Assembly (NCBI RefSeq): GCF_018599245.1
Contig: NZ_JAHEVJ010000010.1
Location: forward strand, 1 to 64,000
Length of the DNA stretch: 64,000 bases
DNA from: Aliiroseovarius lamellibrachiae
Lineage (GTDB): Bacteria; Pseudomonadota; Alphaproteobacteria; Rhodobacterales; Rhodobacteraceae
Direction: 5' to 3'
Position 1 is the first letter of the stretch; each line of letters begins with the position of its first letter. The notes beneath the pieces were generated by a model. That model was not told where the DNA came from, did no database searches, and saw only the letters and a list, made by a program, of their open reading frames with translations. Of this stretch, positions 1-64,000 are shown in pieces. The translations under genes and the position numbers were made by a program.

Positions 1-121
1 GTGATTGGTGAGGATACGTCGGAGCGGTTGGACATCATCCCTGCCCAATTCCGCGTGATTGTCACCCGCCGCCCGAAGTATGCTTGTCGCTCCTGCACGA
101 ACGGAGTCGTCCAAGCGCCCG
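1..121 (+). mobile_element. IS66-family transposase fragment (TnpC zinc-finger region)
   Basis: The first about 40 codons read through the window edge and match the conserved zinc-binding part of IS66 transposases: a GED..E.LD..PA.FRVIVTRRPKYAC stretch, a CRSC pair, then VVQAPA. After VVQAPA the match stops within the next codons and the frame continues as non-homologous sequence. The rest of the transposase and the right end of the IS are missing, so this is a deletion remnant. It abuts the truncated methyltransferase gene on the other strand. The left part lies outside the window. Confidence 0.75.
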
Positions 122-556
122 CACATCGAACTCGGACTCCGATAGCTGCTTGGTCTTGCTCAGCCCCGCTAACGGCCAGAAGAAAACGAAGTGGTTGGGG
201 AAATCTTCATAGGTGCAGGAAACCGTTTCGCCTGTGGAGAGGTCCTCAGCTTCAAATGTCTGACCGTCGGTGGCCAACAGGAAGCGAACTTTGTTACGCT
301 TCGTCTCGGTCGCTTTGCTGTCACGCAGGGTCGTCAAGGTTTGTGGGACTTGGCCAACGTCACAGGTCTTGAGGTGGATGTGATTTACCTGAAGAACGCC
401 CTCGATATCAGATTTGTTGGACACCCCTTTGCGCAGCTTCTTAATGGTAGCTCCCTTATTCCCAAACGATTCAAGGAAAGCGAATGGAAACTCAGCCGCA
501 TCAAAGGGTTGGTCAGCCAAAACAGTGATGGCCTGTTCAATTTCGACAGCGTTCAA
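62..556 (-). pseudogene. 5' stump of MmeI-like (type IIG/IIL) restriction-modification gene
   Basis: The first about 148 residues (MNAVEIEQAI at the start, QPFDAAEFPFAFLESFGN, NKSDIEGVLQ, ATDGQTFEAEDLSTGE, then PLAGLSKTK) match the N-terminal domain of large single-chain DNA methyltransferase/endonucleases of the MmeI type. Family members are about 900 residues or more; this copy breaks near position 109-118, at the edge of the IS66 fragment, and the last residues are just antisense of the IS. The N-terminal domain carries the nuclease part in this family, but without the methyltransferase and target-recognition parts the gene should be dead. It is probably former defence cargo of the island. 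Confidence 0.75.
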
Positions 557-836
557 TTGGTCTCACCCGTTCAAATTACTTCGTGCAGCCCGCAGCTTAG
601 TTCGGTCTGATCTGGATGACGCGATTAATGCACAACTTGGTTGGCAGGCACAATGTCATTCCAAGACAAACAAAACACCAACTATATCAACAGGAAGGTT
701 AACCGCTTATGTCCGGTGACAACCCCTAAGCCCGACATAATTAGTAAAGAGTTCTTACAAGACAGCGCCAACAAAACGCCCCGCGAGTGCGGGGCACTTC
801 ATATTGGCTGTCATGCTCCGCGCCTCATTAAGAGCG
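557..836. other. Non-coding gap with terminator
   Basis: This lies upstream of the methyltransferase stump and downstream of the next minus-strand gene. I see no gene. The only clear structure is the GCCCCGCGAGTGCGGGGC hairpin described separately. The rest should hold the promoter of the stump gene, but no box stands out. Confidence 0.5.
777..797 (-). terminator. Hairpin terminator after the 837-1370 gene
   Basis: The perfect GC-rich dyad GCCCCGC GAGT GCGGGGC lies 40 bp downstream of the stop codon of the minus-strand gene. On that strand it is followed by GTTTTGTTGG. It separates that gene from the methyltransferase stump. Confidence 0.6.
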
Positions 837-1370
837 CTAAGAGCGAGCCGCCGTCGCCGCAAAACCCATCTGAGAGCGCATCAAAGCCATGGGTGAGACG
901 CTAAACTCTTCCGCCCACTGTAAAAAACCCCACATAATCTCACAAAAGCGCTCTTCAGCCCCAGCCGGACCTTTAGGAAGTGGCGGAACGCCTGCCCCAT
1001 CGAGAATAAAGACTCCCGGCTGGGAGCGACCACTGGCAAGATCTGGGCGGCGGACAATCACAAGAACGGAAGTCGCATCCTTAGGAATTTGGACGTCGCA
1101 CGCCATGCCCAGCTGTGGCACATCGGTGGCACACCCGGATAGCCAACCTGCCTTAGACACGCCTTGCAAGGCAGAAACGGGCAAGCACGTGATCCGGAAT
1201 TCACGTTCGGGACGTTGATCAAACCAACGCTGTGCATTTTTCATCCATGGGTGCGGGGTGTTTTGGGTCTGCTTGGACAAAACATGTCCTTTCGGTTTGT
1301 TAAGTTTGGTCGCGGACCGGGCGGCGTCCACGGCAATTAAATTTGCGCCCTTGATTTGAGATCTGGCCAT
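837..1370 (-). CDS. Hypothetical island protein
   Basis: A 177-residue protein I do not recognise. It starts MARSQIKGANLIAVDAAR, is basic at the N-terminus and has short conserved-looking stretches (WFDQRPEREFRITCLPVSA, LPKGPAGAEERFCEIMWGF). There is no signal peptide, membrane segment or known catalytic motif. It sits in the same direction as the integrase, regulator and replication genes of the island, downstream of the repeat-rich region, and has a terminator just after it, so it is probably the last gene of the replication module. A role in copy control, mobilisation or cargo is possible but nothing in the sequence decides this. Confidence 0.6.
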   Translation of the reverse strand: MARSQIKGANLIAVDAARSATKLNKPKGHVLSKQTQNTPHPWMKNAQRWFDQRPEREFRITCLPVSALQGVSKAGWLSGCATDVPQLGMACDVQIPKDATSVLVIVRRPDLASGRSQPGVFILDGAGVPPLPKGPAGAEERFCEIMWGFLQWAEEFSVSPMALMRSQMGFAATAARS

Positions 1371-1723
1371 TTCCTATCTGCAGATGTGCTGTTGGTACCG
1401 CTTTCAGTTGGCTATTAAAGTCGGATATTGATGCCCTGCCAAACCGCCCTGACTTGCGCGCGTTAGAAAAGGATTGAGAGGGGATTTCCACAGTCCGAAC
1501 AAGCAACTGAGGAAACATTCGACTGGTTCCGGCAGACGGCATTTTCTTCCACCACAGTAGTTTCGCCCTATGGTAAAACCACCGTGGTGGAGGGTGCGCT
1601 TTAAAGCGCGCGCACCTCCGCCCCGTTTGGTATTTTCAAAGCCGCCCCACAGTCGTCCACATTTAACTGTGGAACTGAGGATGCCCCGCTGCCGGAGGCT
1701 AATACTGTGGCCGTTGGTAACCA
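1371..1723. other. Repeat-rich non-coding region, candidate replication origin of the island
   Basis: This 353-bp stretch follows the replication protein gene. It contains five copies of the heptamer CCACAGT: forward at 1488, 1552 and 1647, inverted (ACTGTGG) at 1666 and 1704. Between them lie a CCACC-GT-GGTGG dyad (1579-1590) and a hairpin with GTGCGC / GCGCAC arms around TTTAAA (1589-1619). Iterons next to a primase-helicase gene, plus a strong hairpin, are typical of origins of P4-like and RepA-type elements. Frames on either strand here have no recognisable content. The origin role is inference. Confidence 0.45.
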
Positions 1724-4354
1724 TTAAACAGCCAAGCCCATGGTGGTGTCGATGTCCTCGCATTCGATAGCGGGGTTTCCAGTTTCAACATATTGCACGG
1801 GGCGTCCGGCTCGCCCGTCATGGTGCTCCACGACCTTTAATCCACCGTTGCTCAGCCAACCGTTAAGCATGTCTTTAGCACTTTGAAAGTTAACGGCTTG
1901 TTCTGGGGTTCGCTCTTCTGCCTTCAAGCCCCTACCAGCATCCATCCCCAGCGTATCTGCAATCAACCAGCCGACCCAATCCCCAGCACGATAATCTGCA
2001 CGTGGCCTTTTCGTTGCGCTCATGATTGCGGCCTGCATTCGGTAAAGGTCGTTTGGAGTTCCCTCGACTGGGCCGGGCGGCACCCAATCCTCCACCACAA
2101 CAACACTATCACCTACAGGATAATCCCGCGTGGCGTTGCCCAATGACACAGGCGTGAGGCGACGCCAGCAGGCAGCTTGAAGGGGGGCCAAATTTGCTTT
2201 CCCGTTTGCCACACGCACATAGCTGTGGCGTTCATCCTCGGGAATTCGCAGCTTTTTTGCCTCATTGGTGGTCATGCGGACCACCTGCCTGACATTGCGC
2301 GCCCCATCCACAATAGCGGACGCGCCCCGCGCAGCATTCGCCCCGGCAGTGTCCATATCCGATCCAGCAGCTTTCGATGTGTGATGGACCAAAACGATGG
2401 CTGCGCCGGTCTTTTCTGTAATGTCGCGCAAGACACCGAGCAGGATGTTCGCAGCGGTATTGTCATTTTCTGGAAGGGTGTGGATCGCCCCAAGTGGGTC
2501 CAAAACCAACACGTCCACCTGCGCACCGCACATGGCATCAACAAGCCCGTCTACACATTCCTGCACGACTTCGGGGCCATCGCGCCCTGCCCGAACCAGA
2601 CACAAGGGCAGTTCACGGCCTGACGTGACAAACAGCCTCCCGCCCAATTCAGCGTCCGAAACCATGTGGTGCATTAGCACAGCAGCTAGACGGCGGTGTT
2701 GTTCGTCTTTGGGGTCTTCCGCATTATGAACCCAAACTTTAAGCGGGTGGTGGGGCGCGTCCCCATTGAAAAGCGCTTTTCCAGACGCCATAGCCACTGC
2801 CTCGGCCATCATGAGTGCAGACTTGCCCGCTCCACCCGGAGCAACCACTACCGAAATGAAGCCTGCGAAGACAACTTGACCATAAAGACGTGCGCGCGGG
2901 GAGATTTGTGAGGGCGCAGGGGAAACGGCCGGAGACAGCGTGAAATTCGACCATGCTTGCTGCATCGCGACACTGCCTTGCTCGACATGGCTGGTGTTGC
3001 CGCGTGCGCAAGCAGCGGCCAAGGTAGAAAGGGTCGACATATGCGCATAGTCCTGTTGAGTGAGAGGTGAGCCTGCGAACGCAGCCTGAGCCTCGACAGT
3101 TTTTACCGCCTCAACGCCTGCCGGGTTGGTCCGATCTAACGCCTGCATGAGCGTACCCCAACCTGTGTGCGGGTCGCGGCAAGTGTCCCAAAACTCTGCG
3201 TCTTTTTCGGGAACACTGAATGCACAACGCGCGGACCAGCTCAGAAACAATTCTCGACCCTCAGCATCCAAACCGGCCTCCTGTGCCGCACCCTTGATGG
3301 CATGACCGATGCTCGCCCACTCGCCGCGACTATCAAAAGGGCCATCATTGGGCAGTTGCGCCAGCAGCATACGCAAGGCCTCTAAGCTGGGCGCAGGTCT
3401 GCCCCTCTTTGGCGCTCCGCTCGCACCGAGGGAGCTAGAGACCAGAGCAGCAATGCTATGAGCATTCCCTTTTCTTTGCACACCGGGTAGCCCAAGGCGT
3501 TCCGCAATTGCCTTCACTTCACTGCATACAACTTCGAGCGACCGCGAGACGGCTGTTTTGCAAGGAACGTCCAGAGGCAAAGCAAACTGCGTGACGTTGC
3601 CCCGTTTAAGTTTGCTCGCGCAGGGCAAGTTTACCGTGAAGGGCATGCGAGCGATACGCGCGGGATCAGACATATTGTCAGCCCCAAGACGTTGCATGGC
3701 GTCTTTGAGCGGCGCTGCGGCCACCCGCACCGCATCAGTTCCATCCATGCCATCCAAAGCCAGATGCACGTGAAAACCGTTGCCGCTGTTCAGGACAGAG
3801 ACAGGGGCAAGCGAGCGCAGAGCCTCCAGCGTCCGCGCCCAACCCGGATCCACATCTGGCGCGTCTTTGTTGTCGAGGTCAAAAAACACTGCCCGTCGCG
3901 CAATCACGTCGACACTGTTGGCAGATCTAGCCGTTCCTACTAAATCCGCTTTGCGCGGGTTCACCCCAAAATACAGATTCCGAAGACCATTGTAGCGACG
4001 AATGAAGGTAGCCATTTTTTCGCGCTCGTCAGAATCTCCCAAGCAACCATTGTAAGAAACGCCTCCCCCTGCCGGATCTAGCGCACGCAACTCAACAGTG
4101 TCATTTGGCTGGAAATGATCGGCGAGGACCGCCAGAGAGCGCTCAGCAGCTACACCTCTTGTTAGCGCTTCGTTCAAAGCTTGCGGCAAAGCATCTGCGG
4201 CAATCGCTCCGACTGCAAATGCACTTTTAATATTATCCCTCTCGGCGAAGGAAATCAGCCCGCGTTCAGCGGTAATTGTGAACACAGCCAAAAGACCGTG
4301 ATCAGCGTTGCCGGGTTGTGCGAATGAAGAGTTTTCGCTAGGGTCGAATGACAT
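1724..4354 (-). CDS. PrimPol-helicase replication protein of the island
   Basis: An 876-residue protein, started at ATG 4354 because AAAGGAG lies just upstream; the longer frame has no ribosome site and no homologous sequence. Residues about 90-260 look like an archaeo-eukaryotic (PrimPol) primase: FFDLD at 157-161, SGNGFHVHLAL at 190-200 and DPARIARMPFTVN at 230-242. A PriCT-2-like segment follows at about 325-405. From about 485 comes a RepA-type hexameric helicase: Walker A GGAGKSALM near 507, Walker B VLVLDPLGA and the sensor segment IVLVHHTSK. Such proteins prime and unwind DNA at the element's own origin. It follows the alpA-like gene in the same direction, 89 bp away. The island could therefore replicate when excised. 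Confidence 0.85.
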   Translation of the reverse strand: MSFDPSENSSFAQPGNADHGLLAVFTITAERGLISFAERDNIKSAFAVGAIAADALPQALNEALTRGVAAERSLAVLADHFQPNDTVELRALDPAGGGVSYNGCLGDSDEREKMATFIRRYNGLRNLYFGVNPRKADLVGTARSANSVDVIARRAVFFDLDNKDAPDVDPGWARTLEALRSLAPVSVLNSGNGFHVHLALDGMDGTDAVRVAAAPLKDAMQRLGADNMSDPARIARMPFTVNLPCASKLKRGNVTQFALPLDVPCKTAVSRSLEVVCSEVKAIAERLGLPGVQRKGNAHSIAALVSSSLGASGAPKRGRPAPSLEALRMLLAQLPNDGPFDSRGEWASIGHAIKGAAQEAGLDAEGRELFLSWSARCAFSVPEKDAEFWDTCRDPHTGWGTLMQALDRTNPAGVEAVKTVEAQAAFAGSPLTQQDYAHMSTLSTLAAACARGNTSHVEQGSVAMQQAWSNFTLSPAVSPAPSQISPRARLYGQVVFAGFISVVVAPGGAGKSALMMAEAVAMASGKALFNGDAPHHPLKVWVHNAEDPKDEQHRRLAAVLMHHMVSDAELGGRLFVTSGRELPLCLVRAGRDGPEVVQECVDGLVDAMCGAQVDVLVLDPLGAIHTLPENDNTAANILLGVLRDITEKTGAAIVLVHHTSKAAGSDMDTAGANAARGASAIVDGARNVRQVVRMTTNEAKKLRIPEDERHSYVRVANGKANLAPLQAACWRRLTPVSLGNATRDYPVGDSVVVVEDWVPPGPVEGTPNDLYRMQAAIMSATKRPRADYRAGDWVGWLIADTLGMDAGRGLKAEERTPEQAVNFQSAKDMLNGWLSNGGLKVVEHHDGRAGRPVQYVETGNPAIECEDIDTTMGLAV

Positions 4355-4442
4355 AAGTAGACTCCTTTCGTGGGCAAATTTTTGGAAGGTCAGCCCCACG
4401 AACCGAGGCTGGCCTTTTAAATTTTTGAGATACGGTGAGGGC

Positions 4443-4661
4443 TTACACAGCGGCGTGACTGTCGGCTTTGCGTGCTTCAATCCAGTCGGCGATTGCATGC
4501 TCGCTCCAACGGGACGCACGCCCAATCTTGACGGGTTTTGGAAACTCACCAGCGGCCATTTTCTTGTAAATTGCACCGATCTGAAAACCGACCATGGAAA
4601 TTACATCTTCACGGGTAAGAAGGCGGTCATTGTGGGCATTGCGGGGGGCGTCGATCATCAC
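4443..4661 (-). CDS. AlpA-type excisionase/regulator
   Basis: A 72-residue helix-turn-helix protein of the AlpA (MerR-like) family: LLTREDVISMVGF, then IYKKMAAGEFPKPVKIG and RWSEHAIADWI. Family members switch on excision of P4-like elements and satellite phages, or act as recombination directionality factors. It sits between the integrase and the PrimPol-helicase, all in one direction, as in P4-like islands. Two ATG codons are adjacent at the start (4661, 4658). A tandem 9-mer about 95 bp upstream could be its own operator. Confidence 0.8.
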   Translation of the reverse strand: MMIDAPRNAHNDRLLTREDVISMVGFQIGAIYKKMAAGEFPKPVKIGRASRWSEHAIADWIEARKADSHAAV

Positions 4662-4754
4662 ACGATTTCCAATTTATTGTTGGGATACCGGAGTAGAATC
4701 AGGTGATTTTCTGTGAGCGTCAATGACAATTACAGATATTTATCAATAGCTTAT

Positions 4755-4772
4755 CTGACAGATCAGACAGAT
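4755..4772. promoter_or_regulatory. Tandem 9-mer, candidate operator of the alpA-like gene
   Basis: CTGACAGAT is followed directly by CAGACAGAT (8 of 9 identical), in an AT-rich stretch about 95 bp before the alpA-like start codon. This is the position expected for a regulator site. Which protein binds it is unknown. Confidence 0.35.
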
Positions 4773-4850
4773 ATTAAATATTATTCAACAAAGTCAGCGC
4801 ATTCCAGAGGCCCAAAAAACTGTGTTTTTTTAGCTTCATAAATTTCAAGC

Positions 4851-4885
4851 CTGACAGGGCAGTCAAACTTTCTGACTACCCTGTC
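4851..4885 (-). terminator. Nested hairpin after integrase gene
   Basis: TGACAGGG pairs with CCCTGTCA, and inside it AGTCA pairs with TGACT around a 7-nt loop. It begins about 80 bp beyond the integrase stop codon. It lacks a long T run, so it could also be a protein-binding dyad. Confidence 0.45.
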
Positions 4886-4962
4886 AAATGAAATTTGGGG
4901 AGTCGCACTTTGGGATGCGCTATGCCCCGACCGAAGGGCGAATCAAAACCACTTTTCCGGCT

Positions 4963-6162
4963 TCATCTCCCATATTTTTCACCACCCAAGAATGCAGCCC
5001 AAACATCCATCATTTCACGACGCTTCACGACGGCCTGTTCCCGGCGATATGCGCGTTCGGTGCCGCCCAGAGCATGTGCCAGTGCTTCCTCGGCCAGCTC
5101 GCGGGGGAAATGTGTTTCAGACCCAGCCCAATCCCGAAACGTCGAACGAAATCCATGCGGGACGTATTCCCCCAATTCCATACGACGCATAACAGCCCGG
5201 ATAGTCATGTCTGACATGGGCCTATTCTCTTTAGCCCCCTCAAACACGTAGCTATCTGCAGTCGGGTCAGTCAGGCGCAGTCGCTTCGTTTGTTCGAGAA
5301 TATCCAAAGCGCGCTCTGAAAGTGGCACTACATGCGGTCTCCGCATTTTCATTCTACCTGCTGGGATGTTCCACAGTTTTGCTTCCAGATCGAATTCTGA
5401 CCAGTGGGCAAGCCTGACCTCCCCTGACCGCGCTGCGGTCAACACGAGGAATTCCAGAGCAAAAGCACCCATGCTCTCTTTGCTCCGCAACGCCTGAATA
5501 AATGCTGGCATGTCTTTGCGCGGCAACGCTGGGCGGTGACCGCCTGTCAATTTGCGTGGTGCTGAAAGAGTTGCGTTGAACAATGACCAACGGGCCGGGT
5601 TGTCCCTCTGATATGCACCGTTCTGAATGGCGTGATCGAACAAATTCTCAAGCCGCCCTCGGAGGCGCGACGCGGAAACGTGCTTGGTCTCCCACATTGG
5701 TTTGAGTAATTCAAGAATGTCCTGCCGGGTGATATCTGCAAGAGGTTTAGCCGCCAGAGGGGCAGCATATTTGCGAAGCGACATACCCCATTGCGCGATG
5801 TGCTTTGGATTTGAAAAATTTTGCGTTTTCCACGGCAAGAATGTGTCCACGTAGTCCGCAAACGTAATTTGACTGGCGCGCTCAACCGTCCGGCGCTCCG
5901 CATCTGCAATCGGGTCCACGCCCGCTGCAATCAAATCCCGTGCAGCGGCAACTTTCAGTCGGGCATGAGCTAGCGTCGTTCCGGGGTAACTGCCCTGCCC
6001 CATTTCTCTTTGAGACTGGCCTTTCATCTTAAAGCGAAACACCCAGCGCTTATGGCCACCAGCAGTGACACGCAGGGACAAGCCACCTCCATCGCTCAGG
6101 CTTTTTCCGGGGGCCGCGTTCTTTATTTGTTGCGCGGTCAGGCGGTGAAGCGTCTTTGTCAT
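4963..6162 (-). CDS. int: Tyrosine recombinase (island integrase)
   Basis: A 399-residue integrase of the P4/CP4-57 type. The N-terminal DUF4102-like arm-binding domain (about 1-95: LSDGGGLSLRV, KRWVFRF) is followed by the core-binding domain (about 100-185) and the catalytic domain. Active-site residues are visible: Arg in TAARSGEVRLAHW, HGFRSTFRDW (His-x-x-Arg), His in EEALAHALGG and the Tyr nucleophile in TERAYRRE. The start at 6162 has AAGGAATTGG upstream. It is the outermost gene of the island, and the presumed attachment copy lies about 310 bp beyond its start. The protein looks complete and active. Confidence 0.92.
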   Translation of the reverse strand: MTKTLHRLTAQQIKNAAPGKSLSDGGGLSLRVTAGGHKRWVFRFKMKGQSQREMGQGSYPGTTLAHARLKVAAARDLIAAGVDPIADAERRTVERASQITFADYVDTFLPWKTQNFSNPKHIAQWGMSLRKYAAPLAAKPLADITRQDILELLKPMWETKHVSASRLRGRLENLFDHAIQNGAYQRDNPARWSLFNATLSAPRKLTGGHRPALPRKDMPAFIQALRSKESMGAFALEFLVLTAARSGEVRLAHWSEFDLEAKLWNIPAGRMKMRRPHVVPLSERALDILEQTKRLRLTDPTADSYVFEGAKENRPMSDMTIRAVMRRMELGEYVPHGFRSTFRDWAGSETHFPRELAEEALAHALGGTERAYRREQAVVKRREMMDVWAAFLGGEKYGR

Positions 6163-6324
6163 TTTCCAATTCCTTGATGCAATTGATTAAGTCCGAACTG
6201 GACACACAGAAATTTCTACTTCGGCAATGCGATAGCACCGGAAATCCGATCTTTGTTGTTCGCAAAGATCTAGACGATGAGCGGATTTGATTGCACGAGG
6301 CTCTCTCTTACTGGTTGGGGTTTA

Positions 6325-6356
6325 TGCCCCTAACATGCCCCTAATATTTAGGGGCA
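6325..6356. repeat. Three TGCCCCTAA boxes (two direct, one inverted)
   Basis: Copies lie at 6325-6333 and 6336-6344, and in reverse at 6348-6356. The last two form a perfect 9-bp dyad around TAT. They lie between the integrase start codon and the att-like sequence, where arm-type integrase or excisionase sites are usually found. Confidence 0.5.
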
Positions 6357-6473
6357 GCAAGTGAAATTCAGTGAACCGACATAAAATCAGTAAGGATCTA
6401 AATCCATATATAATCCTGATAAACAACAACTAAATAGAGTTTAATGTAAGTCTATGGAGTTATTAGTGGCGGA

Positions 6474-6487
6474 CTGTCTCTCCGCCA
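6474..6487 (+). other. Putative attachment site: tRNA-Ser 3' end fragment
   Basis: CTGTCTCTCCGCCA equals the last 14 bases of many bacterial tRNA-Ser genes (end of the T arm, acceptor strand, CCA). No tRNA body lies before it, so it is a lone 3' copy, as left at the far end of an element integrated into a tRNA 3' end. The orientation predicts that the intact tRNA-Ser gene lies to the left, outside the window. With TGGCGGA at 6467-6473 it also makes a 7-bp dyad. Confidence 0.5.
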
Positions 6488-6730
6488 TTTACAAACAAAT
6501 TGAGCACAGCTGCGCCCTCGGCTTATCGGACGACGATCGCGCGCTTTCTTAATAAACGCAGGCCACGGATGTGGATCATTACGCCCCCACCACAATTTCA
6601 TCCACAAATGATCATTGGATAAAGGGCGATCAGGATCCGCCGGTTTGGCGCGCATCTGTCACTTGGCTGAACCCAGCGTCTATGGATCAGTGGAAATTGG
6701 TCTTGTCCTGCGCGGATGACGCAGACCTGG

Positions 6731-6766
6731 TGTGGTCGGTTCCCCGGACGCGGGTGTCCGACCACA
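6731..6766. terminator. Hairpin beyond rlmE
   Basis: Arms TGTGGTCGG and CCGACCACA enclose an 18-nt GC-rich loop. It begins about 40 bp past the rlmE stop codon. There is no clear T run, so a terminator role is only likely by position. Confidence 0.4.
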
Positions 6767-6806
6767 GCCAAAGTGGCACGCGCCTGACGCACTCAGCCGT
6801 CACCGC

Positions 6807-7595
6807 TCAGGCCTTAAACCCGGTCGCCACCACAAATTTCTCAGAACTGTCTGAACGGCTCGACGGGGGTTTCATATATTGAACCTTCTTGAACCTCATG
6901 CGCAACAACTTTTGCAGCTCTGCTTCGGCGCCGCCCGCCAGAACCTTGGCGACAAAAGTCCCGCCATCATCCAGCACATCAAAGGCAAAATAAGCCGCCG
7001 CCTCGCACAGCGCCATGATCCGAAGGTGATCGGTTTGCTTGTGGCCAGAACTGGACGCGGCCATGTCAGACATCACCACATCCGCCTTGCCACCCAACAG
7101 CTCTTTCACCTTTAGGTCAGCGTCATTTTCCATGAAATCAAGCTGGTGGAACTCCGCCCCTGCCAGCCCTTCGACCTCTTGCAAATCAATGCCCAGAAAA
7201 CGCCCGGTGCGCTTGCCCGGTTTTTCGCCAAGCGCATTGATGCGCGGCACGGCAACCTGTGCCCAACCGCCCGGCGCACAGCCCAGATCAACAACCCGCG
7301 CGCCATTGATCAAAAAGCGGAATTTATCGTCGAGTTCCATGATCTTATAGGCCGCGCGACCGCGATAACCTTCGGCGCGCGCGCGTTGCACATAGGGGTC
7401 GTTTAACTGGCGCTGCAACCAACGGGTCGACGAATTGCGGCGACCGCGCGCCGATTTCACCTTCACCGTCAGATCCCGCTGTCCCCGACCCGAGCTTTTG
7501 CGCGCCCGTTTGGAATAGGTCTTGCCTGTCCCCGGCGTACCCGTTCCAGAGGTTTCACCCGAATTTCCGTTATCGTCCGTACCGTCTGACATCAA
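6807..7595 (-). CDS. rlmE: 23S rRNA (uridine-2552-2'-O)-methyltransferase
   Basis: A 262-residue FtsJ/RrmJ-family enzyme that methylates U2552 in the A loop of 23S rRNA late in 50S assembly. The Lys-Asp-Lys catalytic set is visible: Lys in [15 protein letters not shown], the SAM-binding segment [15 protein letters not shown], Asp in [15 protein letters not shown] and Lys in [11 protein letters not shown]. The N-terminal about 45 residues are a basic, low-complexity extension rich in Gly, Thr and Lys, common in this lineage. The start codon overlaps the stop of the upstream ppx-like gene by four bases, so the two are co-translated. Confidence 0.95.
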
Positions 7596-8704
7596 AAAGG
7601 CCCATCTTCCAAAACACCGTCCGAAGACATCTGCGAATAAAGAATGCCCTCTCTAAGGCCCCGATCCGCAACAGACAAGCGATCCGTGGGCCAAATCCGC
7701 AAAAGCGCCTGTAAAATCGCAGCCCCCGACATGATCAACGACTGACGATCCCGGCCAATATGGCTGTTCATGCGCCGTCCTTGTGGCCCAAGCGCAAGAT
7801 ATCCCTGAATGACCCGCTCGATCTGATCCGAGGTCATGCGCAGCCCATCCACCTTGGTGCGGTCATAGCGGCGCAGGCCCAGGTGGGTCGCCGCCACCGT
7901 CGTCACGGTGCCCGATGTGCCGATGATCTGAAACCCTTCGCGGGGGGGCTCGTGATAAAACGGGCTGAACCCGGCCAGTTGTTCCTCAAAATGCACCGAC
8001 ATCAGCGCATAACGCCCGCTGTCATCCTCAACATCGTCAAACATCTCGCGCAGGGTCGCCACGCCCAAAGGCACCGAAATCCAATCCACCACAGAGGCGG
8101 CCGGAAACGGGCTGGCCCCGCCGACAAACCCACGCCCCATGCGCATGATCGACCGGGGGCGTTCCAAGGGGGGGACTTTTGACAGATCAAGCCAAACCAG
8201 TTCGGTTGACCCGCCGCCAATATCCACCACCAGCAATTGTTCTGTGCGCGTGGACACCAAAGGCGCACAGGACACCACGGCCAAGCGCGCCTCTTCCTCA
8301 GGCTTGATAATCTCAAGCTTCAGACCGGTTTCGCGGCGCACATAATTCATGAAATTTTTGGAGTTTTGCGCCCGGCGACACGCCTCGGTTGCCACCAACC
8401 GCATCCGACCCACATCATGTTTGATCAGCTTTTTGCGGCAAATGCGCAGCGCCTGAACCGTGCGCGCCATAGACGCACGCGACAAGCGGCCAGAGGCCTC
8501 AAGCCCCTTGCCCAATTGAACAGACTTGGAAAAGCTGTCCACGACGTGAAACTGACTGCCCTTAGGTTGGGCAATCAACATACGACAACTGTTTGTGCCA
8601 AGATCCAAGGCCGCATAAAGCGCACTGGGATCCGGGGTTTTCGGCGCGGGGGTTCGGACCGCTTTTGGGAACGCGCCCGCACCATCGGGACGCTTGGGCG
8701 CCAT
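7592..8704 (-). CDS. ppx: Exopolyphosphatase / guanosine pentaphosphatase family
   Basis: A 370-residue Ppx/GppA protein with the ASKHA fold: phosphate-1 loop [14 protein letters not shown], second loop [14 protein letters not shown] and a third [12 protein letters not shown]. Such enzymes cleave terminal phosphate from polyphosphate or pppGpp. It has no C-terminal HD-like domain, so it is the short form. It precedes rlmE with a 4-bp overlap, a pairing frequent in Rhodobacterales. A Pro/Ala-rich leader of about 25 residues precedes the fold, so a later start cannot be excluded. Confidence 0.9.
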
Positions 8705-8983
8705 GACAACACGCCCTCCATTTCAAGTTACCCTATAGATAGGCCCGCGCGCGTGCATAAGCAATCCCCAGCAACCTGCGCGCTTATAATCATCTTGAGA
8801 AGAATTCACAGGGTTTCGCCGCTTTTATCGCGGTCAAACCATAGCCGCAGAGGGCAAATTCTCTTATGTGGGGGCGCAAAGGCGACAACGCGTCGCTAGT
8901 GATCATCGCCATGTCGAAATCCGCCCCTAACATCTGAACGGCGCGTTTTAGAACGGACGAAGTAGTTAAAGGGAGAATCGCAA

Positions 8984-9280
8984 ATGCCTGACGTCACGAT
9001 CGTTTATTGGCGGGATATGCCCGCACAAGTTATCGTCGGCAAAGGTCGTCGGGGTGCCAAGGCCCCCCTGCCCGAGCGATTTGAACAGGCCATTGACCGG
9101 GCCGCCATGAAAATCGGCGCACGCGACAGCGACGCCTATTTGGCGGAATGGCGCAAGGCTGCCCCTTATACTGTTGAGGGAGACCCGCAAGAGATTGCCA
9201 AGGCCGAAGCCGCACGCATCGACGCGGAATATGATCAGGAGCGTCTAAAAGCGCTTATTGCCAACGATGGCCAGGCATAA
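8984..9280 (+). CDS. Virulence-factor-domain protein of the one-carbon operon
   Basis: A 98-residue protein resembling the small 'virulence factor' family: MPDVTIVYWRDMPAQVIVGKG, then LPERFEQAIDRAAM. The name is historical and the function is unknown. It opens an operon with a MetF-like reductase and a methyl-THF:corrinoid methyltransferase. The start has AAAGGGAG upstream. The conserved position suggests a partner or chaperone in tetrahydrofolate chemistry, which is inference from context. Confidence 0.75.
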   Translation: MPDVTIVYWRDMPAQVIVGKGRRGAKAPLPERFEQAIDRAAMKIGARDSDAYLAEWRKAAPYTVEGDPQEIAKAEAARIDAEYDQERLKALIANDGQA

Positions 9281-9314
9281 ATAAATGCCTTGGCCCAAGC
9301 TGATGGAGGCAGCC

Positions 9315-10250
9315 ATGGCGCTGTTGAATTTCCGTAAAAAGACGTCCGAAGATGTCAAAACCTCAAGCCCCGAGCTTCAGGCCTTTTTGAAAGGCTACTC
9401 GATCGAGGTGATGCCGCGCACGGCCGCAAAAGTGGAAGATTTCCGCGACCTGCTGCCCCAAGGCACCCGCGTTTACGTGGCCCATATCGAAGGCACCCCA
9501 ATCGAGGAAATGGTTGAAACCGCCAAGCGGATCAACGGCGAAGGCTATGAGGTGATGCCCCATTTCCCCGCCCGTATCATCAAAGATGAGGCCACTTTGG
9601 CCGATTGGATCGCGCGTTACCAAGGTGAAGCCAATGTGAAACAAGCCCTGCTTTTGGCCGGTGGCGTGGCACAGCCGCATGGCGATTTCCATTCCTCGAT
9701 GCAGCTTTTGGAAACCGGTCTTTTTGATAAGGCAGGCTTTACCCACCTGAACGTCGCGGGCCACCCCGAGGGCAACAAAGACATTGACCCTGATGGATCC
9801 CACAAAAACGTCGAAGACGCGCTGCGTTGGAAACAGAAATTCTCTGAAACCACGGATGCCAAAATGGCGCTGGCGACCCAGTTTGCCTTTGAGGCCGGCC
9901 CGATCATCAAATGGGTTGAAGACATGCAAGAGGCGGGCATCAACATTCCCGTGCATATCGGCATCGCTGGCCCCGCCAAACTGCAGACCCTGATCAAATT
10001 CGCGATCGCTTGCGGCGTTGGCCCCTCGCTGAAAGTGCTGCAAAAGCGCGCGATGGATGTCTCAAAACTGCTGTTGCCGTATGAGCCGACCGAGGTGTTG
10101 AACGAGCTGGCCGCCCACAAAGCCGCCAACCCCGATTTCAACATCACCAAAGTTCACTTCTTCCCACTGGGTGGGATCAAAACCAATGCAAATTGGGCCA
10201 TCAACAACGGCGGCGCGAACACCGCCCCCGTAAATGCAAACAAGGGCTGA
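9315..10250 (+). CDS. MetF-like methylenetetrahydrofolate reductase
   Basis: A 311-residue TIM-barrel flavoprotein related to 5,10-methylene-THF reductase. Segments such as GTRVYVAHIEGTP, YEVMPHFPARII, LLLAGGVAQPHGDF and NVAGHPEGNKDID match the family's folate/FAD barrel. The start at 9315 is preferred over 9285 because GGAGG lies 5 bp before it. It stands between the virulence-factor-domain gene and the corrinoid methyltransferase gene (3-bp gap), so it probably oxidises or makes methyl-THF from methyl groups delivered by the corrinoid system, rather than serving only methionine synthesis. Confidence 0.88.
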   Translation: MALLNFRKKTSEDVKTSSPELQAFLKGYSIEVMPRTAAKVEDFRDLLPQGTRVYVAHIEGTPIEEMVETAKRINGEGYEVMPHFPARIIKDEATLADWIARYQGEANVKQALLLAGGVAQPHGDFHSSMQLLETGLFDKAGFTHLNVAGHPEGNKDIDPDGSHKNVEDALRWKQKFSETTDAKMALATQFAFEAGPIIKWVEDMQEAGINIPVHIGIAGPAKLQTLIKFAIACGVGPSLKVLQKRAMDVSKLLLPYEPTEVLNELAAHKAANPDFNITKVHFFPLGGIKTNANWAINNGGANTAPVNANKG

Positions 10251-10253
10251 CCC

Positions 10254-11327
10254 ATGACCAAGACCATCGTAGAATCCGGCACTAAAACGGCCATTATCGG
10301 CTTTGATCAGCCCTTTGCCGTGATTGGCGAACGCATCAACCCCACGGGCCGCAAGATCCTGAACGCGGAACTGGAAGCGGGTGATTTTTCCCGCGTTGAG
10401 GCGGACGCCTTGGCACAGGTTGCCGCGGGTGCCACCATCCTTGACATCAACTCGGGCGCTGTGTTCTCGGGCAAAATGGCCGAAGATCCCCGCTATGCGG
10501 ACAACAACTTTGTGGAACCCACATTGATGCGTCAGCTGGTTGAGGTGGTTCAGGCCGTGACCGATTGCCCGCTGTGTATCGACAGCTCGGTGCCCGGCGC
10601 GCTTGAGGCAGGCCTTGCCGCCGCCAATGGCCGCCCACTTTTGAACTCGGTCACCGGCGAAGAAGAACGACTGGAACAGGTTCTGCCGCTGGTCAAGAAA
10701 TACAATGTGCCCGTGGTGGCAATTTCCAACGATGACACCGGGATTTCCGAAGACCCCGATGTGCGCTTTGCTGTGGCCAAGAAAATCGTTGAACGGGCCG
10801 CTGATTTCGGCATTCCGGCGCATGACATTGTGGTTGATCCGCTGGTGATGCCAATTGGCGCGATGGGCACCGCTGGTTTGCAGGTCTTTACCCTTGTGCG
10901 TCGTCTGCGCGAAGAGCTGGGCGTGAACACCACCTGTGGTGCGTCAAACATCTCGTTTGGTCTGCCCAACCGTCACGGCATCAACAACGCGTTTTTGCCA
11001 ATGGCGATGGGGGCTGGCATGACCTCGGCGATTATGAACCCGGTTGCGATCCCGGTTGGCCCCAAGAAGTTCGCTGAAAAACGTGCGGAAATCGAAGCCA
11101 AAGGCATCATCATTCCCGAAGGTATGGATGACGAAACCATCTGCGAAATCTTTGGCCTTGGATCGACCAAAGCCAAAGCTGGCAAGGAAATGGAGGCCAT
11201 TCGCGCCGCCAACTTCCTGACCAACAACGATGATGGCGGGGCGGAGTGGATCAAGTTCAACTCGTCCAATTCCGGTGCGGCTGGGGCCGCTGGTGGGCGT
11301 CGCGGTGGTCGTCGTCGCCGCGCTTAA
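10254..11327 (+). CDS. Methyltetrahydrofolate:corrinoid methyltransferase (MeTr/MtgD-like)
   Basis: A 357-residue protein of the dihydropteroate-synthase fold that moves methyl groups between tetrahydrofolate and a corrinoid protein. Visible marks are FAVIGERINPTGRKIL near the start, ATILDINSGA, CIDSSVPGALEAGL, NSVTGEEERL, DDTGI, IVVDPLVMPIGA, CGASNISFGLPNR and INNAFL. The last about 25 residues are a low-complexity Gly/Arg tail (GGRRGGRRRRA) not part of the barrel; a similar tail ends the RACo-like protein at 15211-17274. In roseobacters this gene accompanies MttB-type methylamine or betaine demethylases, none of which is inside this window. Confidence 0.88.
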   Translation: MTKTIVESGTKTAIIGFDQPFAVIGERINPTGRKILNAELEAGDFSRVEADALAQVAAGATILDINSGAVFSGKMAEDPRYADNNFVEPTLMRQLVEVVQAVTDCPLCIDSSVPGALEAGLAAANGRPLLNSVTGEEERLEQVLPLVKKYNVPVVAISNDDTGISEDPDVRFAVAKKIVERAADFGIPAHDIVVDPLVMPIGAMGTAGLQVFTLVRRLREELGVNTTCGASNISFGLPNRHGINNAFLPMAMGAGMTSAIMNPVAIPVGPKKFAEKRAEIEAKGIIIPEGMDDETICEIFGLGSTKAKAGKEMEAIRAANFLTNNDDGGAEWIKFNSSNSGAAGAAGGRRGGRRRRA

Positions 11328-11341
11328 TGCACCCCATTGTC

Positions 11342-11373
11342 TTTGACAGTGTAAGGGTTTGACAGTGTAAGGG
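11342..11373. repeat. Perfect 16-bp tandem duplication
   Basis: TTTGACAGTGTAAGGG occurs twice head to tail, directly after the methyltransferase stop codon, and the second copy runs into the terminator stem. It is probably a recent slippage duplication. Confidence 0.8.
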
Positions 11374-11395
11374 CTCGCCTCGGCGGGCCCTTTTT
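11371..11395 (+). terminator. Rho-independent terminator of one-carbon operon
   Basis: GGGCTCGCC pairs with GGCGGGCCC around a short loop and is followed by TTTTTC, 43 bp after the methyltransferase stop codon. Confidence 0.85.
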
Positions 11396-11596
11396 CATGC
11401 CAGCCCCGCCGTAAACCCCGAGTTTTGCCGATCTCGCGGATCTGACCCTCACAGGCGATCCACCGCCCGAAATCCGATGCCCCCAACAGGCACCTTGCGT
11501 CTTGCGCCGATGCCCATATCGTCATGGCATAAACCCTAACGAAGAAGACCACGCACGCAAACACCCCCGTGCGGCAGCTAAAGGAAAGAGGTTCCA

Positions 11597-11749
11597 ATGA
11601 TGATTTTCAAAACCGCAAGCGTCCTGCTCCTTGCCGCAACCTTCGCCGGTTGTGCCCCAAAACCAGAGCCGATCCCCGCCCCGGCCCCAGTCACGCCCGA
11701 CGTCACCTATGACAAGCTCGGCAATCCGGTTTATTCGGGCGCGTCCTGA
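11597..11749 (+). CDS. Small lipoprotein
   Basis: A 50-residue protein: MMIFKTASVLLLAATFAGC, then CAPKPEPIPAPAPVTPD. It has a type II signal peptide with lipobox FAGC and a short Pro-rich mature part ending NPVYSGAS. AAGGAAAGAGG precedes the ATG and a hairpin follows the stop, so it looks like a genuine single gene. The function is unknown; small lipoproteins of this sort are common in roseobacters. Confidence 0.7.
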   Translation: MMIFKTASVLLLAATFAGCAPKPEPIPAPAPVTPDVTYDKLGNPVYSGAS

Positions 11750-11780
11750 CCCAATCAGGTCAGACTTCGCTTAAAACCAG

Positions 11781-11805
11781 AAAGGCCCGCATCATGCGCG
11801 CCTTT
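11781..11805. terminator. Hairpin between small lipoprotein gene and 11957-12370
   Basis: AAAGGC and GCCTTT flank an inner CGCAT/ATGCG dyad. Short T and A runs on either side suit termination in both directions. Confidence 0.5.
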
Positions 11806-11956
11806 CCAAGCTGAACACCCAATGCGACACGCGTTGGGAAATGCGATCCCCCCCCAGAATACGGGGGGTACATCGCGCGCAACTCTCATGGTTTTTGGTG
11901 TTTCCCGCACAAGCACGTATCGCGTGACCGCAGCATCACGGGAAACGCCAAACGCC

Positions 11957-12370
11957 TTAGCGGATGTCACAATGACCTTTGCCGTGAAATGAATTGCGAT
12001 ACCCCAACGGCGTTGCAACAATGCTGACGGCGCCCGTGGCCTTTTTGATAGATGCCCTGAACTTAAAGGCCACTGTTCGTTGATTGCTCTGGCTTCGGGT
12101 TCCCTTCACGACCCAGCGCAACATCATTTTATCGGCGCTGTCGCGGATCAGCGTGGAACTGTCAATTCGGCCGTTCAGTTGATCGGATGTCGGCTTTAAC
12201 AGCTGAACCTCTTTGCTGTCGGTGTTGACCTTGACCAGGGCGACACGGGGTATCCAGCCGCCGCCGCGCGACAGGTCGGTCATTTTACAATCAAGTGTGA
12301 CGGTTTCGGCAAAACTGGTGTTCGCAACACAAAACGCGAAAAAAGTGGCAAGCAATGCTAGGCGTGACAT
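11957..12370 (-). CDS. Hypothetical secreted protein
   Basis: A 137-residue protein with a clear Sec signal peptide (MSRLALLATFFAFCVANTSFAE) and two cysteines in the mature part that could form a disulfide (LDCKM near the start, HCDIR at the end). The rest looks beta-rich. I do not recognise the family. GGAGGATAACC precedes the start. No operon partner is obvious: the P460 gene upstream on the same strand is 151 bp away behind a hairpin. Confidence 0.7.
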   Translation of the reverse strand: MSRLALLATFFAFCVANTSFAETVTLDCKMTDLSRGGGWIPRVALVKVNTDSKEVQLLKPTSDQLNGRIDSSTLIRDSADKMMLRWVVKGTRSQSNQRTVAFKFRASIKKATGAVSIVATPLGYRNSFHGKGHCDIR

Positions 12371-12478
12371 GGTTATCCTCCAACAAAATCAGTCGAAGGT
12401 CATCTATCAACGCCAGATTGATAAGTCCACAAGTTCAAAAGGTTACCGTAAAAATCGCGGCCACTTCACCTCACTTCA

Positions 12479-12515
12479 GGTGAGCGGCGCGCAATCGCTG
12501 CGCGCGTCGCTCACC
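12479..12515 (-). terminator. Hairpin after cytochrome P460 gene
   Basis: GGTGAGCG pairs with CGCTCACC, with an inner GCGCGCA/TGCGCGC stem. It starts 7 bp beyond the P460 stop codon. The stem is strong but there is no long T run. Confidence 0.55.
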
Positions 12516-12521
12516 GGTGGA

Positions 12522-13079
12522 TCACTTCATCATCGCATCCATCGCCATCGGGGCATCGGTGGTGAAAATGTAATCCTCAGCCCCGGAATGACAGGCAATG
12601 CAGCCCACATCCGCCCCTTTGGCCACACGGCCCGCAAGGCGCATGCCTTTGGGGTTCATATCCAGCGACCCGTCGGGCAAGTATTTCGCCCAGAACCAGT
12701 TTTGGTTATCCTCGTCATAGCCTTTTTCACGCTGAAACATCACCGTATAGGCCCCCAGATGCTTGCCGGGATCCGCCAGCACCTGATCCACCTCTACCCC
12801 TTCCGGGCCGAAATTACGTTTTACAATCAAGGTGCCGGTGTGCCCCTGCACCTCGGCGCTGGAATAGAAAGTCTCAAGCATCATGCCGTGCGGTGCGACC
12901 CCCTCATAGGGAAAGCTGCGGATCATGCCGTCGCCTGCCAAACGCTGGGCCACCATTTGCGCCCACACGGCCTGCGCGTAATCCGCATCTGCGTCTGTGC
13001 CAAAGGGGCTGTCTTGGGCGATGCCCTGCCCGGCGATCCCGACGGCAAGGGCCGCGGCCATTGTTACACTGCGTATCAT
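12522..13079 (-). CDS. Cytochrome P460-family protein
   Basis: About 185 residues, with a signal peptide (IRSVTMAAALAVGIAGQGIAQ) and a single C-terminal haem site CIACH. The N-terminal beta domain has the P460 pattern (HGMMLETFYSSAEV, GTLIVKRNFGPEG, YTVMFQREKGYDEDNQNWFWAKY). P460 proteins oxidise hydroxylamine or resemble c'-beta cytochromes that bind NO; which activity this one has cannot be told, and the cross-linking lysine of true P460 is not certain. The ATG at 13079 is chosen because GGAGGAAAAGTG precedes it; an in-frame GTG lies one codon earlier. Confidence 0.82.
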   Translation of the reverse strand: MIRSVTMAAALAVGIAGQGIAQDSPFGTDADADYAQAVWAQMVAQRLAGDGMIRSFPYEGVAPHGMMLETFYSSAEVQGHTGTLIVKRNFGPEGVEVDQVLADPGKHLGAYTVMFQREKGYDEDNQNWFWAKYLPDGSLDMNPKGMRLAGRVAKGADVGCIACHSGAEDYIFTTDAPMAMDAMMK

Positions 13080-13218
13080 CACTTTTCCTCCACATGTTTC
13101 ATGGGATCAGCCTAGCCAATGAAAAGATCACAGGTGCGCAACACTGATCACCTCTGCGCGACAGGACGTGACGAGGAGTGAATGGACAGGGCGGGCCGCG
13201 ACACCGCACGCTGATCCC

Positions 13219-13545
13219 ATGAAAAAACGTCTCAGGATACGATCGGCTCTGCTTCTTGCCAGCCTGCCTTTTTTGCCACAAACCGCCGCTGGCGAAAGCT
13301 GTGTGATCAACGGATCAAACCACAGCTATTTCTTTGCGGTCACCCAGAAAAACGCCCCGCGCCTGACCGCTCAGCTCGCGCCCAACGAAACCCTTTGCAC
13401 CCCGCAAGTCACCGGTGCCACCGTCAGCGTCTATGAAACCGCCGAGGTGCAGGAAGGCTGTTCGCGCCTGGTGGGATCAAATCAAAGCGACACGCTGGTC
13501 ACCTATGCGGAATTTGACCGATGCCGCTGGGCCTCTCACGAATAA
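13219..13545 (+). CDS. Hypothetical secreted Cys-rich small protein
   Basis: 108 residues from ATG 13219: signal peptide KKRLRIRSALLLASLPFLPQTAAG, then a mature part of about 84 residues with four cysteines (ESCVI, TLCTP, EGCSR, DRCRW), probably two disulfides. The frame is open upstream to 13168 but that part has no signal peptide. It is divergent from the P460 gene. Family unknown. Confidence 0.6.
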   Translation: MKKRLRIRSALLLASLPFLPQTAAGESCVINGSNHSYFFAVTQKNAPRLTAQLAPNETLCTPQVTGATVSVYETAEVQEGCSRLVGSNQSDTLVTYAEFDRCRWASHE

Positions 13546-13783
13546 GGCGCGTCCGGTGTTCTGTGCAGCATCCGATATCGTTGTTGCGTTGAGCGGTGCG
13601 AATGGCCACGCATCAGCAATCCGATGTTAGCGCGAAACGCGCGCAGGCCCAATTGACGCCTTTTCCCCGGCGGCATAGCGGCTATGCACCCAACACCCCA
13701 ATAAAATTGATTTTCGTCAAAGTCCTTTAACCGCGCGAGCGCTAACTGGGTCATACACCGCGCGAACCCAAAGGACTTTTCCC

Positions 13784-14944
13784 GTGACAACACCCATGAC
13801 CGCCCCCCTTAAAGGGATCACCATTGTCGACCTGACCCATGTTTTGGCCGGGCCTTATTGCTCGATGATCCTGTCCGATCTGGGCGCCACGGTGATTAAA
13901 GTAGAACAGCCCGGAACCGGCGATGACACCCGCCAATTTCCACCCTTTCGCGATGGGCATTCCGCCTATTTCGCCACCATCAACCGCGACAAGAAATCCA
14001 TCGCGTTGAACCTGAAAGATGACGCAGACCGCGCTGTGTTTGAAGGAATTTTGGCGAAATCCGACGTGGTCATGGAAAACTATCGCCCTGGCGTGATGGA
14101 GCGTTTGGGCTATGGTTGGGACGACATTCACGCCAAACATCCACAGATCATTTACGGCGCTGTGTCGGGCTTTGGCCACACCGGACCTGAGGCCTTGAAG
14201 CCCGCCTATGACATGGTGGTGCAGGCGCGCGGTGGGGTGATGTCGATCACCGGCGAGAAGAACCGCGAACCGGTGCGTGTGGGGGCGTCTGTGGGGGATA
14301 TTGTTGCGGGCATGTTCTTGGGGCATGGCTTGCTTGCTGCGCTTTATCAGCGCGAAAAAACCGGATTTGGGCAAAAAATCGACGTGGCCATGCTCGACAG
14401 TCAATTGGCGATTTTGGAACATGCGGTGGCGATCACCAATGAAACGGGCGTGGCACCGGGGCCTTCTGGTGCGCGCCACCCGTCGATTGCGCCGTTTGAA
14501 GCCTTCCATGCTGAAGATGGGCTGTTTGTGATTGCCTGTGGGAATGATGTCTTATTTTCAAAGCTTTGCGCTGAGCTGGGCAAACCGAAGCTGGCCAAAC
14601 GTCCCGAGTTTGCGACCAACCTTGACCGGTGCCAAAACGTCATGCAGCTACGCCGGCGGATAGAGCTGATCACGCTGGAGCATCCCGCGGCCTATTGGAT
14701 TGAAAAACTCAGCGCCGCCGGCATTCCCTGTTCGCCCATTCAAAATGTCGCACAAGTGATGCAGGATCCGCAAATTCTGGCCCGCAATATGGTGCTTGAT
14801 CTGCCTGCGCCAGACGGGGGGAAACCGTTTAAAGCGGCGGGAAATCCGATTAAAATGGGTGCGATTGTGGATGAAAATGACCACTCTGCGGCCCCTCTTT
14901 TGGACCAGCATCGCGCGGAAATACTGGCCTGGTTGGCGGCATAA
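13784..14944 (+). CDS. CaiB/BaiF-type (class III) CoA-transferase
   Basis: A 386-residue formyl-CoA-transferase-like enzyme that moves CoA between carboxylic acids. Conserved parts include LKGITIVDLTHVLAGPYCSM, LGATVIKVEQPGTGDD, the catalytic-Asp segment near RDGHSAYFATINRDKKSIALNLK, NYRPGVMERLGYG, YGAVSGFGHTGP and the C-terminal AAGIPCSPIQNVAQVMQDPQ. The start is GTG 13784, with AAAGGAC 6 bp before it; the ATG four codons on is less well placed. No dehydrogenase or ligase partner is adjacent, so the acid substrate is unknown. Confidence 0.9.
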   Translation: MTTPMTAPLKGITIVDLTHVLAGPYCSMILSDLGATVIKVEQPGTGDDTRQFPPFRDGHSAYFATINRDKKSIALNLKDDADRAVFEGILAKSDVVMENYRPGVMERLGYGWDDIHAKHPQIIYGAVSGFGHTGPEALKPAYDMVVQARGGVMSITGEKNREPVRVGASVGDIVAGMFLGHGLLAALYQREKTGFGQKIDVAMLDSQLAILEHAVAITNETGVAPGPSGARHPSIAPFEAFHAEDGLFVIACGNDVLFSKLCAELGKPKLAKRPEFATNLDRCQNVMQLRRRIELITLEHPAAYWIEKLSAAGIPCSPIQNVAQVMQDPQILARNMVLDLPAPDGGKPFKAAGNPIKMGAIVDENDHSAAPLLDQHRAEILAWLAA

Positions 14945-14960
14945 GGGGGCTGCACATTAC

Positions 14961-15031
14961 GGATTAGGGGCGCTGGCTATTGTGGATTTTGGGGCGCTGC
15001 CCATTGTGGATTTAGGGGCGCTGCCCCTCGC
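14961..15031. repeat. Three tandem copies of a 23-25-bp unit
   Basis: Units start at 14961, 14984 and 15008, each with GGATT, then GGGGCGCTG and, in the first two, an ATTGT end. They lie just after the CoA-transferase stop codon. No dyad symmetry was seen inside the unit. Confidence 0.7.
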
Positions 15032-15210
15032 CTTACAGGCTCACCCCGAGATATTTCTGGCAAGAAAAAGCAAGGGCCGTTGGGCGTGACCCGCTGTTTA
15101 ACATGTGAAATCTGCCGCAAATTGACCAGTTGTGCCGCGGATTGACATTGCGCACGCCTGTGTCATGCGTAAGTTGATCAAAAATCAGCTTTACTCAGGA
15201 CGCGCGCGAC

Positions 15211-17274
15211 ATGTCTCAGGAAAACACCTCTGGTTCCCCACAAGATCCTCTTGTGATTTTCACACCCTCTGGCAAGCGGGGCCGGTTTGCGGTTGGCACG
15301 CCGGTTTTAACGGCGGCGCGGCAATTGGGTGTGGATCTGGACAGCGTCTGTGGTGGGCGCGGGATTTGTTCAAAATGTCAGATCACGCCGAGCTATGGTG
15401 AGTTTTCCAAACACGGTGTGACCGTGCAGGAAGGCGCCTTGTCTGAGTGGAACAATGTTGAGCAGCGCTATGATGATATTCGCGGGTTGCCCAAGGGCCG
15501 CCGCTTGGGCTGTCAGGCAAAGGTCGAAGGTGACATTGTCATTGACGTGCCCCCCGAAAGCCAAGTTCACAAACAGGTGGTGCGCAAGCGGGCTGAGGTG
15601 CGCGATATCACGCTAAACCCCACCGTGCGCCTGACCTATGTCGAGGTGGAACAGCCCGACATGCACAAGCCATCGGGTGATTTGGAACGTCTGATCACCG
15701 CGCTGAAAGCCGCCACAGGGCATGCGCATATTGAGATAGACACCCATCTTTTGCGCCCCTTGCAGCCGATCCTGCGCAAGGGCGAATGGACCGTCACAGC
15801 CGCCATTCACGAAGGCCATTCCGGCGGCCATCCCCGCATTGTTGCGCTTTGGTCCGGGTATTTTGAGGGGCCGATTTATGGTCTTGCCGTGGATCTTGGC
15901 TCCACCACCATCGCCGGGCATTTGTGTGATCTGTCCACAGGCGAGGTTGTCGCCTCATCCGGGTTGATGAACCCGCAGATCCGTTTTGGCGAAGACCTGA
16001 TGAGCCGCGTATCCTATGGGATGATGAACGCAGGCGGCGATCTGGAAATGACCGCTTCTGTGCGCGATGGGCTGAACCAACTTGTTGAAGACATTGCAAA
16101 AGAAGCGGATGCGGACAAAAGCCAAATCCTTGATTCGGTCTTTGTGATGAACCCGGTCATGCACCATCTTTTCATGGGCATTGATCCGTTTGAACTGGGC
16201 CAGGCCCCCTTTGCGCTGGCCACATCGGATGCGCTGGAATTAAGCGCATCTGAGATTGGGCTGAACATTGCGCCGGGCACGCGCACCTATATCCTGCCCT
16301 GTATCGCGGGCCATGTGGGCGCGGATGCGGCGGGCGTTGCATTGTCCGAAGCCCCCAATAAATCCGACGACCTTGTGCTGGTTGTGGATGTAGGCACCAA
16401 CGCGGAAATCCTGTTGGGCGACAAACAGGGCGTGCTTGCCTGTTCGTCCCCCACCGGGCCCGCGTTTGAAGGCGCGCAGATCAGCTCGGGCCAGCGGGCC
16501 GCCCCCGGCGCAATTGAGCGTGTGGAAATTGACCCCGTGACCAAAGAGCCGCGCTTTCAGGTGATTGGATCGACCCTGTGGTCGGATGATCCCGAATTTG
16601 ACACCGAGATCGCCACCACCGGTGTGACCGGCATTTGCGGGTCCGGCATTATCGAAGTGATCGCCGAAATGCGCATGGCCGGGCTGGTGGATGCCAGCGG
16701 GTTGATCGGATCAGCCGAGCAAACCGGCACCGATCGTTGCTTCCTTGACGGGCGCACCAATTCATACCGCGTGTGGGACGGCAACGAAGATCACCCCGCG
16801 ATCACCGTCACAAATGGCGACATTCGCGCGATCCAAATGGCCAAGGCCGCGCTCTATTCCGGGGCGCGCCTGTTGATGGACAAACGCGGCGTGGAAAACG
16901 TCGACCGGGTGGTGCTGGCGGGGGCTTTTGGCGCGCATATTTCGTCCAAACACGCGATGGTTTTGGGCATGATCCCGGACGCGCCCTTGGACCGTGTGAC
17001 CTCGGCCGGGAACGCGGCAGGCACCGGCGCGCGCATTGCGCTTTTGAACCGCGAGGCACGACGTGAGATCGAGACCCTTGTGCGCCAGATCGAGAAAATC
17101 GAGACCGCGGTTGAGCCAAGGTTCCAAGAGCATTTTGTAAATGCCTCCGCCCTGCCCAACGCCTCTGACCCCTTCCCCACGCTGCGCTCGGTTGTGGCGC
17201 TTCCGGAACCCAGCTTTAACACCGGTGGGGGCGATGGCGACGGTGGTGGACGCAGACGTCGTCGCCGGGGGTAA
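15211..17274 (+). CDS. RACo-like corrinoid-activating ASKHA protein with N-terminal [2Fe-2S] domain
   Basis: A 687-residue reductive activator of corrinoid methyltransferase systems. Residues about 10-105 are a plant-type [2Fe-2S] ferredoxin domain with CGGRGICSKC and a later Cys (LGCQAKVEG). A middle domain follows, then the ATP-dependent ASKHA part: GLAVDLGSTTIAGHL, LVVDVGTNAEILLG, TGICGSGIIE and VVLAGAFGAHI. It uses ATP to return inactive Co(II) corrinoid to Co(I). The C-terminus is a Gly/Arg tail (GGGDGDGGGRRRRRRG) like that of the methyltransferase at 10254-11327. It stands apart from that operon here, but the two should act on the same corrinoid protein. Confidence 0.88.
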   Translation: MSQENTSGSPQDPLVIFTPSGKRGRFAVGTPVLTAARQLGVDLDSVCGGRGICSKCQITPSYGEFSKHGVTVQEGALSEWNNVEQRYDDIRGLPKGRRLGCQAKVEGDIVIDVPPESQVHKQVVRKRAEVRDITLNPTVRLTYVEVEQPDMHKPSGDLERLITALKAATGHAHIEIDTHLLRPLQPILRKGEWTVTAAIHEGHSGGHPRIVALWSGYFEGPIYGLAVDLGSTTIAGHLCDLSTGEVVASSGLMNPQIRFGEDLMSRVSYGMMNAGGDLEMTASVRDGLNQLVEDIAKEADADKSQILDSVFVMNPVMHHLFMGIDPFELGQAPFALATSDALELSASEIGLNIAPGTRTYILPCIAGHVGADAAGVALSEAPNKSDDLVLVVDVGTNAEILLGDKQGVLACSSPTGPAFEGAQISSGQRAAPGAIERVEIDPVTKEPRFQVIGSTLWSDDPEFDTEIATTGVTGICGSGIIEVIAEMRMAGLVDASGLIGSAEQTGTDRCFLDGRTNSYRVWDGNEDHPAITVTNGDIRAIQMAKAALYSGARLLMDKRGVENVDRVVLAGAFGAHISSKHAMVLGMIPDAPLDRVTSAGNAAGTGARIALLNREARREIETLVRQIEKIETAVEPRFQEHFVNASALPNASDPFPTLRSVVALPEPSFNTGGGDGDGGGRRRRRRG

Positions 17275-17376
17275 GCCTTGGCTGCACCAGTGGCGATCTG
17301 AGGACATCAAAAATATCTGCGGTGTCAGGGTTTCAACCTTGACGCCCGCGCCCCACTGTCATACCTCACCCCCATC

Positions 17377-17450
17377 GCGGGTGTAGCTCAATGGTAGAGC
17401 AGCAGCTTCCCAAGCTGAATACGAGGGTTCGATTCCCTTCACCCGCTCCA
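17377..17450 (+). tRNA. tRNA-Gly (anticodon CCC)
   Basis: A 74-nt cloverleaf with encoded CCA: acceptor GCGGGTG/ACCCGCT, D arm GCTC...GAGC, anticodon loop TTCCCAA, and T arm AGGGTTCGATTCCCT. The outermost anticodon-stem pair is mismatched, the rest pairs. Confidence 0.97.
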
Positions 17451-17513
17451 ATCCCCCGCCAAATCGAACATGTCATCCGGCGACCGGGGTGTTTCAAATT
17501 GAGTAAGGTTTTT

Positions 17514-18038
17514 ATGTCTGATCCAATCACCGCCCCCGCCCTAGATTTTAGCAATGACCCCTTTGCCCGTATTCCGCTGGTCACCCCGCTGAATGCGGCC
17601 CAAATGCAAACGGTCGGCGTGCCGGATGGCTGGCATTACGGCTTGGCGGATCGGGTGCGGTTTCACGAATTGGACGCTTTGAACCACGTCAACAACGTCG
17701 CCTATTTCCGTTGGTTTGAATCAATCCGCATCCCGTTTTTCGCCCATTACCATGTGTCGTCCTACACCGACGACGACCCACAAGTTGTGCTCGCCACCAA
17801 CTATGCGCGCTATTTCAAGCCGATGCATCTGGGCGACAATTATGTGATTGCAACCCGCTGTAAATCCTTCCGCAACACCTCGTTTGTGATGGACTATGGC
17901 GTCTATGTGCAGGGGCAATTGATGTGCGGATCGGAAAGCGTGATTGTGACCTTGGACCAGGACGGCGTGACCAAGCGCAAACTGCGTGATGAAACCGTCG
18001 CGGCCTTTATGCGGGACGGGGCGGAAAACGCCGGTTAA
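17514..18038 (+). CDS. Hotdog-fold acyl-CoA thioesterase (4HBT)
   Basis: 174 residues from ATG 17514. The motif DALNHVNNVAYFRWFESIR is the active-site signature of 4-hydroxybenzoyl-CoA-type thioesterases, followed by the beta strands of the hotdog fold (VVLATNYARYFKP, YVIATRCKSFRNTSFVMDYGVY). The open frame runs back through the tRNA-Gly gene, but the tRNA cannot be coding, so the ATG 63 bp after it is used. The substrate is unknown; close relatives hydrolyse medium or branched acyl-CoAs. Confidence 0.85.
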   Translation: MSDPITAPALDFSNDPFARIPLVTPLNAAQMQTVGVPDGWHYGLADRVRFHELDALNHVNNVAYFRWFESIRIPFFAHYHVSSYTDDDPQVVLATNYARYFKPMHLGDNYVIATRCKSFRNTSFVMDYGVYVQGQLMCGSESVIVTLDQDGVTKRKLRDETVAAFMRDGAENAG

Positions 18039-18070
18039 CTGCGGGCGAAAAATCGGCAGATTGGGCGCGG

Positions 18071-18182
18071 AAAACTTTAATGTTTTGCCATCTGCCCCTG
18101 TAAACTGTTTACAGTTTTGCCTTTGGGACCTTTAAAGAGTTTACAGTTTCCGGTTTGAAAACTTTAAAGAGTTTACAGTTTT
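18071..18182. repeat. 32-bp-period tandem repeats with GTTTACAG core
   Basis: GTTTACAGTTT occurs at 18107, 18139 and 18171, exactly 32 bp apart, with TTTAAAGA before the last two copies. The first copy lies in a perfect 17-bp palindrome, CTGTAAACTGTTTACAG (18098-18114). A degenerate fourth unit begins near 18071. The array sits between two converging genes and ends just before the stop codon of the minus-strand gene. Confidence 0.8.
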
Positions 18183-18186
18183 GACC

Positions 18187-18975
18187 TTACGGTAAACTCA
18201 GCCAATCCTTGACGCCACCGGGCAGATCTGGCCGGAAATAGGCCACCATGCGCCCCTCTGGCGGCGCAACCGCCTTTGCCCCCCAAGGCGCCACACCGTG
18301 TAAGGTGAACCGGTGCATCAGATACGCCTCTCCCGGCGTGGCATGGACCACCCGGCGCGGGCAGCTCTCAAAGACCTTTTTGCGTGCGTTTACATAGGCT
18401 TCTGTGATATCATGGCGGCGCATATCCTTGGGCGCGACCCCGTAAAAGGCGGTCAACATGGCGCGGCGCATCACATGGTGTGAGCCCTCCCAAACCACCA
18501 AGGGGCTGGCGTCTTCTGAGGTGAAATTCAGTGGAATTCCAATGACATAGCCATGGGTCTCATCGACGCAACGGCGCCCATTGGACAGCTCGGGCTTGAC
18601 CCCGTCCAAATGCGCCGCATCGCGGTTTTTACGAAACCTGTGGGCCGCGTCACTCTCATCTTTGTCCTGTTTGGGATAGCCCGGATAGGTGATCGAGATC
18701 TGCCCTTTATCAAGCGCATGCCAACCATATGTTTCATCAATAAATTCAAAGAGTTGACCACCTATCGCAGGGCCATTTTCAACCCGGCCTTCCCCATCAT
18801 TTTCAAGCGCATTCACGCCAACAAACCATGTGCCACCGGCCCGCAACCAATGCGTTTGTTGGTGTGGATCCTCGGTCGCCGCAAGGGCATGCTCGCGCAC
18901 CTGCGCCACCCAGTGTTCGATGGATTTCTCCGTCGGGAACCGCGCCCAACCAAGGGCAAAAAATGGATGTTTCAA
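18187..18975 (-). CDS. Phytanoyl-CoA-dioxygenase-like 2OG-Fe(II) oxygenase
   Basis: A 262-residue protein with a plausible iron triad: His-x-Asp in AAHLDGV, the distal His in RFTLHGVAPWG and the 2-oxoglutarate-binding Arg in GRMVAYFRP. The spacing fits the PhyH branch of non-haem oxygenases. The substrate is unknown. Its start overlaps the stop of the upstream permease gene by four bases, so the two form a transcription unit and the substrate may be an organic acid, sulfonate or similar compound handled by the permease (inference). Confidence 0.7.
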   Translation of the reverse strand: MKHPFFALGWARFPTEKSIEHWVAQVREHALAATEDPHQQTHWLRAGGTWFVGVNALENDGEGRVENGPAIGGQLFEFIDETYGWHALDKGQISITYPGYPKQDKDESDAAHRFRKNRDAAHLDGVKPELSNGRRCVDETHGYVIGIPLNFTSEDASPLVVWEGSHHVMRRAMLTAFYGVAPKDMRRHDITEAYVNARKKVFESCPRRVVHATPGEAYLMHRFTLHGVAPWGAKAVAPPEGRMVAYFRPDLPGGVKDWLSLP

Positions 18976-19790
18976 AACCCCAAAGCCTTGCGCAACATGT
19001 TAAGCGCAACCAATGTCAGAAAGACAGCAAACACGCGTTTCAGCGGTTTTGGATCCATCGAATGCGCAATTTTCACGCCGTAAGGTGCTGTAATCATTGT
19101 CATTGTGATGATGAGCAGAAAGGCCGGAATATTCACCGCACCGATCGTCCATGGCGGGGTCACAGCGATATCAACAAACAGAAACCCGATCACTGACGGC
19201 ACCGCGATGATCACCCCAAAGCCCGCCGCTGTCGCGACCGCGTTGTGAATTGGGCGGCCATGTAAGGTCATGGTCGGCACGCCGAAACTGCCGCCACCGA
19301 TGCCCATCAGCACGGATAGAAATCCCAAAACAGGCGAGAGGATCGCGCGCTTCACACCCATTGGCATCTCGTGCGCCAGCCGCCATTCCGCGCGACCAAA
19401 CCCAAGGTAAGCCCCTACAATCAAACCCAAAACACCGAAAATGCCTTGCAGGACAGTGGACCGCAAACCAGAGGCCACCAGCACACCAATCACCGCACCA
19501 ACAACGATACCGGGGGCCCAGGATCGCAGAATGGTCCACTCTACCGCGCCTTTTTTGTTATGCGACAGGACCGATCGGACCGAGGTTACGATGATGGTCG
19601 CCAAAGAGGTCGCCAAACACACTTGCATCAGCTGGTCAGATCCATAGCCAAGTGTCGAGAATGTATAGAAAAAAGCCGGAACAAGGACGATCCCGCCACC
19701 GACGCCCAAGAGCCCCGCCAGCACGCCGGCAGAGCCGCCAATGACAAGCAAAAGCACCACCATCGGCAAAAGTTGGGTCAGTTCAGGCAT
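18972..19790 (-). CDS. TauE/SafE-family permease
   Basis: A 272-residue membrane protein with about eight hydrophobic segments and the two-fold repeat of TauE/SafE exporters (GGSAGVLAGLLGVGGGIVLVPAF at the start, LMGIGGGSFGVPTMTL in the second half). Family members move sulfite, sulfoacetate or other organic anions. The next gene downstream overlaps by four bases. It ends a run of three minus-strand genes starting with dusA, with 9 bp between them. Confidence 0.88.
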   Translation of the reverse strand: MPELTQLLPMVVLLLVIGGSAGVLAGLLGVGGGIVLVPAFFYTFSTLGYGSDQLMQVCLATSLATIIVTSVRSVLSHNKKGAVEWTILRSWAPGIVVGAVIGVLVASGLRSTVLQGIFGVLGLIVGAYLGFGRAEWRLAHEMPMGVKRAILSPVLGFLSVLMGIGGGSFGVPTMTLHGRPIHNAVATAAGFGVIIAVPSVIGFLFVDIAVTPPWTIGAVNIPAFLLIITMTMITAPYGVKIAHSMDPKPLKRVFAVFLTLVALNMLRKALGF

Positions 19791-19799
19791 TCGCCTCTC

Positions 19800-20786
19800 C
19801 TATTCCGGGACATGTGACAGGGCGTGGGCCACAACGTCAATGCCCGCACCGGATTGATGCGCATTTTCGGACAAGCTGCGACGCCACATGCGCGCGCCGG
19901 GGCGCCCTGTGAACAGCCCAAGAATATGGCGCGTAATGGCATTTAGCCGCACACCTTGGGCCAGTTGCCGTTCAATATAGGGATACATTTCCTCTACCAC
20001 CTGATGGGCGGTTTTTGGTTTGTTTTCAGCACCATATATATCTTGGTCCGCGGTCAAAAGCAGGTCACCCGGATTGTGATAAGCGGCCCGCCCAATCATC
20101 ACCCCGTCCATGTGTTTGAGCTGTTCTTTCGCCTGATCCAAACTCGCAATACCGCCATTGATCGACAGATGCAGATGCGGGAACGCCTCTTTCATTCGGT
20201 GCACAAGCGGGTAATCCAACGGGGGAATGTCGCGGTTTTCTTTCGGGCTAAGCCCCTGCAACCACGCCTTTCGCGCATGGATGGTAAAGCGGTTGACCCC
20301 GGCGGCGGACACTTTTTTCAGGAAGTCCGGGAGGATATCTTCGGCCTGCTGATCATCGACGCCAATACGGCATTTCACCGTAACTTCAACACCTTGCGCC
20401 GCATCTTTCATGGCAGACATACAGTCCGAAACCAGTTGTGCGTCCCGCATAAGAACCGCGCCAAAGGTGCCTGATTGCACCCGATCCGACGGGCAACCGA
20501 CGTTCAGGTTCACCTCGTCATAGCCACGTTCCACACAGAGTTTGGTGGCGGCAGCGAGCTCTTTTGGATCTGAACCGCCAAGTTGAACGGCCACTGGATG
20601 CTCTTCTTCATTGTACCCAAGCAAATGCAACGCCCCACCGCGCACCAAAGCGGGCGATGTGACCATTTCCGTATACAAAAGCGCGTGCTGGCTCATCAAA
20701 CGATGAAAATACCGACAGTGACGATCGGTCCAATCCATCATGGGGGCCACGCTCAGGCGCGCTGCTGATTTAACAGGGGTCTTCAA
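19800..20786 (-). CDS. dusA: tRNA-dihydrouridine(20/20a) synthase
   Basis: A 328-residue FMN enzyme that reduces uridines in the tRNA D loop. The start SVAPMMDWTDRHCRYFHRL is the DusA signature, followed by VAVQLGGSDP, the catalytic-Cys segment EVNLNVGCPSDRVQSGTFGAVLM, FTIHARKAWLQGLSPKENR and GVMIGRAAYHNP. The length is normal. It is followed at 9 bp by the TauE/SafE gene, probably just a shared transcript. Confidence 0.95.
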   Translation of the reverse strand: MKTPVKSAARLSVAPMMDWTDRHCRYFHRLMSQHALLYTEMVTSPALVRGGALHLLGYNEEEHPVAVQLGGSDPKELAAATKLCVERGYDEVNLNVGCPSDRVQSGTFGAVLMRDAQLVSDCMSAMKDAAQGVEVTVKCRIGVDDQQAEDILPDFLKKVSAAGVNRFTIHARKAWLQGLSPKENRDIPPLDYPLVHRMKEAFPHLHLSINGGIASLDQAKEQLKHMDGVMIGRAAYHNPGDLLLTADQDIYGAENKPKTAHQVVEEMYPYIERQLAQGVRLNAITRHILGLFTGRPGARMWRRSLSENAHQSGAGIDVVAHALSHVPE

Positions 20787-20925
20787 GGCGATGCTCCGTC
20801 TGCAGTCGATCCGAGGGTTTTCATCCAGATCTTCGCAAAGGGCAAGGGGGTGGGTGTGGTTCCGTCATGTTTGGGAACGCGGCATGAGAGACATCAGGCA
20901 CAATGACAACCCAATCTCAGCATAT

Positions 20926-20962
20926 AAAAATGGCGACTTCAGGAGAGCCCAAAGCCGCCATT
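20926..20962 (-). terminator. Rho-independent terminator of torA
   Basis: On the minus strand AATGGCG and CGCCATT enclose a loop of about 20 nt and are followed by TTTATATG. It begins 16 bp after the torA stop codon. Confidence 0.8.
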
Positions 20963-20977
20963 CTCTTTACTTTACAA

Positions 20978-23647
20978 TCACTTCGCGTCAGCAGCGTTGG
21001 CCATCAGATATTCCATGACCAGTGCGGCTTCGTCTTCTTCAAGACCTGCGCGTGGGAACATCGAAGGGGTGATGCCTTTCCACTGTTGCTGCGTATAATG
21101 GGTCACTTCGCGCGGCGCGTGACAGACGGTGCAGCGTTCATAGAACAGTTTTTCACCCGGTGTCATATCGGCATAAAGCGATGCGGTTAAGGCTTCCAGC
21201 CGTTCCAGACCCAACAGCTCATCATCAATGGTTGCAAGCTCGATATCATCGATAATGGCTGGTTTTTCATAGGCCAAGTTGGGACCATCCGGGTCATCAC
21301 ATTTCTTCATCGACACCAAGGTGGTGTTGGCGGTGGTCGCCTGTGACAGGCCAGAGGCACGTTGGGTTGAGGTCAGGAAGTTGACCAGACCCGAGTTGCA
21401 GCGCCCTTTGCTGTCCACTTGTGGCCAGCAACCTTCATAGATCGAAATCACGCCGGGCATAATGTCATCGGACACCACGGCCCCGGCCAGAACGGCCCCA
21501 CGATCATTGTAAAGCTCGACCAGATCCCCGTCTGCGATACCGCGGCTTTCGGCGTCTTGGGTGTTGATCCGAACAGGTTCACGACCTTGCACCTTGTAAA
21601 GACCGCGCAGGCTGGACGATTGGTCCATTTGGCTGTGCAGGCGGAACCAAGGGTGTGGGCTGACCACATGCAACTGACCTTCTTTCGCGTTGCCGAGGTA
21701 TTCGTGTTTTTCCATCCAGACCGGCATGCCGGGGCAGTCTTCGATCTCCATATCCGCAATCAGATCACAGAACATTTCAATTTTGCCAGAGGTGGTGTGC
21801 AGCGGGCTGCCTTCTGGATCTTGATAAAACTCGCTGTGACGGGTCCATTTGCGCGCCTCATTCGGGACATTCATCAAGGCATAGCCTTTTTCCCAGAATT
21901 CTTCGAACGGCGTGGTTTCAGCCGCGGTGGAGCGTTCGTAGGCGGCTTTGATATGGAACATCTTGTCTTCGCTGTCGGTGAACTGTGCCCAGAGACCCAA
22001 TTTATCCGCCAGACCTTCAAAAATCTCATAATCCGGCAGGGCATCCCCAATCGGCTCAATGACCTTTTTCATCGCATAGACGCGGTCGTTGGAATAGGTC
22101 CCACCCGAGGTGATGTCGTCCTGTTCCAGCGAGGTCGCAGCAGGCAAAGCAATGTCCACCCAACGGGTCGCCGCCGTCCACCAAACATCAACACTGACAA
22201 TGGTTTCGACCTTTTCCAGCGCGCGGATCAACCGGTTGGTATCTTGCTGGTGCGACATAAAGTTGTTGCCCGCATTAAAGATCATCTTCACGTCAGGATA
22301 GGTGTCTTTATTGCCATTATAGCTGAACTCTTTGCCGGGGTTTTCCAGCATTTCAGTGATCCGGCTGGCCGGGCAGATTTTCTTGACCCAGTTGCGGCCT
22401 TGGCTCAGGCCAGACGGTGTGGATTTGCCCGAAGCAGGCATCCCGCCATTGCCGTAATGCCACGAGAAACCAACACCTTGGCCCGGCTTACCGATCTTGC
22501 CGGTGAGGGCCGCAAAGTTGATGATCGCCCAGTGGGTCATCTCGCCGTGTTGGGCGCGTTGCAGCGACCAAGCGCCCGCAATTTCGGTTTTAGAGGTTGC
22601 CAGAAGCTCCGCCAGATCTTTGATCTCTTGGGCGTCCATTCCGGTGATGCCAGCGGCCCATTCCGGTGTTTTTGGCGTGCCGTCTGTGTCACCTTTCACA
22701 TAGGCAATCCACTTGTCGGCGCCCACGGTGTATTTGGCCATATACTCTTTGTCATCAAGTCCTTTTTCCAGCACATGATAGGCCATCGCATTAAACAGCG
22801 CGACATCGGTGTTGGGGATGATTTGCTTCCAGTCCGCGTTCAGATATTGGTCGGACGCAGTGCGTTGTGGGTTGATCGAAATGAACTTGATGCCCGCATC
22901 GCGGATGTCTTCCCAATGTGAATACATGCCGTGGTCTGCCACGCGATATTCAACGCGGTTATTCTTGATCGGATCACAACCAACCAGAACAAAGACTTCG
23001 GTTTCATCGCGGATGGTTTCCCAAGCGGATTGGGCGGAATACACTTCCATATCACCAATGATATGCGGCAACGCCACTTGGCTCGCCCCGGCGGACCAGT
23101 CCCCTGCGGTGTTGGTGCAACCGCCCATCAGGTTGATCAAACGCCCCTGAAGCACGTTTGGACGGAAGGTGCCCGCGTTGGACCAGCCCCCGTATGACGA
23201 GCTAAAGATCGCTTCATTGCCCTGGTTGGTGGCGGTATCAAGCAGCGCTTTTGCGGTTAGGCTCCAGGCGGTATCCCAATCCACGCGCACGTATTCCTCT
23301 TTGCCACGCAGTTCAGGTTTGGTGTCGCCGGTTTCCCAACCCTCAAGATAGGATTTGCGCACCATAGGATAATCGATCCGGGTTTTGTCATATGTGCGTT
23401 CCAGCAGGCCGGTGTTCAGCATTTCGGTTGGCCGGGCATCCAGCTCCATCATATTGTTGATGCCAACAATTTTGCCTTCGCGCACGACGGCTTCAAACGG
23501 GCCAAAGTGGCTGGCGTGAAACGTGCGGCCAGAGAAAGAGTTCGGATCAATCGACGCAATCGCAGTAGATCCCAAAAGGCTGGTGGCGCCGAACATCGCG
23601 GCCCCCCCTTGCAAAAAGGCGCGGCGGGTTGGGGTGGCATAGGTCAT
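20978..23647 (-). CDS. torA: TMAO reductase with fused C-terminal c-type haem domain
   Basis: An 889-residue periplasmic molybdenum enzyme reducing trimethylamine N-oxide. It starts with a Tat signal (TRRAFLQGGAAMFG), has the TorA/DMSO-reductase core (SSSYGGWSNAGTF with the Ser ligand region, GCTNTAGDWSAG, FVLVGCDPIKNNRVEYR, WHYGNGGMPASGKSTPSG) and then about 65 extra residues containing CTVCHAPREVTHY and QQWKGI. This tail resembles the monohaem C-terminal domain of the TorC/TorY electron donors. The ATG at 23647 has GGAGG 5 bp upstream. No torC or torD gene is adjacent. torR lies divergently with a TorR-like palindrome between them. Confidence 0.9.
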   Translation of the reverse strand: MTYATPTRRAFLQGGAAMFGATSLLGSTAIASIDPNSFSGRTFHASHFGPFEAVVREGKIVGINNMMELDARPTEMLNTGLLERTYDKTRIDYPMVRKSYLEGWETGDTKPELRGKEEYVRVDWDTAWSLTAKALLDTATNQGNEAIFSSSYGGWSNAGTFRPNVLQGRLINLMGGCTNTAGDWSAGASQVALPHIIGDMEVYSAQSAWETIRDETEVFVLVGCDPIKNNRVEYRVADHGMYSHWEDIRDAGIKFISINPQRTASDQYLNADWKQIIPNTDVALFNAMAYHVLEKGLDDKEYMAKYTVGADKWIAYVKGDTDGTPKTPEWAAGITGMDAQEIKDLAELLATSKTEIAGAWSLQRAQHGEMTHWAIINFAALTGKIGKPGQGVGFSWHYGNGGMPASGKSTPSGLSQGRNWVKKICPASRITEMLENPGKEFSYNGNKDTYPDVKMIFNAGNNFMSHQQDTNRLIRALEKVETIVSVDVWWTAATRWVDIALPAATSLEQDDITSGGTYSNDRVYAMKKVIEPIGDALPDYEIFEGLADKLGLWAQFTDSEDKMFHIKAAYERSTAAETTPFEEFWEKGYALMNVPNEARKWTRHSEFYQDPEGSPLHTTSGKIEMFCDLIADMEIEDCPGMPVWMEKHEYLGNAKEGQLHVVSPHPWFRLHSQMDQSSSLRGLYKVQGREPVRINTQDAESRGIADGDLVELYNDRGAVLAGAVVSDDIMPGVISIYEGCWPQVDSKGRCNSGLVNFLTSTQRASGLSQATTANTTLVSMKKCDDPDGPNLAYEKPAIIDDIELATIDDELLGLERLEALTASLYADMTPGEKLFYERCTVCHAPREVTHYTQQQWKGITPSMFPRAGLEEDEAALVMEYLMANAADAK

Positions 23648-23723
23648 GATAACCTCCATCGGTTAAGTGTTCCGTTGCCCCAAACCTTAAGCATGCGATG
23701 TGAACCGGTCTTTCATCTGCAAT

Positions 23724-23736
23724 GAACAGGCTGTTC
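23724..23736. promoter_or_regulatory. Candidate TorR box (palindrome)
   Basis: GAACAG-G-CTGTTC is a perfect dyad in the 161 bp between torA and torR. The flanked half CAATGAACAG matches the reverse of the E. coli tor box (CTGTTCATAT) at 8 of 10 positions. It lies about 77 bp before torA and 73 bp before torR, so one site could serve both genes. Confidence 0.55.
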
Positions 23737-23808
23737 GAGTTTGTAAAAGAATGTAAAAATGGTCTAAAATCGCTGGAGGGCCTTCCCCACAAGGACTAAG
23801 ACACCGTC

Positions 23809-24516
23809 ATGGCACAGCATATTATCATCGTAGAAGACGACAGTGTGACCCGCAGGCGGCTGGCGGCCTCATTGCGTAAACAGATGTACCGCGTGTCAGA
23901 AGCCGAAGATGCGGATCAGATGGAAGAGATATTAACCCGTGATCCCGCGGATCTTTTGTTGGTGGACATCAACCTTGATGGCAAAGACGGGCTGACCATC
24001 ACCCGCGAACAACGTGCCAAATCAAAGGCGGGTATCATCCTGTTGACCAGCCGCGATGATCAGATTGACCGGATTATTGGGCTTGAAATGGGCGCAGATG
24101 ATTATGTGACCAAGCCGTTTGATAAACGAGAGCTGTTTGCCCGCGTGAAAAACCTATTGACCCGGATCAGCGAAATTGGCCTGACCTCAGCCCCTGCCCC
24201 CGACCCGGTTTGGCGTTTTGGCCGTTGGGTTCTTGATCCCATGCGCCGCCGGTTGGTGGATGAGACAGGCGAGGTGGAACCCCTGACCCGCGCCGAATTT
24301 GAACTGCTGCACGCCTTCACCCGCTATCCCGGTGTGATCCTATCGCGTGATCGTTTGCTGGACCTGATCCAACACCGCCAATGGGCACCGGACAATCGCA
24401 CCATTGATGTACTTGTCGGACGGATCCGCAAGAAGATCGAGGTCAACCCCGCCCTGCCCAACTGGATCATCACGGTGCATGGCGAGGGTTATGTTTTTGC
24501 CGCATCAGATGTCTGA
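23809..24516 (+). CDS. torR: TorR-type response regulator
   Basis: A 235-residue OmpR-family regulator: receiver domain ([18 protein letters not shown], phospho-Asp in [20 protein letters not shown], Lys in DDYVTKPF) and a C-terminal winged helix ([42 protein letters not shown]). Gene order with torA, torS and torT identifies it as the TMAO regulator. Its 3' end overlaps the converging torS 3' end by 28 bp. Confidence 0.92.
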
Positions 24517-27335
24517 CTTTCCAGGCTGAGCTGCGCCTGTTTGGCAGCCAGTAACAGTGTCTGGCGTGCAGCGTCTGCCGAGATCACAAGCGCATCCTCA
24601 TAGGTTTCCAACACATCTCCATCCGCAGAAGATGCTTCAATTTCAGCCAGTTGCGCGCAAAACTTGGTCAAACGGTAATTTGCGGACGCGCCTTTTAGCC
24701 GGTGTGAAAGCTTGCGCGCGGCCTCACCATCGTTCTCACGCAGTGCCGTCAAAAGATCCGGCACTGTGCTGTCCAGTTGGCGCAGGTATTCCCCTATAAT
24801 CTCAGCCGTTTCTTCCGCCCCAAGGTCTTCCATATCCTCACGCAGCGCCGTCAGGGTAGAGCTGTCGGTTTCACGGTCCGCCTCCACAAACGCCTCTCCT
24901 CCGAGCACCTCGCGCAGCATCCGGGGGGACACAGGTTTGGTCATCACCCGCGCCACACCCAAACGCGCGCGCTCCTCTGGGGTGTCGGAGATATTATGCG
25001 CGGTCAAGGCCACCATAAGGGGGGGATTGGACAGCTGTTTGGTGATCTCAGCGGCAACCTCAATCCCTGTCATATCCGGCAGATCCAGATCCAAGAGGAT
25101 CACATCAAACGCGGCGCCATCCCCCTTTATGGTCGAGGCCAAAGCGGCCTTACCCGTTGCGGCATCCGTCACCCGACAGCCCAGGCGTTCCAGATATCCG
25201 TGGGCCACCATCCGATTGACCGCGTTATCCTCAACCAACAACACATGTTGTCCAAGGTCCGCCACAGGCGAGGTTTCCGTAACACGCGCCACCTGGCTCA
25301 GGTCCCCTTCTGGCAAAGAAACGGTCAAAGAAAAGCGCGACCCCATGCCCGGTTCGCTTTCCACACTCAGCAGCCCGCCGATCACTTCGGTCAAGCGGCG
25401 TGAAATCGACAGGCCAAGCCCCATGCCTTGAATGTCCGCTTTTTGCCCCGGATCCGCGCGCCCGTAGGCGTCAAAAATGTAATCCATGTCCTGTGCGGCA
25501 ATGCCAATGCCGGTATCGACCACCACAAAGCTGATGACATGCCGCGCTTTTTCATCGTCAAAAGCATGTTCCACCACCAAATCGACCCGCCCGTGGTCGG
25601 TATATTTTGTGGCATTTGACAGGAGGTTCACCAACACTTGGCGGATTTTGGCAACATCACCGTAAAACGCAAAAGGAAGATCCGCAGGCACCTGTACGCC
25701 ATATCCAAGCCCGCGTGCCTCGGCGCTGACGCTGAGATAGGTGCCCAACTGGCCCAAAAGATCCCGCGTATCAAAATGCACAGGGGCAGCACGCATTTTA
25801 TCGCGTTCGGTGCTCGCGTAATCCAGCAGATCATTGGTGAGACCCAACAGATGTTCTGCCGACAGCCGCGCGATGTGCAACCGGTCACTTTCTTTGCGAT
25901 CTTGCCCCTGCCCCGACATGTCACTTTCCAACAGGCGCAACATCCCGATGATACCGTTTAACGGCGTGCGGATTTCATGGCTCATCATTGCGAGGAATTC
26001 TGACTTGGCGCGATTGGCATCCTCGGCTTCCGCGCGTGCAACATCATGGGCTTTCATCTCGGTCACAATGTCACCAGTGCGCAGCCGCACGGTTTCCTCA
26101 AGCTCATCACGAAGCTCACGCGCCTTGGCGGCCCGTCCGCGCAGGATGTGCAGCGCCTTTTCCATCTCGCCAATTTCATCGCGGCCACTGACCGGAATAT
26201 CGCGGTCGTACTCCTCATGCGCCAATGCTTCGATATGTTGCGCCACGCCGCGCAGACGGCCCACCACCTGGCGGCGCGCAAACTGCCAGCTGACAAAGGC
26301 CGCCCCTGTTGCCAAGACCAGCAGCAACCCAAGCCCGACAGAGATCCGTCGCCCGAGCGTTTCGGTGCGCTGTTGCGAGCGCACCGCGTTGGCCTGAAGA
26401 CGCGACAAAAGATCATCCGATAAATTGGTCAGACGGATCACATCCTTGCGGATTTGCACAAGCAAGCTCGACATTTCGCCACCATCCGACAGCACCACAG
26501 CCTGCCGGGCGAAACTCCCCCCGGGCAAGAGTTCTTTGCGCAGCAAAGCCATCAGGTCCACAGCCCGCGCCCGTGCCGCATTTGCCACGAGATAGCTCAA
26601 GCGTCGTTCCGCAAATTCAAGTTCCGCAATCGCCAGCGTCCGCTGCTGCCCCAATATCTCCGCATCGGTCAGATCCACCACGCGCAACAGCATGTTTCCC
26701 GCTTTGTCGATTGCGCGCCCCAGCTCCACCTGACGGTCGTAGGCAAAGAAATCACGGTCCGCCAGCCCATCCAATGTCTCGCGCGATTGCGGGCCGGATT
26801 TGACATAAAGATCCGCGATTGTCGCTGTCACGCGCACACGCGCGATATCCAGTTGGCTGGCCAACAGATCCTGCATTTCTTCCAATATGTCCGCGACGAA
26901 AATCATCTGCCGATCAAGACCCTGCCGCTGTATCAAGCGGCTTTCGGCGACCTCACCAAGACGCGAGATCGCGGTTTGCAATTGCTGTAACAGCACAATG
27001 CGGTCACGTTGCGAAGGGACAGCGTCCTTCCGGTCCAAGGCTTGGAAATCCGACAGCAGTTCATCCAGTTCAAATTGCAACGAACGCACAAGCCCTTGCA
27101 AATCGTCCAAATTCCCCACTTCGGAAAAGGATGGGGCCAGCGCGGCCACAAACACACTTTCATCAGAGATTTTGCGTGCCAAGGAGAGCGCAGGTAGGTT
27201 GTTTTGTATCAAAGCGCGCTGTTGCCCGGACAGATACCAGTTTGCCCCAAGGGCGACCAAACTGACCAAGACGGATAAGCTCACAATGAAGGTGAACACC
27301 CGAAGCAATTGTTTATCAAAGCCGATCTGCCGCAT
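24489..27335 (-). CDS. torS: TorS-type hybrid sensor kinase
   Basis: A 948-residue membrane sensor. Order: TM1 (about 9-33), a long helical periplasmic sensor, TM2 ([19 protein letters not shown]), HAMP, HisKA with [17 protein letters not shown], the ATPase domain ([31 protein letters not shown]), receiver ([27 protein letters not shown]) and a C-terminal Hpt domain ([12 protein letters not shown]). This is the four-step phosphorelay layout of TorS. The start at 27335 is set by the first membrane helix; upstream frame is only antisense of torT. Its ATG overlaps the torT ATG on the other strand within CATG. TorS responds to TMAO-bound TorT. Confidence 0.9.
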
Positions 27336-28326
27336 GGCGCGACGGTATGGCGAATTGCGGCCCGCTGCAATCCTAACCCTCATCTGCGTGTTGATGGGGA
27401 TGTCCGCCCCGTTGCCCGCCGTTGCACAAGGCAAAGCGCGCGCATCGATCTGCGTGGTTGTTCCTCATTTCAAGGACGAATATTGGCTGAGCGTCGGTTT
27501 CGGTCTGCAAGAGCAAGCGGCGCAATCCAGGGTGGATTTGCTGTTTTACGAATCTGGCGGGTATCTGGCCTTGTCTCGACAAATCCCCTTGTTAGAAACC
27601 TGCCTGTCCAACGGGGTGGATGCCATTTTACTGGGGGCCGTGTCGGCGGACGCGCCAAAGATGTTGGCAGCTGTGAAAGCGGCCAGCCAAACCGTGCCTG
27701 TGCTTGCTTTGGTCAATGCGTTGCGCGCGCCGGATCTCGCCGCCTCCATCGGGGTGGATTGGCGCGAGATGGGGGAGGCTGTTGGGGCATATTTGGCAAG
27801 TCGCCACCCCAAAGGCACCGCGCCGGTTCAGGTGGGGTTTATCACCGGCCCGAAAGATAGCGGATGGTCCCCCCTTCTTGAGGACGGTCTGCGACAGGCT
27901 CTCGTTGAAAGCTCGGCCGAGATTGTCACCACCCGCCATGCTGATACTGGGCTTCGCGAACAATTGCGCGAAGTTGAAGCAGTGTTGGCTGAAATTCCCG
28001 ATCTGGATTACGTCATTGGCAGCGCCCCCGCCATTGAGGGCGCTATGGGACTGGCTGCGCAAAATGTTGGGAACTCCCCAAAACTCATTGCCACCTATAT
28101 TAGCCATTCGGTGCGCCGGGGGTTGCAAAGCGGCAAGGTGCTGGCGGTCCCCTTTGATGATCCGGTCGCGCAGGGTCGATTGGGGGTTCTGGCTGCTTTG
28201 CGCGCCATCAACGGCGAGATTTCCCCCACCCTTATCGGGCCAGACATCAGGCTGATTGATACAGACAATCCAGACAAAGACCACCTGCCCCTGGCGCCTG
28301 CTGGGCTTGTCCTGGCGATTGAATAG
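27334..28326 (+). CDS. torT: TorT-type periplasmic TMAO-binding protein
   Basis: 330 residues: a signal peptide ([31 protein letters not shown]) and a type I periplasmic-binding fold ([70 protein letters not shown]). TorT binds TMAO and docks on TorS. The start must be at 27334 or earlier for the signal peptide to be made; there is no good ribosome site. It therefore begins on the same CATG as torS. Confidence 0.88.
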
Positions 28327-28330
28327 GCGC

Positions 28331-28367
28331 GAAACCGGCGCGCTGTATTTTTCAACGAGCCGGTTTC
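28331..28367. terminator. Bidirectional hairpin between torT and SDR gene
   Basis: Arms GAAACCGGC and GCCGGTTTC enclose a 19-nt loop containing TATTTTT. It lies between converging genes. Confidence 0.55.
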
Positions 28368-28409
28368 AATTGTTCCGTTTCCGCAAATTATGCTGCGATC
28401 TTTGGATGG

Positions 28410-29177
28410 TTAGCGCGGCGCCATACGGATTGCGCCGTCCAGACGGATCACTTCGCCATTCAGCATCGGGTTTTCCACAATGTGGCGGGCAAGGTTGGCA
28501 AACTCATTTGGGTCACCAAGACGCGATGGGAACGGCACCTGAGCGCCAAGGCTGTCCTGCACCTCTTGCGGAAGGCCCGCCACCATGGGTGTTTTGAAAA
28601 TACCCGGTGCGATGGTCATCACCCGCACACCGTCGCGCATCAGGTCGCGCGCCATCGGAAGGGTCATCCCCACAACGCCCCCCTTGGAGGCAGCATACGC
28701 CAGCTGGCCGATCTGACCGTCAAAGGCCGCAATTGAGGCCGTATTGATGATCACCCCGCGCTCGCCATCTGCGTTCAATGCGTCGGTTGCAACCATGCCT
28801 GCTGCGGCTTGGCTGGCGCAGTTAAACGTCCCGATCAGGTTTACGGTGATCACTTTGGCGAACATCTCTGCGTTATGCGGCGCGCCTTTGGATACGGTTT
28901 TTGAGGCGGGCGCGATGCCTGCGCAATTGACCATAATGTGTTCTTGGCCGTGGGCGGCGCGCAGGGTCTTGAAGCCTTCTGCGACCGAAGCTGGGTCCGC
29001 GACATCCACCTTGGCAAATGTCCCACCGATTTTGGCGGCCATTGCGGTGCCTGTTTCTTCATTCAGGTCGAAAATACCGACTTTGGCCCCTGCTGCGGCC
29101 AAGGCTTGCGCCACAGCGCCGCCCAATCCGGATGCCCCGCCCGAGACGACGGCAACGGTGTTTTCTGTGATCTGCAT
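28410..29177 (-). CDS. SDR 3-hydroxyacyl-CoA dehydrogenase (HSD10-like)
   Basis: A 255-residue short-chain dehydrogenase: cofactor loop VVSGGASGLGGAVA, Asp in FDLNEETG (NAD preference), NCAG, catalytic Ser in INTASIAAFDGQIG and YAASKGG (Tyr-x-x-x-Lys). The sequence TLPMARDLMRDGVRVMTIAPGIFKTPM is typical of the type-2 3-hydroxyacyl-CoA dehydrogenase branch acting in fatty-acid or branched amino-acid breakdown. The start at 29177 has GGGGGA upstream. No other beta-oxidation gene is adjacent. Confidence 0.88.
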   Translation of the reverse strand: MQITENTVAVVSGGASGLGGAVAQALAAAGAKVGIFDLNEETGTAMAAKIGGTFAKVDVADPASVAEGFKTLRAAHGQEHIMVNCAGIAPASKTVSKGAPHNAEMFAKVITVNLIGTFNCASQAAAGMVATDALNADGERGVIINTASIAAFDGQIGQLAYAASKGGVVGMTLPMARDLMRDGVRVMTIAPGIFKTPMVAGLPQEVQDSLGAQVPFPSRLGDPNEFANLARHIVENPMLNGEVIRLDGAIRMAPR

Positions 29178-29255
29178 GAAAGCGTCCCCCAATGGAATGA
29201 ATGTTGGGCTGGCCTAGCATTAATTGCACAAGCGTTCAATTGTCGGTCCGCAAAG

Positions 29256-29459
29256 TTACGCTGCGTCCCCTTGCGCCCTTTGTCGCGGGTCAAAGGTTTC
29301 ATTCAACCACAGCGAGACCTCCTCCGAACAGGTCAGCCCCTCGTAACGATGGATAATGCGAAAATGTTGCGTGCCGATGGCCAGCCCATTTTGTGGGCGG
29401 CGCAAGAACGATTTGATCACCACTCGGTCCGATTTCGAAGAATGAGACCCTGCATTCAA
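29256..29459 (-). CDS. Possible small protein in a 330-bp gap
   Basis: A 67-codon frame with protein-like composition (VVIKSFLRRPQNGLAIGTQH, then FRIIHRYEGLTCSEEVSLWL). It has no signal peptide and no recognised family, and lies alone between the SDR gene and the DUF442 gene. A ribosome site is not evident. It could be a genuine small gene or chance. Confidence 0.3.
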   Translation of the reverse strand: MNAGSHSSKSDRVVIKSFLRRPQNGLAIGTQHFRIIHRYEGLTCSEEVSLWLNETFDPRQRAQGDAA

Positions 29460-29507
29460 CTGTGGTGGTGCTCCGCTTGGGCGCGGAACACCTGTTTTAT
29501 CAATTGG

Positions 29508-29843
29508 TTATCGGTTGGCCTCTGCCATTGACCACAGGATCTCGCAACGTGTTCCAGACCGGCAATAGGCAAACACTGGCCCCGGGGCTTCATCCACAAC
29601 GCGGGTGAATTCCGCCATCACCGCCAGCGCATCTTCGCGGCTGGACATCGGCAAAAAGGACGTTTGCATCCCGGCAGCCTCAGCCGCTTGGGATATTTCG
29701 GCCCAAGTGGGTTGGCCGGGGTCTTCGCCATCCGGGCGATTACACATCAAGACGGTGAAACCGGCTTCTTTAATGGCTGGCACATCCGACACCGCAATTT
29801 GCGGGGCAACCGTAACCCGGTCGCTCAGTTTCTTCGCTATCAT
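29508..29843 (-). CDS. DUF442 / TIGR01244 sulfurtransferase-type protein
   Basis: A 111-residue tyrosine-phosphatase-like fold with the Cys loop YCRSGTRCEILW. In the sulfide operons of other proteobacteria this domain is fused in front of a metallo-beta-lactamase in Blh, where it works as a sulfurtransferase. Here it is a separate gene, 60 bp after the persulfide dioxygenase gene, and ends the pmpA-pmpB-dioxygenase operon. Confidence 0.82.
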   Translation of the reverse strand: MIAKKLSDRVTVAPQIAVSDVPAIKEAGFTVLMCNRPDGEDPGQPTWAEISQAAEAAGMQTSFLPMSSREDALAVMAEFTRVVDEAPGPVFAYCRSGTRCEILWSMAEANR

Positions 29844-29903
29844 ATGATCCTGTCCTCATATTTGCGCGGCATCAGCCACATTCATCGGATAATCAGAATG
29901 CGT

Positions 29904-30788
29904 TCACAGCGCGTTCACCGGGACTTTCAGAAAGGTGTTCCCCTCTTCATCCGCCGGTGGCATTTCTCCCGCGCGCATATTGACCTGAAGTGAGGGGATG
30001 ATCAACTTCGGCATGTCCAATTCTGCATCCCGTTTGGTGCGAAACTGCACGAATTCCTCTTTGGTCTTGCCGCCGCCCACATGAATATTGTGGGCTTTCT
30101 CATCCGCCACGGTGGTTTCCCACTGAATGTCGCGGCCGTTTGGACCGTAATCGTGACACATGAACAGGCGCGTCTCATCTGGCAAAGACAGCACTTTTTG
30201 GATCGAGTCATAAAGCTCGCCCGCATCCCCACCGGGGAAATCAGCGCGCGCTGACCCGCCGTCTGGCATGAAAAGTGTGTCGCCGACAAAAGCCGCATCC
30301 CCCATCACATGCACCATACAGGCGGGCGTGTGTCCGGGGGTGTGCACCACCTGCGCCTGCATTTCACCAACCATATAGCTGTCGCCATCCTCAAACAGCT
30401 GATCAAATTGGCTGCCGTCGCGCTGAAATTCTGTGCCTTCGTTGAACACTTTGCCAAACACGTCTTGGACAACGGTGATGCCCGAGCCAATGCCAATTTT
30501 TCCACCCAGTTTTGATTGCAAATAGGGGGCGGCTGACAGGTGATCCGCGTGCACATGGGTTTCAATCACCCATTGCAGCTCCAACCCATTTTCTTGAATG
30601 TAATCAACAATCTGATCCGCATTCTCATGGGAAATCCGCCCGGCGGCATAGTCGATGTCCATCACGCTGTCGACCACCGCACAGGCCATCGTCGCGGGGT
30701 CTTTCACAACATATGAAATCGTGTTGGTGGCTGGGTCGAAAAATGCTTTGACCACGGGTTTGACAGTGGCAGTGATACCCATCGACAT
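29904..30788 (-). CDS. blh: Persulfide dioxygenase-like metallo-beta-lactamase (Blh type)
   Basis: A 294-residue MBL-fold non-haem iron enzyme. Metal ligands are visible: THVHADHL, HTPGHTPACM, GDTLFMPDGGSARADF and CHDYG. This pattern fits ETHE1/Blh dioxygenases, which oxidise glutathione persulfide to sulfite and so remove sulfide. The start at 30788 has AGGAAAG upstream. The order pmpA-pmpB-dioxygenase-DUF442 is the BigR-operon layout, with the usual fused DUF442 half as a separate downstream gene. Confidence 0.85.
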   Translation of the reverse strand: MSMGITATVKPVVKAFFDPATNTISYVVKDPATMACAVVDSVMDIDYAAGRISHENADQIVDYIQENGLELQWVIETHVHADHLSAAPYLQSKLGGKIGIGSGITVVQDVFGKVFNEGTEFQRDGSQFDQLFEDGDSYMVGEMQAQVVHTPGHTPACMVHVMGDAAFVGDTLFMPDGGSARADFPGGDAGELYDSIQKVLSLPDETRLFMCHDYGPNGRDIQWETTVADEKAHNIHVGGGKTKEEFVQFRTKRDAELDMPKLIIPSLQVNMRAGEMPPADEEGNTFLKVPVNAL

Positions 30789-30801
30789 ATGCTTTCCTAT
30801 T

Positions 30802-31257
30802 CTATTGTGGCGCCCGGTGGCGCAGCTGCGCATCACGCCGTTTTGCGGTTTGGGCAATCATCCAGCGGGCGGCGAACAGCCCCGCGATCATCGAAACCAT
30901 GAAAAGGGCAACGTCTTGATTGCCGGTTGAAACCACCGGAAGCGCGGCCCCCGGACAAAAGCCCGCAAGCCCCCAACCTAGTCCAAAGGTCAGGCTTCCC
31001 AGCACCAATTTGCGATCGATAAGCCGCGTGCCCGGCAGGGTGAACTCCCGATTAAACAGGGGCTGACCCCGGCGGAAAACAAGATAGTACCCAGGCGCCG
31101 TGACCAACAGCGCGCCCCCCATCACAAAGCCAAGGCTTGGATCCCAAGTTCCTGCAATATCGAAAAAATTCAGCACCTTGGCTGGGTTCGCCATGCCGGA
31201 AATGGAAATCCCCAGGCCAAAAATCAGCCCAATGGCGTAGATCAGAATAAGCTGCAT
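30802..31257 (-). CDS. pmpB: YeeE/YedE-type sulfur transporter subunit PmpB (DUF6691)
   Basis: A 151-residue membrane protein with four or five hydrophobic segments: LILIYAIGLIFGLGISISGMANPAKVLNF, GFVMGGALLVTAPGYYLVF, LTFGLGWGLAGFCPGAALP and a C-terminal helix. The GFCPG Cys is the presumed sulfur-passing residue. It begins 3 bp after pmpA and probably forms a two-part channel with it for sulfur anions or persulfide. Confidence 0.85.
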   Translation of the reverse strand: MQLILIYAIGLIFGLGISISGMANPAKVLNFFDIAGTWDPSLGFVMGGALLVTAPGYYLVFRRGQPLFNREFTLPGTRLIDRKLVLGSLTFGLGWGLAGFCPGAALPVVSTGNQDVALFMVSMIAGLFAARWMIAQTAKRRDAQLRHRAPQ

Positions 31258-31259
31258 AT

Positions 31260-31691
31260 TCACCCCCCCACCAAATGACGCATGACAAAAACCATGACCG
31301 CGGTTCCGGCCATAAAGCTGAGTGTGGCCACGATCGACCGGGGGGACAAACGCGCCATACCACAAACGCCGTGGCCAGATGTGCAGCCTGCCCCATAGGT
31401 CACGCCAATGCCGACAATAAAGCCGCCAATGATCATAGTTGTGCGGCTGATCGGCACCTCAATCGTGGGCAAGCTTCCGGTCAGGAACAGATAGACAAAA
31501 GGCCCCGTCATCATGCCCAACAGGATCGCGGCGCGCCACGCCCAATCGGTTGAACTGCTGGGTTGCAAGAACCCGGTTAAAATGCCCGTGGCGCCAAACA
31601 CATTGCCCCGCGCCCACATCAGCATGACTGACGCCAAACCGATCAATAGCCCCCCGAAGGTTGACGCCAAGGGGGTGAATTCTGTTTCCAT
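31260..31691 (-). CDS. pmpA: YeeE/YedE-type sulfur transporter subunit PmpA
   Basis: A 143-residue membrane protein with about four helices and the YeeE hallmark [20 protein letters not shown]. It is the first gene of the sulfide operon; the ATG at 31691 is followed 3 bp after its stop by pmpB. About 75-108 bp upstream lie an ATTC-N8-GAAT dyad and an FNR-type dyad. Confidence 0.87.
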
Positions 31692-31764
31692 TTTGATTGC
31701 CTCACTCAGATCCAATTCGCATGAGACAAAGGTAATGCGGTGCGTGAGGGCTGGCAAGCGGTTA

Positions 31765-31782
31765 CATTCGGTTTAGTGAATG
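31765..31782. promoter_or_regulatory. ATTC-N8-GAAT dyad upstream of pmpA
   Basis: CATTC-GGTTTAGT-GAATG fits the inverted repeat I recall for the persulfide-responsive ArsR-family repressors SqrR/BigR. Its centre is about 82 bp before the pmpA start codon. The only ArsR-family gene in the window is soxR. Confidence 0.55.
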
Positions 31783-31785
31783 CTT

Positions 31786-31799
31786 TTGACTCAGATCAA
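31786..31799. promoter_or_regulatory. FNR-type box upstream of pmpA
   Basis: TTGAC-TCAG-ATCAA matches the FNR/FnrL/Dnr dyad TTGAY-N4-RTCAA. Its centre is about 101 bp before the pmpA start codon and it directly adjoins the ATTC-N8-GAAT dyad. Confidence 0.6.
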
Positions 31800-31825
31800 A
31801 GACACACCCCGACGCGCCAATGCGA

Positions 31826-32296
31826 TCACTCAGCAACCGCCTCTTGCACAATTCCATCAAGCAAGTCCTGCACCGCCTGCATCTCGCCCTCAGGATATTT
31901 GCGATAGCCCACGACAACTTCGCCCTCACGATCCGACACGAAAATCGAATAGGGGCAATATGAGATATTCATCGGGTTGGCTTCCATCACCTTTCGGCTA
32001 ATGACAGCAGAGCAGAATAGAAAAATATCAGCGTTTTCAAAGAGAACCACGTCAGATCCCACATCTTTTCCAGTCCGTGCCAGCATCTCGCCAGTGTGGC
32101 TGGTGTGGTCAATTTTCAGGCCGGCCCCAACAATTGCGCTTTCCACTGCAAAGGTTGCATCGTCAAAATCGCCATCAAATGGATAGACAATCCCCGTACC
32201 CACGTCGCGTGCATTTGGCCCTTGGGCGGCAAGCGGAGCGGCGAGAAGAAGAGTGGTGATTACACCAGAAGTGACGATCGACAAAAGGGGGCGCAT
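31826..32296 (-). CDS. DUF302-domain periplasmic protein of the sox region
   Basis: A 156-residue protein with a signal peptide (LLSIVTSGVITTLLLAAPLAAQ) and a DUF302 domain: DFDDATFAVESAIVGAGLKI, HTGEMLARTG, LFENADIFLFCSAVISRKVM and NISYCPYSIFV. The two Cys residues may bind haem or sulfur. Such genes often accompany sulfur oxidation genes, but the role is unknown. It follows soxW in the same direction, with a TGAA-N4-TTCA dyad about 61-72 bp upstream of its start. Confidence 0.75.
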   Translation of the reverse strand: MRPLLSIVTSGVITTLLLAAPLAAQGPNARDVGTGIVYPFDGDFDDATFAVESAIVGAGLKIDHTSHTGEMLARTGKDVGSDVVLFENADIFLFCSAVISRKVMEANPMNISYCPYSIFVSDREGEVVVGYRKYPEGEMQAVQDLLDGIVQEAVAE

Positions 32297-32356
32297 GGGG
32301 GTCTCTTTCCACGGTTATAGGGCGGAGCCATAGGCGGACGGACCGCCACCGGATCC

Positions 32357-32368
32357 TGAACACATTCA
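32357..32368. promoter_or_regulatory. TGAA-N4-TTCA dyad upstream of DUF302 gene
   Basis: TGAACACATTCA, within CCTGAACACATTCAGTTT, resembles the sequence in the soxS-soxV gap (40697) and the soxA-soxB gap (37253, reverse). It may be a SoxR operator. Confidence 0.45.
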
Positions 32369-32412
32369 GTTTCAGGCATATTCGCAGCCCTTTCACCGTC
32401 TGGCAAGACCTA

Positions 32413-32982
32413 TCACCAAACCTCTGGTGTCAATCCCTGTTCCGCCAAGGTCTGAAACTCCGCCTGCAAATAACGTTGAAATAACTGAGACTTATACGCA
32501 TCTGATGACACGTATTCGAGGGACTTTAGAAAGTGAAACGGCTTGAAATACCCCGGCATGCGAAACACCTCTGCCGCCACGCCCTCTTCTTTGGAAAAGA
32601 TCACACTGGTTGGGGTGAAATTAATCCCCCATTGCGCCGCCAATTCTCGTTCTTCGAGGGGGGTGCCGTTCAAATCAACCACCTCGCGCGCGCCCCACAG
32701 ATTAAGCTGCACAACCACAAAATGCTGTTTCAAATGGCTGACAATCTCGTCACGCGCAAAGTTCACCTGATGCAGTTCACGGCAATAGGGACAGCCCTTT
32801 TGTTCAAACAACACAAGCAGATCCTTACCCTCTGCTGTGGCCTCATCAAGATCATCGGCGAGCTCAAGAAAACTGTCGGTGAGCCACGGCTGTACATACA
32901 GGCCATCGTCGCCCAACTCGGCCGCCGTTGCGGGCATAAGATGAAGACAGATCACGGTGAGTAGGCACACGAAACGTCGCAT
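32413..32982 (-). CDS. soxW: Thioredoxin-like periplasmic protein SoxW
   Basis: A 189-residue protein with a signal peptide (RRFVCLLTVICLHLMPATAA) and a thioredoxin fold with the redox pair CPYC in FEQKGCPYCRELH and cis-Pro in FTPTSVIF. SoxW keeps Sox components (the SoxY Cys arm) or their maturation reduced, drawing electrons through SoxV. It lies 118 bp after soxD. Confidence 0.88.
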   Translation of the reverse strand: MRRFVCLLTVICLHLMPATAAELGDDGLYVQPWLTDSFLELADDLDEATAEGKDLLVLFEQKGCPYCRELHQVNFARDEIVSHLKQHFVVVQLNLWGAREVVDLNGTPLEERELAAQWGINFTPTSVIFSKEEGVAAEVFRMPGYFKPFHFLKSLEYVSSDAYKSQLFQRYLQAEFQTLAEQGLTPEVW

Positions 32983-33100
32983 ATCGCTCTCCTGTTTAAG
33001 CAGTCAGACCAGCCTAACACGAGATGGGGATTTCACCAAAACCCAACGAAAAACGCCGCACATTTCTGTACGGCGTTTTGAGTGTCTTAGAGGGGGTGGA

Positions 33101-34144
33101 CTACTGGCTGTTGGATTTCAGGAATTCCAGAACAGCCGCGATATCCCTCTCTTTCTTTAGACCGGAAAAGGACATTTTGTTTCCCTTCAGGTACTTACGT
33201 GGATTTGCCAAATAGCCAGACAAGGTATCTTCTGTCCAAACAAGCCCACCGTCGCCGGCTGCCAGCATCGCTTTGGAGTATTTGAACCCCTCAGTGGTCG
33301 CCGCAGCACGCCCCCAGATCCCGTTCAGGATCGGACCCGTGCCGTTCTTGGCCTTATCGCCGACCTTGTGGCAGGCCTTACACTTTTTAAAGACCTTGGC
33401 CCCTTTTGTGGCCAGCTCTTCATCAAATGTCACCGCCGCCGGAACCACTTCGGCCACTTCAGCCACTGCGGGTGCGGGTGCGGGTGCCGCCGCTTGGGTT
33501 TCCAAAGGCTCAGCACCTGCATTTGGGTCGCCCGGGAACACCACAGTTTTCGTGATGCTCACCGCCGCTGGTTTACAATCGCTCATGCAGCGGTTGGTAA
33601 AATTGCTGTATTCGGTGGCGGCGCGGTCATCAATGACGAACCCATCTGAATTGGGCATTTTTACAGACGTAAATGTCTCTTTTGACAGGACAAAATCGTC
33701 GTCAACCAGATCGTTGGAATAAAGGATATAGGCCACGATCCCATAGACATCATCATCTGAGAGGGTTTGGGCCGCGCCAAACGGCATAGAGCGGCGCACA
33801 TAGTCAAAGGTGGTCGACAGATATGGCCAATAGGAGCCGACGGTTTTCAGCGGATCCTCATCCGCCAATGTGTCCGCTCCGCCCGAAAGCTTGGGCCAAT
33901 TGCCCACCCCTTCGGCAAAATCGCCGTGGCAGACCGCGCAATTGTCGACGAACACCTCTTCGCCCACTTCAACGCTACCGGACCCTTCGGGCAGGTTTGA
34001 GCCATCGGGAAATACGTCCCGATCCCAGGCTGCAATCTCATCTTGGGTGGCAGTGCGCCCAAGGCCATATTTCTCGGCCAATACCGGCGTTGTGATCACG
34101 GTGGCGATCGCAGTTGCCATCAAGAGTTTAGGAAACTTCGACAT
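33101..34144 (-). CDS. soxD: SoxD cytochrome c subunit of sulfur dehydrogenase
   Basis: A 347-residue dihaem cytochrome: signal peptide, haem 1 CAVCH in an SoxD-type domain (about 25-200), a Pro/Ala linker (PAPAPAVAEVAEV) and a C-terminal class-I cytochrome with CKACH and the methionine ligand region near KMSFSGLK. SoxCD takes six electrons from the SoxY-bound sulfane. Its start overlaps the soxC end by 17 bp. Confidence 0.93.
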   Translation of the reverse strand: MSKFPKLLMATAIATVITTPVLAEKYGLGRTATQDEIAAWDRDVFPDGSNLPEGSGSVEVGEEVFVDNCAVCHGDFAEGVGNWPKLSGGADTLADEDPLKTVGSYWPYLSTTFDYVRRSMPFGAAQTLSDDDVYGIVAYILYSNDLVDDDFVLSKETFTSVKMPNSDGFVIDDRAATEYSNFTNRCMSDCKPAAVSITKTVVFPGDPNAGAEPLETQAAAPAPAPAVAEVAEVVPAAVTFDEELATKGAKVFKKCKACHKVGDKAKNGTGPILNGIWGRAAATTEGFKYSKAMLAAGDGGLVWTEDTLSGYLANPRKYLKGNKMSFSGLKKERDIAAVLEFLKSNSQ

Positions 34145-35408
34145 TGTTCGCCTCCCCGTTTGCGTCGACGTGCCAGGTCTGAATGCAGTTGTTGTGGTAA
34201 ATTGAGTTCACCCCGCGCACGTCGCGCAGCTGGGCCTTGGTCGGTTGCACATAACCGGTGTCATCCATCGCGCGCGATTGCAGGAACATCTCTGATCCGT
34301 CCCAATCAATATCCAGATAGAACCGCGTCAAAGCCATGGCTTTTCCGGGTTCGGCCAAGCGCGCCTCGGCCCATGTCACACCACCGTCCAGCGACACATC
34401 CACCGCCGTGATCGCCCCACGGCCAGACCACGCCAGCCCGGTGATGACCAGTGGCCCTTTGCCGTGTTTGATTGGCATTTGCGGGCTGGGGCTGGTCACA
34501 ACGGATTTCGCATCCATCACCCAGGTCCACTTGCGCGATGTGCCATTCTCAAGCGTGTCAGTGTATTTCGAGGTTTCTTCGCGGCTTTCCACCGGGGCGT
34601 CCATGACCTCCATCCGGCGCAGCCATTTCACCCACATATTGCCTTCCCAACCGGGCACAACCAAGCGGACCGGATAGCCATGCTCCATCCGCAGCGCTTC
34701 GCCATTGGCTTTGAACGCAATCATGCAGTCATCCAGCGCTTTTTCCATCGGAATGGACCGCCCGTTAGAGGACGCATCGGCGCCTTCCACGTAAAGCCAT
34801 TTGCCCGCGAGATCGCCCGCGGCGTCCAGCCCAGCCTCTTCCAGAAGCGTGCGCAAGGAGACGCCGGTGTATTCCATATTATGGATCATACCGTGTGTGT
34901 ATTGCGAGCCATTGAGCTGCGCGCCCGCCCATTCCATGCCGGTGTTGGCCGCACATTCGAGGAAAAAGGTGCGGCTCACCCGCGGAAAACGCTCAAGATC
35001 AGCATAGGAAAACACCAATGGAGTGTCGACCAAGCCGTTGATCATCAAGCGATAATCTTCTTTCTTCAGCGAAATCGCCCCCGAATGGTGGCGTTCAAAC
35101 GCACAGCCCTGCGGCGTGATGGTGCCATCAAGCGCGTGGATCGGTGTGAAGTTGATCGAGCTGATGGTGTCCGCCGTCAGCCATTCCACATTGCGGCGCA
35201 CCACGTCACCCTCAAACTCAATCGGCATGCCATAGGGGCTGGCGTCCACGCCGTCCCCCAAACCACTGGCCCATTCCTGAACCTCGGTGATCAGCGGATC
35301 ACCCTCGGCTTTTGCGGCCCCCGCGGCGCCAACAGCCACACCCGCGGCGGCGGCCCCTTGCAGAAACCCGCGCCGTGAGGGCCCGTTTGTGTTAGAGCTG
35401 TCACTCAT
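34128..35408 (-). CDS. soxC: SoxC molybdenum subunit of sulfane dehydrogenase
   Basis: A 426-residue sulfite-oxidase-family protein: twin-arginine signal (PSRRGFLQGAAAAGVAVG), the molybdopterin-binding domain with the cofactor Cys in FFLECAANTGMEW, and a C-terminal dimerisation domain (GLAWSGRGAITAVDVSLDGG). The partner is SoxD, whose gene overlaps the 3' end. Presence of soxCD predicts complete oxidation of thiosulfate to sulfate without sulfur globules. Confidence 0.95.
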   Translation of the reverse strand: MSDSSNTNGPSRRGFLQGAAAAGVAVGAAGAAKAEGDPLITEVQEWASGLGDGVDASPYGMPIEFEGDVVRRNVEWLTADTISSINFTPIHALDGTITPQGCAFERHHSGAISLKKEDYRLMINGLVDTPLVFSYADLERFPRVSRTFFLECAANTGMEWAGAQLNGSQYTHGMIHNMEYTGVSLRTLLEEAGLDAAGDLAGKWLYVEGADASSNGRSIPMEKALDDCMIAFKANGEALRMEHGYPVRLVVPGWEGNMWVKWLRRMEVMDAPVESREETSKYTDTLENGTSRKWTWVMDAKSVVTSPSPQMPIKHGKGPLVITGLAWSGRGAITAVDVSLDGGVTWAEARLAEPGKAMALTRFYLDIDWDGSEMFLQSRAMDDTGYVQPTKAQLRDVRGVNSIYHNNCIQTWHVDANGEANNVEVS

Positions 35409-35502
35409 CTGGCATCTCTCCTCTTACATCTCAACATTCACCTATGTGCATGAATAGGCGCGAAAAAATTGGCCCAGGCGCGATGCGCCCAGACCGTTGG
35501 GC

Positions 35503-37200
35503 TTAGGCGCCCACCACTTCTACGGAATTGTTCGGGTCAAGCTTGATGGTGCCTTGCTTGCGGATATGGCTTTCCACCACGTCCCAAATCTGCGGCCCTT
35601 CTGTGCCCTCATTCACCGAGGCCCAACCGGCCACCACATAGGTTTTCGACGGATCAATGGCCTCGCCTGTCTTGAGCAAAGTCATCTCGGTGATCCGGTC
35701 GCCCTGCGGCTTGGTCACATCAATCCGGTACCCCATGCCACCGATGCGCACCATATCGCCGCCCTGCTGGTAATAGGGGTCAGGGTTAAACAGGTTGTCC
35801 GCCACATCCTCTAAGATCGTGTGGATGAATTCCCCTGTCATTTCAGAGCGGTACGCCTCGCCGTAAGACATAGAGGTCACGTTAAAGATGTCTTCGCGCG
35901 TGATCTCTTGCCCCGGCAAGATCGACGGCCCCCAACGCACGCCCGGCGACATCGCAATGTCGGCCTCGCGTTCATTGATCAGCGCATCACAGATCAGATC
36001 ATCCCATGAGCCATTGAAATTGCCACGGCGATACAAAAGCGTATCGGTGGTGCCGATCACCTCTTCCAGCTCGGCCTTATAAGGCGCACGTTGGTCGTCG
36101 ATCAGCTTGGTAATTGTCGCATCTGGCGTGATCACATCCGCAAAGATCGGGATCAGTTTATGGCGAATGCCCATCATCTTGCCGTCGCGCACATCAAGAT
36201 CAATGCGGCTGACGAACTTGGAATTCGATCCCGAGGCGATGATGAACGTCTGTTCCACCTGCACGGGTTCAGGCAGCGCATCATGGGTGTGCCCGGACAG
36301 GATCACGTCGAGCCCCTTCACACGGGTCGCCATTTTCTTGTCCACATCAAAGCCATTATGCGACAGGCAAACAACCAGTTCGGCCCCTGCGGCGCGCACT
36401 TCGTCAACCATCGCCTGCATGTTCTCATCGCGGATCCCAAAGGAGTATTCAGGGAACATCCAACGCGGATTGGCAATCGGCATATAGGGGAAAGCCTGAC
36501 CGATCACGGCGATTTTCACCCCGCCCCGTTCAAAGAACTTATAGGGTTTGAACAGTTCTGCCGGTTCATCCCACTCCGCGTCAAAAATGTTCTGGCCAAG
36601 GGCAGCAAATGGCAGACCTTCGACGATTTCATTCACACGATCAGACCCCAGCGTGAATTCCCAGTGGAAGGTCATCGCATCTGGCTTCAGCGCGTTCATC
36701 ACATTGACCACATCTTGGCCTTGGGTGTGATGACAGGTGTAAGATCCGTGCCAAGTATCGCCACCATCCAGCAACAACGCATCGGGGCGATCCGCGCGAA
36801 TGGCGTTCACAACCGTGGCCACTCGGTCCATACCGCCGACTTTGCCATACCCTTTAGCCAGGGCCGAAAAGTCATCATACGTCAACGCGTAAGCCGAAGG
36901 GGAACCGTCTTCGATCCCGTAAGCTTTGCGGAAATCCGCACCGGTCACATGGGGCATCTGGCCATTGGCGGCCCCGACCCCGAGATTGATCGACGGCTCG
37001 CGGAAATAGATCGGTTTGAGCTGGGCGTGAATGTCTGTGATGTGGATCAGGCTGACATTGCCAAAAGTATCAAACTTCAGAAGATCATCCTGCGTCAGCG
37101 CTTGCTGGGCGGCCAGTTTGGCCCAATTGCCAAAACCAGAGGTGCCGTAAAGGGCTGAGGCGGCCATTGAGACCTGAAGAAAGTCGCGGCGAGAGATCAT
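35503..37200 (-). CDS. soxB: Thiosulfohydrolase SoxB
   Basis: A 565-residue dimanganese enzyme that cuts sulfate from the SoxY-bound intermediate. Tat signal (SRRDFLQVSMAASALYG), metallophosphatase motifs HITDIHAQLKP, DGGDTWHGSYT, CLSHNGFDVD and GHTHD, then the 5'-nucleotidase-like C-terminal domain. Full length. The gap to soxA holds a terminator-like hairpin and a TGAA-N4-TTCA dyad, so soxB may have its own promoter. Confidence 0.95.
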   Translation of the reverse strand: MISRRDFLQVSMAASALYGTSGFGNWAKLAAQQALTQDDLLKFDTFGNVSLIHITDIHAQLKPIYFREPSINLGVGAANGQMPHVTGADFRKAYGIEDGSPSAYALTYDDFSALAKGYGKVGGMDRVATVVNAIRADRPDALLLDGGDTWHGSYTCHHTQGQDVVNVMNALKPDAMTFHWEFTLGSDRVNEIVEGLPFAALGQNIFDAEWDEPAELFKPYKFFERGGVKIAVIGQAFPYMPIANPRWMFPEYSFGIRDENMQAMVDEVRAAGAELVVCLSHNGFDVDKKMATRVKGLDVILSGHTHDALPEPVQVEQTFIIASGSNSKFVSRIDLDVRDGKMMGIRHKLIPIFADVITPDATITKLIDDQRAPYKAELEEVIGTTDTLLYRRGNFNGSWDDLICDALINEREADIAMSPGVRWGPSILPGQEITREDIFNVTSMSYGEAYRSEMTGEFIHTILEDVADNLFNPDPYYQQGGDMVRIGGMGYRIDVTKPQGDRITEMTLLKTGEAIDPSKTYVVAGWASVNEGTEGPQIWDVVESHIRKQGTIKLDPNNSVEVVGA

Positions 37201-37252
37201 GTGCGGTTTTCCTTGATTTCAAGTTCGGCGCGAGCTTACCCATGCCGAGGTT

Positions 37253-37264
37253 TGAATGTGTTCA
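37253..37264. promoter_or_regulatory. TGAA-N4-TTCA dyad between soxA and soxB
   Basis: TGAATGTGTTCA on the plus strand, TGAACACATTCA on the minus strand: identical to the dyad at 32357. It lies 53-64 bp before soxB, just after the soxA terminator-like hairpin. Confidence 0.45.
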
Positions 37265-37269
37265 AATAA

Positions 37270-37307
37270 AGAAATCCCGCCCGAGCAAAAGCCCGGACGG
37301 GGTTTGA
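37270..37307 (-). terminator. Hairpin between soxA and soxB
   Basis: On the minus strand AAACCCCGTCCGGGC pairs, with a few mismatches, with GCTCGGGCGGGATTT around TTTT and is followed by CTTTATTT. It begins right after the soxA stop codon. It may terminate or attenuate the soxXYZA transcript. Confidence 0.65.
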
Positions 37308-38159
37308 TCAGTTGCGGACTGACGGTCCTTCGATCGACAAGCCATTGCCGCGCGATGCCACATACATTTCCAGCGCGATGAATTCATCGGAACCGGGCTT
37401 GTAGGTTTGCGCGCGCGTGTCACGTACGCAGCCCTTAAAGCGGGAATGCACGCCATTCAGCTTGGCATTTTTCAAACGGTACGTTGGAAAGCCATTGATC
37501 TGACCCTGTGACAGGTGGTCTGCGCGGATCATGTTGCCATAATTTTCTTCATGGCAAGATGCACAAGACAGATCCAGTTGGCCGGTGCGGGTGTAATAGA
37601 GCTCTTTGCCCTTTTCCCACGTCGCTTGACCGGGGCCATCGATGGCAACATTCACGGGCATGCCGCGCGACACAGAAGACAACAGGGCCTCCATGTTGAT
37701 CGCAGGGGATTTGTCATACCCCCAAGCTTCGGCGCCCATGCGGTTTTCACGGCAATCGTTCATCTGCATCTGCAGAGTATAGACTTTTTCGGCACCATCA
37801 TTCCATTTCGGGAACGTGGCTTTTACGCCCGCCATGCTTTCCGCGTCGCCATGACAATCGGCACAGGATTTGCCCTTTTCCCCTTCTGGGGTGGACCATG
37901 CTTCCTCGGCGGCTTCAACCCAGATCATGCCGGGATTATCAAAGTCGTCGCCTTGCATTTCCTGAGTTTGGTCTGAGCGAAACACCCAACCCGAGATCAC
38001 TTCGTCCAGCGCATCAGACAGATGTGCAGGAGCCGCAGTGCGGGTCACGATTTCAATCTCGCCGTTTACGATAAGTTCAGCGCTTTCATCGGCCGTGGCT
38101 ATATTTGCCCCGATCATTGTCGAGGCAGCCAGTATTGCTGCGATGCCGTATGTTTTCAT
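37308..38159 (-). CDS. soxA: SoxA dihaem cytochrome subunit
   Basis: A 283-residue protein from ATG 38159: signal peptide, haem sites CADCHG and CASCHE, and the catalytic cysteine ligand near KGCVRDTRAQ. Two haem sites make it the dihaem type. With SoxX it couples thiosulfate to the SoxYZ carrier. It begins 26 bp after soxZ. Confidence 0.94.
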   Translation of the reverse strand: MKTYGIAAILAASTMIGANIATADESAELIVNGEIEIVTRTAAPAHLSDALDEVISGWVFRSDQTQEMQGDDFDNPGMIWVEAAEEAWSTPEGEKGKSCADCHGDAESMAGVKATFPKWNDGAEKVYTLQMQMNDCRENRMGAEAWGYDKSPAINMEALLSSVSRGMPVNVAIDGPGQATWEKGKELYYTRTGQLDLSCASCHEENYGNMIRADHLSQGQINGFPTYRLKNAKLNGVHSRFKGCVRDTRAQTYKPGSDEFIALEMYVASRGNGLSIEGPSVRN

Positions 38160-38184
38160 ACTTATTCCTCCCTTACGCTGATCT

Positions 38185-38514
38185 TTAGGCGACCTTGATT
38201 GATTTGGTGGTGTCGTAAACCGACCCATCGTCATCGTACCAAGTGAACTTGAAATCACCTGCCGCATCGACTTTGGCGTCGAACTCAAAATACGGGTTGG
38301 TCGAAATCGCGCTTTCCATCGTCACATCCACGACCATCGCACCGTTGAATTCACAGGTGAAACGGTGGATGATCGAACGCGGAATGACGTTGCCGTCTTT
38401 GTCTTTGCGCTGGCCTGATTCCATCTTGTGGCTGATCAGGGTTTTAAGGGTCACGACATCGCCAGCAGAGGCAGATTTCGGGACTTTCACGCGAGGTTTT
38501 ACACCTTTTGCCAT
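38185..38514 (-). CDS. soxZ: SoxZ sulfur carrier subunit
   Basis: A 109-residue immunoglobulin-like protein (KPRVKVPKSASAGDVVTLK, SHKMESGQRKD, RFTCEFNGAMVVDV, FTWYDDDGS). It pairs with SoxY as the carrier of the sulfur intermediate. It has no signal and is exported with SoxY. It is separated from soxY by 138 bp holding two long hairpins. Confidence 0.95.
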   Translation of the reverse strand: MAKGVKPRVKVPKSASAGDVVTLKTLISHKMESGQRKDKDGNVIPRSIIHRFTCEFNGAMVVDVTMESAISTNPYFEFDAKVDAAGDFKFTWYDDDGSVYDTTKSIKVA

Positions 38515-38540
38515 ATTTCAGATCTCCAATATCTTATGTG

Positions 38541-38647
38541 GTCGCAATCCCGAACTGCAAAACCGGTCTCCCGTTTTGCTGGGATCGCCTCCTGTATGTC
38601 GCAATCCCGAACCGCAAAACCGGTACCCACTTTTGCTGGGATTGCTC
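38541..38647. repeat. Two palindromic intergenic repeat units between soxY and soxZ
   Basis: Copies at about 38541-38589 and 38598-38647 each read GTCGCAATCCCGAAC, GCAAAACCGG and TTTTGCTGGGAT, and each folds into a hairpin (ATCCC...GCAAAA with TTTTGC...GGGAT). The GCAAAACCGGT core resembles dispersed palindromic (RIME/REP-like) units I know from alphaproteobacteria. In an operon they would slow RNA decay or processing between soxY and soxZ. Confidence 0.75.
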
Positions 38648-38652
38648 CGCGA

Positions 38653-39069
38653 TTAGCCGCCGCAGCCGCCGATGGTGACCTTTACGGTCGATTGCGCTTT
38701 GGCAAAACTGCCGTCCGCCATTTTGGCAATGGCAACAACGTCTTGCGTGCCAGCCAAACGAATGCGGGTCGAGGCCGCTTGCGAGCCTGCAGCCGGTCCA
38801 AAGTTGAACTGCGCCACACCTGGGGTTGGGTTGCCCATTGCCAGAATAAGGATCGCTGCTGCACCGGGGGCATCCACGGATACTGGAACAGTGTTGCCGT
38901 TTTCTGCGATTTCCGGCGCGGTCAGTGTGACCCCGCCTTCGCCAACGTCAGCCCCGCCCGTAAAGGCAGCAATGGCTTCGTCGGCGGCGGCGCTGGCGCG
39001 CATTGGCAACATGGCAACGGCGGTTGCACCGAGACCAAGAGCCAGAGCTTCACGACGTGTGAATTTCAT
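38653..39069 (-). CDS. soxY: SoxY sulfur carrier protein
   Basis: A 138-residue protein with a Tat signal (TRREALALGLGATAVAM) and the mobile C-terminal arm ending GGCGG, whose Cys holds the sulfur intermediate through the Sox cycle. Full length. Confidence 0.96.
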   Translation of the reverse strand: MKFTRREALALGLGATAVAMLPMRASAAADEAIAAFTGGADVGEGGVTLTAPEIAENGNTVPVSVDAPGAAAILILAMGNPTPGVAQFNFGPAAGSQAASTRIRLAGTQDVVAIAKMADGSFAKAQSTVKVTIGGCGG

Positions 39070-39108
39070 GTTTCTCTCCTGTGAGTATTTCTGTGGCCCA
39101 CGGACCGC

Positions 39109-39579
39109 TTATTTAAGCGTCATCAGATAGGCGACAACATCTTCGATCTGCTGAGCTGTCAGCAGCGGTTCAACAGCACCTTCATGGGCTTTGCCTGTGT
39201 AGGCTTTGCCAAGGCGGTTGAAACCTGTGGTTTTGTAGAATGCCGGCATGACCGTTTCTTCAAACGTGCGTTTGCTGTCCACCAAAAGGCCGCGCAGCTC
39301 TGCTTCGGACCAGCGGTCGCCCGCCCCATCCAAAGCTGGCCCGACTTCACCGTGAAACGGCACATCGGCCAGATCGGTGATTTCGTGACAAGCAATGCAA
39401 TTGCCTTGCGATTTGGTCGAGGCAATCTTTGCCCCCGACATCGCGTCTCCGGGTTGGCCAGTCAGCGATTGCGCGACAGCCCCTTCTTCGAACGTGACAC
39501 TTTCTGGTGCCACTGTTTCGGCGTTTGCCGTTGTAAGCCCTGCAAGCAGAGCGACAAGCGTGATCGTTGTCCGCTTCAT
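39109..39579 (-). CDS. soxX: SoxX monohaem cytochrome subunit
   Basis: A 156-residue cytochrome from ATG 39579 (GGGAGG 4 bp upstream): signal peptide, haem site CIACH in QGNCIACHEI and a methionine-ligand region near ETVMPAFYKT. Partner of SoxA. It is the first gene of the soxXYZABCD run, with a 314-bp promoter region before it. Confidence 0.94.
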   Translation of the reverse strand: MKRTTITLVALLAGLTTANAETVAPESVTFEEGAVAQSLTGQPGDAMSGAKIASTKSQGNCIACHEITDLADVPFHGEVGPALDGAGDRWSEAELRGLLVDSKRTFEETVMPAFYKTTGFNRLGKAYTGKAHEGAVEPLLTAQQIEDVVAYLMTLK

Positions 39580-39639
39580 GTTACCTCCCATGACGTAATA
39601 AGAGTAAGCTACGCATGTGAAGCAAATTTCGCAACATCA

Positions 39640-39657
39640 AATTCCATTGTTTGAATT
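39640..39657. promoter_or_regulatory. ATTC-N8-GAAT dyad upstream of soxX
   Basis: AATTC-CATTGTTT-GAATT has the same form as the dyad before pmpA. Its centre is about 69 bp before the soxX start codon and its outer end overlaps the FNR box by two bases, so the two bound proteins should interfere. Confidence 0.6.
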
Positions 39658-39669
39658 GATATAGATCAA
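39656..39669. promoter_or_regulatory. Perfect FNR-type box upstream of soxX
   Basis: TTGAT-ATAG-ATCAA equals the FNR/FnrL consensus TTGAT-N4-ATCAA at all ten fixed positions. Its centre is about 83 bp before the soxX start codon. Confidence 0.7.
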
Positions 39670-39893
39670 GTGCGAAATATTGTTACCCACACCCTCATAA
39701 TATTAACGAATCCTTTGGTATACATCGCGTATTCAGTAGTTTTCGAAAACGACAAGCGCGCGTTTCACACACCACATCAGGTCAGCATATATGACCCATT
39801 TGTAACGCAAACCCATCGTTGAGTTGCCCAGTCAGGCCAAACTGCACCCCGGAATTCAATCGCTTGGCCAAGATCACAAATATGTGATTCCCG

Positions 39894-40631
39894 TTAGCCA
39901 AGTCGCGTCAATGAAGGGAACCAATCAATCAGCCATTGCCCAATGATATTCACCTGACCCGATGCGATCAGCAGCGCAAAGATGATCAGCATCACCCCCA
40001 TCGCCTTTTCCACATAGGGCAGAAACCGGCGGTGCCGCGCGGCCCATTTGATAAAGCCAACCGAAAAGAACGAGGCAACGACAAAGGGGGCCGTCATGCC
40101 CAGGCCATAGATGGCCAAAAGCAAGGCCCCACGCCACAACTCTCCCATACCAGAGGCGATCATCAGGATCGAGGCAAGCACCGGCCCCACGCAGGGGGTC
40201 CAGCCAAATCCAAACGCCAACCCCATCAGATAGGCGCCAACAAGGGTGCTGGGCTCTGCGCGGCTGTCCAAACGCGCTTCTCGGTACAACAGTGGGATGC
40301 GCATCACGCCCAGGAAATGCAGCCCAAACAGCACCAAAAGCGCCGCCCCTGCATAAGCAAAGACATCTTTATACTGTGCAAATGCGGTGCCAAGCGCCGT
40401 GGCCCCCAGCCCCAACAGCACAAAAACTGTGGTCACGCCCAGAGAAAACGCCATGGACGCAAAGATCAATCGTTTGCGCGCGCCGGGGGCAATGCCGCCT
40501 TCATCCTGCAACTCAGACATCGACAAACCCGCAAGATAGCTCAGATAAAACGGGACCATAGGCAGGATACAGGGGCTGGCGAAAGACAACAGACCGGCAA
40601 GCGCAGCACCTGCAAAACTAATCTCAAACAT
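39894..40631 (-). CDS. soxV: SoxV / CcdA-type disulfide transporter
   Basis: A 245-residue six-helix membrane protein of the CcdA/DsbD family with its redox Cys pair in FASPCILPMVPF and FGWTPCVGPVLA. SoxV carries reducing power from cytoplasmic thioredoxin to SoxW in the periplasm. It is divergent from soxS with 122 bp between them, which hold a TGAA-N4-TTCA dyad. Confidence 0.92.
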   Translation of the reverse strand: MFEISFAGAALAGLLSFASPCILPMVPFYLSYLAGLSMSELQDEGGIAPGARKRLIFASMAFSLGVTTVFVLLGLGATALGTAFAQYKDVFAYAGAALLVLFGLHFLGVMRIPLLYREARLDSRAEPSTLVGAYLMGLAFGFGWTPCVGPVLASILMIASGMGELWRGALLLAIYGLGMTAPFVVASFFSVGFIKWAARHRRFLPYVEKAMGVMLIIFALLIASGQVNIIGQWLIDWFPSLTRLG

Positions 40632-40696
40632 CGACGGCCCTTTTCTGTCCCCAGGTTAGGCGTTTTGCATTCAGATCAGATGGGTGACTTGAAACC

Positions 40697-40708
40697 TGAA
40701 CATATTCA
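40697..40708. promoter_or_regulatory. TGAA-N4-TTCA dyad in the soxS-soxV gap
   Basis: TGAACATATTCA lies between the divergent soxV and soxS genes. In Pseudaminobacter SoxR is known to act at the soxS-soxV gap, so this is a good SoxR operator candidate. A wider imperfect dyad GAACATA...TATGTGTTC surrounds it. Confidence 0.5.
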
Positions 40709-40753
40709 ATTTATGTGTTCTGAACGACCGAAGGTCAACCTGGGACGTTCAAC

Positions 40754-41140
40754 ATGATCCATCGCATGAAAACCATTGCGCTTTCCACCACCCTCGCTTT
40801 TGCGGGGATGATCTCGGCCGTTCAGGCGGCGGATTTGGTGATGGTGGAAGAGCCCGGTTGTGTCTGGTGCGCGCAATGGGAACGCGATCTGGGCGCCATT
40901 TATCCCAAAACCCCAGAGGGGAAATTTGCCCCGTTGCAACATGTCCAAATCCGCGACACCCGAAAAGACACGCTTGGCTTTGCCCTGACACGTCCAGTTT
41001 CCTTCACCCCCACCTTTGTGTTGGTCGAAGATGGTGCCGAAATTGGCCGGATTGAGGGCTATCCCGGCGAAGACTTCTTTTGGGGCTTGCTTGAACAAAT
41101 GCTGATCAACACCACGGATTATCCCAAGCCGGTCAGCTGA
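40754..41140 (+). CDS. soxS: SoxS thioredoxin-like protein
   Basis: A 128-residue periplasmic protein: signal peptide (KTIALSTTLAFAGMISAVQA), redox pair CVWC in EEPGCVWCAQWERD and cis-Pro in SFTPTFVLVEDG. SoxS reactivates SoxYZ by reducing its Cys arm. GGGACG precedes ATG 40754. It is divergent from soxV and followed by soxR. Confidence 0.88.
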   Translation: MIHRMKTIALSTTLAFAGMISAVQAADLVMVEEPGCVWCAQWERDLGAIYPKTPEGKFAPLQHVQIRDTRKDTLGFALTRPVSFTPTFVLVEDGAEIGRIEGYPGEDFFWGLLEQMLINTTDYPKPVS

Positions 41141-41207
41141 CAGTAGATCCCCTGCCCCTACATGTTCCGGGCTTTGGTTGACGCGACACCCCGCCACGCT
41201 GCAACGT

Positions 41208-41237
41208 TTGCAATATTCGCGAAGTCTTCTATATAAT
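41208..41237 (+). promoter_or_regulatory. Sigma70-like promoter of soxR
   Basis: TTGCAA (41208-41213) and TATAAT (41232-41237) are 18 bp apart, about 70 bp before the soxR start codon. TTCGCGAA lies inside the spacer. Confidence 0.6.
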
Positions 41238-41251
41238 GCCTGAAAGGCGCA

Positions 41252-41269
41252 ATGCTTGTGATCAAGCAT
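41252..41269. promoter_or_regulatory. 18-bp palindrome in the soxR leader
   Basis: ATGCTTG-TGAT-CAAGCAT is a perfect dyad just downstream of the expected transcription start, a position suited to autorepression by SoxR. It could also be an RNA hairpin. Confidence 0.45.
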
Positions 41270-41308
41270 GAAAAACGCTGTAAAAAGACGAAATCAAAGG
41301 ATCAGGTG

Positions 41309-41671
41309 ATGGCGCTACCAGTCATTCGTGAAAATATGACCTCTGACGAGCTGGATCAAATGATGACCAGCGCGTGCGACGCCTCCACTTTGCTAAAGGC
41401 AATCAGTCACGAAGGGCGGTTGATGATCTTGTGCCACTTGGTCACCGGCGAGAAATCCGTGACCGAGTTGGAAAAGCTTTTGTCGGCCCGCCAAGCGGCT
41501 GTTTCCCAGCAATTGGCCCGTTTGCGGCTTGAAGGTTTGGTGACGCCACGACGTGACGGCAAAACCATTTACTATTCCTTGACCGATGATCGGCCCCGGC
41601 GCATCCTCGAAGTGATCTATGAAATGTTCTGCTCCATTGATACCCCCGTCGAACCTAAAGCGGCTGAATAA
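41309..41671 (+). CDS. soxR: SoxR, ArsR-family repressor of sox genes
   Basis: A 120-residue winged-helix protein from ATG 41309 (AAGGATCAGGTG before it): ASTLLKAISHEGRLMILCHL, the recognition segment SVTELEKLLSARQAAVSQQL, and RRDGKTIYYSL. Cysteines in SACDAS, ILCHLV and EMFCSI may include the persulfide-sensing pair known in SqrR/BigR. It is the only ArsR-type gene in the window and so the candidate binder of the sox and pmp operators. Confidence 0.9.
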   Translation: MALPVIRENMTSDELDQMMTSACDASTLLKAISHEGRLMILCHLVTGEKSVTELEKLLSARQAAVSQQLARLRLEGLVTPRRDGKTIYYSLTDDRPRRILEVIYEMFCSIDTPVEPKAAE

Positions 41672-41854
41672 AAGAGAAACGGGACAGGTCTTTGATTAAA
41701 AAGGGTTTTCAAGACGCTCACGCGACATTCAAGGGGCCAATCCGCTAGAAACGGCGCTGGCTGGTTTTTTGTCATAAATCGCAGTTTGGTCAACTCATCA
41801 AGCGCCAAGATGTCGGCCCAGACGTCTGGCACCCGGATGTAAGGGAGGAGGCGC

Positions 41855-42910
41855 ATGTTAGACTGGATCAGCGATGCCAATCTGGCCGCCCTGGTGGGGC
41901 TTCTGGGCGGGGTCATGCTCGGTTTATCCGCGCGTATGGGCCGCTTTTGCACACTCGGCGCAATAGAAGACGCGCTTTATGGCGGGTCTTTCCTTAGGTT
42001 GCGCATGTGGGGCGTGGCCATTGGTGTGGCTATGGTTGGGACCTTCCTTTTGATTGGCGCCGGCGCCCTTCCGGCCGCGGATGCGGTTTACCTGCGTCTG
42101 GCCTGGAACCCGCTGGCGTCCATTGTGGGCGGTTTGGTGTTTGGCTATGGGATGGCGCTGTCTGGCAACTGCGGCTTTGGCGCATTGGCCCGACTTGGCG
42201 GCGGAGATCTGCGGTCTTTTGTGATCGTTTTGGTCATGGGGCTGTCTGCTTATGTCGCCATTTCGGGGCCCCTTGCACCGCTTCGCGTGGCTCTTTTCCC
42301 AGAGGCCCCAGCCGAAGGCACCCTGCCCTCATTTGCCTATGGTATTGAGCGTTTGACCGGAGTTTCCGCCAGCATGATTGGTCTGATCGCAGGCATACTT
42401 CTTTTGCTTGTCATGCTGTCAAATTCGGAACTGCGTGGTGCCAAACAAGAACTGATTTGGGGCGCCATCGCCGGGCTGGCCGTGGTGACAGGCTGGGGCG
42501 GCACCGCTTGGGTTCTGGGCAATGGGTTTTCCGCTATCCCCCTTGAAAGTCACACGTTTTCAGCCCCGATTGGGGACACGCTTCTCTATCTGATGACCTC
42601 AACCGGGAACACTCTGAACTTTGGTGTTGGATCGGTCGCGGGCGTGCTTTTGGGGGCCTTCATTGGCAGTCTTTTTCGTGGCCATTTTCGTTGGGAAGCC
42701 TGCGAGGACCCGCGCGAGTTAAAACGGCAAATCGTAGGGGCAATGATCATGGGCTTTGGGGCGGTGATCGCCTTTGGCTGTTCAATCGGTCAGGGCTTGT
42801 CGGCCTTTGCCCTGCTTTACTACGGCGCGCCCGTCACATTTCTGGCAATCGTCGCTGGTACGGCCCTTGGGTTGCGACACTTGATTTCTGGGTTTGCGGC
42901 GGCCGAGTAA
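41855..42910 (+). CDS. soxT: YeeE/YedE thiosulfate transporter SoxT
   Basis: A 351-residue membrane protein with about nine hydrophobic segments and Cys motifs of the TsuA/YeeE thiosulfate channel: GRFCTLG, SGNCGFGALARLGGG and GCSIGQGLSA. It probably moves thiosulfate or another sulfur anion across the inner membrane and so can signal external thiosulfate to SoxR. It is 183 bp after soxR; GGGAGGAGG precedes the ATG. Confidence 0.88.
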   Translation: MLDWISDANLAALVGLLGGVMLGLSARMGRFCTLGAIEDALYGGSFLRLRMWGVAIGVAMVGTFLLIGAGALPAADAVYLRLAWNPLASIVGGLVFGYGMALSGNCGFGALARLGGGDLRSFVIVLVMGLSAYVAISGPLAPLRVALFPEAPAEGTLPSFAYGIERLTGVSASMIGLIAGILLLLVMLSNSELRGAKQELIWGAIAGLAVVTGWGGTAWVLGNGFSAIPLESHTFSAPIGDTLLYLMTSTGNTLNFGVGSVAGVLLGAFIGSLFRGHFRWEACEDPRELKRQIVGAMIMGFGAVIAFGCSIGQGLSAFALLYYGAPVTFLAIVAGTALGLRHLISGFAAAE

Positions 42911-43041
42911 TTCCCGCCCCAACGCACACTCTTTGGCGCGGCGCATCACACGGAAAATCCGACGCTTTTCACCTTTCCCCCTCATGCGCCTGCCTATAGG
43001 GTCTGCGCGACATGGAACTGAAATGCGCAGGCAGTCCAACG

Positions 43042-43548
43042 ATGAAAAGCTTTTCCCCCGGCCCGGAACACGCGCTTGAACTGCGCGCAGCTCTTGGCAC
43101 CTTTCCCACCGGAGTGACCGTGATCACTGCCGCCCCCCCCGTGAAGGGAAAAGTGACACCTGTGGCAATGACCGCCAACAGCTTCACTTCGGTGTCATTG
43201 AACCCGCCGTTGATCCTCTGGTGCCCTGCACAGATCTCTGCGCGCCATGACGCCTTTGTCAACGCAGTGCAGTTCTCGGTGCATATTCTGGCCGAAGATC
43301 AGCGTGCCGTGGCCCAGCATTTTGCCCGTTGTGGGGATGATTTTTCCGCTATTCCTCATCACATTGACCCCCACGGTGTGCCCCATCTGGACGGCTGTGT
43401 GACGCGTCTTGATTGCACCACCGAACAGGTGATGGATGGCGGGGATCACTCGATCATTCTTGGCCGTGTACAAAGTGCGCACGTCACAGACGCCCGCCCG
43501 CTGGCTTTTTGCACCGGACGGTTTTCCGACGTGAGGGTCGACACCTAA
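43042..43548 (+). CDS. Flavin reductase-family protein
   Basis: A 168-residue split-barrel FMN protein: LRAALGTFPTGVTVITA, VAMTANSFTSVSLNPPLILWC, and HSIILGRVQ near the end. These reduce flavin for two-component monooxygenases. An in-frame ATG at 43012 would add ten residues; neither start has a strong ribosome site, and 43042 fits the usual family N-terminus better. No oxygenase partner lies next to it. Confidence 0.85.
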   Translation: MKSFSPGPEHALELRAALGTFPTGVTVITAAPPVKGKVTPVAMTANSFTSVSLNPPLILWCPAQISARHDAFVNAVQFSVHILAEDQRAVAQHFARCGDDFSAIPHHIDPHGVPHLDGCVTRLDCTTEQVMDGGDHSIILGRVQSAHVTDARPLAFCTGRFSDVRVDT

Positions 43549-43572
43549 TTCACTGATATTTTTGGAAATTCA

Positions 43573-44025
43573 TCAGTTCATCAAAATTCCGGCGCGTTCG
43601 AATTGGACATCGGCCACCTGACCATCATCATAGGTCAATTGCACATCCACCGTGTTCACCGATTTCAGATCAAACCGGACAAAGGGCAAAGCATCGGTGG
43701 CCTTGATCGCGTTGGGTTGTGCTTCATCTTCGTAGCAAGGCTCTGCATCAAACACCTGTTGCGCCCCGCCATTGATGCTGTAACGCACCCCCTCAAGGCC
43801 GCAACGCCAAGCCAAAAGATGGGTAAAATACAACAGATCCTGTCCGTCATATTCCCGCAGTGCCACCCAAGTGCCCTTGGTGGCCTCAAGAATCGGGCGC
43901 ACCTCATCCGCTGTGGTAAATTGCCCCGCCGCGGCGGTCTCGGTTGAAAGTGTCAAAGTGCCCGTCGCAAGGCTGGTGAAAATCCCAGCAAGAACCAATT
44001 GTTTTTTCAACATTTTGAGCAACAT
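43573..44025 (-). CDS. Hypothetical secreted protein
   Basis: A 150-residue protein with a signal peptide (KKQLVLAGIFTSLATGTLTLS...AAAG). The mature part has two cysteines (AWRCGLEG, EPCYEDE) and regions such as EVRPILEATKGTWVALREYDGQDLLYF that suggest a small periplasmic binding or adaptor protein. ATG 44025 is chosen for AAGGGTG 6 bp upstream. Family not recognised. Confidence 0.65.
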   Translation of the reverse strand: MLLKMLKKQLVLAGIFTSLATGTLTLSTETAAAGQFTTADEVRPILEATKGTWVALREYDGQDLLYFTHLLAWRCGLEGVRYSINGGAQQVFDAEPCYEDEAQPNAIKATDALPFVRFDLKSVNTVDVQLTYDDGQVADVQFERAGILMN

Positions 44026-44147
44026 CAGCAGCACCCTTCACATAATGAATTCCCGCGCATTTGATCAAAGGAGGCACCTTCGCCCCCTTCCCAACGCAAT
44101 GGGATCTGACCTATACTGCCCGAAAAGAACAGGGTGAGCAAAGACCA

Positions 44148-45287
44148 ATGGCTAAATCGGCGAAAAAGCAGGCAAAATCGGCCAATTCCATTCGAAAAGA
44201 GGCGCCCACGCCTGCAAAAAGCAATGCAAAATCGACGCCAAAGGCGAAAACCGTCAAACCAGCAGCGAAATCCGATGCATCCAAGCGGAAAAAAGCAGAT
44301 GGAAAAGCCAGCGGTTTCAATATTTTACTGATTGGGCAAGCGGGACGTCTGTCTTATGAGGCATTGCTGTTTGTCGCCTCTCTGCGCAGCGCTGATCCTG
44401 ACTTCAAGGGCCGGGTGTTCATCGGCGAACCTCAGCCGAGTGAACGCTGGCCCCATGATCCTCGTATTCGCCCCGTCGTACGAGAGGCGCTGGAAAGCTT
44501 GGGCGCTGAAATTCTGCCCTTTGAAAACCAACATTTTGGCGCCAGCTACCCCAATGCCAATAAAATCGAAGCGCTGACAAAAATGCCCAAAGGCGAGCCT
44601 TTTGTGTTTTTTGACAGTGATACTGTGATCACCGGAAAACTGTCTGACATCGCGTTTGATTTCGACCGCCCGTCCGCCTCAATGCGGCGCGAAAACACCT
44701 GGCCAAAGCTTGAGCTTTATGGTCCGGGCTACGGCGAGACGTGGAAATCCCTTTACGACAAGTTTGGCTTGGATTTTGACGCCTCGCTTGATCTGTCTGA
44801 ACCAGATGAACATTGGGAACGCTATATGTATTTCAATGCCGGGTGGTTTTTCGGGGCCTGTCCGCAAGACTTTGGGGCGCGCTACATGGAGTATGCGTTG
44901 GCGATCCGCGACGATGCCCCAGAGGCGCTTGTGTGCCAGGAAAAATTCCCTTGGCTTGATCAAATTGCGCTGCCTCTTGTAATCGCCTCTTTCGGGGGCG
45001 GACGACCGGGGCCGGAACTTGACGGATTGGACGGCGATGTCAGCTGTCATTGGCGCATTCTGCCCTTGGCCTATGCGCGCGAAGCTGACCAGGTCATTGA
45101 TGTGATTGAGACGGTTTCTGCACCCAATAAACTCAAGAAAATCTTTAAAGAATACGAGCCTATGTTGCGAATGATCTATCAAGGGCGTGGTCAAAAAGTC
45201 CGCGCCATGTTTGATCGTGAAAACCTGCCACGCCGCGAGCAGATGATCCGCAATCGGATCAAACGCGAAGGGTTTTGGATGCGGTGA
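44148..45287 (+). CDS. Glycosyltransferase-like protein with Lys/Ala-rich N-terminus
   Basis: A 379-residue protein. The first about 55 residues are a basic low-complexity leader of Lys, Ala, Ser and Pro like a histone H1 tail. The rest looks like a GT-A-type transferase: NILLIGQAGRLSYEALLF, FVFFDSDTVITG (the DxD-like metal site) and YFNAGWFFG, LDQIALPLV further on. Acceptor and sugar are unknown. The start is ATG 44148; the longer frame has no ribosome site. It stands alone between unrelated genes. Confidence 0.65.
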   Translation: MAKSAKKQAKSANSIRKEAPTPAKSNAKSTPKAKTVKPAAKSDASKRKKADGKASGFNILLIGQAGRLSYEALLFVASLRSADPDFKGRVFIGEPQPSERWPHDPRIRPVVREALESLGAEILPFENQHFGASYPNANKIEALTKMPKGEPFVFFDSDTVITGKLSDIAFDFDRPSASMRRENTWPKLELYGPGYGETWKSLYDKFGLDFDASLDLSEPDEHWERYMYFNAGWFFGACPQDFGARYMEYALAIRDDAPEALVCQEKFPWLDQIALPLVIASFGGGRPGPELDGLDGDVSCHWRILPLAYAREADQVIDVIETVSAPNKLKKIFKEYEPMLRMIYQGRGQKVRAMFDRENLPRREQMIRNRIKREGFWMR

Positions 45288-45701
45288 TCAACTGGCGAAG
45301 ACATCCCCCATATCTTTGAACCCTTTGACTTCTATGGGGTTGCCAGATGGATCGCGGAAAAACATCGTCCATTGTTCGCCCGGTTCGCCTTTGAAGCGCG
45401 CAGTCGGGGGGATCACCCATTGGATCCCGGCGGCCTCAAGCCGGTCCGCCAAATCGCGCCAGCGATCATAGGGCAACACAATTCCAAAATGCGGCATCGC
45501 CACCATATGCGCACCAACTTTTCCGCTGTCGGTGGTGGCAAAAGGCACCCCCAGATGCAGGCTCAACTGATGACCAAAAAAGCTAAAATCCACCCAAGTT
45601 TCAGTTGATCGCCCTTCACTGCACCCCAAGACATCGGCGTAAAACGCACGGGCAGCGGCAAGGTCCGTCACATGAATGGCAAGGTGGAACGGGGTTAACA
45701 T
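45288..45701 (-). CDS. VOC (glyoxalase-fold) family protein
   Basis: A 137-residue protein of the vicinal-oxygen-chelate fold: LTPFHLAIHVTDLAAARAFYADVLGC, then SLHLG, HFGIVLP and the C-terminal FFRDPSGNPIEVKGF with the Glu ligand. It converges with the glycosyltransferase-like gene with no gap. The reaction is not predictable from sequence. Confidence 0.85.
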   Translation of the reverse strand: MLTPFHLAIHVTDLAAARAFYADVLGCSEGRSTETWVDFSFFGHQLSLHLGVPFATTDSGKVGAHMVAMPHFGIVLPYDRWRDLADRLEAAGIQWVIPPTARFKGEPGEQWTMFFRDPSGNPIEVKGFKDMGDVFAS

Positions 45702-46079
45702 CGAGCATCCTTTCGTGGGGGGCTTTGCCTAATGTGGCACGCCTTTAACCTGAGATGGGGAAAGGGAGAAACGCCACGAAATCCAGCAACATGTGGACGT
45801 TCTGTCACAAACCAGTGTTTCAAGGTCATGACGAAACGCTTTAACCTGCGGGCGTGGGAACGTCCAGCGCGCAACCGACACCAAGGGTGTCTTTAAACGC
45901 GCAGGCCCCACATGGGATCGCGGCCCCCTCACCGAAAAAAATTCCAGAGATCCGCCAAATCGCAGAATTTGTTCCCAGACGGAAAATTCCGCGTAAACGC
46001 CCTCCCTATTCGCAACGCCCCGTTGAAGCCATCAAGGCTTTCCCCTAGCCTGCCCACAACAGACATAAGGGAGAGTTCC
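45702..46079. other. Leader region of metY
   Basis: No gene. There is a short GACACC-AA-GGGTGTC hairpin near 45879 and a long leader up to the metY ribosome site. I looked for the conserved core of the SAM-II and SAM/SAH riboswitches and did not find it; an unrecognised RNA element is possible. Confidence 0.4.
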
Positions 46080-47372
46080 ATGTCAGACGATCGCCAATTG
46101 GGCTTTGATACATTGCAAATTCATGCAGGCACCGAGCCTGATCCCGCGACCGGTGCCCGTCAGGTGCCGATTTATCAGACCACCGCCTATGTGTTCAAAG
46201 ATGCGGATCACGCGGCGCGTTTGTTTAATCTTGAGGAAGTGGGCTATATCTATTCCCGCCTGACCAACCCCACCGTGGCCGCATTGCAAAACCGCATTGC
46301 CGCACTCGAGGGGGGGGCTGGTGCCGTGTGCTGCTCGTCTGGACATGCCGCGCAAATTATGGCGCTGTTTCCGCTGATGGGCCCCGGGCTGAATATCGTT
46401 GCGTCGAACAAGCTTTATGGCGGCACTGTCACCCAGTTCACACAAACATTCAAACGGTTCGGCTGGTCGGCTAAACTGGTTGATTTCGACGACCCCGCCG
46501 CGGTTGAGGCGGCAATCGACGACAACACGCGCGCGCTGTTCTGCGAAAGCCTTGCCAACCCTGCCGGCGTGCCAACCGATATTCCAGCAATGGCCGCGAT
46601 TGCCGACAAAGCCGGTGTGCCACTGGTTGTCGACAACACCGCCGCTACGCCGTATCTGTGCAACCCCATTGAAATGGGGGCGACTTTGGTGGTGCATTCC
46701 ACCACTAAATATTTGACAGGCAATGGCACCGTAACCGGCGGCGCAATTGTGGACAGCGGCAAGTTTGACTGGATGGCCTCGGACAAGTTTCCATCGCTCA
46801 GTCAACCCGAACCGGCCTATCACGGCATCACTTTTGGCGCAGCACTTGGCCCGATGGCCTATACGTTCCACGGCATCGCCATTGGCCTACGCGACCTTGG
46901 CATGACCATGAACCCGCAAGCCGCACATTACACGCTGATGGGGATTGAAACCCTGTCATTGCGCATGGAAAAACACGTTGAGAACGCGCAACAAGTGGCG
47001 GAATGGCTGGAAGCCGACCCCCGAATTGACAGTGTGTCCTATGCGGGCCTTGCCTCGTCGCCGTATCATGCGCGCGGCAAAGAGCTGTTTCCGAAAGGCG
47101 CGGGTGCGTTGTTCACAGTCGGCGTAAAGGGCGGATATGACGCCTGCGTTAAGCTGGTCGACAGCCTGAAGCTGTTCAGCCATGTGGCCAACCTTGGCGA
47201 CACCCGTTCGCTGATCATTCACTCCGCTTCCACCACCCACCGCCAACTGTCGCCAGAACAGCAAGAGGCCGCAGGCGCGGGTGCAAATGTGGTGCGCATT
47301 TCCATCGGAACTGAGAACGCAGCGGACATCATCGCCGATCTGGATCAGGCGCTGACCGCGGCAACCGCATAA
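46080..47372 (+). CDS. metY: O-acetylhomoserine aminocarboxypropyltransferase
   Basis: A 430-residue PLP enzyme making homocysteine from O-acetylhomoserine and sulfide. Marks: GFDTLQIHAGTEPDPATGAR, YSRLTNPTVAALQNRIAALEG, VVDNTAATPYLCNPIEMGA, the PLP Lys in VVHSTTKYLTGNGT and LGDTRSLIIHSASTTHRQL. The ATG at 46080 has AAGGGAGAG upstream. It was followed by a terminator whose two halves are now 4.2 kb apart because of the transposon at 47407. Confidence 0.95.
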   Translation: MSDDRQLGFDTLQIHAGTEPDPATGARQVPIYQTTAYVFKDADHAARLFNLEEVGYIYSRLTNPTVAALQNRIAALEGGAGAVCCSSGHAAQIMALFPLMGPGLNIVASNKLYGGTVTQFTQTFKRFGWSAKLVDFDDPAAVEAAIDDNTRALFCESLANPAGVPTDIPAMAAIADKAGVPLVVDNTAATPYLCNPIEMGATLVVHSTTKYLTGNGTVTGGAIVDSGKFDWMASDKFPSLSQPEPAYHGITFGAALGPMAYTFHGIAIGLRDLGMTMNPQAAHYTLMGIETLSLRMEKHVENAQQVAEWLEADPRIDSVSYAGLASSPYHARGKELFPKGAGALFTVGVKGGYDACVKLVDSLKLFSHVANLGDTRSLIIHSASTTHRQLSPEQQEAAGAGANVVRISIGTENAADIIADLDQALTAATA

Positions 47373-47387
47373 GTTTACACCAAACCA

Positions 47388-47397
47388 AAAATGGCCG
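47388..47397 (+). terminator. Left half of the interrupted metY terminator
   Basis: AAAATGGCCG here pairs with CGGCCATTTT at 51605-51614. When the transposon and one target copy are removed they form a 10-bp stem with an 11-nt loop followed by TTTTATTTC, a standard Rho-independent terminator 15 bp after metY. Confidence 0.8.
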
Positions 47398-47406
47398 TCT
47401 ATTTAT

Positions 47407-47435
47407 TGGCGCATTCCGGATTTTGGGACACAAAA
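47407..47435 (+). repeat. Left terminal inverted repeat of the transposon
   Basis: 29 bp identical, but for one base, to the reverse complement of 51565-51593. Confidence 0.9.
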
Positions 47436-47463
47436 AGACCTCGGCAAAAATATGCCGAGGTCT
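47436..47463. terminator. Hairpin terminator inside the left end
   Basis: AGACCTCGGCA and TGCCGAGGTCT enclose a 6-nt A-rich loop. It lies 31 bp beyond the stop of the nuclease gene and also faces read-through from metY. Confidence 0.8.
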
Positions 47464-47493
47464 CTCTATTTCTTAGGCATGATTTGAATCAGC

Positions 47494-48861
47494 TTAGATT
47501 TCAGCGGGAAGCTCTTCCGCATCTTTATTGTTTGCTTCCATTAGCTTCTCCTTTCTCCGCGCCATTGTTTCATGCCATTCCTGAGCTTCACGGTCTGTGA
47601 AAAAATCAGCGTCGGGAGCAAGCCTGATTACCGCACTTTCTACCTCATCAAGTGAAACTCGGAAAAATTCTTTTCGCATGTTCGCCATATTCACACGCTT
47701 TTCCGCAAACTCTTTATGGAGAGCTCCCTCCAATGCTGGGGCCTCCTCCGAATAGATCATCGCATGAGTGTCAAAGGTGAAAGGAACACTGGCATCGCCC
47801 AACTCCCGAACGCGATCATTGGGGTCCAGGCGTCGGGTCAAGCCAATTTTGACCATGTCCTCTCCGAAGGAGCCGATATTTGAGATGACATAGACATAGC
47901 CAGACCTGGTCATTTCGGCCATAGCACGCGCCCTTTCGCTCGTGGCGTGAGCTTGCTCCAATGCGGCTTCAAGTTCTTGAAGCTTCTTTTGCATGGCCTC
48001 GCTGGTCTCGCCAACGTCTGCTTCTTTCCGAGCTTTTTCGAGAAGCGCTTGATACTTCTGCACCTCTTTCTCAGCAGCCCGAGCTTCCGCGAGGAGTTTC
48101 TTTTCTTCTCTTTCCGCCCTGGCGAGTTCTGCCCGCTCATCTTTTTCGATTTTCATCTGCTCGCGGTATTCATGGGTCAGATGCAGTTCATCAATTTTCA
48201 TCGCCACATAGTCATCATTGATGTCGAGATTCATTGAGGTGTTCTCTTTCGAGATCGCTTTGGCGGCATTCAAAATCCGCTTTTCCATTGCAACCACATT
48301 GTTCCAACGCGTGTTGGCAATCGCGGCCTCGCACTCATTGTTAAAAGCTCGCATGGTCAATCGGGTTTGACGGTTGATCATTGTTTGCCCTTTTGCGCGA
48401 CTACCTTCGACGGTCCAATCTGTCGGGCAAATTGTTGCTTCCCTGGCCGATACCATCGCTTTCTCGCGGGCCCGGATTTCTTTGATCTGGTCCTTATAGG
48501 TTTCGCTATCACCAAAATCAAAATGTGGCTCATAGACACCGAGTTCTGCAATAGCCAATCGGTCGTCATAGACTGCAACCTGTTCCTTCAATTGGTCAAG
48601 CAGCTTGCGCTTCTCCGCATATGATGCCCGCGTTTTCTGAATGCCACCTTCAAGCTCGACAGCATCCCTCTGCAAGCGTTCGACTTCAGTTTCGATGGAT
48701 GTAATCGCTGAATATTTTGTCTTGAGATTGCCCAACTCTTCATCAACTGCTTCGGCTTCTTTCGATGCTTTTGCCAGCTTCTTTCGGGCCAAGATCCATA
48801 GAATGAAAAATAGAGGAGCACTGAAAAACCAGAGCAATGCGATGATAGTATAAGGGTCCAT
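47494..48861 (-). CDS. Membrane-anchored DUF4041/GIY-YIG nuclease (SNIPE-like anti-phage protein)
   Basis: 455 residues from ATG 48861 (AAGGAAC upstream). An N-terminal membrane helix (about 4-25) is followed by a coiled coil (about 28-100), a DUF4041 domain (about 105-235, IAELGVYEPHFDFGDSETYK and the TICPTDWTVEGSR segment), a charged coiled coil (about 235-335) and a T5orf172-type GIY-YIG nuclease (about 335-430). Nuclease residues seen: YVYVISN, KIGLTRR, Arg in DRVREL, Glu in ALEGALHKEF and Asn before KEFFRV. The same architecture defines SNIPE, a membrane nuclease that cuts phage DNA as it is injected. It is cargo of the transposon and looks intact. Confidence 0.85.
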   Translation of the reverse strand: MDPYTIIALLWFFSAPLFFILWILARKKLAKASKEAEAVDEELGNLKTKYSAITSIETEVERLQRDAVELEGGIQKTRASYAEKRKLLDQLKEQVAVYDDRLAIAELGVYEPHFDFGDSETYKDQIKEIRAREKAMVSAREATICPTDWTVEGSRAKGQTMINRQTRLTMRAFNNECEAAIANTRWNNVVAMEKRILNAAKAISKENTSMNLDINDDYVAMKIDELHLTHEYREQMKIEKDERAELARAEREEKKLLAEARAAEKEVQKYQALLEKARKEADVGETSEAMQKKLQELEAALEQAHATSERARAMAEMTRSGYVYVISNIGSFGEDMVKIGLTRRLDPNDRVRELGDASVPFTFDTHAMIYSEEAPALEGALHKEFAEKRVNMANMRKEFFRVSLDEVESAVIRLAPDADFFTDREAQEWHETMARRKEKLMEANNKDAEELPAEI

Positions 48862-49069
48862 AAAAGTTCCTTTTTCGCAAATTGAATTGAAAAGCCACAC
48901 TCCTGCACAGCTCATAGGGTAGTTGTGGCTTTGCGGCGTCGCAAACAACAATTTCCCTGGATCGCGCTAATCCAACAACCTCAACAAAAAGGATTTTTAC
49001 CGTGTCTCGAACTTCTTCCAGAGCGGTGTTCCGTGATACAGCCACGGCCTATAAAGGATGCGCCGTGGA
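48862..49069. promoter_or_regulatory. Gap between transposase remnant and nuclease gene
   Basis: 208 bp upstream of the nuclease gene, presumably with its promoter. I see no convincing -10/-35 pair beyond AT-rich patches and no gene. Confidence 0.4.
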
Positions 49070-51388
49070 TCACGGGGTGGCACGAGTGGTCGGTGTCATC
49101 CTACGCGCATCAGCTCCCAACCTCAGCGCTGGCGTGCTTTGGACCGGTGCCAGCTTTCTTTGCTTGGGTGCTTTGACTTTCACCTTTGACCCAGGGTGCC
49201 GGATTGACTGCGTCCCGCTTGATACCGCGACCTGATTGGAACTCCTTGCGGAAGCACTCGAATAGGGGCGCACTTCGAACCAGTTATAGTAGATGCGATA
49301 GATGGTTAGGAACGCCACTAAGACTGCAGGATTGTAAGTAGCGCCGTTAATGTAGCTTGGGCCATTTCGAGCGGATCTTCCTCCAGCCCTTTTGGTGGGA
49401 CTAACCCTCTCACGGAGAGAATTCATGAAGCTTGAGACCGGGTGGATAGTTGCTTTGATGTATCGGCGAGCAAGTGCATCGCAGAGATCTGCGTCTGTAG
49501 GCATTACATGAAATGCACTGCGTTTTAGTTTCTGCCGATATTTCTTTCGAATGACAGGAAAGCCAACGACTTTCCGCGTCTCCCCATGGATTTCCATGCC
49601 AGACTTGACCCATAGCTGGGGAAACTGCGCAGACCGGAAATTGGTGATTGGGAATGGTGTCATATGGCTCGTGGGATCACGACTGAAGGCAGGAACCATT
49701 GTGCTGGCGCAATACTGAGACAGGAGCGCGTAATCAGATGTTTGTGTCTGCCCGGACGCATGCGCGCGCCTTGAAGACATCGAGAGCTGTTTTGAATGCC
49801 GTTGCTCTGCGGGAGTTTTCGGGCTCCGAGGCATTTTTGTCGAAATGCATGACATGCCATTCGAAACGGTCTTCTTCGATCCAATCGCGGAAAATGTGCG
49901 GCACGACCCGAACCATGGTTGCTTCTTGCTCACCAACGATTGTCAGGCGCTTAGCAGGCAATAGATCACGAAGACACGCCAGGTGGGCGGCCTTTGTGTA
50001 TGTTGGCTTCACAACAGATCCATTGAAACTCCCGCGGGAATCGCGGTCTGTTTCCTGAAAGCTGAAATATCCATTGCGCAAAGTATTGATGATTTTCCTA
50101 TGCTCGTTTGCATTGGCAATCTCATCCAGTGCATCCTGTGGAAGTTGGGTCAACCCTTGGGCTGCATATGCCTTGTCGAGCCTTTGACTGAAGACACGCC
50201 AATGGCTTTCAGCACTGGCAAACAGTGCGGCTTCTTCGTATCGCCCTGTTGGTCTTTGGAAATGCATTGATGGAACGGTAAAATTGTGCCCGGATTTCTG
50301 TGCATAGGCCTGTCGCACATTGGTGGGCATCAGTTGGTCGTCCAGGTAATTCTCCTGAACTGCCTGAACTGGGTCGACCGTTGTGTCGAAATTTGCATCT
50401 ATGCGAAACACATAGCCTGTGTCGATATCGGCACTGACGGAGCACTGCAGAGGGGTCAGGCGTCGATCGGAGCGGCTTTCCCAATTGACGCTGATAACAA
50501 CATCATCATGGGCAATTCGCATGTGAGGGTGGCCACCCTGTGCTTCGCTCTTGTCCCTCCATTCTTTCAGCTTCGCCCGCTCAAACGCCAACAGTGTTTT
50601 TTCCAGCCAGAATATCCTGTTATAAACACGCTCAACCCCGCATTTCTTACTCGTGTCTGGATCAGCCAACAGCTTCCTCAGAGCGGAGATACCGGCACCA
50701 TTGACCAACGCGCGCAGCAGTCTGACATTGTCATGCATTTTTTCCTGCTGTTGGTGATCAACGGATACTGAAAAACGTGCACCCGCTTTGCCCTTGCAAG
50801 GCTTGTGAATAACTCTGAATCCAGCTGGCTTTGCTTTGCGCCCGTTCTTTCCGGCGGGGATCTTCCCATGGGCGCCATTGAAAATGAAGTCGCCCGGCTG
50901 TTCGAGATATCTTGCGCCGCAGTGGCCGCAAACTGGGCCTTCCAGAACCCCGTTTGAGTGATCAGTCGGCCAAACTCTGACTCGAAGTGTTTGTTCGAAA
51001 GAACATTGAAAGATACGTCGCAGTCGTGATTGTCCTGCAGGTGATGGCATACCAGAGACTTCCCATCTTCCCACTGCCGAGCATCCTTCGAGTATTCGAG
51101 GGCTGTTGAGACAACCTGAGAATCTTGGTCGCCAGTGATGGTGTATTTCCCTCTACCTTTGCCCAACGAAGGATTTGTCGCAAATGCCTTTTGCTTTCTC
51201 GCCTGAGCGTTTCTACCTACGAAGGATTGGTAGATGAAGTCAGGCGCAATACCGTAGTTCCCGCAGTCGGGATCGCCACAGCAGTTGAGGTTGATTGTAT
51301 CCCCGATTTCAGGGTAGATTTGAGGAAGAGACAGTTTGGGCACGGACTTCACAGCGACACAGCCTTTCGTTCTGTTTCGTTTGGTCAA
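49070..51388 (-). pseudogene. Frameshifted zinc-finger DDE-type transposase
   Basis: One protein in three pieces. Piece 1 (from 51388) has a Cys finger (NCCGDPDCGNYG) and CHHLQDNHDCDVSF. Near 50960 a missing base moves the reading to a second frame, whose piece carries CGHCG, FIFNGAHGKIP and a catalytic-core-like strand (AHDDVVISVNWESR, SADIDTGYVFRIDANFD). Near 49740 an extra base returns it to the first frame: IRKKYRQKLKRSAF, SFMNSLRERVSPTKRAGGRS and a final helix (LVAFLTIYRIYYNWFEVRPY). The layout resembles DDE transposases and the gene spans most of the element, but I cannot name the IS family. The two shifts make it inactive unless they are sequencing errors. Confidence 0.7.
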
Positions 51389-51530
51389 GTCGCCCTCCGC
51401 CAGGCGGTGTTCATATTGGCCAACTCTCCCAAAACCAAAGACTTAACCGCATTTTTTTGAAAAGTGTGGCTCCGGGACTTTTCTCCCGGGCAATGAACAA
51501 TCTACTATCAGAAAAGACTGTTCAATATCA

Positions 51531-51562
51531 AACGCCTGCCGAGCGAAAACTCGACAGGCGTT
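51531..51562. terminator. Hairpin terminator inside the right end
   Basis: AACGCCTG and CAGGCGTT, with CGAG/CTCG further in, form a long stem around a short A-rich loop, followed on the plus strand by GCTTTT. It matches the terminator at the other end in position and shields the element from outside transcription. Confidence 0.7.
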
Positions 51563-51564
51563 GC

Positions 51565-51593
51565 TTTTGTGTCCCAAAATTCGGAATGCGCCA
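51565..51593 (-). repeat. Right terminal inverted repeat of the transposon
   Basis: Inverted copy of 47407-47435 with one mismatch. It is followed directly by the second TCTATTTAT target copy. Confidence 0.9.
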
Positions 51594-51604
51594 TCTATTT
51601 ATGG

Positions 51605-51619
51605 CGGCCATTTTATTTC
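51605..51619 (+). terminator. Right half of the interrupted metY terminator
   Basis: CGGCCATTTT and the run TTTTATTTC complete the stem begun at 47388. Confidence 0.8.
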
Positions 51620-51659
51620 AATGAGTTACGTTGTGAACTTAATCTCTCGACATCAATTA

Positions 51660-52037
51660 TTATGCCATTTGAACCTGCGCCGAAATCTCCGCGTTACCCG
51701 CTACAATCGGCATGTTTGATGCATCTGCCATACCGCGCACGCCCATGTTCGGCATTGCCCCAGACGACGGGACGAAAGACAGCACAGTAATCTTTCCCAG
51801 GGCCATCCCCGCCGCCATCCCAGCCGCCATCCCAGCCTCCGATGCCACGCCTACTGTCCTCTGACCGCAACCGCATCATTCGCGTCAAGCGCACGCCCAA
51901 TAGCGATCGCGCCATGTCTGGTGCGGCCGAGACACTGGCCCAGCCCGTGATCCGTAAGGTCGCAACCGCGCCTGCGAGCGCTGAAACAGACCCCAATGCG
52001 CAGCGAAAGTGGCAAAAATACCGAGTAATTTCTTCAT
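51660..52037 (-). pseudogene. Decayed SIMPL (DUF541)-like periplasmic protein gene
   Basis: ATG 52037 has AGGGACG upstream and starts MKKLLGIFATFAA, a signal peptide start. After about 13 codons the sense passes to another frame: GSVSALAGAVATLRITGWAS, VSAAPDMARSLLGVRL, as at the N-terminus of SIMPL-domain proteins. A third frame gives the C-terminal end (LGKITVLSFVPSSGAMPN, then ADASNMPIVAGNAEISAQVQ) and a stop at 51660. The middle part is missing (about 125 codons against about 230 in the family). It is a pseudogene with an internal deletion and frameshifts, next to the transposon insertion. Confidence 0.55.
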
Positions 52038-52261
52038 GTTACGTCCCTATTTTCCAGCAACTTGCGCCAATTGTCGCCCCATTCAATCGAAAGCCTCGCG
52101 CCCCCTTCCCATGGGCAAAATCCTGCTATAGTTTCAAAGCGGTGGCAGAAAGAATATGGCCAGGACATCTTTGGTGTGAACTGGTCGGGGTATGTGGCGC
52201 TGGGGCCTGCGCGGTTTGATCGTGTGTGTTTGGTTGCGGGAATTAGGAATGTGAGACGGGT

Positions 52262-55144
52262 ATGACGCCAAATTTTGCGCTTGATCTGACCCATGACGGT
52301 ATTGGCCTTTTGCATCGCAGCAAAGGGGGCTGGCTGCTGGCAGGAGAGGTTCGTCTGGACGACCCAGACCTGACCGCCCGCCTTGGCATGATGCGCCAAA
52401 CAGCAGTTGATCTGGAAAGCGGTGGGTTCACCAGCCAATTGATCGTCCCTGCGTCCGAGATCCTGTTCACGACAATGACAGCGCCCGGTCCCGATAACAT
52501 CACCCGAGAAGCGCGTATTCGCGAAGGGTTAGAGGGGCTGACCCCCTATCCGGTTGATGAGCTTCTGTTCGATTGGCACGCAGATGGCGACATGGCCCAT
52601 GTGGCGGTCATTGCCCGCGAAACCTTGGCCGAGGCCGAAGGGTTTGCACTTGATAACCGGTTGAACCCAGTGTGCTTTTGCGCGCGCGCCCATGGAAGTT
52701 TTGACCGGCAAGTCTATTTTGGCGCAACCTCCTGTGCGGATCAATTTTTGCGAAACGGCGCCAAAGTCGATCCAGATCGCCGCCCTATTCCGGCGTTGAT
52801 GGGCACAGGCGTCGCCACAATCGAACGCACAGAGATCGCCCCCACAGAGCCTGACGCAGCGCCCGGCGCACCCGACGCAAATGTCAAAGCATCACCTTCT
52901 CAGGCACTGAAAGGTGCCCCGGATGAAGAGGCAATACACCCGCCGCAAATGACGGCCTCGTCAAAATCGCCTGCGGTTCAATCCCCCTCGGATATGCCTG
53001 AACTTGCCCCTTTCCCTCCGGCATTTGAACCCGCAGATGACAGTGCTGAACCGGGCGCGCAACCCGCCCCTCTGGGCCGCCTGCCAAAAGCACCAAGCCT
53101 CACGTCGCCCGCTCACCAAAATGACGAGGCGGGCCAAAATGACGAGGCGGGAAAGACGGCCGACGCCCCTGTTGCCGCAGCTAAATTGGACAGCGCACAA
53201 AAGCCACCAGCCCCAGTCACGGGACCATCGCCTCGCACCCCAGCGGCCGCCGATGCCCCACCCGCGTTTTCGACACGGCGCAGCATTGACGCGCAGCCAG
53301 ACGCCAGCACAGATGCGCCCCTGCCCAGCCAAAGCATCGCACCGCGCATCCTTGTCGCCCCTCCAAGCTCAGGAAGTGATGTGGGGCGCCCGGCGCAACC
53401 GCAAAAACAGGCCCATGTTCCAGTCACCGCGCCAAATGTGGTCGGCAAGTCCGAGCGGTCGGCGGCGCCTGCCCCCACGAAGCGCGCCAAACAGGGCGCA
53501 CGAAAGCTGCAAGACGCCGCCCGCGCGGGGCTTGGAAAAGGATTAAGCAAAGGAATTTCAAGTGGCCTGGCCGGCGCAACAACAGCCGCCAGCGCCGCGT
53601 CTGCGTTGGCCAGTCGTACCGCGAGCGCCTTGCCCAAACGCCAAAAGGCCGCCGCACAGGAACACCCGATCGAAGACACCTCGGTCGCAGGCCCTATCCC
53701 CGGTGACATGCCGCCATCCCAATCGAGACCTCGGGGAGCGCACCACAAAACAACCGCAGCAAGTGCTGCAACAATCGAGGCCGACGCCCTCACCATATTT
53801 GGCGCTCGTGCCCAGCAGACTGTTGGTGGAAAGCCCAAATTCCTTGGTCTTTTCCTCGTGCTTGGCCTACTTTTGGTTTTGGCAATCGTTGCTGTTTGGT
53901 CGATGTTTTTTCTGTCCGACCAAAGCACGGGCCTGTTTCCCGGACGCGACGATCAGTTTGAAAGTGCAATCACAACCGGACCGGAGACTGGCACAGAGGA
54001 TCGCTTCGCCAGCCTGCCTGAATTTGACCCAGAGGGAGAGGATCGGTTCAGCGAGTTTGATCCTGATGCCCCGTCAGGTGCCGATACTGAGACAGACGCC
54101 AGCTTGGGTGAAGGTGATCCGCAGATACGACCTGAGCCTCTCTCGGCGGAAGCGGCAGAAACCCGATACGCGGCCACCGGAATATGGGAGCGCGCGCCAG
54201 ATCCGCTTACGGATCATGTCGTCGGGCGGCTTGACGGGCTGTATGTGGCCTCAATCGACCCCGTCACCTCGGGGCATGATGCGGTTGCCTTGCCCTCGGA
54301 CAAGTTGGCGGCGCTTGAAAACGCCCCAACGGAGCTTTTGGCCCCGCCGCCCAGCGGTACGCGATTTGATCTTGATGAACGCGGATTGGTTCGGGCAACG
54401 CCGCAGGGCAGTCTGACGCCAGAAGGGGTTTTGGTCATTGCCGGACGCCCCAGCGTGGTTCCCGCAGAACGGCCAGGGGATGATACGCAAGACACCGCGC
54501 CATTGGTGGAAAACACCGCCCCCAGCATTCGCCCCAAAAGCCGACCTGATGGGCTGATCGAAAGCAATGAGCGCGAGCTTTTTGGCGGACGGTCCCGCGT
54601 TGAAATGGCAGGCCTGCGTCCCAAACCGCGTCCACAGTCCATCGCAGCCTTGACACAGCAAGCCGCGGCGATTTTCGACGCCGTTGCCAACGCCGCAATT
54701 GATGACGCTGCCGCGGCGGCGGCGGCGGCGGTCACCGCGCCCACTCAGCTGGCTGTTACCCGGTCCCCCGAACCGAAGTCGCGCCCGCAAGGGTTTGATA
54801 AATTGATGGAAGCCGCCCGTGCAAAGGATGCCTCAGATGGATCTGTGGTTGTGGCCGCTGCCCCGCGCAATCAAACAGTCACCCCGGCCATTCCCACCCG
54901 TGCTTCGGTGGCAAAGCAAGCGACTGTTAAAAATGCCATTTCCCTTCGCAAAGTCAGTTTGATTGGCATCTATGGCAGTTCATCCAAGCGGCGCGCTTTG
55001 GTGCGTTTACCGTCGGGGCGATATGTAAAGGTTGGCATTGGGGATCGTTTAGATGGCGGCAAGGTGGTGTCAATTTCCGCAAGCAAACTGGTCTATAAAA
55101 AAGGCTCTCGGTCCAAAACATTGCAGGTCTTGCCGTTTAGCTAA
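52262..55144 (+). CDS. Large inner-membrane protein with GspL/PilM-like and GspC/PilP-like ends
   Basis: A 960-residue protein. Residues about 1-160 resemble the actin-like cytoplasmic part of GspL/PilM (FALDLTHDGIGLLHRSKGGW, ITREARIREGLEGLTPYPVD). Then about 360 residues are Pro/Ala/Asp-rich and disordered, a single membrane helix lies at about 525-550 ([17 protein letters not shown]), and another Pro/Ala-rich stretch with repeated KSRP/PKPRP motifs follows. The last about 65 residues (SLIGIYGSSSKRRALVRLPS, VGIGDRLDGGKVVSIS) look like the GspC/PilP periplasmic HR domain. It is conserved in Rhodobacterales but unassigned. No other secretion gene is near. Confidence 0.8.
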   Translation: MTPNFALDLTHDGIGLLHRSKGGWLLAGEVRLDDPDLTARLGMMRQTAVDLESGGFTSQLIVPASEILFTTMTAPGPDNITREARIREGLEGLTPYPVDELLFDWHADGDMAHVAVIARETLAEAEGFALDNRLNPVCFCARAHGSFDRQVYFGATSCADQFLRNGAKVDPDRRPIPALMGTGVATIERTEIAPTEPDAAPGAPDANVKASPSQALKGAPDEEAIHPPQMTASSKSPAVQSPSDMPELAPFPPAFEPADDSAEPGAQPAPLGRLPKAPSLTSPAHQNDEAGQNDEAGKTADAPVAAAKLDSAQKPPAPVTGPSPRTPAAADAPPAFSTRRSIDAQPDASTDAPLPSQSIAPRILVAPPSSGSDVGRPAQPQKQAHVPVTAPNVVGKSERSAAPAPTKRAKQGARKLQDAARAGLGKGLSKGISSGLAGATTAASAASALASRTASALPKRQKAAAQEHPIEDTSVAGPIPGDMPPSQSRPRGAHHKTTAASAATIEADALTIFGARAQQTVGGKPKFLGLFLVLGLLLVLAIVAVWSMFFLSDQSTGLFPGRDDQFESAITTGPETGTEDRFASLPEFDPEGEDRFSEFDPDAPSGADTETDASLGEGDPQIRPEPLSAEAAETRYAATGIWERAPDPLTDHVVGRLDGLYVASIDPVTSGHDAVALPSDKLAALENAPTELLAPPPSGTRFDLDERGLVRATPQGSLTPEGVLVIAGRPSVVPAERPGDDTQDTAPLVENTAPSIRPKSRPDGLIESNERELFGGRSRVEMAGLRPKPRPQSIAALTQQAAAIFDAVANAAIDDAAAAAAAAVTAPTQLAVTRSPEPKSRPQGFDKLMEAARAKDASDGSVVVAAAPRNQTVTPAIPTRASVAKQATVKNAISLRKVSLIGIYGSSSKRRALVRLPSGRYVKVGIGDRLDGGKVVSISASKLVYKKGSRSKTLQVLPFS

Positions 55145-55208
55145 TGCGTATTGCGCCAAACCTGTTTTTCAGATTTCCACATGCATTTGAGGCGTCTGTG
55201 TTCAAAGA

Positions 55209-55238
55209 AACAGCCGCCCCTAAAAAGGAGCGGCTGTT
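55209..55238. terminator. Bidirectional terminator
   Basis: AACAGCCG and CGGCTGTT with an inner CCCC/GG stem enclose TAAAAA. It lies between the converging 52262-55144 gene and hpd. Confidence 0.7.
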
Positions 55239-55273
55239 GTCGTGAGTGGTGTTTTCTTTCAGGGACTTAGGCC

Positions 55274-56371
55274 TTACGCCACATCCCCGAGTTCGCCGTT
55301 TTCAATCTGCTCGCGTTCAATCGATTCAAACAGAGCTTTGAAATTGCCTTCGCCGAACCCATCATCGCCTTTGCGCTGGATAAATTCGAAAAAGATCGGG
55401 CCGATCACGGTTTTTGAGAAGATTTGCAGAAGAATGCGGGTCTCGCCACCACCAACAACCCCTTCACCGTCGATCAGGATGCCATGTTTCATCATCAGCT
55501 CTTTGGGCTCGTCATGGCCGGAGACGCGGTCATATGACATGTCGTAATAAGCTTCATTTGGACCGGGCATAAATTTCAGCCCGCGATCAGCAATTGCGGC
55601 GACCGACCCATAGATATCTTCTGTGCCCACGGCGATATGCTGGATGCCCTCGCCGTTGTATTTCTTAAGGTAGGCAACAATTTGGCCTGTCTCGCCGCGG
55701 TCTTCGTTTAACGGGATACGGATCTTGCCACAGGGCGAGGTCAGCGCACGCGAGAAAAGCCCGGTGAATTTGCCCTGAATGTCGAAAAAACGGATTTCTT
55801 CAAACCCAAACAGATCACCGTAGAATTTGAACCACACATCCATATTGCCCTTAAAGACGTTGTGGGTGAGGTGATCGAGGTAATAGAACCCTTCGCCTTT
55901 CGGATAGGCATCGGCCACCCAGTCAAACTCGGTATTATAGGCGCTCTGCTCATGGTATTGGTCGATGAAGTAAATCAGGCTGTCACCAATGCCGTAAATC
56001 GCAGGCACATCCAGTGATTTTCCACCACCTTCATAGGGTTTCGCCCCCATCTTCACCGCATGATCAAAGGCATGCTGGGCATCCACAACACGCCAGCCCA
56101 TGGCCGACGCACAGGGTCCATGTTCTTCGCTGAATTTCTCAGCCTGACTGCCGGGTTCCATATTGATGAGATAGCTCACATCGCCTTGTTGCCACAGTTC
56201 TACATTGCGGGTTTTGTGGTTGGCGGTGTGGGAGAAGCCCATTTTTGCAAACACATCGCGCAGCTCTTGTGGCTCGGGATGGGCAAATTCGACAAACTCA
56301 AACCCATCCGTACCTGCGGGGTTTTTCTCTGAAATCATGGCGCGTGGCGCATCGTGGGGGAACGGACCCAT
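55274..56371 (-). CDS. hpd: 4-hydroxyphenylpyruvate dioxygenase
   Basis: A 365-residue non-haem iron enzyme converting 4-hydroxyphenylpyruvate to homogentisate in tyrosine breakdown. Metal ligands: His in LDHLTHNVF, His in GIQHIAVGTED and Glu in FFEFIQRKGDDGFGEGNF. ATG 56371 has GAGGAGATC before it; the frame open upstream is not homologous. It is divergent from an Lrp-type regulator gene, with a 10-bp inverted repeat in the gap. Confidence 0.95.
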   Translation of the reverse strand: MGPFPHDAPRAMISEKNPAGTDGFEFVEFAHPEPQELRDVFAKMGFSHTANHKTRNVELWQQGDVSYLINMEPGSQAEKFSEEHGPCASAMGWRVVDAQHAFDHAVKMGAKPYEGGGKSLDVPAIYGIGDSLIYFIDQYHEQSAYNTEFDWVADAYPKGEGFYYLDHLTHNVFKGNMDVWFKFYGDLFGFEEIRFFDIQGKFTGLFSRALTSPCGKIRIPLNEDRGETGQIVAYLKKYNGEGIQHIAVGTEDIYGSVAAIADRGLKFMPGPNEAYYDMSYDRVSGHDEPKELMMKHGILIDGEGVVGGGETRILLQIFSKTVIGPIFFEFIQRKGDDGFGEGNFKALFESIEREQIENGELGDVA

Positions 56372-56443
56372 TGGGATCTCCTCATTCGCATTTCTTAACC
56401 TGTGAAGATCGTAGTCCATAGAACAGACGGAAAGTGCGCATTG

Positions 56444-56515
56444 TGGTGCGGAATCGACCCTGATATTGCGCAGTTTTCGCACATATGCTAAATAATGCGC
56501 GCAATTTCCGCACCA
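56444..56515. promoter_or_regulatory. Inverted repeat between hpd and its Lrp-type regulator
   Basis: TGGTGCGGAA (56444-56453) and TTCCGCACCA (56506-56515) are perfect inverted copies 52 bp apart, with TGCGCA and TTGCGC motifs between. Two sites spaced by about six helical turns suit an Lrp octamer that wraps DNA and controls both genes. Confidence 0.55.
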
Positions 56516-56527
56516 AAGGACCATCCC

Positions 56528-56992
56528 ATGCCGACGCTCGACCAAATAGATTCTCGTCTGCTTGAAGCATTGCAGAAAAATGCCCACCTCACCGCGCAAG
56601 AGTTGGGCGAGCGGCTAAACCTGTCGGCCAGCCAAGCCGGGCGGCGCCGTCAGCGGCTTGAGGAACAAGGCCTGGTGACAGGCTACGCCGCGCGGCTGGA
56701 CCCCATGAAGCTTGGCCTGTCGGTACAAAGCTTTGTTCAGGTCGAAATGGCCAGCCACGCCCCAGAAGCCGCAAAATCTTTTGCCCAATTGATCGACACA
56801 CGAACCGAGGTGATTTCCGCCTGGACCCTGACAGGGGCCGCCGACTATTTGCTGCGGGTTTATTGTACCGACCTCGAAGCACTTAACCGATTGATTCATG
56901 ACGTTTTATTACCGCACCCCTCTGTGTCGCGGGTGCAAAGTCAAATTGTCATGAACCAATTAAAGGCGGACGCGCCCTTACCCACACGATGA
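56528..56992 (+). CDS. Lrp/AsnC-family regulator, probable regulator of hpd
   Basis: A 154-residue protein from ATG 56528: N-terminal helix-turn-helix (LDQIDSRLLEALQKNAHLTA, QELGERLNLSASQAGRRRQRL) and a C-terminal RAM effector domain (VISAWTLTGAADYLLRVYC). Divergent position from hpd in this lineage suggests control of tyrosine catabolism, with an aromatic amino or keto acid as effector (inference). Confidence 0.88.
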   Translation: MPTLDQIDSRLLEALQKNAHLTAQELGERLNLSASQAGRRRQRLEEQGLVTGYAARLDPMKLGLSVQSFVQVEMASHAPEAAKSFAQLIDTRTEVISAWTLTGAADYLLRVYCTDLEALNRLIHDVLLPHPSVSRVQSQIVMNQLKADAPLPTR

Positions 56993-57097
56993 AACGAAAT
57001 GCGCGAACGAATGGGTCATTTTTCCACCAATATTAACCAACCGGGAAGATCTTCACCTTAAAACTAAGGTATCTGATCTAGAGAGTGGAATTGACCT

Positions 57098-58318
57098 GTG
57101 AGCTTTGTTAACCGCCGTATTGAAAACCGTCCTGAAACAGGCGAAGCCCCCTTTCATTTCAACGAGATCTTCTTTTCACGCACGGACGATCGCGGGGTTA
57201 TTCTCTCGGGTAACCATGTCTTCCAACGCGTTGCACATTATCAATGGGACGAACTTCTTGGGCGGCCTCACAAGATCATCCGCCATCCGGATATGCCGCG
57301 TGGCGTGTTCTGGAAAATTTGGGATGAGCTAAAAAGCGGCCGTACAATCGGGGGCTATGTTAAAAACCTCTCGAAAGATGGGCTGCATTATTGGGTCTAT
57401 GCCGTGATGGTCCCCTTCGGTGACGGGTATCTCTCGGCGCGGATCAAACCGTCCTCTGACATGCTGCAAACCGTTAAAACCCTTTATGCTGAGTTGCTGC
57501 ACGAGGAAAACACAAACAATTTGCCACCCGAAGACAGTGCAAACCTGATGCGCGAAAAAATCCTTGCCCTTGGTTTTGACAGCTATGAGCATTTTGCGTC
57601 CTATTCTCTGTCCGAAGAGTTAATGTCTCGCGATGCAAAACTGGGCAAACCAGAGGACCGCGAAGTCGCTGACTTCCGGAAAATGATCGATCTGGCGCAG
57701 GAATTAACCCAGCAAACCGAGCTGTTGATCAGCGAATTCGAAGCCATGCGCACCATTCCTCATAACTTGCGGGTCATCGCCTCACGGCTCGAACCCACGG
57801 GAGGCCCCGTTTCAACGCTGTCACAGAACTACGGAACCATGTCACGCGAAATGTCACAATGGTTTGAAACCCACGTCCTTGGGGAAACAAGCAATTTTTT
57901 AACCATCAAGGGATCTGTGCTGCGTGCATTGGACCTTGCAGGAATGGCCCGTATCCTCGCAGAGAGTGAGGCCCAACTAGCCGATGAGCGCCGCAATCTG
58001 GGCGGGGTCAACCTGGGCGACGAACGTGCTTTGTTGCAGAAGATTGTCTCGTCCTACAGGCAAAAATATAAATCCTGCTTCAACGAAGTTGTTCATGAAG
58101 CGGATCGGATTACCAAAGCCTGCGAAGTGATGAACCGCCATATCATTGGCCTGTCCACAACCCGCGTCATGTGTAAAATCGAAAGCGCCCGCCTGCCCGA
58201 TGCGGGCGACGCGCTCAACGATATTATCACACAGCTCATGACGTTTCAGGAGCGGATCAAAGCACAGCTCGAGCGCATTGGTCGTCTCAGCAATGAAATT
58301 CAGCAGGCCCGCCGATAA
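57098..58318 (+). CDS. PAS-domain protein without output domain
   Basis: A 406-residue protein starting at GTG 57098 (GAGAGTGGAA upstream). Residues about 15-125 are an Aer-type PAS domain (FFSRTDDRGVILSGN, LLGRPHKIIRHPDMPRGVFW, GGYVKNLSKDGLHYWVYAVMVPF). The rest (about 140-406) is helical and lacks kinase, GGDEF, EAL or a canonical methyl-accepting signalling motif. No membrane segment is seen, so it is a soluble redox or small-molecule sensor passing its signal by protein contact. Confidence 0.82.
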   Translation: MSFVNRRIENRPETGEAPFHFNEIFFSRTDDRGVILSGNHVFQRVAHYQWDELLGRPHKIIRHPDMPRGVFWKIWDELKSGRTIGGYVKNLSKDGLHYWVYAVMVPFGDGYLSARIKPSSDMLQTVKTLYAELLHEENTNNLPPEDSANLMREKILALGFDSYEHFASYSLSEELMSRDAKLGKPEDREVADFRKMIDLAQELTQQTELLISEFEAMRTIPHNLRVIASRLEPTGGPVSTLSQNYGTMSREMSQWFETHVLGETSNFLTIKGSVLRALDLAGMARILAESEAQLADERRNLGGVNLGDERALLQKIVSSYRQKYKSCFNEVVHEADRITKACEVMNRHIIGLSTTRVMCKIESARLPDAGDALNDIITQLMTFQERIKAQLERIGRLSNEIQQARR

Positions 58319-58385
58319 ACCTGACCCACCAATATGCCGAAATGAGCGCAACAAATCACCGTTGGAACAGGATGTGAGGCCCAGC

Positions 58386-58413
58386 AAAACGCCCCAATAA
58401 ATAGGGGCGTTTT
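58386..58413. terminator. Bidirectional terminator between PAS gene and cobT
   Basis: AAAACGCCCC and GGGGCGTTTT enclose AATAAATA, followed by TTAT. It serves the PAS gene and, on the other strand, cobT. Confidence 0.85.
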
Positions 58414-58433
58414 TATGGGGGAACCTTATCGTA

Positions 58434-59453
58434 TCAGCCCGCTGACACACCCGCTTCTGCAAATGTGGCCATACCAGAATGGCAGGCGATTGCCCCCTTC
58501 AGAACACCAATGGCCAAAGCGGCACCTGATCCTTCACCCAACCGCATCCCAAGCGCCAAGAGTGGCTCTTTGTTCAAGGCTTTCAACACGCGCCCATGGG
58601 CTGCTTCTGCAGACACATGGCCTGCAACAGTATGGTCAAGCGCACCTTGCACAGATTTTTCCAAGCACATCGCGGCGGCTGAACAGATGAACCCGTCCAA
58701 AATGACCGGGATACGTTCAACGCGCGCACGCGCAATCGCCCCAGCCATTGCAGCAAGTTCACGCCCTCCCAGGCACCGCAAGGCTTCCAACCCATCCCCA
58801 TTGGCCGTGGGGTTGGCCGCAAGACCTTCAGCAACCACCTGAGATTTCAACATTATTCCGGTTTCATCCACGCCAGTTCCACGCCCGGTCCAATCACCAG
58901 CCTCGCCCCCCAGCAGCGCATATGCAATTGCCGCCGCAGAGGTCGTGTTGCCAATGCCCATTTCCCCGGTAACCAAAAGATCTGCCTTGGGATCAACCGC
59001 ATTCCAACCCGTAAGCAACGCCGCCACAACCTCGGCTTCGTCCATAGCAGGCCCCTGAGTGAAATCCTGTGTTGGGCGGTCAAGGTCCAAAGCATGGACA
59101 TCCATATTGGCGCCAAAGGCTTTGGAAAGCTGATTGATTGCAGCACCGCCATGCTGGAAGTTCAACACCATCTGCTCAGTCACTTCCGCCGGAAAGGCAG
59201 ATACGCCGCGCGCGGTTACACCATGGTTTCCCGCAAAGATAACCACCTGAGGGGCGGTCAGTTCCGGACGCCCCGTGCCCCGCCAGCTGCCGTACCAAAT
59301 GGCCAAATCTTCCAATCGCCCCAGCGCGCCAGGAGGTTTGGTCAGTTGCCCGTTCCGCTCTTGCGCCGCGTCGCGCGCCGCGCCATCCGGCCCAGCAGCC
59401 CCTGCAAGCAACGCATTAAACTCTGCAAGTGTCGAAAAAGTCTGACCCGTCAT
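58434..59453 (-). CDS. cobT: Nicotinate-nucleotide:dimethylbenzimidazole phosphoribosyltransferase
   Basis: A 339-residue enzyme making alpha-ribazole phosphate for the lower ligand of B12. Family marks: [79 protein letters not shown] and the end Glu region [16 protein letters not shown]. Divergent from cobS, with 80 bp to the chosen start, so both probably share a control region. Confidence 0.95.
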
Positions 59454-59533
59454 GACCCGATCCCCGATTGATTCCTGTTGCCCTCCTCTTTACCGATGAC
59501 AAGAGATCCGAACCAGAGCGCATGAGACCAAAA

Positions 59534-60304
59534 ATGGCCAAACACGACACCCCCCTCATTCAAATGATTGACCTGCCCGCAGCAATGGGATTGCTGACGC
59601 GGTTGCCAGTTCCTGTAAATGCCGAAACGGCCACCGCTCGCGGTGCTGCGGGGGCCTGGGCGTGGCCGCTGGTTGGAGTTGTTGTTGGTGCGATATCTGG
59701 GTTGGTCGCTCTTGCGTTAATGACCCTCGGGTTGCCCCTGCCCCTTGCCGCCATTATTGCGCTATCCGCTCAGGTCTTGATGACAGGGGCTTTGCACGAA
59801 GACGGGCTTGCGGACACCGTCGACGGGCTTTGGGGGGGGTATTCCCCGGCGCGACGCCTTGAAATTATGAAAGACAGCCACATTGGCGCATACGGGGTGA
59901 TCGCAATTTCCCTGTCGCTTTTTTTGCGCGGCATGGGCTTGATGGCCGTTCTGGCAGCCCCCTTTTCCATTGCATCGCTCATGGTGGTTGGGTTGCTCAG
60001 CCGGGTGCCAATGGTGATATTAATGGCCGCCATGCCAAATGCGCGGGGCACAGGGCTGTCTCAATCTGTGGGGCGCCCCACACGTAAAACCGCAATTCTT
60101 GGCACGGTGGTGGCACTGGCGTTGGCCGTCCTAATCGTGGGAACTGCGGTATTGCCGATGTTCATCTGGATTAGCGTGACCACCATTGGATTGGCCGCAC
60201 TTGCCAAGGCCAAAATCAATGGGCAAACCGGAGATATCCTTGGGTCCAGTCAGCAATTGGCCGAAATCGCCGCCTTATGCGTCTTGGCCAGCCTTGCGAC
60301 ATAA
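59534..60304 (+). CDS. cobS: Adenosylcobinamide-GDP ribazoletransferase (cobalamin synthase)
   Basis: A 256-residue integral membrane enzyme joining adenosylcobinamide-GDP and alpha-ribazole, the last step of B12 synthesis. Signatures: LPAAMGLLTRLPVPV, GAAGAWAWPLVG, the metal-binding region LHEDGLADTVDGLWGG and RRLEIMKDSHIGAYGV. Starts at 59534 or 59522 are both possible; each has only a weak ribosome site. Cobalamin synthesis fits the corrinoid-dependent genes at 9-17 kb. Confidence 0.92.
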   Translation: MAKHDTPLIQMIDLPAAMGLLTRLPVPVNAETATARGAAGAWAWPLVGVVVGAISGLVALALMTLGLPLPLAAIIALSAQVLMTGALHEDGLADTVDGLWGGYSPARRLEIMKDSHIGAYGVIAISLSLFLRGMGLMAVLAAPFSIASLMVVGLLSRVPMVILMAAMPNARGTGLSQSVGRPTRKTAILGTVVALALAVLIVGTAVLPMFIWISVTTIGLAALAKAKINGQTGDILGSSQQLAEIAALCVLASLAT

Positions 60305-60312
60305 TCAAAAAA

Positions 60313-60349
60313 AACCGCCGCTTAGATCACATGGATTTAAGCGGCGGTT
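60313..60349 (-). terminator. Terminator of carD (bidirectional stem)
   Basis: AACCGCCGCTTA and TAAGCGGCGGTT form a 12-bp stem; on the minus strand it is followed by TTTTTTGATT. It lies about 60 bp after the carD stop codon and also just after cobS. Confidence 0.85.
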
Positions 60350-60410
60350 ACGTGTTGCAGGCACGAATCTAAAAAATGACTGCTACAAATTACGGGCAAC
60401 TATAACCGAT

Positions 60411-60923
60411 TTAGGCCGCAGCGGCACGCGACATAAGGACATCGCTGACTTTTTTCTGTGCGGCCAGCTCGTCCCCGCCACCAACGGCGGCAACTTCGCG
60501 GGTCAAACGCTCAAGTGCGGCTTCATAAAGCTGACGTTCGGAATAGCTTTGCTCGCGCTGATCATCGCTGCGGTGAAGGTCGCGCACCACTTCGGCAATT
60601 GCAATCAGATCACCCGAGTTGATTTTCTGTTCATATTCCTGCGCACGACGCGACCACATGGCGCGTTTAACACGAGCTTTGCCCTTAAGCGTGTCCATGG
60701 CTTTGGACACTTCAACGTCACTGGCCAAGCAACGCATGCCAACCTCGGTCGCCTTATGGGTTGGAACCCGCAGGGTCATCTTATCCTTTTCAAAGGAAAT
60801 GACGAACAATTCCAATTCGATACCAGCGATTTCCTGCTCTTCGATCGAGACGATTTTGCCCACCCCATGCGAAGGGTAAACGACATATTCGTTCGGGCGG
60901 AAATCAAGCTTTTTCTTGCTCAT
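60411..60923 (-). CDS. carD: CarD-family RNA polymerase-binding regulator
   Basis: A 170-residue protein: N-terminal RNA-polymerase-interacting Tudor-like domain (NEYVVYPSHGVGKIVSIEEQ, YVISFE-like strand LFVISFEKDKM, RVPTHKATEVGMR) and a helical DNA-contacting C-terminal part (WSRRAQEYEQKINSGDLIAI, SYSERQLYEAALERLTREVA). CarD stabilises open complexes at rRNA and other promoters in alphaproteobacteria. Confidence 0.95.
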   Translation of the reverse strand: MSKKKLDFRPNEYVVYPSHGVGKIVSIEEQEIAGIELELFVISFEKDKMTLRVPTHKATEVGMRCLASDVEVSKAMDTLKGKARVKRAMWSRRAQEYEQKINSGDLIAIAEVVRDLHRSDDQREQSYSERQLYEAALERLTREVAAVGGGDELAAQKKVSDVLMSRAAAA

Positions 60924-61349
60924 TCAAGTCTTCCTTTACGGGTCCAGACATATTCATTCAGGCCCCACCACCTCGTCATCACAGTCGCGCCATTCAAAGA
61001 CGAAAACTCCTCGCGGGGGTGCAAAAGCGCCCTCGAAAGGTGTGTTTTGAACGGAACTGCCGGAGCGAGACCAAGGCGCGCGCGCACCAAATCGGGGTGG
61101 CGAGACCTTAAGCCGCGGATGGGTCCTGACTATCAGTTCGATTAGTATAACAGAAAAAACCGCCATACAAAAGCGCTACGGTGCAGAAAGTGGGTATTGC
61201 CGTTTCTAATCAAAGGATTAGCACCGCATTTTCACCCGAAGAAACGGAAAATTCCATGCCAGAGGGCGAATCACGTTTAGACCGCCCAAGCGGGATCGCA
61301 ATGAAAACCCTGCGACCCGCAACGCATCATTCCCCGAGGCCAGGCGCAA
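60924..61349. other. Non-coding gap between fdxA and carD
   Basis: 426 bp upstream of carD and downstream of fdxA. Small frames here (for example 60954-61166 on the minus strand) have no recognisable content. The carD promoter should lie in it, but I could not pick it out. Confidence 0.5.
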
Positions 61350-61685
61350 TCACTCAGCAGCAGGTGCCTCTGAGAAATGTGTTTCCAGCTTACCCTCTTT
61401 ACCGTCCAGCTCTTCAGCATCAGGCAACGGATCTTTGCGTTCCACAATAACCGGCCACAGCTCGGAATATTTGCGGTTAAATTCAACCCATTTCTCGGTT
61501 CCCGGCTCTGTATCCGCGCGGATCGCATCTGCGGGGCATTCCGGTTCACATACACCGCAGTCGATGCATTCATCCGGGTGAATCACCAGCATGTTTTCAC
61601 CCTCGTAGAAGCAATCCACAGGGCAGACTTCCACGCAGTCGGTGTATTTACAGGCGATGCAGTTGTCTTGAACAACGTAGGTCAT
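61350..61685 (-). CDS. fdxA: FdxA-type 7Fe-8S ferredoxin
   Basis: A 111-residue ferredoxin with the two cluster motifs in the first 50 residues: [17 protein letters not shown] ([3Fe-4S] plus [4Fe-4S] ligands) and [16 protein letters not shown]. The C-terminal extension is the alphaproteobacterial FdxA type. It follows the S4-domain gene in the same direction, 50 bp away. Confidence 0.95.
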
Positions 61686-61735
61686 GTTGTGTCCTCAAAC
61701 CTTAAACTATGCCCCACTTATTTCAGCAGGCGCAA

Positions 61736-62149
61736 TCAATCAAGCGGGTCACGCTTTGTTTTCATCAAGTTGCGACGATCTTTCTTACTTGGTCGCCCCT
61801 TGCCGTCAAATTTTGGCGCGCTGGCCTCGGCTGGTGGAATATCGTTCCGCGCGGGTGGCGGAGACAAATCCTCATACAACGCCTGTGCCTCTGGGGCGGG
61901 GCCACGACGAGTCGAAAGATCCACAATCTGAACAACACGTACATGGCGCCCCTGTGCAAAGGTCAACACGTCACCCGGGCAGATTTGATAGGCCGCTTTG
62001 GCCACCTTTTCACTGTTCACCCGCAGATGCCCGCCCGTGATCAGCTTGGTCGCCAGCCCACGCGTTTTGAAAAACCGTGCATGCCACAACCATTTATCAG
62101 CCCGCATTTTGGGGGCCGCAACGCCGCCCCCAAGTTTCTTTTCCGCCAC
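61736..62149 (-). CDS. S4-domain RNA-binding protein (Hsp15-like)
   Basis: A 137-residue protein with one S4 domain (KMRADKWLWHARFFKTRGLA, HLRVNSEKVAKAAYQICPGD) and a basic Pro-rich tail. Hsp15-type proteins bind stalled 50S subunits that carry nascent chains. The gene begins directly at the stop of the upstream helicase gene, so they are co-transcribed. Confidence 0.88.
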   Translation of the reverse strand: MAEKKLGGGVAAPKMRADKWLWHARFFKTRGLATKLITGGHLRVNSEKVAKAAYQICPGDVLTFAQGRHVRVVQIVDLSTRRGPAPEAQALYEDLSPPPARNDIPPAEASAPKFDGKGRPSKKDRRNLMKTKRDPLD

Positions 62150-64000
62150 TTATTTTTTGTCCTTCAGCGCAAGGAGCGCCGCAAACGGATTGTCTGGATC
62201 AATGGCCTTGGCCTTGCCCTTATGCGCCGGACCAGAGCTGTAGGTCTTGGGTTTATTGTCGCGTTGCGGCGGCTTGCCCCCACGGCGCGGACCACCCTTT
62301 GGCCCACCTTTGCCACGCGGAGAATCCCCGTCACGGCGCGACCTGCCCCCCTGAGGCTTGCGCTCGCCACGGGTCCCATCGGCGGTGGCTTCGCGGTTTT
62401 CACCACGTTGTCCACCGCGTTGCCCGCCCCCTTGGCGGCGGTTAAAACCACCCCAAGTGAAGGTAAAGAAGACCTCCATCTCTGGCGCCTCTTTTGCTGA
62501 TCCCTCTTCATCCGACGCAGAAGGAGCTTTTGCTGCCGTGTCGGCGGCACCCTCTGTGGCACTTGCATCAGCAGGAGCCTCAGAAACGTCTGACGCATCG
62601 GTTTGGGTGTCATCCGCTGGTGTTACATCGGCAGCCGGGGCTGCGTCAGCGGCCGGTGCAATTGCCGCGTCACCTGCGACTTCAGCTTTCACCTTCACCC
62701 GCTCGCCTTGCACAGACTTATAGCCAAGCCCTTGCATCAAATCGGCAAATTGTTCCAGCGTCATACCTGTGATTGACAGCATATCCGCCTTGGCTTCAAA
62801 TCCACCGCGACTGTCTTCGGTGCGCAACTGATCGGCCAAGCGTTCCAACATATCGATGCGAATCGCGCGGGTGCCGGATGGGCGATAGCCCGACAACAGA
62901 TAGGCCGATGGATCGACGGCTTCGATCACAGGAATGGTCACAAGCCCCGCGGGGGGCGCTTCGGGAAATTCCTGCAAATCCGTCCAAAGCGAATGCAGCA
63001 CAAGGCGCAAACGGGTCGGTGCGGGCTTTAGCAGCAGCGGCATAAAGATTGTGAACTGACCGAAACGGACACCGTGTTTGCGCAGCGCACCACGGGCCTC
63101 TTGATCCAAATCCTTGACCTCAGCGGCGACTTTATCGCGCGCAATGATGCCCAGCTCTTCGACCAACCGAAACGCAAAACCGCGCGCCATACCGGTCAGC
63201 GCGTCGTCTTTTTGCATATTGGTCAGCGGTTCAAACAACGCCGCCACCTTGCGGTCAATGAAATGCTGCAAGCGACGCGTCACTTTCTCAGCAACATCTT
63301 CACCCGCCTCATCGTCAACAAACGCGGTCACGCGCGGGCGCATCACATCGTCGCCTTTGACCAGCTTGCCCACCGCATGTTCGCCCCACATCAGACCGCC
63401 CTGCTCGGTAAAGTCCAGCTCGGTATCGGGTGCATTATAGAACCGGTCCGCCCGCAGGTGGAATTCCGGCGCCAGCGCCTTTAGGCCCGCTGCGCGCAGC
63501 GTTTTGGCCTCTTCCGGGCTTTGCGAGGCATCCTGGCTAAACCGGAACCCCTCAAGACGACCAACCAGTTGGCCCTCTACAGTCACTTCACCCTTGTCAT
63601 TCACGTCAGCCACGAGGCTCTCCTTCTGCTTCAACCGGCGCAAAAGCACAGATGTGCGCCGATCAACAAATCTTTGGGTCAATGCATTGTGTAATGCATC
63701 CGACAGGCGGTCTTCTACAGCACGCGTGGCCCCGCGCCAATGGGCAACATCACGTAACCAATCGCGGCGTTGCGCCACATAGGTCCAGGTGCGGATAAAA
63801 GCCAGGCGTTTTGACAATGTATCAATGTCGCCGTCGCTGCGATCAATGCGTTTAATCTGCCGGGCAAACCAATCTTCGCGGATCTCGCCATGTTGGTGCA
63901 AATCGTTAAAAAGCGAGGTCACAAGACCTGCGTGTTCACCGTGGCTGATGCCCCTAAAATCAGGCAGGCGGCACACCTCCCACAACAGTTTGGTCGAAGC
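62150..64000 (-). CDS. SUV3-like ATP-dependent RNA helicase, C-terminal part (runs off window)
   Basis: The frame is open to the end of the window and has no start inside it; about 617 residues are seen. The visible part follows the helicase core: LLWEVCRLPDFRGISHGEHA belongs to the SUV3-type C-terminal region, followed by helical domains. Near the end are an Ala/Asp-rich acidic segment (about 145 residues before the RG tail) and an RG-rich basic tail (FNRRQGGGQRGGQRGE and KGGPKGGPRRGGK) typical of RNA-binding. It is probably part of RNA degradation or ribosome assembly. The ATPase motifs are outside the window. Confidence 0.82.
   Translation of the reverse strand, partial: ASTKLLWEVCRLPDFRGISHGEHAGLVTSLFNDLHQHGEIREDWFARQIKRIDRSDGDIDTLSKRLAFIRTWTYVAQRRDWLRDVAHWRGATRAVEDRLSDALHNALTQRFVDRRTSVLLRRLKQKESLVADVNDKGEVTVEGQLVGRLEGFRFSQDASQSPEEAKTLRAAGLKALAPEFHLRADRFYNAPDTELDFTEQGGLMWGEHAVGKLVKGDDVMRPRVTAFVDDEAGEDVAEKVTRRLQHFIDRKVAALFEPLTNMQKDDALTGMARGFAFRLVEELGIIARDKVAAEVKDLDQEARGALRKHGVRFGQFTIFMPLLLKPAPTRLRLVLHSLWTDLQEFPEAPPAGLVTIPVIEAVDPSAYLLSGYRPSGTRAIRIDMLERLADQLRTEDSRGGFEAKADMLSITGMTLEQFADLMQGLGYKSVQGERVKVKAEVAGDAAIAPAADAAPAADVTPADDTQTDASDVSEAPADASATEGAADTAAKAPSASDEEGSAKEAPEMEVFFTFTWGGFNRRQGGGQRGGQRGENREATADGTRGERKPQGGRSRRDGDSPRGKGGPKGGPRRGGKPPQRDNKPKTYSSGPAHKGKAKAIDPDNPFAALLALKDKK

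What the first reader, a model, noticed from the sequence alone, without database searches (positions are those of the whole stretch)
47388..51619. SNIPE-like anti-phage nuclease carried on a 4.2-kb transposon that split the metY terminator
Seen: 29-bp terminal inverted repeats with one mismatch, an exact 9-bp target duplication (TCTATTTAT), one transposase gene and one intact cargo gene coding for a membrane helix, coiled coil, DUF4041 and GIY-YIG nuclease. Known: this domain order is that of SNIPE, a membrane nuclease that attacks phage DNA during entry (from memory). Removing the element restores a textbook terminator, AAAATGGCCG / CGGCCATTTT with a T run, behind metY, so insertion was in the loop of a terminator hairpin. 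A defence gene as the sole cargo of an IS-like unit, with its own terminator at each end, suggests a compact self-mobile defence module.
Basis: partly seen in the sequence, partly recalled or inferred. Interest (0 to 1): 0.88.

Follow-up and report, generated by a model that had tools for sequence, protein, structure and literature searches.

The report
Terminator-splitting transposon carrying SNIPE defence gene
A decayed mobile DNA element carrying a SNIPE-type anti-phage nuclease gene sits in the loop of a transcription-stop hairpin, and its relatives repeatedly sit in such hairpins while carrying other cargo, often defence genes.

Summary
In detail: a 4,187-bp element (47407-51593) with 29-bp ends, 9-bp duplication and an intact SNIPE (PD-lambda-1) homologue splits the metY terminator. 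In 19 of 19 other same-genus genomes with metY that terminator is whole. One correction: the transposase is broken in at least three places, so this copy is not self-mobile.

The larger point is the family. Its transposase matches no Pfam, PHROGs or NCBIfam model; distant relatives are weakly IS1-like. Of 32 loci inspected, 17 elements could be delimited. 14 of 17 sit on a terminator-like hairpin by a strict score that 0.1% of all control positions and 0.5% of intergenic ones reach; 16 of 17 pass this or an RNAfold test. Strong hairpins also lie just inside the ends (25 of 28 ends; controls 2.6%). Cargo is swapped whole: a relative 87% identical over the transposase carries CBASS instead. Other cargo includes DUF262-HEPN genes, a type I methylase remnant and non-defence genes (betaine-type transporter). 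Four near-identical 13.2-kb copies at four sites indicate recent movement.

Terminator-loop targeting by a DNA transposon is the surprising part. How it is achieved, and SNIPE's activity here, are inferred.

The parts
46077..47372 (+). metY-type gene (O-acetylhomoserine aminocarboxypropyltransferase) whose terminator was split; the ORF as listed starts at 45912, the likelier start near 46077 is by eye
   Evidence: TIGR01326 above cutoff, residues 65-481 of the 486-aa ORF
47388..47397 (+). left half of the metY terminator stem
   Evidence: fold of joined flanks; whole in 19 of 19 other same-genus genomes with metY
47398..47406 (+). 9-bp target duplication, left copy (in the terminator loop)
47407..47435 (+). 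left terminal inverted repeat
   Evidence: family consensus
47436..47463 (.). hairpin just inside the left end, followed by T run in the outward direction
47494..48861 (-). intact SNIPE (PD-lambda-1) homologue, 455 aa: hydrophobic N-terminal segment, coiled region, DUF4041, GIY-YIG-type T5orf172/MUG113 domain
49070..51388 (-). transposase gene, broken: pieces 50993-51388, about 49737-50954 and 49070-49801 in two frames, with an early end compared with L006
51532..51561 (.). hairpin just inside the right end, followed by GCTTTTG in the outward direction
51565..51593 (-). right terminal inverted repeat
51594..51602 (+). 9-bp target duplication, right copy
51605..51614 (+). right half of the metY terminator stem, with T-rich tail

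Best explanation
This is a decayed member of a cargo-carrying transposon family whose preferred target is the loop of intrinsic-terminator hairpins. Shown: ends, duplications, empty site, terminator-like sites across the family, hairpins inside the ends, and whole-cargo exchange between similar transposases. Inferred: (1) the transposase (DDE-type by its ends and duplications; catalytic residues not tested) recognises the palindromic shape of a terminator, as a cruciform or during transcription, and cuts with a 9-bp stagger across the loop; (2) the hairpins inside the ends stand in for the split terminator and insulate host and element; [quoted passage not shown] coli SNIPE. Here the transposase is dead and the nuclease gene intact, so selection on the cargo probably keeps it.
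For: 17 elements delimited of 32 loci inspected. 14 of 17 pass stem score >=18 plus A/T tract, against 0.097% of 138,831 flanking positions (13 of 16 without the window) and 0.49% of 22,094 intergenic positions. 15 of 17 have >=10 pairs by RNAfold, against 8.7% of 19,500 positions. 16 of 17 pass at least one. Ends were found without using hairpins. Empty site in 19 of 19 other genomes. End hairpins: score >=24 at 25 of 28 near-family ends, against 2.6% of 6,503 stretches. Window and L047: 87% identical over 2,596 bp, then only the last 24 bp shared. Four 13.2-kb copies, 95-98% identical where aligned, at four sites with exact 9-bp duplications. SNIPE.
Against: L040 fails both hairpin tests and L036 lies inside a transporter-like gene, passing only the strict one. 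15 of 32 loci were too decayed or cut to test; of single-ended ones L041's flank shows no terminator half by eye. Only 2 of 4 delimited distant relatives sit in terminators (1 of 4 by the automatic scores). The binomial test treats sites as independent. No transposition or defence was tested; no usable transposase model. Some end hairpins lack a U-tract.
Confidence: 0.8

Rival explanations
1. No targeting: insertions land anywhere, and those in terminators survive because they do not break genes.
For: Nearly all sites are at gene ends, where damage is small; survivorship cannot be excluded from genomes alone.
Against: Restricting controls to intergenic positions still gives only 0.49% of 22,094 passing, against 14 of 17 observed; the duplication is centred on the loop, not merely near the terminator.
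Confidence: 0.1
2. The transposase recognises a short sequence common in terminators (for example the GC-rich stem or the A/T tracts) rather than the hairpin shape or termination itself.
For: Terminator stems in these genomes are similar (GGCC/GGCGGCC-like), so sequence and shape are partly confounded.
Against: The duplicated 9-mers and the stems differ between sites, e.g. TCTATTTAT, CCAAAGGGC, AATAATTTG, ATCTCTGCG.
Confidence: 0.2
3. The hairpins inside the ends are not terminators but transposase-binding or anti-expression structures.
For: Several lack a U-tract and abut the repeat directly, e.g. the right ends of L005 and L076.
Against: In the window both face outwards and run into T-rich sequence; stem sequences differ between elements and ends.
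Confidence: 0.35
4. The SNIPE-like gene is an inactive passenger and not a working defence gene.
For: No activity test; homologues of this family in 6 other genomes were not in this transposon, so there is no evidence of co-adaptation.
Against: The ORF is intact while the transposase is broken; homologues of 62-69% identity over nearly full length occur in 4 other family genomes.
Confidence: 0.15

Closest known systems
SNIPE / PD-lambda-1 (PMC13190303: abstract and the sections on the nuclease, homologues and homologue methods read)
   Same: Order of N-terminal hydrophobic segment, DUF4041, GIY-YIG-type nuclease; PADLOC PD-Lambda-1 at 4.3e-172
   Different: Carried as single cargo of a small transposon; activity untested; target phages unknown
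IS1/IS1595-type insertion sequences
   Same: Distant relatives L086 and WOS74301.1 match NCBIfam transpos_IS1 at 1.2e-10 and 8e-6 over the N-terminal zinc/HTH part; 8-9-bp duplications are typical of IS1 (recalled)
   Different: Both are far below the curated cutoff; window-family transposases match no model, are about 800 aa, and carry cargo
Group IIC introns (PMC4424553, passages seen)
   Same: Insert at intrinsic transcriptional terminators
   Different: Retroelements; here a DNA element with inverted repeats and duplications, in the loop
TnGBS/ISLre2/ISKra4 Mutator-like elements (PMC3942029, passages seen)
   Same: DNA transposons reading a transcription signal to land between genes
   Different: Target sigma-A promoters; different transposases
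Tn7-like transposons with defence cargo (PMC8649781, passages seen)
   Same: Related transposons exchange unrelated cargo, including defence systems
   Different: Several core proteins there; here one transposase and a small element

Membership tests
SNIPE (PD-lambda-1) | Single gene matching the family profile over most of its length | tested here: met
   PDLC03977 residues 67-450, profile 95-486 of 496, 4.3e-172
SNIPE (PD-lambda-1) | N-terminal membrane segment | tested here: met
   Residues 6-24, mean hydropathy 2.51, next best beyond residue 60 is 0.85; no dedicated predictor available
SNIPE (PD-lambda-1) | DUF4041 | tested here: met
   PF13250, residues 168-222, 8.6e-16
SNIPE (PD-lambda-1) | C-terminal GIY-YIG nuclease domain | tested here: met
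   PF10544 4.9e-18 and PF13455 7.6e-16; Foldseek on a model of pLDDT 70.9 gave no significant match
SNIPE (PD-lambda-1) | Catalytic glutamate (E414 in E. coli SNIPE) | tested here: inconclusive
   A glutamate in the REFF-like motif (E398) is invariant in a 3-row alignment, but the E. coli protein was not aligned
SNIPE (PD-lambda-1) | Blocks siphophages by cutting injected DNA | not testable with these tools
   needs experiment
IS1/IS1595 superfamily | Transposase matches the family model | tested here: not met
   No NCBIfam or Pfam match for window pieces, L005 or L074; only distant relatives match, below cutoff
IS1/IS1595 superfamily | DDE catalytic residues | not tested
   No usable structure (pLDDT 29.7)
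Group IIC introns | Intron RNA and reverse transcriptase | tested here: not met
   No Rfam match at gathering score in 46500-52500; no reverse transcriptase match
CBASS (cargo of relative L005) | Effector, cyclase and E2-type gene together | tested here: met
   8.6e-93, 4.6e-131, 2.6e-56 in PADLOC; L047 cargo judged by 77% DNA identity only

The most novel reading that the evidence does not exclude
An undescribed transposase family recognises terminators by shape (an extruded cruciform, or the hairpin and paused polymerase at termination), inserts in the loop and hands the host replacement hairpins, giving a nearly harmless landing site through which anti-phage systems and other genes circulate as interchangeable modules; distant relatives outside the family partly do the same.
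Probability: 0.45. Interest if true: 0.88.

Novelty: new variant of a known kind. Interest (0 to 1): 0.78.

Why it matters
Defence genes are known to travel on prophages, plasmids and Tn7-like elements. This would add a small one-transposase carrier that lands where it does little damage. A DNA transposon that reads a terminator hairpin makes structure-guided transposition directly testable, and cargo of the family, such as the unknown protein in L075, gives candidate defence genes.

Tried and rejected
Transposase searches that gave nothing: Pfam (only sub-cutoff noise), PHROGs, NCBIfam for window-family proteins (12, 104; only sub-cutoff noise), PDB sequences, IMG/VR (43: 150 pattern matches, none confirmed), phage records (46), plasmids with the window piece (19). 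The transposase model was useless (pLDDT 29.7, six rows of which five were partial) and was not searched. Foldseek and PDB sequence search (106) of the SNIPE homologue gave no relevant match.

SNIPE homologues elsewhere: in 6 of 6 loci no end motif with 7 or fewer mismatches and no transposase match (one locus starts close to a contig end). Only 2 viral contigs encode relatives, 35% identical.

Distant relatives: of 6 tried, 4 could be delimited. Polaromonas and Acidovorax gave no ends, so the AAA/HNH genes beside the former are not claimed as cargo.

Defence enrichment is only roughly controlled. Of 12 near-family cargo proteins given to PADLOC 7 match at 1e-15. Not given: the cargo of L035, the L045 TetR gene, the transporter and LysR genes of L074, the acyl-CoA genes of L140, and L047's three genes. 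Of 59 flanking proteins at least 2 match at 1e-15 (25 of 65 matching families shown, nearly all restriction-modification, one mads_2).

Literature: ten searches; those aimed at terminator targeting are. None listed a DNA transposon described as targeting terminator loops, judged from listings, plus passages of PMC6382973. Only open-licence papers are held, so novelty is weakly supported.
Full report
Observation. The sequence is as described: 29-bp inverted repeats with one mismatch, an exact 9-bp duplication and terminator halves on both sides. The element is 47407-51593, 4,187 bp. The gene upstream is MetY-type. A direct empty site exists: of 21 same-genus genomes 20 matched metY (the one without a match is 56% complete), and in the 19 other than the window's own a whole hairpin with T run follows metY.

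Cargo. The ORF 47494-48861 (-) is intact, 455 aa. PADLOC PD-Lambda-1 matches at 4.3e-172; DUF4041 and T5orf172/MUG113 match above cutoffs; residues 6-24 are strongly hydrophobic. SNIPE is the new name of PD-lambda-1, a membrane nuclease that cuts phage DNA during injection (PMC13190303, abstract and three sections). In the family, 7 of 248 genomes match at 1e-30, own included; 4 others at 62-69% identity over nearly full length, 2 more partial. None of the six loci fetched holds this transposon. Function here is inferred.

Transposase. The window's gene is broken: three pieces lie in two frames and the last ends early compared with L006. L006's copy is frameshifted too. Single open frames of 787-827 aa exist in other genomes. 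The other copy in the same genome is decayed.

Family. Matches: 13 of 295 genomes drawn from the family, 17 of 390 from the order, all in the same family, only the own genome of 385 from the class, 3 of 398 from the phylum (own, one same-family, one distant), 6 of 21 in the genus, 1 of 54 in another genus; own included except, samples overlap. That the family is Rhodobacteraceae is inferred from the named records L005 and L006. I inspected 32 loci; 17 could be delimited by matching ends and duplication (9 bp in 15, one of them with one mismatch; 10 bp in L005, 8 bp in L036) and 15 were decayed or cut. End consensus: TGACGCATTCCGnnTTTTGGGACAC.

Target. By the strict score (ungapped stem >=18 around the duplication plus an A or T tract) 14 of 17 pass, against 0.097% of 138,831 flanking positions; 13 of 16 without the window; at >=22, 12 of 17 against 0.057%. 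Against intergenic positions only, 0.49% of 22,094 pass. By RNAfold 15 of 17 have at least 10 pairs, against 8.7% of 19,500 positions. L076 and the G1311 site pass only the RNAfold test, L036 only the strict one, L040 neither. L036 lies inside a transporter-like gene. Of single-ended loci not counted, L077 and L083 show A-tract half-terminators by eye, L041 does not. Four genomes of the window's genus carry elements of about 13.2 kb, 95-98% identical where aligned, at four sites with four different exact duplications.

End hairpins. Just inside the repeats a strong hairpin (score >=24) is found at 25 of 28 near-family ends, against 2.6% of 6,503 stretches; 6 of 8 ends of distant relatives (three of the four 13.2-kb copies were left out as near-duplicates). 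In the window both face outwards and run into T-rich sequence; some elsewhere lack a T run. I infer terminator replacement.

Cargo exchange. Window and L047 are 87% identical over 2,596 bp and then share only the last 24 bp, while L047 and L005 share their cargo at 77%. L005 carries CBASS genes. L036 carries a DUF262 gene (NsnA-like 1.3e-67; PD-T4-2_A 1.3e-42) and a RiboL-PSP HEPN gene; L039 a remnant of such a pair, its HEPN match just below cutoff; L044 an HsdM fragment. Not defence: L035 with metallo-hydrolase and MFS genes, LysR and GST-like by eye; L045 with a TetR gene; the 13.2-kb elements, read in L074/L140, with an OpuAC/ABC transporter, LysR, 3-hydroxyacyl-CoA dehydrogenase and thiolase genes. 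L075 has an unknown protein. L038 has no further ORF of note and L078 mainly other IS genes by eye; L040 and L076 are too short for much cargo, their ORFs not listed.

Distant relatives. L086/L153 and a P. aeruginosa plasmid protein match the IS1 family model weakly. Of four delimited, L148 and L153 fold as terminators, L151 and L152 do not; the automatic scores accept only L153, since L148's loop is off centre. L153 carries a D12 methylase and a NotI-like endonuclease.

Comparison. Group IIC introns insert at terminators (PMC4424553, passages), TnGBS-like elements at promoters (PMC3942029, passages), and Tn7-like elements carry defence cargo (PMC8649781, passages). The searches named under Tried and rejected listed no DNA transposon described as targeting terminator loops.

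Verdict. Right on SNIPE and the terminator, wrong on self-mobility. Terminator-loop sites with end hairpins and swapped cargo across a family is the part to follow.

Noticed in passing
L075:10984-11865: Sole cargo of an element with an intact-looking transposase: a 293-aa protein with an N-terminal hydrophobic stretch and no Pfam or PADLOC match; a candidate unknown defence gene.
   Followed up: partly
G000:C14:388151-391463 (L045:8152-11464): Second, decayed member in the same genome, 9-bp duplication AATAATTTG in a 15-pair terminator hairpin, with a TetR gene and an unknown 358-aa ORF.
   Followed up: partly
L074:8399 to L140:3627 and copies in G1306, G1307, G1311: 13.2-kb elements in four same-genus genomes carrying a betaine-type ABC transporter and acyl-CoA genes at four different terminators.
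   Followed up: partly
L149:8953-17354 (Polaromonas sp. JS666 plasmid 2): Distant transposase relative followed by a large AAA/Toprim gene (MkoC-like, 2.1e-157) and an HNH gene; element ends not found.
   Followed up: partly
plasmid records: Relatives of the distant transposase L086 occur on 131 plasmid records, 90 of Enterococcus, listed ones mostly annotated as hypothetical or insertion element protein; targets and cargo not examined beyond the six loci.
   Followed up: no
window 51589-51606: The right junction (repeat tip, duplication, host stem) itself forms a 6-pair hairpin with a T-rich tail, so a small terminator may be rebuilt there.
   Followed up: no
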